DNA from: Sphagnum magellanicum
Taxonomy: Eukaryota; Streptophyta; Sphagnopsida; Sphagnales; Sphagnaceae
Direction of reading: 5' to 3'
DNA length: 64,000 nucleotides
Assembly: GCA_021904315.1 (NCBI GenBank)
Contig: CM038911.1
Span: 14,047,390-14,111,389, forward strand
How positions within the stretch are numbered: position 1 is the first letter of the stretch; each line of letters starts with the position of its first letter. The notes under the pieces were generated by a model. The model made no database searches, was not told the origin of the DNA, and worked only from the letters and a program-made list of their open reading frames with translations. Both the position numbers and the translations under genes were made by a program. This document shows, in pieces, positions 1-64,000 of the stretch.

Positions 1-950
1 ATCATGACAAGCCTTAGTACTGGATACAACCCTTACATTAACCTAGACCCATCTGTCTCTTGCAATAAAACAAACCTCCAAAGAGATGGAAGCAAAGACA
101 CACCAGAAGAGCATCCATGAGTGCAAAAGGACACAGATGCACAATTTGGGAAAAGTGAACAAAACTGCCAGTCCTTGCCAACATGTTGCACACCCATGAT
201 TCCAGCAGCAGCAGCAGCAGGCTACGTGGCTTCATTCAAGAAATTGTGGCTACATATCCTGTTGCAAGCATATCCTGCAAAACAGCTATGGAAACAGTTC
301 CATTCTGTTTCAGGAATCAACATAAAAGTCTTGCACAATCAATCACCAGTCCACACACTGGCAACTCTTTCACTCTATACTCTCTCTACACTCTCCTACA
401 GATTACTACTGCTGTTCGTGCCTTTCAAAAATCTCCTACAAAACTGCCAGTGCAAAGGCAAACCTCAGCATCTCCAAAGAAGGTAAAAATTGTTTGTTTT
501 CAGACTTCTATATCATTGACACCAGAAGCCTACAAGAGTTTCAATGTACCCATAAGGAAAAGAATAAAACTACAACCTGCTTCGCAAGTCTTTTGACTAC
601 CGGGAAAAAAAAAATTCAAGTCTGAAGAAGCATGTCACAGAGATCTTATTGCTTCCTCATACAAGAAGTCAATAACAAAACAGAAAGTGTCTCTTTCCTA
701 TGAGAAGCCTGGGCCACAATACTATTCTGCTCCTCTGAACATCCCTTGATCTCCTTCACAGTCACAGATTTGTGTTGGTGATGGGCATTTGCATTTGATA
801 AGATACAGCACTTATCATTGCTATACAAACAAGTTCACCCCATGAGATCTTGTGACGGTGAGAAGACTAGGAATGAATCTATAGAAATCTATACTGCCAT
901 TTTACAGTATTGAATTGTCTTTTTTTCCTTTCTCCAATATAGGTTTGGGG

Positions 951-985
<35 letters not shown>

Positions 986-1234
986 CTCTGTGTGCAGTTC
1001 TCTATGTCTCTATAATATTTGCAGTCGGCTTTCTCCCTTCATCTCCCTGGTTGAGACTCTTTCCTCTCTTCCACAAGATTCAATTATCCAATTGCTGATG
1101 AAGGCAGTGGTAGTGTTCTTTGTACATAATCACAAAGGAACAATTGCTTCTCTCAAAACAGTCACTGCTCTTTCCGATTGCAGCTTCCGCTGGCTGCTGG
1201 GTGACATCCAGATTGTGGGTGGGTGGGTATCTTC
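1..1234. other. Gene-poor stretch downstream of the FLZ gene
   Basis: No coding exon is recognised here. The segment lies 3' of the minus-strand FLZ gene and should contain its 3' UTR and downstream flank. A (CT)n microsatellite of about 33 bp sits at roughly 950-983. A short CAG/GCA run at about 205-222 makes Ser/Ala-rich frames that I regard as chance. Confidence 0.5.
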
Positions 1235-2464
1235 TTAGGCTGCTGCTGCAGTCCCAGCAGCAGCCACCACACGGTTCCGGTGAGAAGGGGCTCCAGAAGT
1301 TTTCTTCAGAGCAGCAACCAAACAATTCTCATGGCGCTCATCCAGCATGATTTGCTGCGATCGACACTCAGTACTGCAAAAGGCCTTATCCCCTCTGCAC
1401 AGCAGACAAAAAAAGGCCCATTGAAGATCAATCTATAGTACATCGCATTCTGAAGAGATGGTGATTCTGGAAAATTCTAGTTGCCATCCTGCAGACAAGC
1501 GGCAAAAACTTTCTGACAAGATGCTTGTTGGAGGTGAGGAGGAAGAGATGATGAGAACATACCTGTACATGTAGATGTCCTTGCCATCGACAAGATGTCT
1601 TTTGCAGAAATAACAGGCGTCCAAGAAATGAACTGCTGATGCTGCTGCTGCTGCTGCTACTGCATCAGGAACGACGACAACCTGCTGCGTCTTGAAGGAA
1701 GAAGAAGGTCGCAACAAGAAGGTGTCACGTTCGCCTTCCTCCGGATCTGGCTGCCGCAACCAAGCTACCATTGCACGACCTCCTTGTCCATCAGCAGCTC
1801 CAGCCAAGGGAGGTTGTTGAACACCACCTGAGAATCTGTGCTGTGACGGACGCCCGCTTTTGTGGTAAGAACCAGAGGAGTCTGGAACACGAAGAATAGG
1901 GATAGACATACTCTGCTTCTGTGCAGTAGTGCAGTAAGGATTCGGCCTTGAGTGAAGAATGGAGTCCGCCTTGATTGCAGCAGCAGCGGGAACGACATGA
2001 TGATGATGATGATGATGATTGCGCTGATTTCTCCTATCCACAATGTTGTGGCTCTTCAGTTCTTCCTGGACAACAGCAGTGTTGTTGTTCATGGCAGCCA
2101 CAATGCTCAATCCAACTCCTTCCACTACCTTCCTCTCCCGGGGCACAGAAAGCAGGCTTTCCAGACCTGATCGTTGCTGCAACGGTGGTGACGATGACGA
2201 CGACGACTTTGCGCTGCTGCTGCTGCTTCCGGGAGACGAGGGCTTCAAGCATCCATTGCCGGCGTTTTCAGGCAATGGCTTCGGATTGAAACCGATCACC
2301 AATCTGGGCGGAGGTGCAGTAGGTACTGGTTCCTTGACTGGTGTCGGCTTGAGCTTCTCTTTCGGATGTTCTGGTAGCGGCGAACACTCCTGCGTGAAGG
2401 ATACGGACTCGATCAATGACTCGCTTGAAGTGCGTCGGAGAGTGCGAGGTCTCTTTCCGGTCAT
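1235..2464 (-). CDS. FCS-like zinc finger (FLZ/DUF581) protein, 2 exons
   Basis: Exon 1 is 2464-1563 and exon 2 is 1394-1235, giving about 353 aa. The intron (1562-1395) has a GT donor and CAG acceptor, and the phase-2 join restores an Arg codon inside the zinc finger. The FLZ domain is complete at about residues 280-325: FLDACYFC (Cys284, Cys287), GKDIYMYR, then GDKAFCSTECRSQQI (Cys307, Cys311). The start at 2464 (MTGKRPRTLRRTSSES) is chosen because other FLZ proteins begin with a similar basic KRPR stretch. An in-frame ATG at 2698 would add 78 residues. The region before the finger is low complexity, with Ser, His, Ala and Gln runs. FLZ proteins are plant-specific and bind the SnRK1 kinase as adaptors in sugar, energy and ABA signalling; that role is taken from the family. 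The partner and location cannot be read from this sequence. Confidence 0.9.
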
Positions 2465-2911
2465 ATTCGTGCCGCTGGCGTCTCCTCCTCGCCCCCTGTC
2501 GTCTCCCAGAACAAATGTCTTCAAGAAGCGTTGATGATCGATCTCGAGCTTTTGCAGATGGATGCGGGCGTGTTCGTCGGCTTGCGACAATGACGAATGC
2601 CTAGCAAGAAGAATTCCTCCTAGCCCCGTAACCTGCGTGAGAAACTCTCGGAAAACTCTTATCGCGCTGCCAGATATGGAGGATAACGACGACGACAATC
2701 GAGACGTTAATGGAAGATGTCAAGGAGAGGAAATTGGATATCCTCTCTTGGAAACCGATGTCAAGAAAGCTTCATTTGCAGACAAACGAAGAAATATCTT
2801 ACTGAAGAAAAACGACAACGAACTCGTTTTCACATCCGTCTTCACCAAACGTACACACGAAGAGAAACACGCAATAATGTGACAGTCAGGCAACACACAA
2901 ATAAACAACCC

Positions 2912-2950
<39 letters not shown>

Positions 2951-3540
2951 ACTCTCTCTCTCTCTCTCCCTCCGCCAATGTCTCCTTCAATACAACGCCG
3001 CACAAAACACAAGATCTCTCAGTGGAGTACACACAAATGTATACGCACTCGACCAAAAACCAACACTGAAAAAAAAAAGCGAAACCAAACCTGAAGGATG
3101 CAAACACTGACGAAGAGCAACAAGGGTGGACAAAATTAAAAAATCCACGGTTACGATTCACAGTGACAAAAGAGACAATGAACAATAGAGGGGGTATGTC
3201 CGGCTAGCACACACGAAAACAAACACAAGAATGAGAGAGACAGAGACAGAGAGAGCGAGAGTGCACGCTATCGGACTTGCTTGCAATCGAAACCTTAAAA
3301 GCACAGCAACAGCGACGCTGAAAGCAAGCGAGAAATAGAAGAAGACGAAGAAGGAGCTTTGCAAGGGGGAGCAGACACACAACAACCTGGTCGGTACTTA
3401 ACATAGCCAGGGAGCAAACTCCTCCCCCAACCCCCCCCCCCCCCCCCCCCCCCCCCCACCCACCCACCCACCCGACCTACCAGGCAGCAACTAGCCGACT
3501 AGCTAGTGACTAGGGAACAGGGTTTTTTTTTGTTTTTTTT
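2465..3540. other. Upstream/5' UTR region of the FLZ gene with microsatellites
   Basis: This is the likely 5' UTR and promoter side of the minus-strand FLZ gene. A compound TC / AC / TC microsatellite lies at about 2910-2970, as is common in plant leaders. A poly-C run occupies 3431-3457 and is followed by CCCA repeats. I could not pick a confident TATA box. Confidence 0.4.
3431..3457. repeat. Poly-C tract
   Basis: An uninterrupted run of 27 C residues followed by four ACCC-type repeats. The exact length is likely unreliable in assembly. Confidence 0.9.
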
Positions 3541-3546
3541 TCAACT

Positions 3547-4090
3547 GGCGATCATCCATCATATGGTTTAGCCAAATTTGGCTATGAACAGGATATGAAA
3601 AAAAAGAAGTTTAAGATTCCAACAGCTTTTTGGCTACATGCTAGAACCCCGTAGATAAATATGGTGATACTTTCTAAAAACACTGTTCAAATGTGGCGAC
3701 TATAAAACCAAAAAAACACATATTTTTAGGCATTTTGAAAAAACATTTAAGCCAAATCGCTGCTAATTTTAGCCAGCAAAAACAAAAACAAAGGCTGCTA
3801 GGGAACTACTACTTACTGTGTAAGGACACGTACCAGTATTTTAAAAATAATTTTAGTGGCGAAATTTAGCAAAAAAGAGAAATTCGAAAAGAAGCAAGTT
3901 TGGAGTTTTTCAGGCGCCAGAAATGTAGAAGAAAGAAAAGGAGAAAAAAAAAAAAAAACGCCATAATTCATATATTTGATTTTCATTTGTGACATAGCCA
4001 AGAATATAGAAGGACGATTAAAGATTTGTACTTTATTTTTAGTGTATAGCCAGATTTGGCTAAACCTCGTCGTCGACAGGGATGATTGCC
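3547..4090. mobile_element. Foldback/TIR element, decayed
   Basis: The left arm starts GGCGATCATCC and continues into GGTTTAGCCAAATTTGGCTA (3566-3585). The right arm is its inverted counterpart: TAGCCAGATTTGGCTAAACC (4047-4066) followed outward by GGATGATTGCC (4080-4090). The arms are about 45 bp and imperfect. The inside is AT-rich with no coding frame. A sequence like its interior (3620-3710) recurs at 40781-40865. This suggests a non-autonomous DNA element; the family is not assigned. Confidence 0.55.
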
Positions 4091-6310
4091 ACTGTTTTTT
4101 TTACAGCTTCCTATGGACGATCGCCACTTTGGTGCTGCTACAAACAAAAATTTCCTAAAGAAAACACTCAGGTCCTCTACTGTGGTAGTAGACCCGGGTC
4201 CAGGACCCGGTGATCTTGTAATAAAGCTGGAACCCTGGAAAACGAGGTCGTGTAAAGTGGGTCCAGGTACGTAAAAAGAAGATTCCCCAACAATTACGGC
4301 ATGTAAAAGCGGTAAATATTAGGATTTCAGTTCTAGTTAACTAGGTGTCCACTTCCCTGGTTAACTCTTCCCCCCCCCCTAAATATAGCGTCAGTTAAGT
4401 TAGCCGCGAGTTAAGGTGCAAATTTAACCACGTTTTGTTTTTACCTACCTACTCTTTGGCTACTGCTCCTTCCGCTACTTTAACAGACAAAATTAAGTAA
4501 CCAACCTTTTACTGTAGGTTTCCGGTTCTTCCACGGCGCTGGATTGAGCGGTTAAAGTAATTTCAAAGGCGAAGATGGTGGTGGGGTCAGGGGGTGGGGT
4601 AAATTTTGACTTAATTAAGTAGCGTGTGTAAGGAGGAGTTAACTTACTTGGTAGTTTCTAGTTTCTACCACTTAAGGTAAATAACACACACGTATCATAC
4701 GTTCCAGTTTAGCTGACGAGAGCTGCGTTAATGCTGGCTGGTGACTTAGAGTACTACCAGTACCACTTGGCATGTGGACCGCGTCCCAGGTGGGTTTTTA
4801 CCTTTAAATTCCGATTGTGCTGCATGCGGTTGCAGCAACAACGAAGGTGTTGGTAATTTTGTATGGTTGTAAAAAAATTGAGGGGGGGGGGGCGGCGGGC
4901 TGGGGCCGGGGGGAGGGGAGTCGTCGTTGTAGTTCGGTAAAATAGATTCCTGGGGGGAATTTGTTCACCTCTACTATAATTGTCACTTAGGTGAAGATTC
5001 CGCCCTTGGGTCTCCCCCCCTACAGGGAGTTTCCAGGGTCAACAGCTTTTTAAAAAATGCATGTAACTTGCACGTTACAGATTCGGCCACTTTTTCTCAA
5101 CTCTTTATTGCCGTAGAATCGGCCCAGCTTGTCGATTTTGTGGCCACCACATTATGCATTATTTGTTCCTCTTCGAGTCTCTCGAGCATTCCAACAGCGT
5201 TCCCATTCCGTAAATGTCAAAGAGCAAGCTCTAGACGGTGGATTCTGTCAGGTACCCATACCCCGGTCTTGGCCTATTAGCTTATCCATGCATGGAATGT
5301 TTACCTTGCATAATCCACCATCTCTAGTACATAAAACAGGGGTTGAGGTCAAAATAATCATCTACTAAGTTTGTCACAATTACGTGGCAGAATGCGTCCC
5401 CAGTGCCAATTATATCAAATAATGACCAAAGTTCAATTCAGGTTGTGGCTTATGCACTCAGTAGTCCTTTTATGATGACAATCACCTAATACATTAACGA
5501 GGTCTTGGATGGCAGATTACTTCATTTTCTGTACTGCATTATATGGCATAATCTTCTGGTGATGATCATATGCTCCTAATGGTGACCAAAATGTCTATTT
5601 GAACATGAAATTTTTTTCTAATTCATTGAGTCTCCCGCCCCAGACATTAATATTGTGGAATGGTCGTCGCCCTTTGCCCATGAAAGTTGGGTGGCGTTGC
5701 TTGGCTCACCCTAACAGGCTCGCCTGGTGCCGTTACCCAATGGAAATGGGCAGGGGCTTGAGCATAAAGTGCCATCCTCTATAATTTTACTTGTACTAAT
5801 AATAGAAGATGACATTTTACGCCGTGGAATCAGGCTGGTGGTTCCCACAAGAGGACCAAGGCACAATGAGGAGGGGAACTTGGAATTTGCCTAACACATG
5901 ACTTTTTGACAAATTTTCCAATTAATTTTTAATTAATTTATATGACTTTCCCGAAGTTTGTTTGATTCTGAAAAAAAAGAAAAAGAAAAGTCAATCATCT
6001 ATTTTACCAGCCTATATTATTTTTACTCTCCTTTTAACCTAGCCATGGTTTTTACATGTTATTATTTAACTTTTTACCTTTTCGTTTGGGCCATTGGTTA
6101 CCCTATGTACCCATAAGAGACATAGGACTCATCATTCCAAGACTCCCATTGGTGGAATCCCAAAAAGGACCAATGGGTGGTTTGCATAGGTACCTAAGTC
6201 CCCCTCCCCCCTTCCCAAAATTATATGCCGACCAATAGAGTACCTTTCTTTATTGAAAGTTGACACTTTCAATTTTCCAACTACCAAAGTTGGGACTCTA
6301 GAAATATACT

Positions 6311-6312
<2 letters not shown>

Positions 6313-6347
<35 letters not shown>
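6313..6347. repeat. Poly-G tract
   Basis: Thirty-five consecutive G residues, with two further G-rich tracts at about 6604-6620 and 6966-6982. Such tracts can form G-quadruplexes, and their lengths are error-prone in assembly. Confidence 0.9.
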
Positions 6348-6348
<1 letters not shown>

Positions 6349-7186
6349 CAAATGTGGCCAAATTCCAATTTCATTAGTCTTTCACTCTGGCCCTACCAAG
6401 TCAGATTCAAATACTTTTTTTCCTAGGGAAATGATTTTGATTCACTTCCTTCACGTGTTTTGATACAACATGAACTCTTCTTGGTGCCATGGGAAAAAAT
6501 AAAAATAAAATAATGTTTGTTGTAGGAAGTATGCTCATGGTGGGAACCCCATTGGTCCAAAGGGGAAAAAAATGTCATAATAGTTGGAGGAATGAAGTTG
6601 CATTGGGGGGGGGAGGGGGTAGTAAGTAGGAGCAAGGAACCCCTCCAACACAAAAAAAAACACACACACACAACACACATATCACAGGGTTCTCGGCTTT
6701 TCAATTTTTGTATTAAAAAATTGAAGATTTTGTTTCCCCCAAAAATTAGAAAAAATAGGTCAAATTTACTCTTTTAAAAATATTATTCCCAATTTTTTTT
6801 GTTGGAAAAAGGAAAAAAATCGAAAAAAAACACACACACACACCAAGGAAGACATAAATGGCCATAAGTTTTTTATTTGTTTACTAAGAGCAACAAATGG
6901 GCATATGTTGTTGGGTGGGCACTGGGGAGGTTGGTGGGTGGGGTGCCTGTGGAAAGGGGGATGGTGGGGGGGGGGGGGGGGGGCCACATTCGAATCGAGA
7001 AAGAAAAGGCAAGGGAAGAGGTAGAAGAAAATAAAAGAGGAATAAGGGGAAAAGGAAAAGTAATGAAATAAATTTTAAAATTGACAAAAGGGATGAAAGT
7101 TCGAGATCATGGAACATTCAACAATTTCAAAAAGGATGTAAAATCAATCAAATGTTGTTCTTATGTGAACATAAAGAGGGAGTTCA

Positions 7187-7217
<31 letters not shown>

Positions 7218-7224
7218 GATGAAA

Positions 7225-7520
7225 TGTGACCATGTTAAAGCACTTAAAGAAAATTCCTAGTGTGTTTGGGGCGCACCTTATGCACAATAATAATAATGCC
7301 TCCTCAAAACAAGGGGCCCCTTGTGCTTACACCTTTGAGACCTCTTGTATGTCTTAGGGGACTCTGACTCTTATGACCTTTTTATCTACTTATGTTAAGG
7401 CCCATGATAATATTTGCACTTTGTGCTTTATGATGGGTAAGGCCCAAGGATTTGGGACATTCTCGAAATGTAGGGCTGGACTCAACTACTCCTTTGTCCT
7501 AGGCCCCTTTTTTTGGGGAA
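7225..7520. repeat. Dispersed repeat B, copy 1
   Basis: This aligns by eye to 18015-18350. Shared blocks are TAAAGCACTT followed by GAGAAATT-like sequence and a GGGCGCACCTTA-like block, then TTGTGCTTTATGATGGG, then a GGACATTC block. The two copies differ mainly by an insertion in the middle of the second. Nothing in it looks coding. Confidence 0.6.
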
Positions 7521-10500
7521 TTTGCCTCTTTTCCATCAATGGAGTTTTACAAATGGATGTGATTAACATGGATGAGAAAATTCATTAATAAAATTCACAA
7601 CATGGATCACAAAAGGTACATGCATGGAAATAAATGGATGAATTTGAATGCACATTAAAATGGACGGAAACAACCATCGTAAGTGTGTTTGAATTTCATT
7701 CACATGGCCAACAACATTTATGTCATCAATGTCATTAACCAAGTTTCATCAATTTGGTAAAATTTTCATTTGTTTGATTAATTGCATCCATGTGGTATAT
7801 GATATTAATGTCATTCACATGATCATTATTTTTTATCATTATTGTCATCTATGTTGTCAATTTCATCCATGTCTTGATATTACCTATCCATCAACATATT
7901 GGGGAATTGCCAATGTTGCCAACCCTATGTCTTGGCAAGATGTCCCACAACATGATATTGATTTGCCATATGTCACAAATTCAAACATGAGATATAAGTT
8001 TCGGATTAGATCAATGGCATCCTAGTCTAGGAACATCCCACGCGAACTTGGATGGGACAACAAAGGTGAAAGATGACGAGGTTGAGGCAAGGGTGACAAG
8101 GAAGACATTGTGGGTGACAAGACAACAGGGACAACAAGGACATGGATACAAGATGGTAAGGGGGGATTACATTGATACCAACAAGGAAATGCAAGGTGCA
8201 AAGGGTGGTGATGTGTCCCAAAGTATTGGTGGTAATCCTTGAAAATGATAATAATGGAATGAAAGAAAAACCTAGGGTATATTATTTAGCTCCTCAAATT
8301 AAAACAAAAGGAAAAGGAACACATGAGAGCCTCAAAATGGGACTAGGACAAAGTGATATTTATTTTTTCATGAACATGTTTGAATGAAATTAATTTCATA
8401 AGATAAACAACGCAAGTGATAATGTAAATAGAGTCAAAATCAATTCATGGACTTGCTTCAAAATCACATGGCTTGGACTTGGAAAAAAAACCAACACTTT
8501 CTTCCCTATAATATATCTTGAAATTATTTAGAAATATTACATTAGAATGGCCATTTTCTTGAGAGTCTCAAAATGTATTCCCAAAGGATACATAATGTTT
8601 CAAATATTTAGAGTGTCATAATTCCTTGGAAACATGTCTATTTCAAGCACATGACCCCATATTATTACATTTATTGTCAAGGTTTTTGTAAAGAGATAAA
8701 AATCATTTGATTTGGATGTGATTTCATCCCCAAATTTCCCTTATGAACATTGTAAATTTCATGGAAATCCCAAGCCTTAAAATGAGAGTTCATCCCCATA
8801 TTTCCCCATATTTCCCAAATTGATGTTTTTCAAATTTTTGGCATTTTGGCAATATTCGCCCCTATGTTAGGGTAAGTCCAAATCTTTGCTTAGATGGAAA
8901 ACATAAGTTTAAGTTTTAAATAGGGGGACATTCTTATGATACACCGTTTGTTATTCGATGGCTAGTGTTTGAACAATTGGTGAAAGTTTGCCAATGGTTT
9001 TTTTAAAAAATTTAATAACATACCCATGATTAAACAATTAGATTTTTAAAATTTGATCAATTTCTTTGGTGCATCAATATGGAAGGATGGTTTTAGATGT
9101 GCAATTAAGGGGGTGAGAATAGTTTATATACTATGATTTATTTTTTATTACTAGTTTGTGTGGTTTTGTTTCATGATGGGGGGCAAAGTTCCACATGTTG
9201 ATGCATAAATCAAAACCAATGGGAAGAGAATGTGATAATACTTTGACTATATGGTTATCAATGCCATACTGAACCATTGGAGGAAACAACTGTTCAACTT
9301 TATCAAATGAAATGTTTGGTCTAAGGGGTTTAGGGTCCATTTTTCAACAATCCAACAACACAACAAAGGTCTTTAATTTGGTAATTGGGGGGGGAGGGGG
9401 GGGTGTTCGGGCCAATTTTTTTTAAAATTCAACAACAAAAGCAAGGGAAATTGTTTAGTGAAAGGGGTGACTTTGTTACATTAAAAGGCATCTAATTGAC
9501 CGTTACTAGGAAAAACCTTAACAATCTTAATGTGCACAAACATCACGCAAGGCAATTTTATCTTTGGAACCAACAAACGTGCACATTTATTAACAAACCA
9601 AATTTAATCCTTAGATCCTACAAACATTTATTGGCAACTTAAATGAAAAGCCAACAAGGTGATTGCCCCATTTTTGAACATTTTGCATTTTTTGCCAAAG
9701 AGTTTATCAAGACAACAAGTTACATGGGCAAATTGAAAACATCTATGTAAGAAAACTTTTTCATTTTTACTCTCAATTGTATTTTTACAAAAAATGTCTT
9801 GACCAGATACCATAGATTATGAACTACAATCCTTTTTAGAACTTCTAGTTCCTAATGTAGAAGCTTGAAAACTACAATAAATTGTCATAGTTCAAAAGTA
9901 AATGAAAATGTATATAGTAGATATGAGGAGTGAAGCAAACATATCTAGCAATACTAGCCATCAAGACCAGGTTTAGGGATAAATATCATAGATCATATTT
10001 ACATGAAGAGGTACAAGAAATACTTTCATTGCTATCAATTTGCACAATCTATACCAATAAGTTCTAGAGTTGGAAGGAATGCAAAGAGAACCAAATTTCA
10101 ACAAGTTCAACTTCATACCCATAGTTTGCACATCTACATCATATGTCATTTTAATGTGGAAGGACTTTGAAAAAATTTACACATTCATGGATTTTATTAA
10201 ACCACTAAAGACATATGCAATTGAAACATATCCAACTCTAGTTCATTTTGTCATTTCTTCGTCTATGTTTAGGAAAGGCCTATCTCTTAGGCCAAGACAT
10301 GAACCTCGAACTTCTTGGAGGTTAGGCCAAGAGGAATGAGGATGTGATGGATTTGATTGTGTTTCATAGGTGATGGAACAACATCTTGGATCAACCAACA
10401 ATGGACAAGGAAAATGTGCCACCTATTCCTAAAACATAGCCACAAATTTTTTTAACAAAGGTTAATCAAGTTTCAATGATTGTAGGTAGGAGCAAATGGA

Positions 10501-11538
10501 AAAAATATATTGGAGGAAGCAATGGATGTTGTTGAAATATGAACTTCTTATTTACAAAGGGCCAATAAGTTAGAGAACATACCTTTGAACTTCTATTATG
10601 ACCAAATGAATGGTCAAACTTGATTCTTTAAAATGGGTATAAGAGGAGTGTTAACATAAGAAGAAGATGTAATAATCATTATTTGGACATTAGCTATGCA
10701 AGAATGTGTTTGTCCATATCATTGCACCACCAAAGATGAAAATTGCAAAGTTGATTAGGCAATGCCTACACCAATTTGAAATGGAATACTAGGGAACAAC
10801 TAATGGTTATGGTTCAAATGAAGACATCCGCAATTGAACATTAAACAAGTTGAAGGTCTTGAGGTATGCAAGGCACAAGGTCTGATTGTTAATTCTTGTA
10901 GCTCATTCTACCAAAACTTACAAACATTATATAATCAACATTAATACACATCACATTTGGAATTTTGATGAAACATGCATACAAGTAAGGAGACAATCAA
11001 GAATAAAGGTTTTGGCTAGGTGAGTGTCCAATATAATTTATAACACCATCCCAAAGTTTCAAGAATGGTTAATTAAAAATTGTGTAGTAAATAATAGGTG
11101 GGGCTTTGTCATGATTTTACATTTTCAATGGTGAAAAATTAAAAGATGATTATGTTAAATTTTGCCAACTAGGAACATGAATGGTAATGCAAAAGAAGGC
11201 TTGAATGACATCTTTCTTGGGGTGAAAACACACTATAGGGAAACCATCTTAGGCAAGAAAATGTACTATTTTTTAAGTACATTTTGTATTATTTTGGGGG
11301 CAAATTTTCTTTGATGTCATCTAGCATTTTGATAAACATGTAAAATGGATTTTGATACAAAAGCCTCTAGCATAATTCTTGTTATCTTCCAAACGAAAGT
11401 AAATTTTTAACAATTTAAAAATAATAATAATTATGCTTGTTTGAATGAAAAACCTCATCCAAATGTTTTTTTGTGAAATCACATGAGTGGAACTTTTCAT
11501 ATGGAATTGAAATGGTATAATCAACTCATATTCAATAT

Positions 11539-11671
11539 CACTACTAGAAATTTTGTCTTTTGCAACTTGTCTTATGCAACTAAAAAATCTCACATGCAAC
11601 TATTTTGGAGTTGCATGCGACATTTTTTAGTTGCATAAGACAAGTTGCAAAAGATAAAATTTCTACTAATG
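11539..11671. mobile_element. CACTA-type MITE (foldback, 133 bp) with 3-bp TSD
   Basis: The element opens CACTACTAGAAATTTT and closes with the inverted counterpart AAAATTTCTACTAATG. Only one base of the terminal CACTA is changed at the right end. The arms stay paired for about 50 bp (TTGCAACTTGTCTTATGCAA and its complement), leaving a short loop. Both ends are flanked by TAT (11536-11538 and 11672-11674), the 3-bp duplication expected of CACTA (En/Spm) transposons. It has no coding capacity, so it would have been moved by a transposase encoded elsewhere. Confidence 0.88.
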
Positions 11672-12232
11672 TATATGACTAAATATTTCATCAAATTTTG
11701 TATTTATTTGAATCATTTACAAAATATATTTGCAATTTGTAGTATACTAAAACACGTTTTTTTTTCACAAATGTATTATTTAATCATTTAATATCAATCA
11801 AAAATTGTAATTTCTTTTGACAATTGCATTATTTGGTAGTTGGATTACCTTATTTTGAGTATAATTTATCAAAAAATCTTTTAATATTGGCTTGGTGGTA
11901 ATAAAAAGTCACACAATTTTGAAAAATAATTGTTGTGAGAACATGTTTTGGCCATAATAATGTGCTTTCACCATTTGTTCAAAAAGTTCATATCCTTCTT
12001 CAAAAGATTTGTTATAAGTGGAGTGTCTATAACTAATCAACACTTATCTTATATATAAATTCACTTGGTCTTCCCGTCTGTCTGTGACGTGACGTTTTGC
12101 TACATAATCATTTTTTATGTTTCTGTTGCGGAACCGGCCATAGGGAAAAACATTTTCATCTGGAACTGCCACCCCCGGGAAACCCGTTTGATTTCTACAC
12201 AACTGCTTGCATGAGGTGTGTTTGCGTGTGTG

Positions 12233-12300
12233 CGTTTCTCTCTCTATGACTCTGTCTCTACTGCAAATTTGGCGTCGATTGATGATGCAGGTGATGGACA
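12233..12300 (+). repeat. Helitron internal direct repeat, copy 1
   Basis: About 65 bp ending in GATTGATGATGCAGGTGATGG. It recurs at 14431-14495 with few differences, including GACTCTGTCTCT and GCAAATTTGG. The two copies bracket almost all of the captured DNA in the Helitron. Confidence 0.85.
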
Positions 12301-12349
12301 TCCGGCAAATAGGAAATGCACAGAGTACACATGAGCGTTATCATCACGT

Positions 12350-12451
12350 TTTATGTTTGCAACATTAGATCGGTGTGAGGATATATTGTCAAAGCAGCAT
12401 TACATTGCAGGCAGTGAATTAACAGAATTTGATATTTGGTTGTTTGTGACT
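12350..12451 (+). pseudogene. Captured exon fragment of glutathionyl-hydroquinone reductase (ECM4/YqjG-type GST)
   Basis: One frame reads FATLDRCEDILSKQHYIAG followed by SELTEFDIWLFVT. This matches the C-terminal GST-like domain of plant glutathionyl-hydroquinone reductases (xi-class/ECM4/YqjG), where the block ends in TEADIRLFVTLIRFDEVY. The conserved Ala and Arg of that block are replaced here by Phe and Trp. The match stops after FVT, where the sequence becomes unrelated, so only about 33 codons are present. It has no start, no other domain part and no visible partner exons. It is best read as a gene fragment picked up by the Helitron that surrounds it, not as a working gene. Family enzymes reduce glutathionyl-quinones; no such activity is expected from this piece. 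Confidence 0.8.
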
Positions 12452-14430
12452 TCTTGCACGAGCGGTAGGCATACTTCAGGATTCAAGCGTGACTCCACAC
12501 TGCTTGCTCCATTGATTCACCCTTTCTTGCAAAGAAAGTGAAGATGAAACTTGCTGAGCCAGGGTAAGCTTCCAAACTCTTCTCAATTCACTATTGTCAT
12601 CAGACATAGCAAGAAGGAGCTCCAAGCACAATGCATCATATTTCCGTCTTCTTCTTTGACCAGTTTGCCATCCCTTTTTCTTCTCAGACAAACATGTAAG
12701 GAAAGTGTCTGTCCACAGAATTCTGGAGCCTCTTGCATTTGCATTGCAGAGGCTTTTCCATCAGAAGGTGGTTGATGTTGCAGCTCTTCAGGGAAATGAG
12801 GTAGCAAATTCTAACGGAGACAAACCATAGCGGTTTCAATGTCCTGATGCTTTTGATGCTTCCGCTACAAAATCTGTTGGATCATGTTATACACACATAG
12901 ATAGATATGGTTTGGATCTTGAATTTGACAACAGAGTTTGTTCTCTTCGATTTTTCAGGTTTCTGACTGGCCTTCATGTTGGAGAGACAAGCATAATTTG
13001 AAGAGACAAATGCATAACTTGCAGAGATCATTGCTACCATAGTAGCAAACACATCAACACCAGAGCAAGAGGCATCAGCACCAGAGCACACTTGAAGATG
13101 TCCAGTGTTACAAATTTTGAACCATTTAGGTATTCACAAACAAAGAATGCAGATGATGTTTTCTTTCCAAGTGTGAAATTCCTGACAGTAGGAGATGGTG
13201 ATCCACAACACAGGACACGTTTTTTTGAAAACTTTGTTAGGGTTTGTTGTTCACTGTCCTCATCCTAATCTGACAATTTCAAACTCAGATGTGAAGCCAG
13301 ACACAAACTTGCACCTTCATGGCAGAAATGAAATGGAGCTACAGTGCTCTTTAAGCCATGGTGTTGGTTCATGTGTTTTGCAGGCACCAGTCAAATCCCT
13401 GTTTTGGAAGGGGGATTGAAAGTATCTTTGAACTTCCTTTGAACATCTGCTCCAATCTATCCACATTTGTCTTCTACATTGGACCTCAGCTCACTGTAGG
13501 TATGCTGCTGCTGCTCGTGCCCCTCAATTCTCTCAGTGACTTTCAGCATTGTATGTGGAAATTTCTTTCAAAAGGAGAAAATGTGCATGGAAAAAGAATG
13601 GAACATAGAGTTTTTGATCTGGGATTTGATTGCACATTCAGTTTACTTTGTCAAGGAAATTGGAAAGAACAATGCAGTTGTTTTGTTTTTTCAAACTCCA
13701 ACTTATCAATGGAAATAGGCATTGGAAAAATAACCTGAGAAAGAGCAATTGTAGACCTGGAAGAATGTAGTAATAGTAATGGAGGTTTGAAGACAATTGG
13801 CTGTGCAAGTGAATGGGTGAGCAAGGTACAATGGGTTTACTAATCTTTCAAAGACATGCATGGTGGACCAATGTGTAGTAGGAACAGCTCATGGGGTTTT
13901 GTGATGAGCTCCAGGGAATAGGACACTAAGGATTTTCTTGAAGGCAACATCATTCCGATCAAAGGTAGCATCACAACCAACAATACTAGTAGGCCTGGGA
14001 TGGAGGGTGGAGAGGCTTGGGCAGGAGTCAGGAGTCTAGGGAGGGTGAAGGATCTTGAGCATGAGTTATGAATGAAGGAAGAGAGCTATGTTAATGTTAG
14101 TAGCAGGCCTGAAAAATGACCTACATTGTTGTCTTGAGGGAAGCATAAATTGATCATAGTTGGAGGTAGGATGGCTGGCTTTAAGTAGAAGCTTGAGTCT
14201 AGACAAATCAACTTCCCTTGTTCTCTCTCTCTCTCTTCTTTTGTTTAGGAGGCAAGGGGAAGCAGGAAGAGACAACATTGGATAAAATCTGAAGGGGGAA
14301 AAAAAAATCATAATCTGTGCTCCATTTTTGGATGAAATTTCATGTCTTGGCAATGAAAGAAAAGCCAGTGTGAGTCATACAAAGGATTTTTTTGGGAAAA
14401 AAAAATGGTTCAAAGTGATTTTGAAGACAA

Positions 14431-14495
14431 CGTTTCTCTCTTTGACTCTGTCTCTGTTGCAAATTTGGTGTCGATTGATGATGCAGGTGATGGAC
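14431..14495 (+). repeat. Helitron internal direct repeat, copy 2
   Basis: Second copy of the 12233-12300 sequence, in the same orientation. After it, about 200 bp lead to the Helitron 3' hairpin and CTAG. Confidence 0.85.
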
Positions 14496-14702
14496 CTCTT
14501 CACCTATCTCCCCCCCTTCAACACAACAACCCTCATTAAACCAATGACGAAGAGGAAGAGGAGGCCCCTTGGGAGGGCCCGCACATCTGCCGGAACCGTC
14601 TTGCTCGGGAGGGGCACGATCTCGGTTTAAAGGAAATAGATACGGTTTAAATAAATAAACTGGGGGACTTCACAGTGACCAAAGGTCACGGGTTCCCACT
14701 AG

Positions 14703-17700
14703 TTAATTATAAATGAGAATAACCATCATGTAACTCTAAAGGTAAAAAAACAAGACCAAGAACTTGGATTAGATATGATCATTTTACCCACCCATACATC
14801 TTATGCCCTTTACCCCTTGGATGTTTCTTGTTTTAAGACATTCAAAACAACATTTAGAAAAGTTACAAATGTAGTAATGGTGAAAAACAACTACATGGAA
14901 TTAAACAATATCACATTAGTTGAATGGGTGGACTAGGCCTTTGACCATTCATTCACAAAAAATAAATTAGGTATGTATGTAAGGTTGCAAATATTTGGCC
15001 TTATATCTGCAAGGCAAAAGACAATGGGATTCAACCTTCAAATATTTGCAAACAACACAAAACGATGAAGCTGATGAAGATGATTTACACATCATATGAA
15101 CAATATGATCAAGAATATCAATGTGAAGATGAATTAACTATTATAAAATTCTTCCATATACATGTGCATTAATTCATCACATAATGATAAAAGACCCACT
15201 TAATAACATGTTATAAACTAATTGATGTCACTATGTAGATATGCCTTTTAGCCCTACAATGATAAAGAAAAGGCTAGAAGAAATCAATGTGGTAAACTTA
15301 GATGACCCTACTAGTTCTGATCAACCATAGGAAAAATAAATTTCTCCAAATTTAATGTAAGAATCAATGAACTTCCACAACCTTTTATCATTATTTCATT
15401 TGCATGTAAGATAAGCCAAAGGCAAATAACCATTAATTGATTATTTGTAGTCATATGTTGTGATTTTTGTACAATATCTAAGTATATTACATAAAAAAAC
15501 AATGGGTAAGGCAACTATAGAAAAAACCTAGAAAAACAAAACAAAAGGAGAAAGGAGGAAAAAAGAACCAACAAGGTAGTAGATTGTTTGGTTGTGGAAG
15601 AATGGGTAACAAAATGTGCAATTGAAAGACATGCAAGAGTTGCGTTGTTACAACTTGGTTTACATTGGTTGTTAAGGAAGTTAAATATTGTTTCCATGAA
15701 AGTTTCCAAACATGTTTATGAAGCATAGGGGTTAGGGTACAAGGCTGTTAACCTTGGGGTTATAATAGAACTTCAAAAAGAAGTTAGGAATCAAGTAAGG
15801 CTAGGATGCTCATTGCATGAGGGCACATTGTAGCAAGCATGCATCATTTTATGAAGTGATACAAATGAAACAAGGGGGAAGGGGGAGGATGGGGTAATAA
15901 AAGTATCAACAACAAATGTGATGGTTGTGAATAGGAGGATGGCAACATCGTGAAAAGAACATGAAGAATAGAATGAACAAGACAAAGAAGATAGGAAAAA
16001 GAGGACAAATAAAATAGGAAAAATGGGATGAAAAAAATAAGAATATGACGAATAGAATAGGAAAAACATTACAAAAACAAAGAAGGCATCAAGAAAAGCA
16101 CCAATAAAACCATCGCAAAGAGGAAGAGGACATTAGCAAAGGCACCATCAAAACCACTACAAAGAAGAAGAAGGCACCAACAAGACCATTGCAAAAAGGA
16201 AGAAAACATCAGTAACACCACCAACAAGACTATTGTGAAATGGATGAAAGCATTAGCAAGACCACCAACAAAGACCATTGCAAAAAGGAAGAAGGTACCA
16301 TTGATACCACTAACAAGACCATCACAAAGAGCAAAAGAGCACCCAAAAGGCACAGGCAAAACCATTGTGAAGAGGAAGAGGGCACCAATAGGACCATCAC
16401 GATGAGGAAAAAGGTGCTAGCAAGACCACAAGCAAAACCATTATGAAGAGGAAGAGGGCATCAACAAAGGCACCATCAAGACCATCACTAAGACCACAAT
16501 GAAGAAGAAGAAGGCATCAACAATACCATCGCAAAGAAGAAGGAGGTGCTAAGAAGACTACTATGACAAGGAAGAAGACACCCATTACAACTTTTTTTTT
16601 GTAGTCTAAAGACAATGGACCATCAATGGATAAATGCAAAACTTTTGATACACTAAGCATATGGATACTGAGCTATCTACCACAACATGACACTTGTGTT
16701 GAGTTTATGTTGTAATAGTTATGCAAGTTCCACATGATCAAGCTAATTTTGCTACAAGGTGGCATTAATAAGGTGGTATAATATTTGTCCTTTTTAAGTG
16801 TCATAATGGCATCAAATTGAAGTGTCAATTTCAAGATCTTTGCAATTTCTATTTGTTTTTAAACCACACTATGTACATGGGTTTTTTTCCTCCAAATTTC
16901 TCAAGTAGGCTCAGTGGCAAGGTTCTCTGAAATGGATCTAGCAATATAAATGCCTTACGTTAAAATTCAACAACCTTTCATGATAACTACATGTTATGTC
17001 AAATTTTGATGTATTGCAAATTATTTTCCATGTTGGCCAATTGAAAGTACATCATTGCAATGCCCTTAAACATTATGTAATCAAAACAACATGCCACAAA
17101 ATGTATCTTTGCCATGTAAGTTCAAAGCTACAATTGTGTTACAGTAACACTTGAACAATATTAAACATGTGATAATATATATTGCATGAGTGGTGAAAAC
17201 TGTTATTATTATCATTTTTCAGTTAAAAACTCTCTCTTATTTCGTCCAATTTCTAAATTCTATTATATATCATCATTTAATACCTTTCCTAGCTTTACCA
17301 AAAGGTAAGGTATTAGGCCTGTGTCAAAATATATTTCTTTCATAAAACATTTTCAATTGTTTTTCCCAGAGGATTTAATCTTGTGTTGAACACATTGACA
17401 CTTAATCTAGTGAAAAAAAAGGACGTTACATCATTAACTTCTTTAAGAATCAGTTCACAAATGAATACAGTTCTCACTGTTTGAAAATAATTATCATTTT
17501 TCACTATTCAGTATTGGATAGAAGTAGTGCTCATCTAAAGAGCTGGAACTTGGAACCTTCAGAAAAAGGAGTTTAAAAAAAAAACTGCATTTGGATACCT
17601 TGTAAATCATGGATATCCTAAACAAATAGAGCAATTTGATTTCTGATCTGCATTATTTGTGCATCACACCAGTTGACAAGCCAGTCTAGTACAGGTTGCA

Positions 17701-17860
17701 AACTTTCCATCATCAACCCATCATGTGGGCATGAGTAAGTCTCTTGTTATCAATAGTAACATAACCAAATTAAGGGAGGAAATACACCAAAAAAAAAAAA
17801 CTGCAAAAAGGAATTATCTCTATAATTGAGAACTTCCTCATACTTCTGATTGAGAGTCCA
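14703..17860. other. AT-rich intergenic stretch with a minisatellite
   Basis: Apart from the minisatellite at 16085-16582, I see no exon, RNA gene or intact mobile element here. Confidence 0.4.
16085..16582. repeat. Degenerate minisatellite, roughly 45-bp unit, about 11 copies
   Basis: The unit reads roughly GCACCAACAAGACCATTGC followed by AAAGAGGAAGAAG, and repeats with point changes and small indels. The minus strand has an open frame through it that gives a repeated hydrophobic pattern. I treat that as a by-product of the repeat. Confidence 0.8.
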
Positions 17861-17864
17861 CCTG

Positions 17865-18030
17865 AATGTTTTGAGAAATGATACAATAGTAAGGTGAAGA
17901 TATTTCAGATCTGACACCATAACAGCAACCAATTAGCAAGTGTGAAAAAGAGGTAAACCCAACACTAGAGAAAAGAGGAAACCATGTTGAGGAACCTTTA
18001 ACAACATTTGTGGTACTGACCATCTATGAT
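17865..18030 (+). repeat. Dispersed repeat A, copy 1
   Basis: Carries the family core ATTTCAGATCTGACA, then CATAACAGCAACCAATTAGC, an AAAAGAGG block, and a GTACTGACCATC tail. Related copies lie at 29905-30030, 51610-51800, 53318-53440 and 53595-53820, all in the same orientation. Confidence 0.65.
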
Positions 18031-18350
18031 AAAGCACTTGGAGAAATTTCTCAGTGTACTTGGTGGGCACCTTAAATCCATGAATACCCTTCCTAGAAAA
18101 TTTCTAGCAGGGATCTTATGCCTACTCCTTAAGAGTGGGAGGGATCACACACGTACTTATAGGTATAAGATAACATGGGCATAAGATCCCTTCCACTCTT
18201 ATGGGAGTAGGTGTAAGAACCCTCCCCCTCATATGCCTCATAATCTACCTCTGTTTAGGTTCATGTGACCTTCACCTTGTGCTTTATGATGGGCGAAGGC
18301 AATGGGTGCAGGACATTCCAAAAATAAGGGGCCTAGGATGGGGGAGCACC
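18015..18350. repeat. Dispersed repeat B, copy 2, with internal hairpin
   Basis: Matches 7225-7520 at its two ends. Its middle holds a foldback: GGGATCTTATGCCTACTCC (about 18112-18130) and its near-complement around 18186-18225 (ATAAGATCCCTTCCACTC and onward), with about 85% pairing. The hairpin is absent from copy 1, so it may be a small inserted element. Confidence 0.6.
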
Positions 18351-18713
18351 CTGGGGTTTTACCCTACACATATCAGCATGTGCTAAGACTCAAGGAGCAC
18401 AGATACCTATGGAATCATGCAGCACAGCAATGACATGAACCAATTCCCAACTTGAATCAGCAAATGTTTCTTCAGATGTGGTCTACTTACAAACTGAGAA
18501 AACTTGTCTTGAGGCTTTTGCATTCCACAATGCACAGATTGCTTGCCAGATAAATAGATGAGAATTGACAGGATGACATATACCTACCACCCATTGCATC
18601 TTGCACAGGGGTTGGCATTTTGCAATCTCGCAGAAGAATTGCTCAAGGAGCCTGGAGGAAAACTAAAAGACATCAACATCCACAAGTTTCATTTGCACAT
18701 GGGCACAATGGTC

Positions 18714-21442
18714 TTAAGAGGATTTGGGCTTGTGTACAAAATTAAACCCTTTCTCGATGCTCCCTTGCAACTCTGCTTTCATCTTTTCCAATGCCTCCCT
18801 GCAAAGAAGATTTAACAACATGAGAAATCTTTCAGGCTGCACCCATTTTAAACTGCCATGCATGCATGCAGACAATACAGGCCACCAATTTGCACACATA
18901 CATGACCGAACACAGGACTCACCTTTCAAAGCTGTTCAGTGGACCAAGAGGAAAAATCTCCTCAGCTCCAGTTCGCCCAAGCTGAACCTTGCTAGCGAAG
19001 AAAGGAAACTCTGTCACCTGTCAAGAATCTCATACTGTTACAGAAGGCAATTTAAGACTTGACACAACTGAAAATTCTTCAAATGAACCTGATGTATCAG
19101 TAAACAATAAGATATAAGACAACAGAAAAACATTCCCACACTAAAGAAGAGACTTCAATGTGATTTCCAACCTCTGATGCAACATAAGCACACTCTACAA
19201 TGCCAGTTTCTCCCTGTAACGCACGAAGGCATGCCTCTCCAAACTTTGCTGCAGCATATGCCTGCAATCACAAATGTTCATTGCATTGGTGTCCAGTTCT
19301 TGATTGAAGCAAAAGGAGGGAATAAGAGCTTCCAAACTTCCTACAAAAAAGGATAAGCTGCATTGTCGATATTACTATACAGTCTGCAGGTATTCAATAG
19401 TCTGTTCTTTGACACTCTAATGTTTCAAAATCTGTCAGTTTCAGCAAGACCAAAATCTAACATGACAAGAATGAGTCCAGTCATAACTGTGTGATCATCA
19501 CCCACAAAGTGTCAGAGCATGATCTTCATCATGATTAGCAGCAACAAGCTGCCATGACTCCACAAACTCCACCAACTCCAGACGGTGAGTGTAGATTCGT
19601 TAGTAACAAGCTGTCCAAAACTTTTGAGCAAAATATTATATGAACCTCCTAGATGAAGAGCACTTACCATTGACAAAGTGGCTGAGCCTGTTCCTGCCTT
19701 TGCCTACACACAGGCAATGCAACAGCCAAGTCAATTTACAGAAACAAAATAGCTCTAGTCCAGCATAAATTTCAAACATGCTCTAGAGGGTGGGAGAAAT
19801 TACCTCAACCACCTCTGTGCCCCCATTTTGAATACGATTTGTCAGGTACTCAACCTCCTTACTGTTGAATGAGAACGGAGGACTGGTCTGGTTTCACAAG
19901 TATACAATTCAGCACACATGCACAGTAAATCAATCAATAATGCACCAATGAACCATATGACTATATATTGCCAAGCAGGAATACACTGAGTACACATGTC
20001 AATGTGATGATCTGACCTGTGACAAGAGTGGAAGAATGGTGATGCCAGCATGTCCACCTACTACTGGCACATTTACCTCCTTAGGATCCACACCGATCAC
20101 CTCTGCCTGTACAACCCTCGAATTCACAAATTTGCAGAATGATGTGTCCAGATGTTCAGACCAAGAAATATGTAAAGACATTCAAAGTGAACCATGTGTG
20201 ATGAACACCCAACCCACATGAGTAAATTCAACAAAAAAAGGCAGCAGTAAGACCCCTGAAACAAGTCAAAAATGTCAAGGGCTGGATGCTGACAAATGTA
20301 TGGATCATGTTACAAACTTGTGACTGGTGCAGTATCACACATGTCAGAAGGAGATTGTGCAGATACAGAATCTTTAGGAAACCAAGTCTAGGGCCAGACA
20401 GACAGAGGTTACCACAAACGTGTTGGCTCGCATGACATCCAGGGTAGTAACGCCAAAGAGACGTCTGGGGTCATATACACCTGCAATCTTCAGCACCTCA
20501 GCAGCAATGGGCACAGTGGAATTCACAGGGTTGCTGATGATGTTGATTATTGCCCGAGGACAATGCTTTGCAACGCCTTCAATCAAGGTGCGCACAATTC
20601 CAGCATTGATGTTGAACAAGTCGTCACGTGTCATTCCTGGCTTCCTTGGGACTCCAGCCGGAATTATGACTAAATCCATCCCATCCAGTGCAGGTCCCAA
20701 CTGATCCTTTCCCAGATAACCTCGCACCTTTACCCCACAAACCATATGTGCCAATTAACAAAATTCACCAATTCATCAAAACAAAGAGAGACCAAGGATA
20801 TGCTGGTGCAAGGAAGCAATTTGCATCAGATTGTGAAAAAAACATCTGGAAACAAAAATGATTCACATACCACAGCAGAAGTATTGGTATGACTCAGATC
20901 TGCAGTGACTCCAGGAGTGTTGAAAACATCATACAAATGCAGGGTAGACACCAGGGGATTTATCTTGAGCAGCAAACTTAAGGGTTGTCCAATGCCACCT
21001 GCTGCCCCCAAAACTGCCACTTTAAACCCTGGAGCTGCGCCTCGTGCCCTTGTAAGCTCTCTCTCCACCCCTCCCATCTGCAGCCCCTGGATGGAAAGAA
21101 ATGCCATTTCATAAAAAACAAGGAAAAAAAATGAGCATGCATGCACGCTGCCATAACCCCTAAGTAGAAAGATAGATCATCATGAGAAAGATAGATGAGA
21201 GACACATCATCACAGAACTCCCATACGCAAATAAAGTCCACACACAAGTGTGTAAACAGAATTTTGCAAAATTTCGCGAGATCCCAGCATCGCAAAATTG
21301 GCCCAAATCTAATGACAGACATGGTTGGATAAAGAGGAAGAAGAAATTGCACCTGTGGAGATGATAACATGTGGGAGGAGATGCGAGCCAGACGCGTCTG
21401 GGCCTTCAGACCAGAGTACTGCTGCTGCTGATGCTCCTCCAT
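18714..21442 (-). CDS. PMDH: Peroxisomal/glyoxysomal NAD-malate dehydrogenase, 9 exons
   Basis: Exons (minus strand): 21442-21353, 21086-20871, 20727-20413, 20106-20017, 19887-19804, 19703-19668, 19261-19172, 19017-18923, 18798-18714. Every join keeps frame with GT-AG borders and gives 366 aa, the usual length for glyoxysomal MDH. The enzyme interconverts malate and oxaloacetate with NAD(H), supporting beta-oxidation, the glyoxylate cycle and photorespiration. Visible features: a PTS2-like nonapeptide RLARISSHM (17-25), the dinucleotide-binding loop GAAGGIG (57-63), substrate arginines in [13 protein letters not shown] (130, 136), NPVNS, catalytic Asp in TTLDVMR (about 199) and catalytic His in VVGGHAG (about 226). 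The PTS2 has HM where the consensus is HL. The C-terminus KPKSS is not a PTS1. Intron 6 contains a dispersed repeat (about 19455-19594). The closest family alternative, mitochondrial MDH, lacks a PTS2. Confidence 0.96.
19455..19594. repeat. Dispersed repeat C, copy 1 (in MDH intron 6)
   Basis: Aligns to 53013-53153. Shared blocks are AACATGACAA, CAGTCATAAC, CACAAAGTGTCAGA/CACAAAATGTCAGA, and GTGAGTGTAG/GTGGGTGTAG at the end. Orientation is the same in both copies. Confidence 0.7.
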
Positions 21443-23134
21443 TTGCACTTTTTTCTGCTGATAGACGGAGCTTCAAAAAATCAGTGCAAAGCTCTGATGA
21501 AATGGGTATGATGATCCAACTCTCTATCTATTGTTCTTGCTGTAGAATTCTGCGTTGCGTTGCGTTTTGTTGCGCATGCAAGCGATAGAGCGAGCGAGCC
21601 GAGCGAGCCGAGCGAGGATTCGGCGGCGGTGGCGGTGCCAATTCGGTGTACCGAATCCAGTTCCTGCTGTTGCTGAGAGGATTCGAACCCTGGACCTCCT
21701 CCGTCTGGGATTTTTGCATTTTGTTTTTTGGAGGATGGGCTGGGGGGTCTTGGCCAATCATTTCCTCTCCTCAAGCTTTATTTTGGTTCTTCCATTTTTT
21801 TAATTAAAATTTGGATTTTTCTTCACACAAAGAGCTTTAAGGGCCTCAAGTTTCAACCATCCTAACCAAGGTTTTTTTCTTCTTCTTTTTTTCTTTTTCC
21901 TTTTTTTAACCCCCAAATTTGTGATATAGATCATTCGGTAATTTTTCTAAAATAGAAAAATTAGTCGAATTTACACTAGAAAAACAAGAAATTCCCACCT
22001 TTTTGAAATAAAAAAGTGACAATTTTTGTGGGTAAAAATCACTGATCCTATCTAAGGTAGGACCTGGACTAGCATAGAATTGGGCAATCCATTATCCTAT
22101 TACAGATCTATAAAAAGTCATGACAAATTGAAAAGAAGTCCAAAAAATATGAGTGCACTTGGATTGAGTTCTGAACCAATTTTTTTTTTTTTAATTCAAA
22201 GAAAAATAATTGCAATGGAATAATAACTAAAGGCTCTGTTCTACTCAAACTGCATATTTCAATACTTTATATTGCTTGTACCATAAGAGACTTACCATTT
22301 ATAAGAAAACAAATGCAGCCCAGAAAATCATATTCTTCAATAATTCATTTAGTGAGTAAAACATAAGGCAAGTGTACTCACATTTCCAACCCAACACCTA
22401 CCCAAATGTGTTTTTAAAGTAAGAGACTTTTAATTAATTAATTAATTAATTATTTCTTTTAATACTTTAGTTGGACACTCAAATCCCCCCCCCATCTACC
22501 AAAGCAACAAGCAATAATTAACTTATTTCTTCTCAAACTCTCTTATAAAATCTCCATTGGTTTTACCACAAATAGAGGATGATGATTTACCTACCATATC
22601 TAGTCCATTTTTTGAGCACCCATTTTTTGTGCACCACAAGTAGAGGCATATTCAGTGGCTCACTTCAGTCCCTTTTTGTGTGTGTGTGGGTGTGTGTGTT
22701 TATTCCCTTTCTCCCGTTTCTCTTGGTCCCAATACATAGATAACCCAAGAAGATAAGGTACAACCAATTTGGTCAAGGCAATGTCATCCATCCCTTTGCT
22801 TGGAGGGGAAGGTGGATCTTCAGTTTACATACCCATTACCTTCAGTGCATGCACTTCAGATTGCTTCATATACTCATCTCATGTGCATGTACCCCATGTT
22901 CAGGTTTCTCAATGTAGGTTAAGGCCCTAAGATAAGGGCATTACCAGATTAAGGGCCTGCACAGCCCGATAGCAGGACTACCAAGTGTGGATGCAATTTG
23001 GGTAATGCCCTTATTCGAGAGTAAGTGTAAGGAAAGAGGCCAAGGGACCAGATCAAACAAGACAGAATCAACGGCTGAGATAAATGTGTATGACTTTATG
23101 GACCAAACTTGTAAATAAGGGAGAACTTTACTAA
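21443..23134. other. Upstream flank of MDH and intergenic DNA
   Basis: The first about 200 bp are GC-richer, with a short GAGCGAGCC-type tandem repeat at 21586-21615, and probably hold the MDH leader and promoter (minus strand). Further on there is only AT-rich DNA with AATT repeats at about 22430-22452 and a GT-rich run at 22676-22702. No other gene is seen. Confidence 0.4.
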
Positions 23135-23343
23135 AGGTGCATTCACACTTGGTGTAAAGGACTCTAGTATTAAGTCCTGTAACACCAAGCTAGTCATTTA
23201 GGACCTAAACCTATTTACCATAAAGATTTTATGTTAAGTTAACATTCACTTAATATTAAACAATCACCCATTTTAGGTGTCACCTAAAGATGCCACCTAG
23301 ATTTTCACTTAATACCGACTTAACATTAGGTGTGAATGCACCT
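23135..23343. mobile_element. Tourist/PIF-Harbinger-type MITE (209 bp) with TAA TSD
   Basis: The terminal inverted repeats are AGGTGCATTCACAC (left) and GTGTGAATGCACCT (right), a perfect 14-bp match. Both ends are flanked by TAA (23132-23134 and 23344-23346), the 3-bp TWA duplication typical of PIF/Harbinger elements. The interior is AT-rich and noncoding, so this is a non-autonomous copy. Confidence 0.85.
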
Positions 23344-23346
23344 TAA

Positions 23347-26300
23347 GTGTAAGAATTAAGAACCCTCCTTGAAATGAAATATACCCTCCCTATAGAAGTA
23401 CCTCCATTTTGCACCTAAAAAATCCTCCAATTGTTTTATGATTTTGTGATACAAGCTTTTGTTGCAATGTTCACTTCTAAGCTTCTTGAGCAAAGAGGTC
23501 CTGCAATAGCCAGCAAAATGTCACGAAATGCAACCATTGCAAAAATAATTTCTCTTTCTCTCTTTCAACTTGTTTTTATCCAAACATTACAAAGCCCGGA
23601 TTGAAGTGGGTTTGATGGATACAGAAGTTGAGGAGCTTTTTTGTACATGGGTTACAAGATGGAAGATCAATCGCACCAAATTGATGAAGAAATTGGTTGT
23701 AAGGTTTCAAAACTTGGTCGATCCTTACTTGGGAGGTCACCAAACTTGAAGAGAGAAAGACAATTTGGGCATGAGAGGATTTATCAAAACTCCTTCATGC
23801 CCATACTTGCTTACAATGAGAGGTTGTTTTGAATTGCTAGACAATGAGAAAAACACTTGTTTTTGCAGGGTATGAACAACATTGTTGATCATGGGTTATA
23901 TTTCATGTAGAAAAGATATCTTGGTGTCATGGGCTTGTCAAGCATTTAGAAGTGCACCACAACTTTGCAAATGCTTGCATATGGAGTTTATGCATGTGTG
24001 AAAAAACAAGAAATGAAATATTGTTTTATAAAGATGTTTGCATGTAATACAATCATCCAAAAAAAAGAAGAACAAGGAAATAATTCGTATAGAATATGTA
24101 GTTTAATCCAAGATTGACAGTCATGTCCTTCGGTATCCTTAATGTAGACTATGCATACTAAATGTAAGGTGACTAATTTACTAGTTGCTATCACTCACCC
24201 TTCAATTACATTTGTGACCGTGAAAGAAAAAACTTTGTTGATTGCTTGTTGCATAACTCCCCTTCAAACAAGTGGTCAAGTTGTTGTTGAAGCCTATTAT
24301 ACCCATAGTGGCACAATAGGGAACATGCTATCGTTTGTGTAACGATTTGGTAAGGATGTTAACCTACATTTGTTCCATTAGAGTGTATTGTAAAATAAGT
24401 TCTTGTGGATTGACTTTTGCCCATAAAAAATGGTACCAAAACTTCAATATGTTTGAATGTATGAAGCAATCTTGATTATTTGGCTAGGGCTACACAAGAT
24501 TAGAAATACCACAAAATAAAGTACTTGGGAAGGTAAGTGGTAAGCTTAGTTTTAAAAATAAATGGCAACTGTAGATAATCCTTTTAGTGAAGATGCAACA
24601 ATATTTTTGATCTATTGAACATAAGGATAAGGATATTGGGTTGGTTATTATTTTTCCATGATGTTTTCCTAGACTCAAGTGTAAAAGTAACTAGTTGTGG
24701 AATGGAAAGAATTAAGATAATTAGTTCAATCAACATTGTTCCATCCTTGCAATGGATTTGAAATAGATTTGAGATTAACAAATTATTTTATACTAGTTGT
24801 TTGGTATTTGAACATATCACATGACACATTTTACCCCTACTTAATGTTGAGGAGTAGAATTTGTCATGAATTATGTCAATTAATCTATAAAATATGCAAG
24901 GTTTGAGTGTATGGAAATCACTCAATATTGTAACCTTTCAATTGCATTGGAATAAAGCAAAATTTTCATAGCTTATTTTTCATTTAATGTTTGGGGGTGT
25001 CATAGTATTGGAATATTTTATGTCTACTTCAAATGTGGGTATTAACAAGTTTACAAATTGACCATATTAAACATGGAAAGAATATCAATGATCTATATTT
25101 TTTTTGCAATGATAATTTCTCACTTGGAGCAATAACATTGCACATTATGTATCCTTGAAATGTATTCTAACTATGTTTGGCAAACATAATGGAAATTGAT
25201 AATTTATTTGCTAGCAAATATCCAAGGACATTTGAAATGAAATTCTATGTATAACCCAAGAATGATAAAACATTCATCTTTGAGTTTTATGTAAAGTTTT
25301 GTATCACATATGCATTTGGTACAACCAATTTGAAATAAGTGAATGTCAAATTGTACATGTTGAACCCTAGGTGTCCATTTCAACCATATATAAGGATTTT
25401 AGAAGTCTAATGACTTAATATTCTTAGCCTAGTTGATTTAAATATTTAGATTGATAAATGTAATTTATTAAATATAGTTCCCCATGAAAGAATACGGTTG
25501 TTACATCTAGTTGATGTATGTGATAATCATGTATTGTTGTTTAAAACAATAATGTTGTTAAGGATGTCATTTTAATATTTAACAATAATATTATTTTATA
25601 ATTAAAAACCTTAAGTTGTTGAGTAAAACCGCAAGCTATTAGGTAAGCCTTGATTTACTTAAAAATCTTTTTCTCTCAAATTTGTACTTGTGGCAAACTA
25701 ACTAGTTTATATTTATGATTTATCTTTTTGGTGGTAGACCCATTAAAATCCATGTATGTTTTTGTATTAAAAAGTTATATTCAAACTCCATTCCTCTTTG
25801 TTAACTATTTGAGTATTCGTTATCAAGTGCTTCTTTTATTGTATTAGGTTGACATATTTGAGCCATGGAAGAAGAGCTAATAAAATGAAATTTTGTAATC
25901 ATATTTTGTACTACTTATGTATTTTTGTTACTTTGAGTTGAGAATTTTGATGGGGAACAATGGCAAGTTGAAAGTCATAATGAAGGTATTGTTGGCGAGG
26001 TGGTACCCATTTTGAGATTATATTTGGAGAATGGTATTGGATGGGTATTGTTTTTCCACCATTGTCAAGGGTTGATGCAATTGATGAAGGTGAAAATGAT
26101 AAAGATTGTGTGCTATGAGGTTGATTTTCATTATGCAATGAAGGGTCATTTTTTGGACCATGTAAAACTCATCATTGTTATTGTGAGGTGAAAGCAAGCG
26201 ATCAATATGATTTGATGTTCATCCACAATTGATTGATTCCTCTTGGAATATAACACCACAACTTACAAAAATCTTCTTGTCATTTAGATCATACAATATA

Positions 26301-27800
26301 TAGCCTTTGATCCTTGAAAGATCATCATAACCTATGCAAATGCATTTTAAGGTCTTTTTTATCAAAAAAATTGCACTTTTCATCAAGTGTATGCAAGAAC
26401 ATTGTATAACCCAAAATCCTTAGGTGCTCGACATTGAGTTTGATTCTTGTCCATAGTTCATGGGGGCAATATCATCTAAAGAGGCTGAGTAAGACATATT
26501 TTGTAAGTAACATGAAGTTTATACTACCTTAACCCAAAATGAATTAATATTATTAATAATTTTTTTATCATACTTCTAGTTAATTGAACTAAAGTTTTAT
26601 TTTTCAAATTCCTAAATTCCATTCTAAAAAGGATAATATGGAATAGTGAAGTGACATTGTATTTTATTGTTTGGAAAAAAAATTCAAAATTTTTAAAATA
26701 TAAATTCTTTTCCATGTATGAATTTTAGCAGCATATATTTGCTTTATTTTTTAGTCTTAGTTGAAGGCATGAAGAGTGTTGAAGGAAGGTAGGTGATTGT
26801 GTGTGATTAAAAATCCATCATGCCATCGAAGTGGGATATGAGCTCACAAAAAATAAGGAGATTCATAACTTAACAATTTCAAAACTTGGGAATCATGAAA
26901 TTTTATGTCATTTTGATGTAATTCTTATTATCATTTACAAAATATACTATAAAGAAAGAATGGTGACTTTTCATAAGATTAGGTCATGGTGCATTTCAAG
27001 TGAATATGGATTGCCCATGATTTGTTTGTGCATCATTTTGGTTCTAATGTGCATTAATTGTTGTCTTTCTTAATTTGTGCAAATTAATTTCATCTTGAGT
27101 TGAATTTACCAAGTTCATCTTAGTCTCATCTCAAAATTCTTCCTCTTTTCTTTTAATGAGAATTAGGGAACAAGTCTTAGATTTATATTCCATTACAAAA
27201 TAAAAAATTGACAAAGTTCTTTTATCCCAATACCATTTGACAAACTTGAAAATGTGTCATCAACTAATGCATTTTCCCAATCTTTTTTATACACCTCCAA
27301 TGTAAGTGTGCATGTTTGTTGTCACATTTTGTTGGAACACAATGCCATGTTTGTAGCTTTTCCTTTGCCACCTTCCCCCCTCCATGATTCATAACTCTTT
27401 TGCCACCCTCCCCTTCAACATTTGTAACTCCTTCTCCACGCTCCCCCTCCACAATCACAACTCCATTGTTGCCTAGTGCTTTCACCATGTCTTCCAACTT
27501 AACTCATGTTCTCCCAAACCTCCACCACTTTGCCCCACTTGAATTACACCTTCCAAAGTTTTAATTCATCTTTTCTATTGTCAATCTCTTCCAAATATTT
27601 TGCAAAGCTAGACTACCATTAAGCATGCACTTTTTGTGGTGCCCCTTTTTGCATGGTAGTGTGGGTCTTCTAACACCCACAAAAAATGATAGCACTTTCC
27701 TTTCAATGGAAATAACTATGACCTAAACATGTTTGTAGGCATGAAGCATTGTTGCAACTCATGTGGAACTGGAGTGGAAGCTATGGCAACAACAGCCCCA
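23347..27800. other. AT-rich intergenic stretch
   Basis: Very AT-rich DNA with short open frames only. No domain or splice-consistent exon chain could be recognised on either strand. It probably includes heavily decayed retrotransposon sequence, but I found no motif that proves it. Confidence 0.35.
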
Positions 27801-27803
27801 TTG

Positions 27804-28050
27804 CACAATTTTGAGTCTTAGAATGAATTCAAATCAGCACCACTTTTTCTTTGGTTCTCAAACTCCCATCCTTCCAACAGCTGGTGGAGTAAAGAGTTGA
27901 ATTCAGAAACTCAAAGCTCACATCCCAATGCACAACTTTGAGTTGTAGAATAAACTCACCATTTTTTCTTTGGTTTCCACACCTCCCATATTTCAAAACA
28001 GCTGGTGGAGTAAAGAGTTGGACTGCAGAAACTCCACTTGGTACACACAA
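27804..28050. repeat. Tandem duplication, about 122-bp unit, two copies
   Basis: Both copies contain GCACAA(T/C)TTTGAGT, TTTTTTCTTTGGTT and AACAGCTGGTGGAGTAAAGA in the same order, about 122 bp apart. Confidence 0.8.
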
Positions 28051-28618
28051 CTGTGTGTGAAACATCTTTCTTTGAATTTGTTCTTTTCAGGGCATTTTAG
28101 TTTCAACAGCTGGTGTACACATACACACACATTGCTATGGGCAGTTTGAGTAAACTAGCTTAATCCAATCAATGGTTACCAAAAAGAGCTTGGATCAAAA
28201 TGAAGAGACAAACATCTGCTCAATATGTCCCTCAAATTTTAAGCATAAAAAAAAGGAAGACTGTCTCCCTTTTATAGCTCAGAGAGCTTTGCTTCAAGAC
28301 CTAAACATTGGTAATGGGCAAAAAAAGCTTGCCCAATATACAAACAACTTTCCCTCCACCAATCCACAGAAAACCAACACACACACAGACATACCCTGCC
28401 AGGCCTCCTCTTGACATTTAGCCAGTATCTCTCTTGAAATCTCTAAAAATAAAGTCACAAATTGAGTTATGGGAGACCCAAGAAACAGGTTCATGAGAAT
28501 GTATATCAGAGATGATGCAGTGCATGAAACTTTTTGAGCACTGACTTTTAACAATAGAAAAAGGTCAACAAAAGAGCCTGGTATGTCTGCAGAATTATCC
28601 TTGTTCTCCCTTGATTCC

Positions 28619-31600
28619 CTATGACTCCTTTGGAAGTTCAAAGCGGGTGGGTGTTTTGACACCCATCATGCAGCAAAGGCCTGATACCAAGATGGTAATA
28701 AGAACAATCGCCTGCAATCCCAACAGACCATTAATACATTGGATTCTAGAGTCAAACCACAGATGACTGACGGTCTAGAGACCAATGTAACATTCACAGT
28801 CCCAGAATTCAGCATGTGATGACAAAGTTGAGGAAATCATCATGGTTACATACATGTTGGTGCAGTGGCTCTGTGATCTAGAGTGGTCATTATCTACATG
28901 GCTTGTATCAAGAGAGATTCCAAAAACCATGAACTAATTAATAACATTAGAATCCAGTAAATGACTTGCAAAAGCATACAAATCTGCCAAATTGGAACTC
29001 AATGGTAGAGAGTAACTGTAGGCTACCTTTATAGGTTAGACCAGAAAAAGCAAATAGATAGAACCAGAGCTGAAAATTCACAAAATCTTCTACTTACCAC
29101 AAAGACACCCTCAAGGATGCTTGCCCTACTGCGGCAAACTGCATCACAACCCGTGGTCTCGTTGCCTGAAGCTGAGTCAATGAGGTGACGGACACTGATT
29201 GTCAAATGCCCCTCTGTTTCTCCCTTGGGATCAGATGTATAAAGGGCAACATGGCGTGTTCCTGATGATCTCAAATTGGTTATCACTTCATTCAAAGCTC
29301 GCCCTGCAATAAACCCATTTATACACAGTGCAAAGTCAGTCCAACCAGAAGAGATGCTGAAAATTCAATTCATTGAAGTTGGTCAGCAAGAAGGTTTTCC
29401 TCAGAGGAGATCATTGTATCAGCTCTAACTAGCATCAACCTCCTACTACAAAGATGGACAAGGAAGGCTTGTGTATGCCTCAACTGCACCTTCAGAAACA
29501 GAGGTGCCAGGAGCAGTCCGGTCAAGATAAGGCGTGTAGCAAACCATAAGGACATCTGTTTCTCCATGTGCCCTAGTTTCCTTCCTTGTTTCCAAGTAAG
29601 CCTAGCAGTACCACACTTAGTGTGAGTGGGTCCACATAAAATATACTCTGTGCAACTCATGAAAACCTTAATCTTTGTAAAGATGTGAACACCATTCAAT
29701 CATGGCACAACAATACAAATGTATTATCGTAAAGTTTCCTGTGCACATGACTCCAACATTATGTGAAAAACCATTAACTTCCATTCACAAATTTATGAAA
29801 AGACAGCCATAAATGCCATGCAGAACTGGAAGAGGGGGTACTGTATCTTCACTCAGAATTTCTCCAGGTTTATAATTTAATGAACCTGAAACGAAATGAG
29901 AGAGAACCTGATAAAAAGTCTATAGAAATTTCAGATCTGACAGCATAACTTCATAAGATCAGCCATGAAAAAGAGAAAACACAACCCTAAGGCACAAACA
30001 GAAGAAAACCAGAAACTGAGTGGTTGGGAAACAGCAACAGAAGGAACTGCGCTACTGGGATTGTGTTGCAGTAGCATTGTGACTGGTCGTAGACCCAATG
30101 TGGAATTTGGGCTGATGATGAGAGATGGAGGGAGGGAGGAAAACAGGGAATAACTGCAAGCATGGTCTAATACCTTCAGATCAGGAACACCTGCAAGCCT
30201 CTTGATCCTCTGCTTTCCAACAGAGCAAGATCCTGAGACTGCCACCTCTCCCATTCTTGACAGACTTCCAAGTTCTCTGTGTAAAACAGAAACCAAGGTT
30301 TCTGCAGTTGAAATTTGATCATTCCGTATGCTGACATAAGGAATTGACAATGAGTACTTAGAACCTGCAACAAGCCTCTGCATTGCAACATTGAAATCCA
30401 TGTTACCATTGAAATCAAGCCAACATCTTTCAAAAATAGATCCCCCTTGTTGGACATGAAAACCCCACCTGTCGGCAGTCTCAATACATGCTGTAAAAAG
30501 CTTCAATGCAACAGCTGGATGAAAATTTGCAGAGTTGCAGCAGAACTCAGTCTTTCAGTTATCCAACTTTTAGGACTACAACAGCTTAACATATGAAAAT
30601 ACTCACTAGTCCAGCCTATACTTTGTGAGCGTAACAGTTCATCAGCCCAACCAATGGCATAATTGAGGGAAGGAGAAATCTCATTGATGGATCTTGCTGT
30701 CCAGAGACAATGTCTCACAGTTTGTCCAGAGTCCAGCATGACAAAGCTTCAAAATGTACACATACCTCAAGCGTCTTAAGTAAATCTGAAGAAGCTAATT
30801 CATCAGTGCGAGAAATGTCCACAGCACGCAGCTGCACATGGAAACCTCTGCATTAGTTCTATATGTTGTTGAGACTCATATGGACAGATAGAGGACAATC
30901 CATAAAGTCACACATTCCCATGGGCAAAAGCAACAATCAACACAATAAAAGAAACTTCAAAGAATATACCCAAACTCCATCAAACATTGGTCTTTCCCAC
31001 ATACCTTGTTCCCCATAAACACTACGATCATCTCTGGGGGTACCTCATTGCTTCCATGAGAAGACTGCATGTACAATGACATGTTAGTGTGTGAGCACAA
31101 AGAGGATGTTACCCTAAACCATATCACCATAGAGCCCTAGTTTGGTGCAGAGCTCTCTCTCTCTCTCTCTCAACATCCCATGCTGCTCTCACACCATAAC
31201 CTTTCTGGAAACCAGAACTCTGAGCTGATCAATCCATTTCTAAGACCTACACCGTTGCACTCTACCCTGATCCATAGCAACATCATAGCACTTCATGAGG
31301 TGCATTGGTAGCTGAAGAAAACAATAGGTATCTGAAATTTGGAGAAGTGTGTATTTTGCCCTCATCATACCTCGATAGCAGGCCGAACAAATTTTTCAAC
31401 AAGAGCATTGCCTAAGCTCTCTGGTGATTGAACCTGATAGTCAATGCTCCGACCTTCTTTAATCGAACATCTGTAAACATAGTACAAATGACCCCTTCAG
31501 AGCTCTAGACTTAGAAACCATACGTGCATAAATCAATGGATGCCCTACACACCTTTGAAACAGTATATTACTCCAATGTAAGCCTGAGAAAAGAAACAAG

Positions 31601-32621
31601 GGTTATGCAAATATCCATTTGCACCAGAGCAATTCAATCAGTTCATGATGTGACCTCTTTGCTGCCAATTCCTATATTGCTGTATCTCAACAAGAGATAC
31701 AGATAAACTCATATGCAATGGGATTAATGGCTGCAAGGAGGTGGGTGGGTGGGTGACTATTTCAAAAGAAACAAACAAAACCCTCTTCAACTGAGCTACA
31801 CTGCCAAATTTCTCAATTCCAGAGAAACTTGTATGAATGGGGGATTATGACTGTGAAGAGATCATGAGTGACCATTTTCAAAAGAAACAGCAAAAACTAC
31901 TTCAGTTGAGCTAGATCCAACATCCTTTGACAGAGAGGTCAACTGACTTCCTTGGAAAAAGATTTGACTCTCCAGAATCAAAACTCATTCAACAAATCAC
32001 ATCCCAAACCCTAAAGTATTTTCCCAAGAAAAATCCCCTTGCTTTTCAGCTGAACCTCCATTTGAGATAGACTGCCAGAAGGAGTTCTAAAAAAATTAGA
32101 ATAAAAAGATGTGGGCTTAAACAGAGAGTTCCATGGAGCGTTTCTCCGTAGTTCTTCCTCACACTTTGAAAAGAACCCAATCTTCTCCCTGATTTCCAAT
32201 GAAATCTGTTTCCTCACACCTCAAAGGTCATTCCAGAGCTAATCTTAACTGACGCTGTGAAACATAACCAACCACGATCCCCAAATCTTAAGAAGATCAA
32301 ACACAGATATGAAGGAAGATTCAAGCCCTAATTTTTGTCTTTATTTTTTTCCCTTTTCTCCCCACCGGCCGGGTTATCGATTCACCAAAACTCGAAACCC
32401 CACCAAAAAACTAAAAAACCTAAAAAAAACCAACAACAACAACCACCACCCAAACCACAAAAATGGAAGAAAAGACATCGTTACCTCTGATCAGTCCAAA
32501 GGAAAGCTGGCACCACAGTTGCAGAGGAGTCGAAATCCAAGACCTCCGATGCCGCCACACTCAACCCTAAAAAGACTGCCAGCGCCCATACAACCAAACG
32601 AGACACTAGGATCTTTCCCAT
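28619..32621 (-). CDS. Type I membrane protein resembling V-ATPase accessory subunit S1 (ATP6AP1/VOA1), 8 exons
   Basis: Exons (minus strand): 32621-32485, 31470-31371, 31064-31005, 30831-30766, 30377-30174, 29601-29490, 29303-29098, 28711-28619. All joins are GT-AG and keep frame, giving 325 aa. There is a signal peptide (MGKILVSRLVVWALAVFLGL, cleavage near Ala24). Next comes VVPAFLWTDQR, which resembles the VPLLLWS start of the mature S1 protein. A luminal region includes MIVVFMGNK, SLSIPYVSIRND, CSVGKQRIKRL and VALYTSDPKGE, and an N-glycosylation sequon NET lies near residue 274. One membrane segment spans about 296-313 and is followed by a short cytosolic tail KTPTRFELPKES. This order fits the S1/VOA1 family and its uncharacterised plant homologues, which act in V-ATPase assembly or acidification in animals and yeast. 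The plant role is inference. Intron 5 carries a copy of dispersed repeat A (29905-30030). Confidence 0.82.
29905..30030 (+). repeat. Dispersed repeat A, copy 2 (in intron 5 of the S1/VOA1-like gene)
   Basis: Carries AATTTCAGATCTGACAGCAT, CAGCCATGAAAAAGAGAAA and ACACAACCCTAA, matching the other copies listed for this family. Confidence 0.65.
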
Positions 32622-34720
32622 CTCCACCGCTTCCCAACCGGGCCGTCCGTCTTCAATCCCCAGTGAATGGATCCGCACAGGATCGCCAATTCCTGACTTC
32701 GTTGTCGTCGCCCTCCTCCTCCTCCTTGTGCGGTTGCTCTTCTGCTCCTCCTTCTTCCTCTTTACAGTTCAAACTTCCAAGCGCTTTTGTTTTGTAGCAA
32801 GAGATGGCCACTTTGGGACCTAGGTAGTGCGCAGTGGCGAAACGCAGCAGCCTACACTTTGCTTGATTTTCTATTTGACCCTACTTTGATGGAACTATAT
32901 AGACAGGGTTAACTCAGAGCAATCGCCAACGGCCAGAGTACTTGTAAAATGGCCCTATACACTACATTTTGGATGAAGATTTGGAGAAAAACACTGTGAA
33001 ACTGCTTGACATGTTCAAGAGCCCTTCTAGAGCCCCAGTAGCCATAAATGACTCTTTCCCAGCAATAAATGATTGTTTTTCATTGGCCAACTACAATGAC
33101 TGGCCCAGGTGGTGAGAGTTAAATAGTCTCTCACTTTGCCTGGGGATGGGGAGAAACTAAACACTGCACATTGGATGTGCTAAATACTCTTAGAGAGGGC
33201 TGCTGTTGGGGCATGCTCTCGTGGTATTAACTCATTCTACTTTATATATATATATATATATATCTATATTTTGTGTGTGTGTGTGTGTTGAATAGGCTTG
33301 GGTGTAGTTCTGAAGAAAAAACTTGGGGCCAACTTTGTGCATTTTTGGGTTGCTGATTGGCCCCAAGTTACTAATAAATGCTAGAACATTGACATCAGGA
33401 TATTATTAAATGCTGGAACATTGGCCCCAAGGGTTGGAAATTGGGCTCCCAAATTTGATGGTATCCTTTTTTTCAGCCTTGGGGCCGATACAAGGCCACA
33501 AAAAGTTTAGCATTTATTAGTACTTGGGGCAGATTGAAAAGTTTTTTCCTATTTCAGCCTTGACTCCTACTGTAAAGCCCTTGGTGCTGGTTTCAACTTT
33601 TGCACCAATAGGAATGCTAGATTTGGGTTGAACATTGGCCCTAACTCCTAGTGTAAAGCTGGTGTTAACGAGAATTCTCTCTGAATCGGTACTTTAACTG
33701 GTAGTAATTGAATCGGTGACACATGTTCGGTAGGTAGTCTGCAAAACTTGTAGTTGGCAAAACTTATATTTGACAGAACCTGTAGTTGGCAAAACTTGAA
33801 GTTGATAGAACAAGTAGCAAATTTTGAAAATTTTAATTGTTTACAGTAGTTTTACTGGCTAGTTTTTATTAGTTGATTAATACAAGGAGTTTTATCAGCA
33901 ATTATGATAGACTCATATAATTTTACTAACTAGTTTTTATTAGTTGATTAAAACAAAATGTTTTATCAACTAGTTATTGCTTCGATGATTTGTACAAGGC
34001 ATTTCAAAGTTCAAACTTAGAGTATAAAGGAAAGATGGTAAAAAATGATAAACACTACATATTTACTTTTCATACCTATTTTCTGGAATCTCTAATGTAC
34101 AAACTCTAATGCTTAATATAATTTTGTATTTTCACTATCGTTGGAGTACTTGTTAGCATTGAATAGTTTGTACCTATTCAAAATTTAGGAAATGAGATTT
34201 GCATCAATTTTTTTATATTTTTCAAATTTTGAGATCATATTCATTTTTCTTTTACTTAGGGAAATGAAGTGATTATTGGCCAATTTTGATTTCTTAATAA
34301 AGTAAGTGCATCTTGTAGGATTGTACATAGACTTTAAAATTTTTCAAATGTACATGTTGTTGTTTCAAAATTTATAGTTGAAGAAGTTAGGAAGTAGGGA
34401 ACTAATGGGCATATGAAAAATCCCATTAACAACTGACTTTAGTGTAAAAAGTATAGACATAAAATAAATCACAAGGCAAATTTTTGTAGCATAGTTGGAA
34501 GGTGCTTTACTGTAGAATTTTGTTCCATCATGAAAGTGGGCATTTTAAAAAAATGTAATGCGCACTCTTACAAGTGTTTCATTTTTCAAACACCTTTTGT
34601 TTTTTTGATACCCAGTGAGTATCCATCAAAGGTCACAAGATTTTTTTTTTAAATAGATAAAAATCCACCTAACGTTTTATGTAGGATAAAGCCCTTGACC
34701 AGGGGATTTATCCTACACTA
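32622..34720. other. Upstream flank of the S1/VOA1-like gene and intergenic DNA
   Basis: The first about 250 bp probably hold the leader and promoter of the minus-strand gene. A CTCCTCCTC-rich patch lies at 32712-32760. TA and GT microsatellites lie at 33241-33263 and 33273-33289. Short direct repeats occur at 33740-33810 (GTTGGCAAAACTT) and at 33847-33880 / 33922-33955 (CTAGTTTTTATTAGTTGATTAA). No gene is seen. Confidence 0.4.
33321..33540. repeat. Inverted repeat with CTTGGGGCCAA / TTGGCCCCAAG motifs
   Basis: CTTGGGGCCAA (from 33321) pairs with TTGGCCCCAAG ending near 33367. CCAAGTTACTAATAAATGCTA (about 33363-33383) pairs with TAGCATTTATTAGTACTTGG (about 33509-33528). The nested inverted blocks suggest a decayed foldback element; no target duplication was identified. 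Confidence 0.55.
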
Positions 34721-34723
34721 GCT

Positions 34724-35041
34724 CTATGGAATAGGCACAATATAGACACATAAAATGTACAGGATGATGGAATAAGCACAATATAAACACATAAAATGTA
34801 CAAGATCATAGAATAGGCACAATATAGATATAAGATCTAGGGAATAAACATAACATAAACAAAATATACAAGGTTTCTAGAATAGGTACAATATACATGA
34901 AATATACAAGGTCTCATCGAAAATATGCATAATATACATCAAATATTCAAGTGATGTGAAATAAGCATAATACAAACAAAAAATACATGGTATGTGGAAT
35001 AGGCATAAAAATACATAAAAATACAAGCTTTCTGAAATAGG
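34724..35041. repeat. Degenerate tandem array, unit about 45 bp, about 8 copies
   Basis: The unit reads roughly GGAATAGGCACAATATAGAC followed by ACATAAAATGTACAAGGT. It begins at GGAATAGGCACAA (34729) and decays toward AAATAGGCTTG near 35041. Confidence 0.8.
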
Positions 35042-35799
35042 CTTGTGCATAGATGTGAGAAAAAACCTATGTGACTACTGCTAAATTGTTAGAATGGGAA
35101 TCTTGAATTGTTTTGAAAAATTCTCTTCAACAAGCTTAGCACTTCAAATGTTATAATAGTTCTCATGAACTTGTTCATGCCAAGGTGTGAAGAAAAAAAT
35201 GTGGCCAATGAGATTCTTGGTGCCTTGAATTGTTTTCCAAAAGGATGATCATTGATTCATTACAAAAAATACAAAGTTGAACAAACCCATCAACAAAATC
35301 CTTTAAACTACATTAAATCTTTTTCCAATTGTCATCAAGAAAATAATAATCATGTCATGATCATGAAGGTGTGATTCTTAATTCTTTGTTCATTTTAAGG
35401 CATGATTTTTTTCACTTGTTGCCTCATTTAAAAGCAAAAAAATTTGTAAATATTCTTTTCTTTTCATGTGTATTTGCAACTTTTATCTCACATCTTAGAT
35501 CTCTTATTGGTCCTTCAATTAATTTTGGATTTTTGAGCTTCAAAACATGGGAAAATGCCTTTCCTATACAACTTCACAAATGTGGAGTGTGGTTTCTGTA
35601 TGGCCTTGTTGTTACCTATTTCATTCCCTAGGTAATACTTGTCAAATGGTATCACTACAAGGAAATGTGTTCAAGTTCATTTTATATTTTTATTAAATTT
35701 GATTAAACTTTTATAAATTTGTCATTGTCAAAATGACTAATGCCTTAATGAAAAGGGTTCAATGGCTATGAACAAGTGAATTCATTAATATTTAAATTC

Positions 35800-36750
35800 A
35801 CTAGGCTATTTTTTAGTTAGGCTAAACATTTAAAAAGCTAGACTAAACACATAAGAACCTAAATTAAGTTTGCCTTTTAGAAGACTCGGGCAAACACCTA
35901 GGAGGCTAATCATCTACGAACCTAGATTAGGTTACCTAAGTCAACTTAAGAACATAAATTAACTTAGGCCATCTAGCCTAAGTTACAAAGATAGCTCATC
36001 AATTTAAGGTGCAAATGTGAAGGTTTAAACCTTTCACCTCCCTTCCTTTCCATGCTAGGAGCAAGTTCTCAACCATTAAACCATTATTTAAATAAATGAA
36101 ATTATTCATCACCACATTATTATGCACATTATTGTCTTAACTTATTTAAGTATTTATCCTAGGTATTTTTTTCACCTATGTTACATTATCACCCTATTTT
36201 ACACACTTATGTAGCCTAGGATATTAATAGGCCACCCTAAGTTAATATTAGGCTAATGTAAATTGCCAAGGCTATTTGTAAGCTACCATAAGTTAGGTTT
36301 TTAGGCTAGTTTAGATTATTCTTAAGTTATTCTAGGCTATTTTTAGGTTAGTATAAACTACCTGAGGCTATGTATAAGTTACCATAGGTTAGGTTTTTAC
36401 GTTAATTCAAGTTATTATTAGGTTGGTGTAAGTTATATGTAGGCTATTTTTAGGGTACTATATGCTAATCATTGGTTATTCCTAAATTAGTGTAGGCTAC
36501 TTTAAGCTATTTTTAATTACCATAGGTTTGTAGGTTAATCCTAATTATTTTAAAGTTATGTGTAGGTTACCATAAGCTAAATTTATACATTAATCCTAAG
36601 TCATTCATAGGTTACTTTAAGTTAGTGTAGGCTACCTTAAGCTATGTGTTGCATACCATAAGTTAAATTCATAAGCTAATTTTAGGCTAATCTACGTTAC
36701 CATAGGTTAAGTTTTTAGGTTAATCCTAAACTATTTTAAGTTACTATACA
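35800..36750. repeat. Degenerate satellite-like region built of AGGCTA / AAGTTA / ACCATAGGTTA words
   Basis: The words TAGGCTA, TAAGTTA, TACCATA(A/G)GTTA and GTTAATCCTAA recur dozens of times in the same orientation, most densely at 36200-36740. TACCATA(A/G)GTTA-type starts fall near 36282, 36380, 36517, 36569, 36656 and 36700, so spacing is irregular (45-140 bp). No coding potential. Confidence 0.7.
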
Positions 36751-37833
36751 TACATTATGCAAAATTACATTTATTGAAACCACATTGCCCTACATTAAAA
36801 CTCAAAAAACAATTTGTATACAACTATTGTGGAACTATCCCTTGAGTATTACAACTATTATGTAATTATCCCCTTGAAAATATGGGGAATTAATAAATAA
36901 ATTACCATGTTAAAAAATTAGTTAGTTATATATTAGATGCAAGTGAGTTGAAATTGAATTTTTTATCTAGTAATTTGTATGCACTATACATACATCCATA
37001 GTCAACCATACATAATAATGTTATGAATTACACTATAATTGAATGTGACAATTATTTTAGAATTATTGTAAATGTGTCATTGGTGCAATAAATATGTTGC
37101 AATTAGTGTACGATGTACATGCATGTGATCATGCCACGTCTTTGCATTTCTATCATCCATTATGAGATACATTTGTACTTAGTTTTCAACTATGTTATGA
37201 TTATTATGCAACAACTTATAATTTAATAAAGACACAAATTCATATGTAATATTTTATAAATGACTATTATTTAAATAAATAAGTGTAAATCATATAATTA
37301 ATTTAAAATGAACTAATTATGTTAATTAGATTGATTATTATGGATTATTTTTCATCAAATAATAATGAAATAAATATTTATTTCAGTTCGGGATACCTAA
37401 TAACAAATTAAACCAATAATGTGCATTTGATGTGCATCATTCCCTGAGTAACAATCTTGCAATTTGCTGAGCAGTACATCTTGTCTGTTGGCAGTTTGCT
37501 CAACCAGAAACAATTGCATGGTTGATTCACACTGCATCTCAATAGTCATGTAGATCCAGACTTGTGGATGGAATGGTTCACAACATTCAAACTGCCTAGA
37601 ATGAAGGATAAAAATCTTACCCAAACTTGTTTTCCACCAATAATGAGATTGCATAAATTCTCATCAAAAGCAGCGATGGATACACACATGCATCTTCCCA
37701 CCTACAGAGAACCCAGAAGGACATTTGTGAACACCAGGAGTACACAGTAGATGCCCAAGGACCCTAGTCTTCTACGAGAAAAAATATATATCATGTTGCA
37801 ATGTATGGTTCAATGTGAGTGTGATAAGCACAG
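36751..37833. other. AT-rich stretch without recognised features
   Basis: No exon, RNA gene or clear repeat was recognised here. Confidence 0.35.
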
Positions 37834-38755
37834 TTAGAGAGTGATCTGCTTCCTTCGAGGAACGTAAGGAAGCTTGTGAGGACTGCTTGAAACGATGATA
37901 CACTGGTAAGAAGGCTTGTTATACCCTGTGAAGAAGATCACATATTCTGTTGTCAATGTAGGAAAACCCTCTTTGTGTTCTTGTAATCTGGATTCTTTGG
38001 GTTCTTTCCATTTCTGGCATCTCCTCAGCAGCAGCAGCAGCATCTTCCGATCAGAACCTGTAGCTAGATTACCCTCCTCTTCCGCCACATGATGAGGAAT
38101 ACTGTGGAATGCATCATCTGAAGGTTCCTGTGAATCGATGCTGCTGCTGCGTTCGTTGTTGCTATCTTCAACTGGTGGAGAGATTGTCTGCGACAATGAT
38201 GACGATGATTATGATACGTCGAGCTTGAAAGACATTTGCAGATGTACTAACAATCTTAGGGCTCCTGCACCACTCTCAGTGCCAATTATATCCAGGTTGT
38301 TGCTTCTTACATTGGAGATCTCTGCAAGCGCAGCAGCAGGTAATTTCATTGTTAGGTCTAAAGCAAGCATTCCCTTTGACAACACCATCTTTCTTCCCGC
38401 AACAGACAATTCTATTTGCTCCTTTTATGCGTGCTCCCATTTTCTAGATGTTGTTTGTACCTACTGCTGAAAAGCTTGCACCACAGCTATCGTCTTCTTC
38501 AGCATGAAGCTTGAAATAAGCTTCTGCAATGTGTGTTTTGTCTACACTCAAACCTCTGAAGCCAGCAGAAGAAGAAGAAGAAGTCCAGACCACAATTTTG
38601 GGGCCACCAGCAATCAACCCTAAGTCTCCTAGTCTTCCATTGTCGTTGTCGTTGTTGTTGTTCACACAGTCGCTGAATCTGTCCCTCTTGAAAGCTTTTG
38701 CTTCACAAGTTACATCAGAGATGTTGGCAGATTCCAGGAATTGTGGGCAATGAGG
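37834..38755 (-). pseudogene. Unrecognised serine-rich reading frame, probably spliced and broken
   Basis: From about 38755 a minus-strand frame reads CPQFLESANISDVTCEAK, then an Asn/Asp run and KIVVWTSSSSSAGFRGL, ending with a possible donor (GTAG|GTACAA near 38459). A candidate acceptor (CTTGCAG near 38325) leads in the matching phase into EISNVRSNNLDIIGTESGAG. The same frame runs on to an in-frame TAA at about 38207, immediately followed by Ser codons and SQTISPPVEDSNNERSSSID. It then continues through KMLLLLLRRCQKWKEPKES. The steady codon-like character on both sides of one stop suggests a pseudogene or recently disabled gene. I do not recognise the family. Low-complexity composition makes a chance open frame possible. 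Confidence 0.35.
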
Positions 38756-39671
38756 TTAGTCCTCCTCCTTTGCACGACAACCTCCCTTTTCATTCTTTTT
38801 GTTTAAAGAGAGTTTGCTGCTGCTCCCTCTTAAGAGCTTTGCTTCAAAAGAGATTTAGAGATGTCATTTATTGATGGCAAATGCTGTCAGGATTGTTGTC
38901 CAGAACTTTTGACTTTTCTATCTCAAAGTTCCCAAAATTGCCAGTACTCACTCATCCAGCTCAATCAATTGGGTCTGCGCCCCCAGGAGGGGAAAAAATG
39001 TGGGTTGTCAAGACTGTGATACGGTTGATGCAAGGAATTCCTCTTCGCTAGTTTTTTACTCACAAGAAAGAGAGCTAGCTAGCATGGTGAAGCAAATGCA
39101 GGGCTATGGATGGTTTCCTGAAACCTTTAGCAATGTGTGGGTTGACTCTTACATCTGTGTGAAAAAACATGTCAAATTGTTGTTAAAGACTCAGGGAACC
39201 TTCTTAAACAGGCACATGAAGATTTTGAACATTGGGTTTGACAAGAATATCCATGCTAACACAAATTCTTTAATGCTATTTTAACAGGACTTGTTGCTCT
39301 GAGTGCGGGAGTGACCATAGAATTGATTTTTCACTTCAATGCTTTTGAGTCTCATTTTACTATGTCCAATTTGAACATTGAAGTGGGTGGGTTGAGGCAG
39401 AGTTGAAAGATGCAGTAGTTATTACAAGCCATCGGTTTTCTTCTGAAAGCAAAGAATGCAAAGGACTGGGAAACTGGATCCCAGGGTCAAATTGTCAAGG
39501 ACATGCACAAATGACCTCAAAGATCTCAAGTCCTGAGTAACATTATCTATGTCAATAAGCCATTCTATCCAAATACTTTCAGAGCTCTTAAATACATTCC
39601 TTGCAGATTAGATACTTAAAACCAGCATCTGCATTAGAATGTGATACCAGCATGGTAAGGCTTGTTGAATC

Positions 39672-39709
<38 letters not shown>

Positions 39710-42249
39710 GTCATGGATTCTCATCATTATATTTCTAGTGTTGGAGAGGTAGCTGTTCCATAACAAAGAACTGAACTTGATGTTCAACTGCAGGTCTCCA
39801 AACGGGATTGAGTGTGATCACAGACTGGAGGCTAAGTTCCCTCGAGAAGGCTAAGTTCTCAACCTTCCTAAGGTTTCCAACAAAACCACAATCTGTCAAT
39901 GCTGAATGTTTTGATTGATGGTTCTGGTTGAAAAACCAAATTCCACATCCTTTCTCCAAAGCTAACATGAAGGACAATAGATCAGCTTTACAGTCACCCA
40001 AATGCTTGACTAATGCTTTCTATGATATGTAGGAGATTTCAACCTTGGATCTGGGTTTGATGTGCAAGACAAAACTTGGTTCAGTTTTGGAGGAGCTAGT
40101 ACCACAGGTAGCATTGCCAGAAAGCAAAGTCTCTTCTGGTGCCTCCGGTCAACTCAGTGCCAAATCATGGACATAAGAGCAGACTCAGTGATCAACCAAA
40201 ATGAAAAGTTGCCAGAGAATTTTTAAAACAAGTCCTTGGGTGAGGATGCACTCCTCATAGCATTGAAGTAGGTATTTGTTCATGGATCAAAAAGCAAAAA
40301 TTGTTACTTGTTATGAACCTATTGGCTCACCACAAGTTTGCCAAAAGTATCAGTGGTGAACATTTTCAAGATAGAAGTTCTCAGAGTGAAATGCAAAAAC
40401 CCAAGGCATGTTTCCTAGCTCGAGGGTTTCCTTGTTCCTCGAGATTGAACAAAATGGGCAAAAGTTCTGAGATATGACTAGGATGAGTTAAGCATAAAAT
40501 TAAGATAGACAATCTTTGGATGCTTGATAAAGTCAGTGAAATAGACTGGTTCAGCTACATGCACTGAGAGATGCATATTTCCAGACATGTTGTGAGCAGT
40601 TCTTTGAAATATGAACTTCCTCAATTCTTTTAATTGAATTGAGAAAATTTCAGGCATCATGATACAAACCCCTCATGTTTCAAGTTTCTGTTGCATTTCT
40701 GTAAGTAATTGAATCCACCGCTATGCTGGTTAACACTCAAGAGGCTGCTGATAAACAAAGAGTCAATCATATCCTCGTTCAAGCTACTTTGGCTACATTC
40801 TAGAACCTATTGTCTAAATATGGCGATTTCAATTTTTCTTCTTCACAATGTGGCAATTTTGGGCCTTTTTCTTCTTTTCCCACAAAAAGCCTTTGTATCT
40901 GTTGCACTGGCTTTTTTGGGGTTGCCAGGATGGGAAAATTCACCAAAAACAAAAACATTGAAGCATGCAATATTTGCAACCTGAACTGCTTAGGTACTAC
41001 TGCAAACAAGAGACACAGTCATTGTAAACAGAAAAAAGGGTGAAAACAGATCCTAGTCCATCTTGAATGAACATTGTTGTATAAAGCATAAAAACCTAAG
41101 CAATTTTTATCTATTGTAGTTGTAGTTGCCTACACCAAAGAACCCAATTTGTTTGATGTTGCAGTAGACACTCTAGACTTAAAGCAAGCAGACAGTTGGA
41201 TAGTTGATGTGGTATAGTGTTTTCTGTGTTGGTATTAATAACATCCATTAGCTGGATGTGCTTTTGGTTTAGTGTTGAAGGCAATGAAATTTGATGGGTT
41301 TATAAATGTTTAACACATTTTAATAGATATTGAGACCATGAATTTTTGGGTATAATGCAGTATGTATTGTGCTACATTTTAACATGTGTTTATATTTCTA
41401 CATTTGCAGAAACTTTTGTGACAGTAGTTTAGGGTTATAGTCCAGGGGAAAGTGGGATTCTAAGGGGTGCTTCCGATGTTGGTAGTTTGGGTTGATTTGG
41501 AAATGCAAGCAGTTGTTGAGGCACTAGCATGTAGAATGTAGGTTGATCATTACAGGGTTGAAAGACCAGCATGTCTGCAATGGAGTCTTGGAGCAGTCAT
41601 TACAATTTAATTACAATTGTCATAAAACAATATTCTATAACATGCATATCACTATAAGACTATGGCAATGGTATGGAGTTCGACAAAACAATACTTTATC
41701 AATAACTGAAAATATAGATTAAACAAAAACAACAATTTAAGTACACAAAATATTATGCACCTACAAATACAAATCCATACCCACATTTGATGTCTTGGAT
41801 TTCCTTGGCTACATCTAAATGTGCATGTGCTTAGTTGTTTTGTCCTTTAGATGATTCTATTTTTGAACAAGGGGCTTTAGGATTCCTCTATGCCTTCTAA
41901 AAGTGTTATCACCAAGAGCAGATGGAAACAAAGGGTTTATGTCAGGGTGTTCAAAACCAGTAATCCCTTTAGCTATCATGTCTTATTGTTTGCATTTCAA
42001 CACCTTCAACCCTAAAAGTAAATGTAAATGCAACACAGGAATTTCAATGGATGTGGTTTTTGTGTCATGAAATACTTGGTCAATGAAGTCGTTTAGGTCA
42101 ATTGTTTTGACCTAGGCAATAGCGGTTGTCATCTCCAAGCTATTAATGTCTTCATTTTTATCTTCAATGTCATTTTTTTATTAAGGAGGCCATTAGAAAC
42201 CATTTGTCTAGTTGATGGAGGACCCTTGTTTACTCCATGGAATGTGCTT
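38756..42249. other. Intergenic stretch with repeats
   Basis: Contains a (CT)n microsatellite at about 39674-39710 and, at 40781-40865, a copy of the interior of the TIR element at 3547-4090. No gene was recognised. Confidence 0.4.
40781..40865. repeat. Copy of the interior of the 3.5-4.1 kb TIR element
   Basis: TTTGGCTACATTCTAGAACC and TAAATATGGCGAT here correspond to TTTGGCTACATGCTAGAACC and TAAATATGGTGAT at 3629-3668. A later (A)ATGTGGC block follows in both. Confidence 0.65.
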
Positions 42250-43870
42250 GTATCCCTAACAATGGCAAAGTCTAGAATGTTAAGGTGTAGGATTTTGAAT
42301 ACCTTCATGACATGTTGGCATGTAATTCCTTGTTCTGCAAGTAGGCAATTGCATTGTGGCCACTCATATGATGGAGCGTGAATGGTCCATACTTTGGGTG
42401 TGTGGTTGATGGATGCAATAAATGCAATGTCCTCGCCATCATGACATAATAAGACATTGGAATCAAGAATATCTCAAGCCCTTAGCATAAGTGAAGCAAC
42501 AATGCCTTTTTGTTTTTCACACACCTGAAAATCTTGCATTACACACCATACTAGTAGTGAGTAATAACACCTCCAACAAGATGGAAAATCAACCAATCCA
42601 TTATACGTCCAATAAATTGTTCTTTGGAAGAACAAAAGATTTGTTTCATGTTGCTATGGAATGATTCCATAGCTGCATTGGTGTCATGCCCTGCATGTGG
42701 AATGTTACAATTACCAACACACCACATTATCACCTTGTGTGTCCAAAGGTCTTTAAGGTATGCAATGAATTGAAATGCATTGGGGTAATTGGTTGGCATA
42801 ACGTCTATTTGTAGTTGTGCCCACAAAATAGGATCATGATCCAATGGAATGCTCATGAATACATGATCTTCCCCAAAGTAGATAATACTTTTGTTCAATC
42901 TTTTGTACTTGCAATTTTTTTTACAACATTTTTTCCCCATGCTTTGTCCACATGCCACAAACATTAAAAAAATTTGGCCCTTGGCCAAACATTGCTGCAT
43001 GGGAAAACATCAACTGTAGAAATTAGGATTTGTAATAGTCTAATAAAATGTCTATGAATGTCAATATGGCATGAAATATACCATGCTTTGATGAAAAATA
43101 ATGCTATGCAAAATAAACATAATTTGTGGCAAAATATGTTGTGCAACAAAGTATGATTTACCACACTATTTTGTTTTGCAACAAACTATTCACTATAAAA
43201 CACAATCAATAAACATGGAATTATAGTAGGTACATTTTAGGAAATCAAATTTCAACACATTGATTTCAGCTTGAGCATTGTCAACAAGGATAACATTAAG
43301 CATCCAATTGCTTGGCATACATTTTGATAGCGCTCGAAGAACTAGGTCCAAGTCACTTTCTCAACTTTTTCCAATGACATGAATGCAATTGGTATCCCAT
43401 TTTGTCATTCATCAAACACCATTAGGGTGTACAAAGGGTACCACAAATAACATGAAGCCAACATTAGTTACAATGTTATGGAACACATTAATTATGGGGC
43501 ATTTCATACAATAGCAAGAGTGGTGTACCTTGCTTTGATTAGTACCAAATGTTGCATCAAAAAATATTGAATTACCTTGCCCAATTTTTTGCAAAATTTC
43601 TAATTGCCATGGAGTTTGGATTCCCAATGTGAACAAAATGTCATCTTGGTTCATGAATTGATGTCCATAGGGGCATGTTGAAAATTTTAAAAACCAAATC
43701 AGGATTTTCTAGAACCCACATATTGACATTGATGGGGTCCTTGTGGTGTTTTTGCCATTGTTCATCAACTCACATTTTTGCCAAGTTTCTCACATTGGAC
43801 AGGAGAACAACAGTGTTTCGGGTTACAAGTTCATTTTTCAATGCCATCTTTCTAACATGTGTTTTGTGAT
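42250..43870 (-). pseudogene. Decayed MULE-type transposase with SWIM zinc finger
   Basis: Reading the minus strand downward, I see: about 43800-43680 a frame ending MWVLENPDLVFKIF; after a frameshift near 43670, QDDILFTLGIQTPWQLE and FFDATFGTNQ (first DDE-type Asp); near 43300, in another frame, ILVDNAQAEINVL (second Asp); at 43000-42551 an open frame with ILWAQLQIDVMPTN and HDTNAAMESFHSNMK (candidate Glu). Then VWTIHAPSYEWPQCNC and GITCQHVMKVFKIL follow at about 42400-42270, a C-x-C ... C-x-H SWIM finger. This order is that of Mutator-like transposases. Several frame changes and stops show it is dead. Such proteins cut and paste DNA in the nucleus. No terminal repeats were found, so the element's edges are not defined. 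Confidence 0.8.
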
Positions 43871-46800
43871 GAATCATTACTTGAGTTGGGAATAGGCCTT
43901 GCTTTAACATCCCCATTAGGTGTGCCTTCATACCATCTGATAGTTGGGAACCTAGAGCATGTCGATATCCAAGAACATTTTTCCCATGGCATACTTAACC
44001 CTCCTTGTTTTTATGTTTTGCACTTAGGTGTATCAAAGGCTTTGGTGTAAATATGGTTGCTTTGTAATCAAAGCTTTTTGACAACCATGCTTAATGGACA
44101 TACCAGACATTGTCATTGAAATACGAGTTTTCTATTGTGATTAATGGCTAGATTTCGGGAACTCCACCATACCTTTTTCCCCTTTTTCTTGCTAGTTGTT
44201 CCATTCATTTAATGATGTTTTTGTTCTTGTTGTGTAGACAATAATAGCTTTTGCATGTCCTTTGGGAGTACATTAGTGTAATGTTTGGGTCCAAAGTTAC
44301 AAGAAAACCTAACACACAATGACATAAGCAATGAGCTCCAAATTCACATCTAGCCTTGAATATGAAATGCATCCACATAATATTTAGTTATTTTAAAAAT
44401 TGAAATGTGAATGGTCACAATAGAATGGGACAATTAATACCTCAATTCAATATATATATCATGAAATGATGTTTAATAAAAACTTTTACAAGATTATAGA
44501 ATCAAGGACAACACCAAATCTTTGCAAAAGACATAGAATTTGAAAAGAAAAGGGAAATTTGAAGGAGTATATTACAACGTGACAACCAACATTGCTAATA
44601 TCGGCATATGGTTAATAGTGCCAAAATTGCAAAACCAAAACACACCACATCGAAAACTTAAGCCAAAACAAAAGTGCAAAACAAAGACTACCATAGATAA
44701 AATGTTTTGCTCTTTATTTCCTCACCTAAAAACAAGCGACATAGAGTTGGCTCTTGGGTGTGTCAATGTGTTTGGGGGATTGCAAAGCTTTTGCTCCTTT
44801 GTCCTTGTAAATTTGCAAGGGAATTTTGGATTGTTTTGTTCCCCTTGCATAAAATGCTCAAGCCAATCCCATGGAATGATCACAATTTCAGTTTGCTTAT
44901 GAAGATTGTGCCTAGATGTAACATGAAGTAATCATGCAATATGATTTTTCTCAAATGGTCCAAGAGGAGGTGATTGCACTATCTCCTTCAATGCTTCAAT
45001 TAAATCCCTTTCCTTTGAAGCAATAAAAGGTTCACTCTATAGGATTTATGGGATTCCTACATCATCCACAACCACATTATAATAATCTTTGTTTGACATT
45101 GCATAAAAGAAATCATAAACCCTAAAAAGAATATTTGTTCCAAGATAGTGATTTGGAAGCTTTAATGAAGAAGACTAAAAATCACCGTTCTAGTGTAGAA
45201 TTACAATAGACACTAAAATCCATATTGTCCAAATTATGCCACATTTCCAACAAGAAAGTAAGGTAAGTAAACCCTAAGTCCTTTAAATGAACAAACATAG
45301 TGGAATTTGAAAAATAGTAAGTTCTACTACAATTTCTTCTTCCCTCATAACAAGGTCAAAAGCTAAACCTTCAAATGTGGGTTGTACTAGTGTGACAACA
45401 ATGAAAACACAAATGTTTTCATTTTTTATAAAATAAAAATAAGCAAATTGAAATCCTATTTTGGAAACTTGAATGGAATTTGCAAGCAAGGATATTGGAA
45501 AGAATATTGAGGAAGCACTAGATTTTGATAAGCAAAGCAAGGTCAGCAAACCCTAAACATTGGAGATGATGCGTTAGAACATAAGTGAAAGGGAAGGTTG
45601 TTATTTTGACTTCCTGGGATGGAATTGGAAAATATTGAACATTCTACAATTAAATACATGTAAAAAACACAAATTATTGCCTTGGTATTTCATCACCAAA
45701 TGCAATTTTGATGCATTTGTTTGTAAGCTTGCAAGAAATCTTAGTTTACAACTGTAATGCAAACTAGTTTATGGAAGTAAAATGTTGGGGATAAAAAACA
45801 ACTTCTGCATATGGGTTTTGAAGCAAATCATGAGTTTCAATCAAAAAAGATGAGGTTAGGTTTCAAGGTACCTACTGGGTTTACTCTGCTTTCAAATGTT
45901 TGGTTCAAATGCTTGGTTGTGGGTGTCTCAAGAACCTTATCCCAAATTTGCTAATGTTAGATGGGTTTTAAATTTGACCTCCAACTCTGCCATTTTTGAC
46001 ACACTGTTCAAATTCTTCAAATTCCTTGGTCGTTTGAAGATTTATTATTCAAGCAAGCAACATAACAATCCAAGCTTGTAGTTGACGAGGAAAAAATCTC
46101 TGTTGATTTGACTTATCAACAGAACACAAAATTTTTTTGTCTATGGCCATAGCATTTGAAGGCTTTCAACGATGCTTGAGATGTTCTAAGAACGACAATG
46201 AGAGGGGCCCGCATGTGTGACATGGAAGGCCCGGTGGTGGGGCATTGCGACCTGAAACAAGCACTGGACATAGCTTGATGGGGGGTATTTCATGTCTCAC
46301 CATGGTTAGTAGGAAACTGGAACCCAACATAAAACCAATTTGGACTTATTTGAAGCAAATTGAATCCTTGAGTTGGACCTTTTGTTGGACCCTAGCTTGT
46401 TGCATCTTGGTCCTTCAAATCATGAGCTCTCTTTTATTTAGGTCCTTTTAGTCAATGTAATTTATTTTTTTGGTTCAAGCCAATTGATTATCCCTCTAAA
46501 TGATGCCATGTAAGTTTAGCCTCAATTTGCCACTTTTTGGTCTTGGACCCTCATCTAAAGGCCATGCGTTCAATTTACAACTTGTATCCAATAGGATTGC
46601 TCTATTTCATTGAACCCTCATTTAAAGTGGCCCTTAGACTACAAACTTTCAAGGGTCAGTTGACAAAGCACCTTTGCCACATGGCAGAACGGAAGTGTGT
46701 AAGGTACTGTACATACCAGAAAATGGTGAAGGTGGTGAGGGAAGAAGTGATGTTGGTGTGCCAGAGAAAACTCAAAAAAAGCCTTCAGAAATATATATGT

Positions 46801-49060
46801 ATGCCATCAACTTCTATTTTATTGCCATGTCAGCAAAACACTTTCCACAACAGCGACACGTCATAGACAGACTCCCCATGCAATATACCCAAGTGGCTAT
46901 TTTTCTGATGTCAGCCAATCAAGAATTGCCACTTGTTACATTCACAGAACAGCCAACGCCACACCCGTTCCATCAAATAGAGGGGAAATAAAGGTTTCTC
47001 TTTATGATATGCTTCTTGTGATTAGTGCGGGGCTTTAGAACGTGACTTGTTCCTACGCTCCCATTGTGACCGAATTTGGGTTTTGTTCTTATGGCTCTGA
47101 CTTGGGTCTTCTCTCTTTGTTCCTCCTTTTCCCCATTTGCTAGGTGCTTCGTTTAATGAAATTTGCCAAGGTTTCATCATCATTGAAAAAAAAGAAAAAG
47201 GCCAAAAGCTCATCTAACATAATATGATGTCTGTATGTGCTACCCAGGTTCTCAAAGCATATATTTTATACTTACCCTTTTTTGGCCTTATATTGAGACC
47301 CACAATTTGTGCCCTTGCCATTAACCTAGGTCATAAATGGTAAAAAAATAGAGGTAGGCATAGAAATTCTTGGGACCCAATGAGGTGAGCCAACATGCAC
47401 CCCAAGGAGCCCAACTTTTTTCTTTGTGGGTGGAGTGGTGTTGGATTCTTTGGGATTTTGTTGTTGCCTATGTGACTGCTCCAAATCTTGATTGGTTTTG
47501 TTTTTGAGATCGGTCAATCAAAGATGCCCATCACAAATGGAAATTTTTAAAAACTTTGGGCACCTCCTCACACAACTAATTAGGTCATACAAATCATACT
47601 ATGCACACTAAACTATAGATAATTATGTAGTTTAGTTAAATTTTTTTGGAAAGAGAAAGGAAAAACTTAGTTTGTTACATTGACAAAAACCAAGAAGAGT
47701 CACCTGAAAAAACGGAAACGATTAAAGAACAATAAAAATCAGTCATACCTTGATTAACGGCCACTTCTATGGCAGCATAGGTACTCACTCACTCACTCAC
47801 TCTATCCTGAGTTGTTTCCTCACAAATTGTCACACCAGGTGTCCAATTTTGCAGCTAAAGGAGAAAGTGTAAAAAAATGCTCTAGGCTTTAGACCACACT
47901 CCGTGTGAGGAAGGTGGGTTCGGTGGCCATCTCAAAACCAAGCCATCAATCTATCACCTCAACTGAGTTACCTGACCATGTGTGTTTTTAGCTGCCACAA
48001 AGTCACCACCTCCAGCTATTTTGTAAAAGGGGGTGGACAGGTTGTAACCTACCATGTGTTAACAAACCAACCATGAGTTAACAGCTGTGAATTCTAAAAC
48101 ACTAACTTGCATGTTATAGGACTGACTAACCAACCAACCAACCATGTCTTAACAAAAACAACCAACCCCGTCTTTAACAAAAACAACTCTGTGAAGATGG
48201 CAAGAAACATGTGCAAAATACAATACACATGCAAGGGAAGGGTTGTTGTTGTTGTGCAATATTAGGGATTCAGACCCTGTCAAAATTTCAAAGGATTGGG
48301 TCTCTGTCAAAATTGAAGAGTTCCCAAAGTGAGACGCCGTCACTCACAACAATAAGAAGAATAATGCTAACTTGTTGGCAAACTTGTTTTTTTAAGTCTA
48401 GAGATGAAAATTCTTGACATTACTTAAAAGTTTTTCAAAAGATTTTCAATGTTCAAGTGGCACTTTGTATGCTCCATGTTTGGGTACTAACTAATGAGCG
48501 CAGATTCTACATCATCAAACACTTTGGAAGGGTTACCGATTAGTCATTCGACTCCGTAGATGTACTCTTCTAACCACAATCATCAATCATCCACCAAAAT
48601 ACCGGTTTTAGATAAAACCCACTTTTCACAAACAGAAAGAAAAAGTTCAATTTGTAAAATATTTCCATCCTTTCCTATCCCATCCATCCATCTCCTCAAA
48701 GCCAGTCTTTTGACAACTTTGGTGTTGCCAAGTCTGCCTACCAAGTATGACTGAAACTGAAGAGGTAGTGCCTCACGTGTGTCTTATGCAAAAATTGGAA
48801 ATCAAAAAATGAAACTGAAGTTGAAAAAAAATTAAAATGAAGTTGAAAAAAATGAAAATGAAGTTGAGTGGTGTGCTAGTTAGTAGGGAGTAAGTTGTTA
48901 TTATTGGGTGAAATAATAAGTGAGCACAAAATTAGGCATGGAATTGGGCATGAAATTAGGGTTGGGCATCGGAATGGGAGAAAGTGGCGGAGAAAGGAGA
49001 AGAATGGGCAGTTAGGAATGAGCCATGTAGGTTGACTCCTGCAGCACGCAACTGCACTTG
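43871..49060. other. Intergenic stretch without recognised genes
   Basis: The part next to 43.9 kb may be further transposase-element DNA. Small CACT (about 47786-47800) and AACC (about 48127-48145) repeats occur. No exon chain or RNA gene was recognised. Confidence 0.35.
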
Positions 49061-49697
49061 CCACCTCTCGTGTCGTGTCGTGTCGTGTCGTCTCTCTCTC
49101 TCTTTCAGTCTCTTTGTTTCTTTCTCATCACTTTTCCTTCTTTTTTTTGCTGTTGTTGTCTGCATCACTCTATAATTATTTTCCTTTTGTTTTTCACCGC
49201 CATTTTCATCTGCACAAATAGAGTTCCCTTTCTGTTGCTGCTTCCTTACTCTTGAGCTTTCTTGTACCGTTTCCTTGCTTTCAACACTTTCATAACAAGA
49301 CGCCACCGTATTTCTTAAAAGCCAAAAAGCAAGGAAGAGCGAGAGAAAGAGACTGAGAAACACTCGGAGAGAGAGACACACACACACACACAGACTTCCT
49401 CCCATACTGTGATGTGATTACCAGGGAGAAAACAAATTCTTCTGTGCTTCAGTTGACAATGAATGTTCAGGACCGCAGGAATTTGGAACTGCTAGCTTCT
49501 TTTAGTGGCGGAGGACGAGATCTTGGTTCAGCAGCTTGAGTTTTATAGGGTAAAAACGGTGTGACAATAGACTGAGAAAGAAAAAACAGAAATAAGGAAG
49601 GTGCGATTTACAGAGACACGAGAACAACAGGTACAAATCCAGCGCTGGATTGTGTCCAACTGAGGACACGGACGCGGACTGAAAAAGTTCATAATAA
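49061..49697 (+). promoter_or_regulatory. Likely leader/promoter region of the STAY-GREEN gene
   Basis: The segment just upstream of the STAY-GREEN start includes GTCGT tandem copies (about 49070-49090) followed by a CT-rich run (49090-49160), and a (GA/CA)n run at about 49365-49392. CT-rich tracts are frequent in plant leaders. A transcription start and TATA box could not be fixed. Confidence 0.35.
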
Positions 49698-52229
49698 ATG
49701 GCATCTTCAAGTGCTTGCCGCAGCAGCCTGTCGCAACCTCTGACAGGAAGTGGAAAAGCTCTAATTGCTCTCAGACAAAAGGAGGCGAACAAGAGTTGCA
49801 GCAGCTCCCCTGTTTCAGTCTCCTTGGCTTCGGCTTCTCACTTGAGGGCAGAGGTTGCAGAACTCTGCAGTCAGGCGTCGGTGTGCGCAAAACAAAGAAA
49901 TAACACACTGGTATCCGAATTCTGGGATCAGACAAGCCGAGACAGCCTCTCTAGCAAAACAAGGAGGTCACGCAAAGCTTCAAATCTTGTGTCTGGATCA
50001 CCATCGTCGCCGCTGCCTGTCGTGGTAAGCCAGTCGTGTTTATCGAAATTGACTTTCTGAGATGGCTAGTCAGAGACATGTACTGAAGAAACTCCCTTTG
50101 CTGTGTGAAAGCCAAGGCCTTTGAAATGGCTAAAATTCTGCACCTCACCGAGGCAATAGAAAAATTCAGAATGTAACTTCTTGCTTGAGACTTTTGTCAA
50201 TTGTTTCTAGCATGCAATCTCCCACCTTCCAAGTTCCTCACACAGAAAAGGTTTTGTATTACTCACCCAAAGTCTTGTTTGTTTAAAGGAGATTCTCTGT
50301 TTGCTTTGTTGAGTTTTTTTTCACTTGTTGTTTCAACTCCTTGATCTGCTGCAGACAGCTCGACTGTTTGGGCCGGCTATATTTGAAGCTTCCAAACTGA
50401 GTGTGCTTTTTCTTGGATCCAACAAGGAGCATCCTGACCGCCTTCCCCGAATCTACACACTGACCCACAGTGATATAACATCCAAAATTACACTTGCTGT
50501 TTCAAGGGAGATCAACAAAGCACAGGTTTGAAAATCCCAACCATCAGCTTTCATAAATTTGTTGCCCCGCACTCAAATTCAGTCAGAGAGCCTGCTTCTT
50601 TTAGCAGCTTTTACCTTCATCTATCTCTTTTACAGTGACAGAATCCCCTTTGTTTTCAGATGATAGTGGCTTTCCAGATGTAACTTTTGAATATTGAAAG
50701 TGCCATCTGGAAATGTTGCAGCTCAAGGGTTGGTACAACAAGTTGCAAAGAGATGAAGTACTGGCAGAATGGAAGAGGGTCCAAGGAAAGATGTCCCTCC
50801 ATGTTCACTGTCACATAAGTGGAGGCAACTTCCTGCACAACATCATTGCCAACCTCCGCTTTTACATATTCCGCAAAGAGCTTCCTGTGGTACAGTCCCT
50901 TCATCTCAAGCAAAGTTTTTCCCTGCTGCACATTATCTCTGATCTCTGCTAAATGTTCCAACCTGTTTCCATTTTTAGGTGATAAAAAAAAATATATCAT
51001 TTTTCTTAATAACTTGGTCAATTCTCTTGCAGGTACTGGAAGCATTCAGGCATGGTGATGAGGCCCTTCTAAAAGAATACCCTGGTAATATGCATAGCCA
51101 TGTATTTATTGCCCATCATCAAAACGTGCAATTCTACTTTGTGAACATAAATGTTGGTCTCAATTCTGGCTAGTTTGATGTGTGAATTGTATTGAATTCA
51201 GCATATTTTTTGAACTCCAATCTTTAAGCCATTAAAGAATAAAGGTGGTTACTTGCCCAGTCCTCAACTGTAGTCACTCAAATAACTTCAAACTGAAGTG
51301 ATGGCAAGCAAAATAAAAGGATTCTAATATCTATTGTTTGTGACAGACTTGGACAATGCCCTCGTATGGGTGTACTTCCACTCTAATGTTGAGGAATACA
51401 ATCGTGTTGAATGCTGGGGTCCACTTGTTGAAGCAGCTAAGGTATGACCACACATCTGTGACCTTTCCGAACTGATGATCAGTCACCTAGAAAGACAATT
51501 TTGAAATGGATTTGATGGATGGGCAGTCTATCCAAAAATGGCATTGGTTTCCCCTACACAACTACTAAGAACTTCTCTCATTCTTACAATCTAAGTCAAC
51601 CAGAACAGAATTGAGAGATGAACTGATGAGAGGTTGAAGAGATTTCAGATCTGACAACATGTAAGCAAACATGAAAAACAGGAAACCCAATTCTCAGGAA
51701 CAGAGAGAACAAGAACAAAATTCAGGAAATAGTTTGAACAGCCAGAGTCCCTCATATTCAGAGACCTTCAAGAGCAATGTGTATGATACTGACCAACTAC
51801 AATCAAATCCCCACTGACTTCCTCAGCTCCTGGCAGTTCGCGTTTCGGTCCCTTTCCAAAGAGACCTTGACATCCACTTTGGATAACCTTGCCCACTCCT
51901 ATTGGCTGAAAGCATAGAGGATTCCAGGATGCTAGTGGTAGAACATGCATGAGAAACTGTTTCTAGACAGTAGGATATGTCACTGATCATAGATGCTGGG
52001 CTGTGCTGGATTTCAGAGTGCAACAGAAAAAGCAAAAGAAGCAATTCATCATGCAATGGATGAGATTGAGAAGAAGTGGCCCCAAGAACTATTGCCTGGG
52101 AAAGTATGTCCAAGAGCCTGTGAATGCTGCACTCGACATGGTACTCTGATACCATTGCCAGAGACATTCAAGCTCCTTCAAACTCAAGAGGAATATGAAC
52201 AGCAGTATGGACAGGAAGAAAATTCATGA
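49698..52229 (+). CDS. SGR: STAY-GREEN (SGR/NYE1) Mg-dechelatase, 6 exons
   Basis: Exons: 49698-50024, 50355-50525, 50722-50889, 51033-51084, 51347-51441, 52017-52229. All joins are GT-AG and in frame, giving 341 aa. STAY-GREEN removes Mg from chlorophyll a to give pheophytin a, the committed step of chlorophyll breakdown, in plastids. The first about 110 residues are Ser/Arg-rich, as expected of a transit peptide. The core is unmistakable: ARLFGPAIFEASKL, PRIYTLTHSDITSKITLAVS, GWYNKLQRDEVLAEW, MSLHVHCHISGG (190-201), YIFRKELPVVLEAFRHGD, LVWVYFHSN and VECWGPLVEAA. The C-terminal Cys-rich motif P298-x3-C302-x3-C306-x-C308-C309 is present, but the Phe-Pro that usually follows the Cys pair is TRHG here. 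Intron 5 carries a copy of dispersed repeat A. SGR and SGR-like paralogues are not easily separated; the Cys-rich tail favours SGR. Confidence 0.96.
51610..51800 (+). repeat. Dispersed repeat A, copy 3 (in STAY-GREEN intron 5)
   Basis: Carries GATTTCAGATCTGACAACAT, GCAAACATGAAAAACAGGAA and the tail TTCAAGAGCAATGTGTATGA. The tail also ends copy 5 (TTCAAAAGCAATGTGTATGC near 53780-53800). Confidence 0.7.
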
Positions 52230-53012
52230 AGCACACTGGTGCATTATACATTCAAGATTCTTCAGATTCAAGGTGAGTGCGAAAAGGAGTATGGACAGGG
52301 GTAGTGCTTCAATGCTTCCTATCCTCCCTTGATGTTTAGCAAATATTTATCAAAAACTCGTCGAAATTTATTGGTTCAGCTTTAACACAACTTCAGAGGC
52401 TCTGAACCGTTAGAACATCTGAATGACTGCACCCAGTCAAGCAGCTCACTGTACATACAGTGAATTGGACAGTACAACTTCAGTCCACTTACATTAAAGT
52501 ATGGGCATGCAAGACCAATGACCAAGTTTAGTTTACACATACATTACACAGAGATTCAATCTCTGGGTTTGGCTTAAACAGGTAACTGTACAAAGAATTT
52601 GGGAAGAGTAGATAGGAAGGTACCTTATGGAGGTATTATTGGCATGTCATTCTGTTCATCTTTCATCTGCAATACAACCAGCTATGTTGGTGCAAAGCAT
52701 TGTGTTGACTTGATTTCTTGTGATGAAGTTCACCTAACGAGCATCCTGCTTCCCTTCTCCTGTTCATCACAACACACACATGAGACATTGGTGGAGAACT
52801 ACATAGTGTAGATATGGGAAGAGCAGTGATCAGAGAACAGTCACTTTGGAATCAGTCTGCACTGGGCTTGCTATATGTTGTAGTATATATTACCTGTCTT
52901 TGATCTAGAAGGCAGATAGTTTTGACTACCTTCTAATTACCTCAAACTAACTGAAAGGACAAGTATGCATATCTATGTACTGCAAAGAAATCTCCATCAC
53001 AACAACATTTGG

Positions 53013-53153
53013 AATGCAACATGACAACAGGTGCAGTCATAACCTTGTGAGAGCCACTCACAAAATGTCAGACCATCACCTTCATTCATGACTAGCCGTG
53101 ATGAACTGCCTCTACAGCCCACTGACTTTATCAGCTTTCAACAGTGGGTGTAG
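53013..53153. repeat. Dispersed repeat C, copy 2
   Basis: Same order of blocks as the copy inside MDH intron 6 (19455-19594), same orientation. Confidence 0.7.
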
Positions 53154-53159
53154 AAAAAG

Positions 53160-53820
53160 TATGCACTTATCAGCTCAAGAGTTCAGACAAACCATTATGC
53201 AAAAATCTGCGTCCTGAGTTTATGTTGCATTTTGGCAAACAACAGAAGACTCAGACAATAAAATATCATCATAACTAATGAGAATTTCATATACTTACCA
53301 CCTAAAGTCAACCCTAAAGAATTGAGAGATGCCTGATAATAAGCTTATGGATATTTCAGAGCTACCAACATAACAGCAACCAATCAGCAAGCATGAAAAA
53401 AAGAAGCACAATCCTAAAGAGAAGCCCAATGGTGGGTATCTATAAGTACATGACAATGAGTTCATGATTTGAGGCAAAGCATTATACAGAAGTCTATATC
53501 CTGAGTTTTCACACATACAGAAGCAGCAGAAAGATTCAGACAAGAACATATCTTCCTAAGTAATGAGAATTTCTCAATAGTTGTCATGTAAGGAAACCTG
53601 AAAAAGAGAGAGAGCTGCTCCAATAATAAGGTTACAAAGAGATAAAATCCAACAAAATAATAGCACCTGATCAGCAAGCCTAAAAAGTACGAAACACAAC
53701 CCCTAAAGAAAAGAGAAACCAGACCACAACCAAAACTGAGGAGTGATTCCAATGACAGCAGCAGTCATATGCATGAATATGTTCAAAAGCAATGTGTATG
53801 CCATTGACCACCTACCATGA
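53160..53820 (+). repeat. Two tandem units (about 275 bp) of dispersed repeat A, copies 4 and 5
   Basis: ATCCTGAGTTT / GTCCTGAGTTT, a CAGA-rich block with AGA(A/T)TCAGACAA, TAATGAGAATTTC, and the CAGCAAGCATGAAAAA / CAGCAAGCCTAAAAAG block occur twice, about 275 bp apart (units near 53180-53440 and 53455-53720). The second unit continues to the GCAATGTGTATG tail. Confidence 0.7.
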
Positions 53821-55399
53821 CATCACCAATCCCCCTTTCCGTCACAAGGTGGGCAATTATGGGAAAATTCAACCATGATGATGGCTAGCTCAACAAAACC
53901 TTAAACAGAAGACAGAAGACCCAAGAAGAAAGAGGACCACAAAAACAAAGAGAAAGAGAAAAACAAGCAAGAATTGGAAACCCTGAAACAAAGGGACTTA
54001 CACAACCCTGTAAAAAACTTTGAGTCCCTCTGACTTTCATTCTAAATCTTCAAGATCAGATAGGTTGATCTTGGTAAGAAGAGTTGAGAATCAAAAGACC
54101 ACAAACACAGGGGAGGAGATTTGTCAGTTCTCGAGTGATTCAAAGAGCTCGATGACATCATATATTCCAGAAGACTCTTAAGAATCCAACTACTTATTCC
54201 GAGTGGGGATCTCAGCAGGGACAATCAACTTCTTGTAACTTCCCACAAGTCATTCAGCATATGCAAGATAGCTCCTAGTAGGAGAAGATTAGAAACTTAG
54301 AATCTTCTGTAAGAGAAGAAGATCTACGCCTGCATTCACAAATCTAGGATTCATGGGGATAGATTTAGAACTATCAAGCCGCCCAAAGAAAAGGAAGACA
54401 AGCACAAGAAAACCTCAACTTCCTTCAGTCTTCAAAAGAAATCTTATTGTTTCAATAACATCCCTATCAGCTCACGACAAAAAAAACATACGAGGAAAGA
54501 AAAGGCGGTTGAACGAACCTCAAGGTACCTCCCGAACTGCAAAAGTGCAGAATAGTCTCCAAAGAGCTCATCTTGCGATAATCCTCCCACCTCCCACCTC
54601 CCACCACCAAAAAAAAAAAAAAACACAAAAAGAAAAAACCAACTAAAACTGCACGTTGTATTCGAGCTTGAATCGACTGGATCAAACCAATCTAAGCCAG
54701 TAAAATCCCTGAAAAAATTCTCATGAAAAAAATTGGCAAGGAAGCAGCGATTTGATACAAAAACTCATAAATTCTTTTAAGCTTTGAGCATCGAGTGACG
54801 ATCACCCCCTCCCCCACACACAAGACTGGAAGCGTCAGCAGAGTGGTACGTAAGAATGAAGCGCGCATTGGTCTTCGTCAGCGAGGCGGATGAAGAAAGT
54901 GCGAGAAAGGATAAGGGTGTGGCTCAGCGGGACTCCTCATTGGTCGTTAGGGATCTTCCCATCCACTCAACTCTACTTTGATAGGATGAAATAGAAAATA
55001 TGTTTCTCTCTCTCCCCATGAATTGTCGACATGAGATCGTCGACGCTTTGGATTATGGATGAATTAAATGATTATGAAAGGCTCATCTTTAACGAGAAGT
55101 GCAACTACATCTTGGCACCACAATTTTCATCTCTGTTTTTCAGAGAGTCCTCCTTGCCTAGTAACCGGTCCTGGACTAGGTAACCAGCAAGAGTGTACTG
55201 GTAGTCTGCAAGCGAGCTTGAGCCTATTACTGGACATAACTATCCCTGATGAGAATCCAGATGCCCTCTTCTCATCCATTCAGAGTGAAAATTTCATCCA
55301 AATTCCAATGGGTTATCGAATCATTGGGCCAATGAGAGCCAGGGTGGTACCCTTATGGTTCCTCACATGTTCCATGCTAGGATAGGCCCAAAGAACAAA

Positions 55400-58300
55400 T
55401 GTTATTGTAGTACCTTCGCCAATTCGATAGTCCTTTGTTGAAAATTTAATTAATTTTTAAATTTTTAATTCGACACCTTTGTTTTAGTTATTTTTATTTT
55501 TGACAAAAAATTTGATTTTTTAATCATATTGAAAATTAATTGAGTTTAATCATTTTTTAAGGTTTTTTTTTGTTTGATTATTATGTTTTGATATTTTAAT
55601 TTTTGTGTTATAGATTTGTTGGTTTAGGGTTCATGGCATATTTTTAGGATTCGAGATTGGTTGTTCAAGAACTCTTTTACTTGGGAGCATTCTTGATCCT
55701 TTTTCTTGATGAAGGAATTTACAATAAAGAGTTTGCATTGAAGGCACTTTGCTCTTATTCTAATTGGGTGTGAGTGAAAATATTAGACAAAGAATGGAAA
55801 GAGATCGTTTGTAGAATAATCTTGTTACCTATCTATTTTGTAAAGTTACTAGTTTGCATCAAATAAAATTTGCATTTAAAAGCTTAGTGTGTATCTATTA
55901 AAGAGCATGTGAATGATAAAAATTGTTAGCTTATTTTTTGTTTAACATACTTTAGCTCAAGAGTTTTCTATGTTCAAGATTATGGTAGTTTGGTTTACAT
56001 TAATAGGGCTATTCAAGCCCATCATGAGTTATGAACACCAAAATGTTTTAGAGCATGAAGTGGAATTATTGGAAAAAGTTGCGTAAGAGAGAAATATTGA
56101 GTGCATAGTGCAAAAACATCTAGTTGGCCAGCCCAAGAAATTCCGACAACATCAACAAGGGGACCACCCCGTATCATGTAATGTGGCGGCAACATTAGCC
56201 CATCCCCATGTTTATCACACCAATGTTTCCTGATGTGTGCCATGCAATCTTGGCATAATCCCACCAAAAGAAAACAAATGAGCAAACAAGTTCCCAATTA
56301 TAAATGAAACCATCACTAAAGGTTTTCCTTCACTAGAAAAAGGCTTGGGAGCTTGTGGACATCATACTCAAGAGGATTCGGAATCCTAGGCACTCTTCCC
56401 ACCCCCCATGCATTAGTCTTAGAAAGTTGCATCATATTAAAAAAAATACAATTCAAATGTGATCCATGAAACAAACAACTGCACATGTTGTGAACTAGGA
56501 GGAGGAGGACCTTGGCATGGACCAAATCCTACCCACAATGATAATCTAGGACTTGCACCAAAAGTGGTTGGAGCAGTACCATTAGTTGTGACCCCAATGT
56601 GGTGGTAGCAATGAAAACCCTCATCCACCTCCTTCACCTATCCTTCCTAGGCCTCTAACTAAGGAAGATGGCAAACATGGCCTCATTGATCCTTTGCCAC
56701 TTATAGATGCCAAAGAATCTGCCCCCCTGCCCCAATATTAGATCTGAGAACTTGCAATGAAGGATTGACATCATCCACATCATTGTGTGAAGAAATGTGT
56801 TTATAGATTCAAGCTCACAAGTTTGAGCTACCTAAAAGAAGAGGTTTTTTTGCACCCTAAAGACAAACATAATTAGGATGCAGCAAGATTAGTTAATAAC
56901 AAAATTTATAATGTTGCATTTTTGTGTACAAAAAGCAATGTGAGTTTTTCACTTTGTTTTTTTTAAAACAAAAGCTACTACGGTCCCCCAAATCCATGTA
57001 ATGCATGCAAATCCAAAGGTGGCCATCTTGGATTGCTCTAAAAATGGGTGTCAAGAGGTGTAATTGTTTCATAATTTGGCATGCCTCTAGCTTAATGATG
57101 ACGAGATGTAGATTATTATTGTTCAACTCTACATGATGTAACAACCCATATCTAGCTCATGTAGCAACTGATGATAAAGTTGATCAAGGAGTTAAAAACT
57201 TGGCAAAAGCTTTTGAAATTTGCTACCTGCTAATTAAGTCCAGTACTGATGCCTACTTTTGCATGGAGATAACCAAGATCTGTGTTTTTGATAAACAATT
57301 ATAGCATGCTAGAAAGCCCAAATATTTGATGGCAACCGTTAGCATTGAGGATGTAAACCACCAGCCTATTCCTTCCTTATGGATGACTATAACTTTCCAA
57401 GAATTTCATATCCCATATAACATCACTAGAAAACAACACACAACGATGAAAAGGATTGTGCAATAAATGATGTTGCAAAGATAGAAGCAAGTAAGACACA
57501 TGGTGTTCAATCTTAGCTAGAAATCAGGAGACATTATATACATAAGCAACTTTAGATTGTGTCCAAATAAAAACCCAAGAGACATGTACCTAATCTTCTC
57601 CATGCCACATTTGCACTTCCCCCATGGTGATAGGGACCAAATGATGGTGGGGATGATGGATGAATGTAAAGAAAAATGGTCAATGAAATTTTGAAGCAAG
57701 AGGTGGCATTTGTAAATTTACCTAGGATGTGGCAAGCACATAAAAGTTTAGCCACAATGGAACATGCATGGGAAGAGCGTGGAAAAGAAAAGAAAGGTAG
57801 CCTAGAAGAGGGAAGTTCTTTTTGGCTTGGCTAGAAAGGTTAGGAAGAAGCACTATAAAGTAGGGTGCCTCGACGCTCGTGGTTGGGTGGTGAAAGTCGT
57901 GTTCTGTTGATCATATTTTGTAAAGAAGTAAAGGTTCATGCGTGTGTGTGAAATTTATATGGTGTTGTTTGGTTAATAGGTTGTAAAATAAATGTTGTTT
58001 TGGGTTTCTTGAATTTCAGTTTGTTGTAACAAAGTTGCTACAAGATGGAGTTATAAAGATGGTGTATTTAGCTTAAATGCCTTAGATTGTGACAGTGTTG
58101 TAAACAATTGAAGTTGGGTTGAAGTTATGTGGGTGACAAAGGGAAGAAAAGAGGCACTGAAATTCTCGTTGGGAGTAAATAAATAGCAAACCACTTAAGT
58201 GAATTATAGTTTCCTAAAAGGACTCTCTATTCGGCCAACCAATATTCCACAAAAGTGGTTGGTTTAAGAAATCCCCTAGGGAATCATTTAATTTATTTTT

Positions 58301-58950
58301 TTAATCTTCTTGTGACGTATTGTGACATATTGGGACAGTGAGAACGAGAGGGATCTAACACATGGGTAGGAATTAATATAAGAATAACCACAAATTCAAA
58401 ACTTTACTCAAGTGTTGTTGTTGTTCATTGTGAAATATAAACAAATGAAAGAATTTAGTTTCTACAAATGTTGAACATTTTTCCATAAACACAACCCAAC
58501 AAGAGATTCTTACAAGTTGATCATCAAAAGAATGGAGATGGAGGATTTAGTTGTAGAGTCTTTCACGAAATGTAGATCTTTCAAATTCAGGCTAACCCCA
58601 CAAGAGTTCTTGCTTCAATTGTTGCTATTGCTACAAATTCCTCCAAATGTCACTGCCACCACCACCTCTAGCACAAAAAGGTGCCTCATGTGTTACAATA
58701 CCATCTAAAGAAATTGTATTATGATTATAGCCACCATTGCCATTGACATTGCCATGATATCTAACTTCACTTAGAACATCCAACTAGGTTTTCTTAAACC
58801 TTCAATGAATATGGCTACTTTTAATGAATGTTCAACAAATGGCAGCTAAGGTTTTTTAAACTTTTGAGGTAAATATTGAGTATTTTTTTTAATTTGAAAA
58901 TTTTATAAGTAATTTAATTGATGTCGAATTGGCCTAGGTATTACAATAAT
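55400..58950. other. AT-rich stretch, possibly bounded by inverted ends
   Basis: ATTGTAGTACC...GCCAATTCGATA at about 55402-55430 is inverted relative to TCGAATTGGCCTAGGTATTACAAT at about 58925-58948 (about 25 bp, imperfect). The 3.5 kb between shows no recognised coding domain. It may be one old DNA transposon, but target duplications were not found. Confidence 0.3.
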
Positions 58951-59035
58951 AATTTTCCCATTTCTTTAAAGTTAAAATGTTTTCGGAATATGGTGTTAAG
59001 ATTTTTGAAGACTAATATTTTTAGTTGGTAAATCA

Positions 59036-59270
59036 TTTGTTATGATAAGTTTTTGACATGTGGGAAATTAACAAAGATTTTCGGTGGGTGAATGGGTTGT
59101 GTTATGGTAAGTCTTTTGCATGTGAAAAGTCAACAAATATTTAAGGTGGGTACTTGTGTTGTTATGGTAAGTTTATGGCATGTGAGAAATCGACAAAAAT
59201 TTTAAGTGGGAAAGTTGGTTCAAAGGTGGTTTTGAGACATTTTTGGCATGTGTGGGAGGTTAATAAAAGA
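59036..59270. repeat. Tandem array, unit about 60 bp, about 4 copies
   Basis: Units begin GTTATG(A/G)TAAGT, continue with GCATGTG(A/G)GAAAT and ACAAA, then GGTGGGT/AAGTGGG. The fourth copy is partial. The array lies about 140 bp before the second Helitron. Confidence 0.8.
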
Positions 59271-59406
59271 AGTTTCCACTTCCAAAGTTTGTATTTCTCA
59301 TTTTCACAAATCGTTTCTTCACATTCTTCTTTTTCAAGTAAGAAGTTTAGTTTATCTTATAATTTTGATGAAGAATTGTTTGAAAAGATAGAGATGAAAA
59401 ACAACA

Positions 59407-59917
59407 TCCTATATATTAATTCACTACGTCTATCAGTCAATCTGTCTGACGGGGGTTTTGGGGGGTGGGGGAGGGAGAAGCCGGTGAAGCAGCGGGCGAC
59501 CGGTGTCAGTCTGTGACGGGGGTTGGACCACCACAGTTTCCGTGTACAAAGTGTCTCCACAAAGCATTGCAGCCGTCCGAAGAGTCGGAATGACGGTCGG
59601 ATCGCATCCCTTTCCCACCGCACCAGAGGCGGATATAAAAACCTTCCCTTCCCCCCCCACTACTGAAAGAACCAGCGGTTATATAAAGGAGCGTGTTTTC
59701 GGAAATTTTCAAAACTTTCCGGAACCAAGGTTCAAAATGTCAAAACCAGGGTTTTGGGTTTTCTCACATCGGGTAAGGGAGTAAATACCCAGACTGATAA
59801 CCTGAGGGTACACACAGCTGGTTCTGATACCCGCACAATGTCGGTCGAGACCACTGCGCGTTCGGGGTGGCTAGAGTGGCGTAACCATGGGTGTCCGAAG
59901 GTCACGGGTACCACTAG
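59407..59917 (+). mobile_element. Short non-autonomous Helitron (511 bp)
   Basis: The 5' TC end (TCCTATATATTAATTCACT, preceded by A at 59406) matches 20 of the first 24 bases of the Helitron at 12047. The 3' end is CTAG (59914-59917), followed by T. A stem GTGTCC-GAA-GGTCAC (59891-59905, one mismatch) lies 8 nt before CTAG, and GGTCACGGGT is shared with the first element. The interior is clearly GC-richer than the flanks and includes two TATA-like motifs (TATAAAA 59634-59640; TATAAAG 59682-59688). No coding exon was recognised inside it. Confidence 0.85.
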
Positions 59918-61650
59918 TTTGTTTTAATTTCGTAATAACTATTATCAAGTCTCTTGAGTTTTTCAATTTTGATGAAATGGAAGAGTGTTATGAGCTTTGC
60001 AGATTTTTAAGTTAATGTTCAAGACACATTACAAACAATGCAATCAATTCCAACATTGTTAAAAAGTTGGCATCACTCATGGTCTTCACAATCACGAATA
60101 ATGCAAGATTTATTGTTGAAGTTCATATTCTTATTGAACCCTACAAAGTTGAGCCCTACACAATGTCTTTTTAAATTCATTTTGTATGTGAAACACAACA
60201 CAACCATGTTTGATGCCTTCATGTGTAACTAAGTAAAGAGTAATGTACGTGATGATATAATTTTTATTACATCTTGCATCAATGATGCATTGATCAATGA
60301 AATCTAATCATCCACAATTTCAAAAAAGGACACCTTAAGCTAAAAAAATTCCAAAATTCTCAAGTTGCATTGGGTTAATTGATGACACCTTGGTCAAGAT
60401 CCATAAGCCTTGAAACACCCAAATCCTCAAGTTATGGTTCAATGGTAGGAGGAAGATTTATTCCATACACAATATTGTGATTTAGGGTGGAAGACTTGGG
60501 GGAAAACATGTTCATTATGTGTAAGATTAACAAGCATGAGGTGGGTCCTACTACTAATTAACCTCCTATCTCAACATATAATAAGATGTTAGCAAGATAC
60601 AAAATCAAAGGGGAATGGGAAATAGGAAAAATGAAATGCACGTGTGGGAATGTTTGGTGAAATGGTTTGATGCAGCAAAACCCAAGTACAAAACTTTGTT
60701 CAAAGTTGTAGGTTTTCTAACTAACTTCCTATACAAAATCCTATGGACATCACAATTGAAATCATTGGAGAACATTTATGTTAAACACAACAAACCATCG
60801 TTGGGATGGAAACTTATGACTACAATCTAAAAATGTTTTCATTCTTTCTTTAAATTATACATATATTATCATTCCTAGATCCTTGACTTCCTTAAAAATG
60901 TTAATCTTGGCTTTGTTCATTTTTTCAACATTTGAATCATGTTTTATAAATAACATGTTCTTATTTTCAATGCAAGATTATAATTTCATAACTGAAAAAA
61001 CTTCTTGTCTCTCATACTAAATTTTTAGACTAAACTTCCATGTGCATTACCATAGATATAATGCTTGAGCTTGGTAATGTAAAAGAACCATGAACGCACC
61101 AATTACATTTAAATCAACAAAGTTTAAACTAAAAGATGAAATAGGTGGAATCTATTTGTTAACATAATTTTTATCACCTTTGAAATACAATATGGTTAAC
61201 ATGTCCATCCATGGTCTTAAGAAAAGTTAAGACCTCTTCACATTGCCAAAAAAAATTCACTATTTTTTCATTTGAAGTTATTATCTTTAAGTCTTTCAAT
61301 TTGTTGCATAGTTAATCCTTGAGTTTGTTAGGTTTGGCAAGTCTAGAGTCCATGTAGTATTTTTGAAATTTGGTGTGGAATACTTTCAGATTACAATTGG
61401 AATCAATTAAATGACATGTTTATTGCCTTAGTTATAAACAACAAAATGGTGGTTGTAAACAATTGTCATGGTGTGCAAATGGATTGATTCCACCATTTGT
61501 CGTAGACCTTTATGGTCAATTTTTTTACATTTTTTTATTAACATCTTTAGTGCCACCTCTTTTTCTTCAATTTTACAATACATTGGAAAGTCCCTTAAGT
61601 TTATGTTGGATCCTTTGATCTCTACATATATAAGATCATGAACATGTAGT
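59918..61650. other. AT-rich intergenic stretch
   Basis: No exon, RNA gene or intact repeat was recognised. Confidence 0.35.
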
Positions 61651-61659
61651 AAACATAAA

Positions 61660-61975
61660 ATTCACACAGTGTCACACTAAAACACAATCCCAAGGACCAT
61701 TAAATTACCAAATATTTCAATGTCACATTATCACACAAAAGTCAAAGCTATTAATTACCAAATTTCCTAAATTTTCACATTGGAAAATAATCTCGAGAGC
61801 CGCTAGATTACCAAATTTCTCAATATATCACATTGTCACACAAAAAAAAAAACCACCAAATTACAAATTTTCTCAATCTATCACACTATCACACAAATAG
61901 TATAGCCATTAGATTATCAAAATTTTCAATTTGCCACATAGTCCCAACAATTTAAGGATTACCAAATTTTTGTGC
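61660..61975. repeat. Degenerate tandem array, unit about 60-65 bp, about 5 copies
   Basis: The unit contains AGATTACCAAATTT, then TCAAT and a CACATTGTCACACAAA block. It repeats from about 61663 to 61975, with A-run insertions. Confidence 0.75.
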
Positions 61976-62079
61976 ATTTTAAAACATTTCATAAGCCCTC
62001 CCAAAATTTAACAAACCCAACAAAACCTTATATTGATTCACATATTAAATAAAAGCTGAATTAAGTTTTATTTGTTCAC

Positions 62080-62480
62080 TAAACAAATTAAACAAACCTT
62101 AGAGAACATCCTTTCTTTCTATAGACTAGATAAAAGTTCAAATATGAAGAAATGTTTCACTAGAAATGTAAAATATGACCAAAGGAACCCCAATTTGATC
62201 AATATATTTCAAAAAGGCTTAGATTAACCCCTAAAGAGTTAAGATTTGATCTACAAACTTGGAAAGAGGGTTAAAAAGTTCAATTGCATGGATAGAAAGG
62301 TGAAACAAACCTTAAAGAACCAACATTTGAGCTACATGCTTGGAACGAAGTTTTTAAATATCAATTGCATCACTAGGCCTATTAAACATACCCTAGAGAT
62401 CTCTAACATGATTTGCAAATTGAATACATGTACAAAAAAATCCATCATAAACATGTTAAAAAGGCCCAAGAAAACCTTAC
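62080..62480. repeat. Degenerate tandem array, unit about 83 bp
   Basis: Units carry AAACAAACCTTA(A/G)AGAAC, a TTTGA(T/G)CTAC block, CTTGGAA(A/C)GA and CAATTGCAT. At least three copies can be followed between 62220 and 62480, and a weaker one starts near 62090. Confidence 0.65.
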
Positions 62481-64000
62481 ATATGTAGAGTGGATAAAGG
62501 TAGAAAAATTGGCACAATTGATGATGCCTCAAAAATGTATATAGAAATTGAAAGAACTTATCCTACTCTATAAAAATTAACACATGTCATCATGCCTTGA
62601 AATTCTACAAGTCTTCATTTTTTTTGCTCACATGGTTCATCTATAAGAGCCATGCGTAAGTATCATTGTAAGCATTCTAACTCAAGACACTTTTGAAGAA
62701 AACATGTTTAAAGTTTATGAAGGGCATTTGACAATATGATTTATTGTTGACCTTGATAATTTCAAAAGCATTCCATGCAATAATCTCATCCAACACAACA
62801 AACCAACTCTTGTTCATTCGATGAAAATGCCAAAACATATAATGGGTTACAAACAAGTATGGTAAAATATGGGCTTTTATAATTGCATCCAAAGAACGGT
62901 GGTAAAAGGTGTCCACTTAGTTGGACTTATATGTAGAAGCTAGGGCAAAGTATTAGGTTACCAAAAGGCAATAATTCAAGTTCCAAGTTAATAATCAAAG
63001 GGTTGGATCCAAGTTTCTTGAAGGAGTTTACTAGAACTGATGCAATTAAGGTTTATACAAACCCATAGATTTTGTCATAGAGATATGGTCAATATGATGT
63101 TAGAGAAATAGTAGCTTATGGTATTTTGAATAATATCACAAAATAAGATGTATATGCAATGATTTTAGTGGAAATTATCTTTCTTATATGGGGGACTTCT
63201 CTTAAGTGCAATTCCCTAATCTAGGTTAGCACAAGGAGGTGTCATGCACATTCCATGTAATATATCTCCAGTGAGTTGTTTTTTTAGCATGAATTTTTTA
63301 CTAAATTGATTTGAATAAATCATAATGATAGAATTGATGAGCTTTTTGATTGTTATATCAAGAAGGCCATGTTGTCATTGCATTACATTGTGTTCAAGGT
63401 CCAAGGCATAATGCCTTAACAACAAGGCCTTCCTCTCTATTTGACATCCAAGCAAAAGTAGATGGAGGTTATACTTTGTAAGGTTTTGAACATTAAAAGC
63501 TTTTTAACATGTCACAAAACTCAAAATCTACATAAGAATGGATACAATGTGCAAATTTGATTCTAGATAGGAGGTTCATCCATTGATATGGACTAACTCA
63601 TTTTTCTTGATATTAGAAATGGGGAAATGTATTTGTGATATTGGATTGGAAGGTGGTCCATTGTTAGATAGTGATATATTTTGCTCACAAGTTGTGTTGA
63701 AGAAAATTAACAACAATTGCCTTAAATTGTATAAAATGTGGCTATATCAACTTCATTCCATCTTGTCAAGATTGTACTTATGGTAGTTGTAGTGATGACT
63801 AAAAGGTATTTACCAATAAAGCTTGATGCAATTTCTAAATATAATGATCATGGTTATAAGCCAAAGTTGTAAGCAAGTGAATCATTATTGAATGTTAAAT
63901 CCTTTGCCTAATTATCAAAGATCTTCAAGTTTTTTGAACGGTTGTTTTTAGTTAACACATTGTTAGAACTACCCTTAGTGTGCCAAAGTGTATAACTTCA
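62481..64000. other. AT-rich stretch without recognised features
   Basis: Short open frames only; nothing recognisable was found on either strand up to the window end. Confidence 0.35.

What the first reader, a model, noticed from the sequence alone, without database searches (positions are those of the whole stretch)
12047..14702. Readable Helitron with all terminal hallmarks
5' TC after A, 3' CTAG before T, and a perfect 6-bp stem (GTGACC/GGTCAC) 9 nt before the end are seen directly. The element has no Rep/helicase, so an autonomous partner should exist elsewhere in the genome. Its ends provide probes to define the family.
Basis: partly seen in the sequence, partly recalled or inferred. 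Interest (0 to 1): 0.72.

Follow-up and report, generated by a model that had tools for sequence, protein, structure and literature searches.

The report
Plant Helitron carrying a gene fragment
This is a plant jumping gene of the well-known Helitron type, with no transposition enzyme of its own and a piece of a host detoxification-type gene inside it; a shorter relative in the same window makes the identification solid, and it is ordinary of its kind.

Summary
Element A (12047-14702, 2656 bp) begins TC after A12046 and ends CTAG before T14703, with a perfect 6-bp stem 9 nt before CTAG. The strongest evidence is new: element B (59407-59917, 511 bp), also A|TC...CTAG|T, shares both ends with A (23/30 and 24/30 bases); the match starts at A's first base and stops at its last. 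Neither end arose in 100 resampled windows (limits set after seeing B). Both elements are richer in G+C than their flanks. No Rep/helicase domain was seen in the reading frames scanned. A carries a captured piece of a Xi-class glutathione S-transferase gene (12353-12457; E 4.9e-6), next to a possible but unproven RPA1 piece. So A is a non-autonomous, gene-capturing Helitron: a new member of a known kind. A ~70-bp internal direct repeat may record how the cargo was taken up; this is untested. B's predicted 3' fold differs from A's. Copy number, empty sites and the autonomous partner stay open: the genome search, asked 14 times, never answered.

The parts
12046..12046 (+). host A of the A^T insertion site, 5' side
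12047..14702 (+). element A: non-autonomous Helitron, 2656 bp, G+C 0.421 against 0.250 (left 500 bp) and 0.304 (right 500 bp)
12047..12071 (+). 5' terminal block beginning TC, shared with element B (21 of 25 bases, counted from the alignment)
12233..12302 (+). left copy of internal direct repeat (core 64 bp at 12239-12302, 92% identical to the right copy)
12276..12353 (+). possible fragment of an RPA1 (replication factor A) N-terminal coding region; weak, unproven (Pfam Rep-A_N E 0.027, 14.9 bits against cut-off 26.7)
12353..12457 (+). captured fragment of a Xi-class glutathione S-transferase (glutathionyl-hydroquinone reductase) gene, 35 codons
12458..14430 (+). rest of the cargo, origin unknown; no convincing protein match
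14325..14403 (+). 79-bp stretch of the cargo 76% identical to 40872-40949 on the opposite strand: dispersed repeat or shared source
14431..14498 (+). right copy of internal direct repeat (core 14435-14498)
14675..14689 (+). 3' subterminal hairpin GTGACC-AAA-GGTCAC
14699..14702 (+). 3' terminal CTAG
14703..14703 (+). host T of the A^T insertion site, 3' side
59407..59917 (+). element B: second Helitron of the same family or a close one, 511 bp, A59406|TC...CTAG|T59918, G+C 0.526 against 0.298 and 0.308 in the 500-bp flanks
59891..59905 (+). B's counterpart of A's hairpin, GTGTCC-GAA-GGTCAC, with one mismatch; the predicted fold of B's end does not form this stem but a longer bulged one

Best explanation
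A is a non-autonomous Helitron of the canonical type (TC...hairpin...CTAG, inserted between A and T), very probably in a land-plant nuclear genome, that has captured host gene pieces, at least one from a Xi-class glutathione S-transferase gene. It would be moved in trans by the RepHel (HUH nuclease plus helicase) protein of an autonomous relative that recognises the shared ends: nick at A|TC, peel off one strand with helicase action, pause at the hairpin, nick after CTAG, join into a circle, insert into another A^T site. Shown here: the ends, the A/T flanks, A's hairpin, the lack of a Rep/helicase domain in the frames scanned, a second element with the same ends, and one gene fragment. Inferred from the literature: every catalytic step, the partner's existence, and how the capture happened.
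For: Terminal hallmarks at the stated positions. Element B: A 1-39 matches 59407-59445 and A 2629-2656 matches 59891-59917, same strand, from A's first base and to its last; B also sits in A|...|T. Identity 23/30 in the first 30 bp and 24/30 in the last 30. Blastn up to E 1 lists no other match of A inside B. 0 of 100 resampled windows hold either end at that similarity, while the window with A masked holds one of each, as a pair. G+C steps at both elements. No Helitron Rep or PIF1 helicase family in 61 ORFs of A (E up to 0.1) or in 249 other ORFs of the window (109 at E up to 0.001; 140 at E up to 0.01). Gene fragment: ORF 12335-12538 matches glutathionyl-hydroquinone reductase 4uss_A at E 4.9e-6 over 35 residues (18 identical by my count of the printed alignment), and all 11 PDB sequences listed up to E 10 are glutathione transferases or this reductase or its bacterial relative yqjG; tblastn in plasmids matched 14 records, the 5 listed all annotated as glutathione S-transferase. 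Mechanism by analogy with Helraiser (PMC4778049, passages).
Against: Only two elements, from one window, sharing only their ends. Each end match alone has E 0.14 and is outranked by an unrelated weak match (A 167-198 at 49398, E 0.041), so the case rests on the pairing and the exact termini. Over 270 bp the 3' sides align no better than shuffles (38.0 against mean 33.6, max 63.0). A's fold is not exceptional (z -1.72); B's 3' end folds differently (z -0.72, 38 of 200 shuffles as good). HelitronFinder's high-quality maize patterns match nowhere in the window, and its medium 3' pattern hits three places, none in A or B. The GST ORF did not reach Pfam's cut-off (GST_C_2 15.3 bits against 24.9) and had no NCBIfam match. 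No empty site seen.
Confidence: 0.94

Rival explanations
1. Composite origin (a refinement, not a denial): transposition began at a short (~460 bp, B-sized) Helitron, read through its lost 3' end across ~2.1 kb of host DNA, and stopped at the 3' end of a downstream sibling. The internal direct repeat is then the part both siblings shared.
For: ~70-bp direct repeat, 64-bp core 92% identical, starting 193 bp from the 5' end and ending 204 bp before the 3' end; the outer parts with the repeat counted once make 460 bp by arithmetic, close to B's 511. The right part has G+C 0.504 against 0.408 in the middle. Sequence take-up by read-through was shown for Helraiser (PMC4778049, passages).
Against: The left part (0.441) barely differs from the middle. 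No match of the repeat in B up to E 1. The possible RPA1 piece begins inside the left repeat copy, and the right copy keeps its first codons, so the repeat may simply be captured gene sequence duplicated during capture or repair. No short ancestor seen.
Confidence: 0.25
2. The internal repeat comes from the captured gene DNA: a stretch with an intron end and exon start was copied twice, by two captures or by a templated duplication during repair.
For: The repeat ends in a splice-acceptor-like stretch (by eye) followed by the start of the weak RPA1-like reading frame; the right copy reads the same first codons and then diverges.
Against: The RPA1 assignment is weak: E 0.027 in one of 61 ORFs is expected by chance, and the PDB search listed no RPA (one sequence, thyroid hormone receptor, E 0.48). 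The donor locus is unseen.
Confidence: 0.4
3. The hallmarks are a chance coincidence in A+T-rich plant DNA.
For: A CTAGT with a hairpin arises at 0.09 per window by chance; TC after A is trivial.
Against: Element B with both ends, in the right order and orientation and exactly terminated; G+C steps at both elements.
Confidence: 0.02

Closest known systems
Plant non-autonomous, gene-capturing Helitrons (maize HelA/HelB and others, rice DHH_Mothra)
   Same: 5' TC, 3' CTAG, insertion between A and T, palindrome about 10 nt upstream of the 3' end, A+T-rich 3' flank, no RepHel gene, gene fragments inside (features as described in PMC2267711 and PMC2575219, passages; PMC4683698, background section and passages). 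The AA between A's palindrome arms resembles HelA-type ends.
   Different: The ends do not fit the HelitronFinder high-quality patterns for maize. Mothra has two blocs built of repeats, one with 20% G+C; A has G+C 0.421 and only one short tandem array, 2.4 copies of 21 bp at 12979-13027.
Helraiser / Helibat1 (bat)
   Same: TC/CTAG termini and a palindrome 11 nt upstream of the 3' end that acts as a termination signal (PMC4778049, passages).
   Different: Helraiser is an autonomous animal element; A has no transposase seen, and the end sequences were not compared letter by letter.

Membership tests
Helitron (canonical) | 5' TC terminus | tested here: met
   12047-12048 and 59407-59408
Helitron (canonical) | 3' CTRR, usually CTAG | tested here: met
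   14699-14702, and the end of B at 59917
Helitron (canonical) | insertion between A and T | tested here: met
   A/T flanks at both A and B
Helitron (canonical) | no target-site duplication (empty-site comparison) | not tested
   no empty site available; genome search unanswered
Helitron (canonical) | subterminal 3' hairpin | tested here: met
   A: perfect 6 bp. B is weaker: the same stem has a mismatch and is not the predicted fold
Helitron (canonical) | dispersed copies sharing ends, homology stopping at the termini | tested here: met
   one further element, B, within the window only; genome-wide not answered in 14 calls
Helitron (canonical) | RepHel in the autonomous partner | not tested
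   none in the window ORFs scanned; genome search unanswered
A and B in one Helitron family (rule of 80% identity in the last 30 bp, as used in PMC5714489, passage) | 80% identity over the last 30 bp | tested here: inconclusive
   24 of 30 bases identical with gaps in the alignment; 24 of 31 columns, 77%
Maize HelA-type Helitrons | HelitronFinder 5' and 3' high-quality patterns (PMC2267711, passage) | tested here: not met
   no match anywhere in the window

The most novel reading that the evidence does not exclude
A is a readable record of multi-step capture: a short Helitron took up pieces of two host genes end to end (a possible RPA1 piece and a Xi-class GST piece) and either read through into a downstream sibling or duplicated captured DNA, leaving the ~70-bp internal repeat as the scar.
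Probability: 0.3. Interest if true: 0.35.

Novelty: new member of a known kind. Interest (0 to 1): 0.2.

Why it matters
It gives well-defined ends for a Helitron family in this plant, two exemplars, and probes for its autonomous partner and copy number. A captured gene piece and an internal repeat in one element make its capture history testable by ordinary genome searches. Gene capture by plant Helitrons as such is well known.

Tried and rejected

Third copy in the window: with up to five mismatches the 19-base 5' pattern gave, besides A and B, five places with 4-5 mismatches; two of these begin TC, but after C or G, not A. The two 3' patterns gave only A and B.

Viral contigs: the 3' pattern had no match; the 5' pattern had one, L001, where TC does follow A, but there is no 3' pattern within 3 mismatches in the 7,966 bases held. 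Taken as chance.

Cargo: Pfam on 61 ORFs at E up to 0.1 gave six families. I first wrote these off as chance; when I traced them, the GST_C_2 match proved real and I raised gene capture accordingly. Of the 61 ORFs, 30 were rescanned singly: SOR, GST_C_2, Flg_bbr_C and Rep-A_N lie below their cut-offs; the DmmA-like_C and zinc_ribbon_6 matches were not located. PDB searches of six other pieces gave nothing convincing: no match for the hand-spliced peptide (35) and ORFs 58, 74, 75, 76; six weak matches, E 0.2-0.67, for ORF 12548-12772 (77). NCBIfam on seven ORFs: one weak match, E 0.098.

An internal older 3' end in A: one weak candidate at 12844 (5-bp A+T-rich stem), rejected.

Print: six end fragments searched as text gave 3 papers, each holding GGTCACGGGTTC only; by title they concern a citrus cultivar and chloroplast markers and were not opened. 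The topic searches were for context and do not test whether these ends are in print.

Outer stems appear in the predicted folds of A and B, but two sequences cannot show covariation.

Full report
What was checked. A12046 precedes TC; CTAG ends at 14702 and T14703 follows; GTGACC-AAA-GGTCAC lies at 14675-14689 with nine bases between it and CTAG. Alone this is suggestive, not decisive: a CTAGT with a perfect G+C-rich stem of 6-8 bp 6-12 nt upstream is expected 0.09 times per resampled window and is found once. The fold of the last 43 nt is only somewhat better than shuffles (z -1.72; 16 of 200 as good).

A second element. Comparing A with the window at E up to 1 gave self-matches, simple-repeat matches, several weak short matches, and two of note: A 1-39 at 59407-59445 and A 2629-2656 at 59891-59917, same strand. 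Reading that place shows a 511-bp element B, A|TC...CTAG|T. Identity is 23 of 30 in the first 30 bp and 24 of 30 in the last 30. The best local alignments cover the first ~54 bp and the last 28 bp, and blastn lists no other match of A inside B. Globally aligned over 260-270 bp, the 5' side scores above all 300 shuffles (53.5 against max 51.5), the 3' side does not (38.0 against mean 33.6, max 63.0). Each end match alone has E 0.14, and at least one unrelated match scores better (A 167-198 at 49398, E 0.041). Together, in order and exactly bounded, they are convincing: 0 of 100 resampled windows held either end at that similarity, while the window with A masked holds one of each, as a pair (limits set after seeing B). 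No third copy was found.

Against. B's counterpart of the hairpin has a mismatch, and its predicted fold uses other pairings (z -0.72). The maize HelitronFinder patterns miss both elements.

Borders. A has G+C 0.421 against 0.250 and 0.304 in the 500 bp on its sides; B 0.526 against 0.298 and 0.308.

Content: no transposase. 61 of 61 stop-to-stop ORFs of A of at least 30 aa were scanned with Pfam at E up to 0.1, with no Rep or helicase. Outside A, 109 ORFs of at least 80 aa (E up to 0.001) and 140 of 62-79 aa (E up to 0.01) gave lactate/malate dehydrogenase, Staygreen, FLZ zinc finger, a retroviral-type SH3 domain, a DDE_1 endonuclease piece and two marginal matches, but no Helitron Rep or PIF1 helicase. 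Shorter exons could be missed, and no known RepHel was run as a positive control. Staygreen and FLZ point to a land plant (recalled); the species is unknown to me.

Content: captured gene. ORF 12335-12538 matches Xi-class glutathione transferases: best 4uss_A, glutathionyl hydroquinone reductase, E 4.9e-6, residues 7-41 (window 12353-12457); all 11 PDB sequences listed up to E 10 are glutathione transferases, this reductase, or its bacterial relative yqjG. Tblastn in plasmids found 14 records at E up to 1 (best 3e-3), the five listed annotated as glutathione S-transferases. The frame ends soon after, so this is a fragment. Directly upstream on the same strand, 12276-12353 matches Pfam Rep-A_N (RPA1 N-terminal domain) at E 0.027, 14.9 bits against a cut-off of 26.7. 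To my recall it reads like RPA1, but the PDB search listed no RPA, and one such E-value in 61 ORFs is expected by chance. If real, it is a host gene piece or a relic of the RPA gene that many plant Helitrons carry (PMC4683698, abstract, background and passages). The rest of the cargo gave nothing convincing.

Internal repeat. A ~70-bp direct repeat (12233-12302 and 14431-14498; 64-bp core, 59 of 64 identical) brackets 2.1 kb. Counted once, the outer parts make 460 bp, about B's size, which fits a composite of two siblings. But the RPA1-like frame starts inside the left copy, and the right copy keeps its first codons, so duplicated captured DNA fits as well. I lowered the composite reading to 0.25 for that reason. 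The short ancestor could not be sought.

Working. In Helraiser, the transposase cuts single strands at the TC end and at the CTAG end, circles form, and the 3' hairpin acts as a termination signal; loss of the hairpin increases take-up of flanking DNA (PMC4778049, passages). A would be mobilised in trans in this way. None of these steps is shown for A. [quoted passage not shown]

Known or new. The features, gene fragments included, are those of ordinary plant Helitrons (PMC2267711, PMC2575219, PMC4683698; passages or sections; PMC3288121, title and start of abstract in a listing). Whether A and B are one family under the 80% rule (PMC5714489, passage) is on the line. A text search found no Helitron paper with these end fragments, which is weak evidence, since sequences are seldom in text.

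Not done. The own-genome search was asked 14 times and not answered; copy number, partner, donor genes and empty sites stay open.

Noticed in passing
11539-11671: Foldback element just upstream of A: two 63-nt arms, 92% complementary, 7 nt apart; looks like a small MITE.
   Followed up: no
59407-59917: Second, shorter Helitron sharing both ends with A; not part of the finding as given.
   Followed up: yes
12353-12457: Captured Xi-class glutathione S-transferase gene fragment inside A.
   Followed up: partly
14325-14403 and 40872-40949: 79-bp stretch of A's cargo has a 76% identical relative on the opposite strand about 26 kb away.
   Followed up: partly
3431-3473 and 6313-6347: Long homopolymer-like runs: a C-rich run of 43 (80% matches) and a G run of 35 (100% matches).
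   Followed up: no
42129-43009 (-): Two open frames that look by eye like a MULE-type transposase remnant; the Pfam scan at E up to 0.001 listed no such family.
   Followed up: no
20374-21176 (-) and 1433-2719 (-): Malate-dehydrogenase-like exons (placed by eye; Ldh_1_N is in the scan list) and an FLZ zinc-finger ORF.
   Followed up: partly
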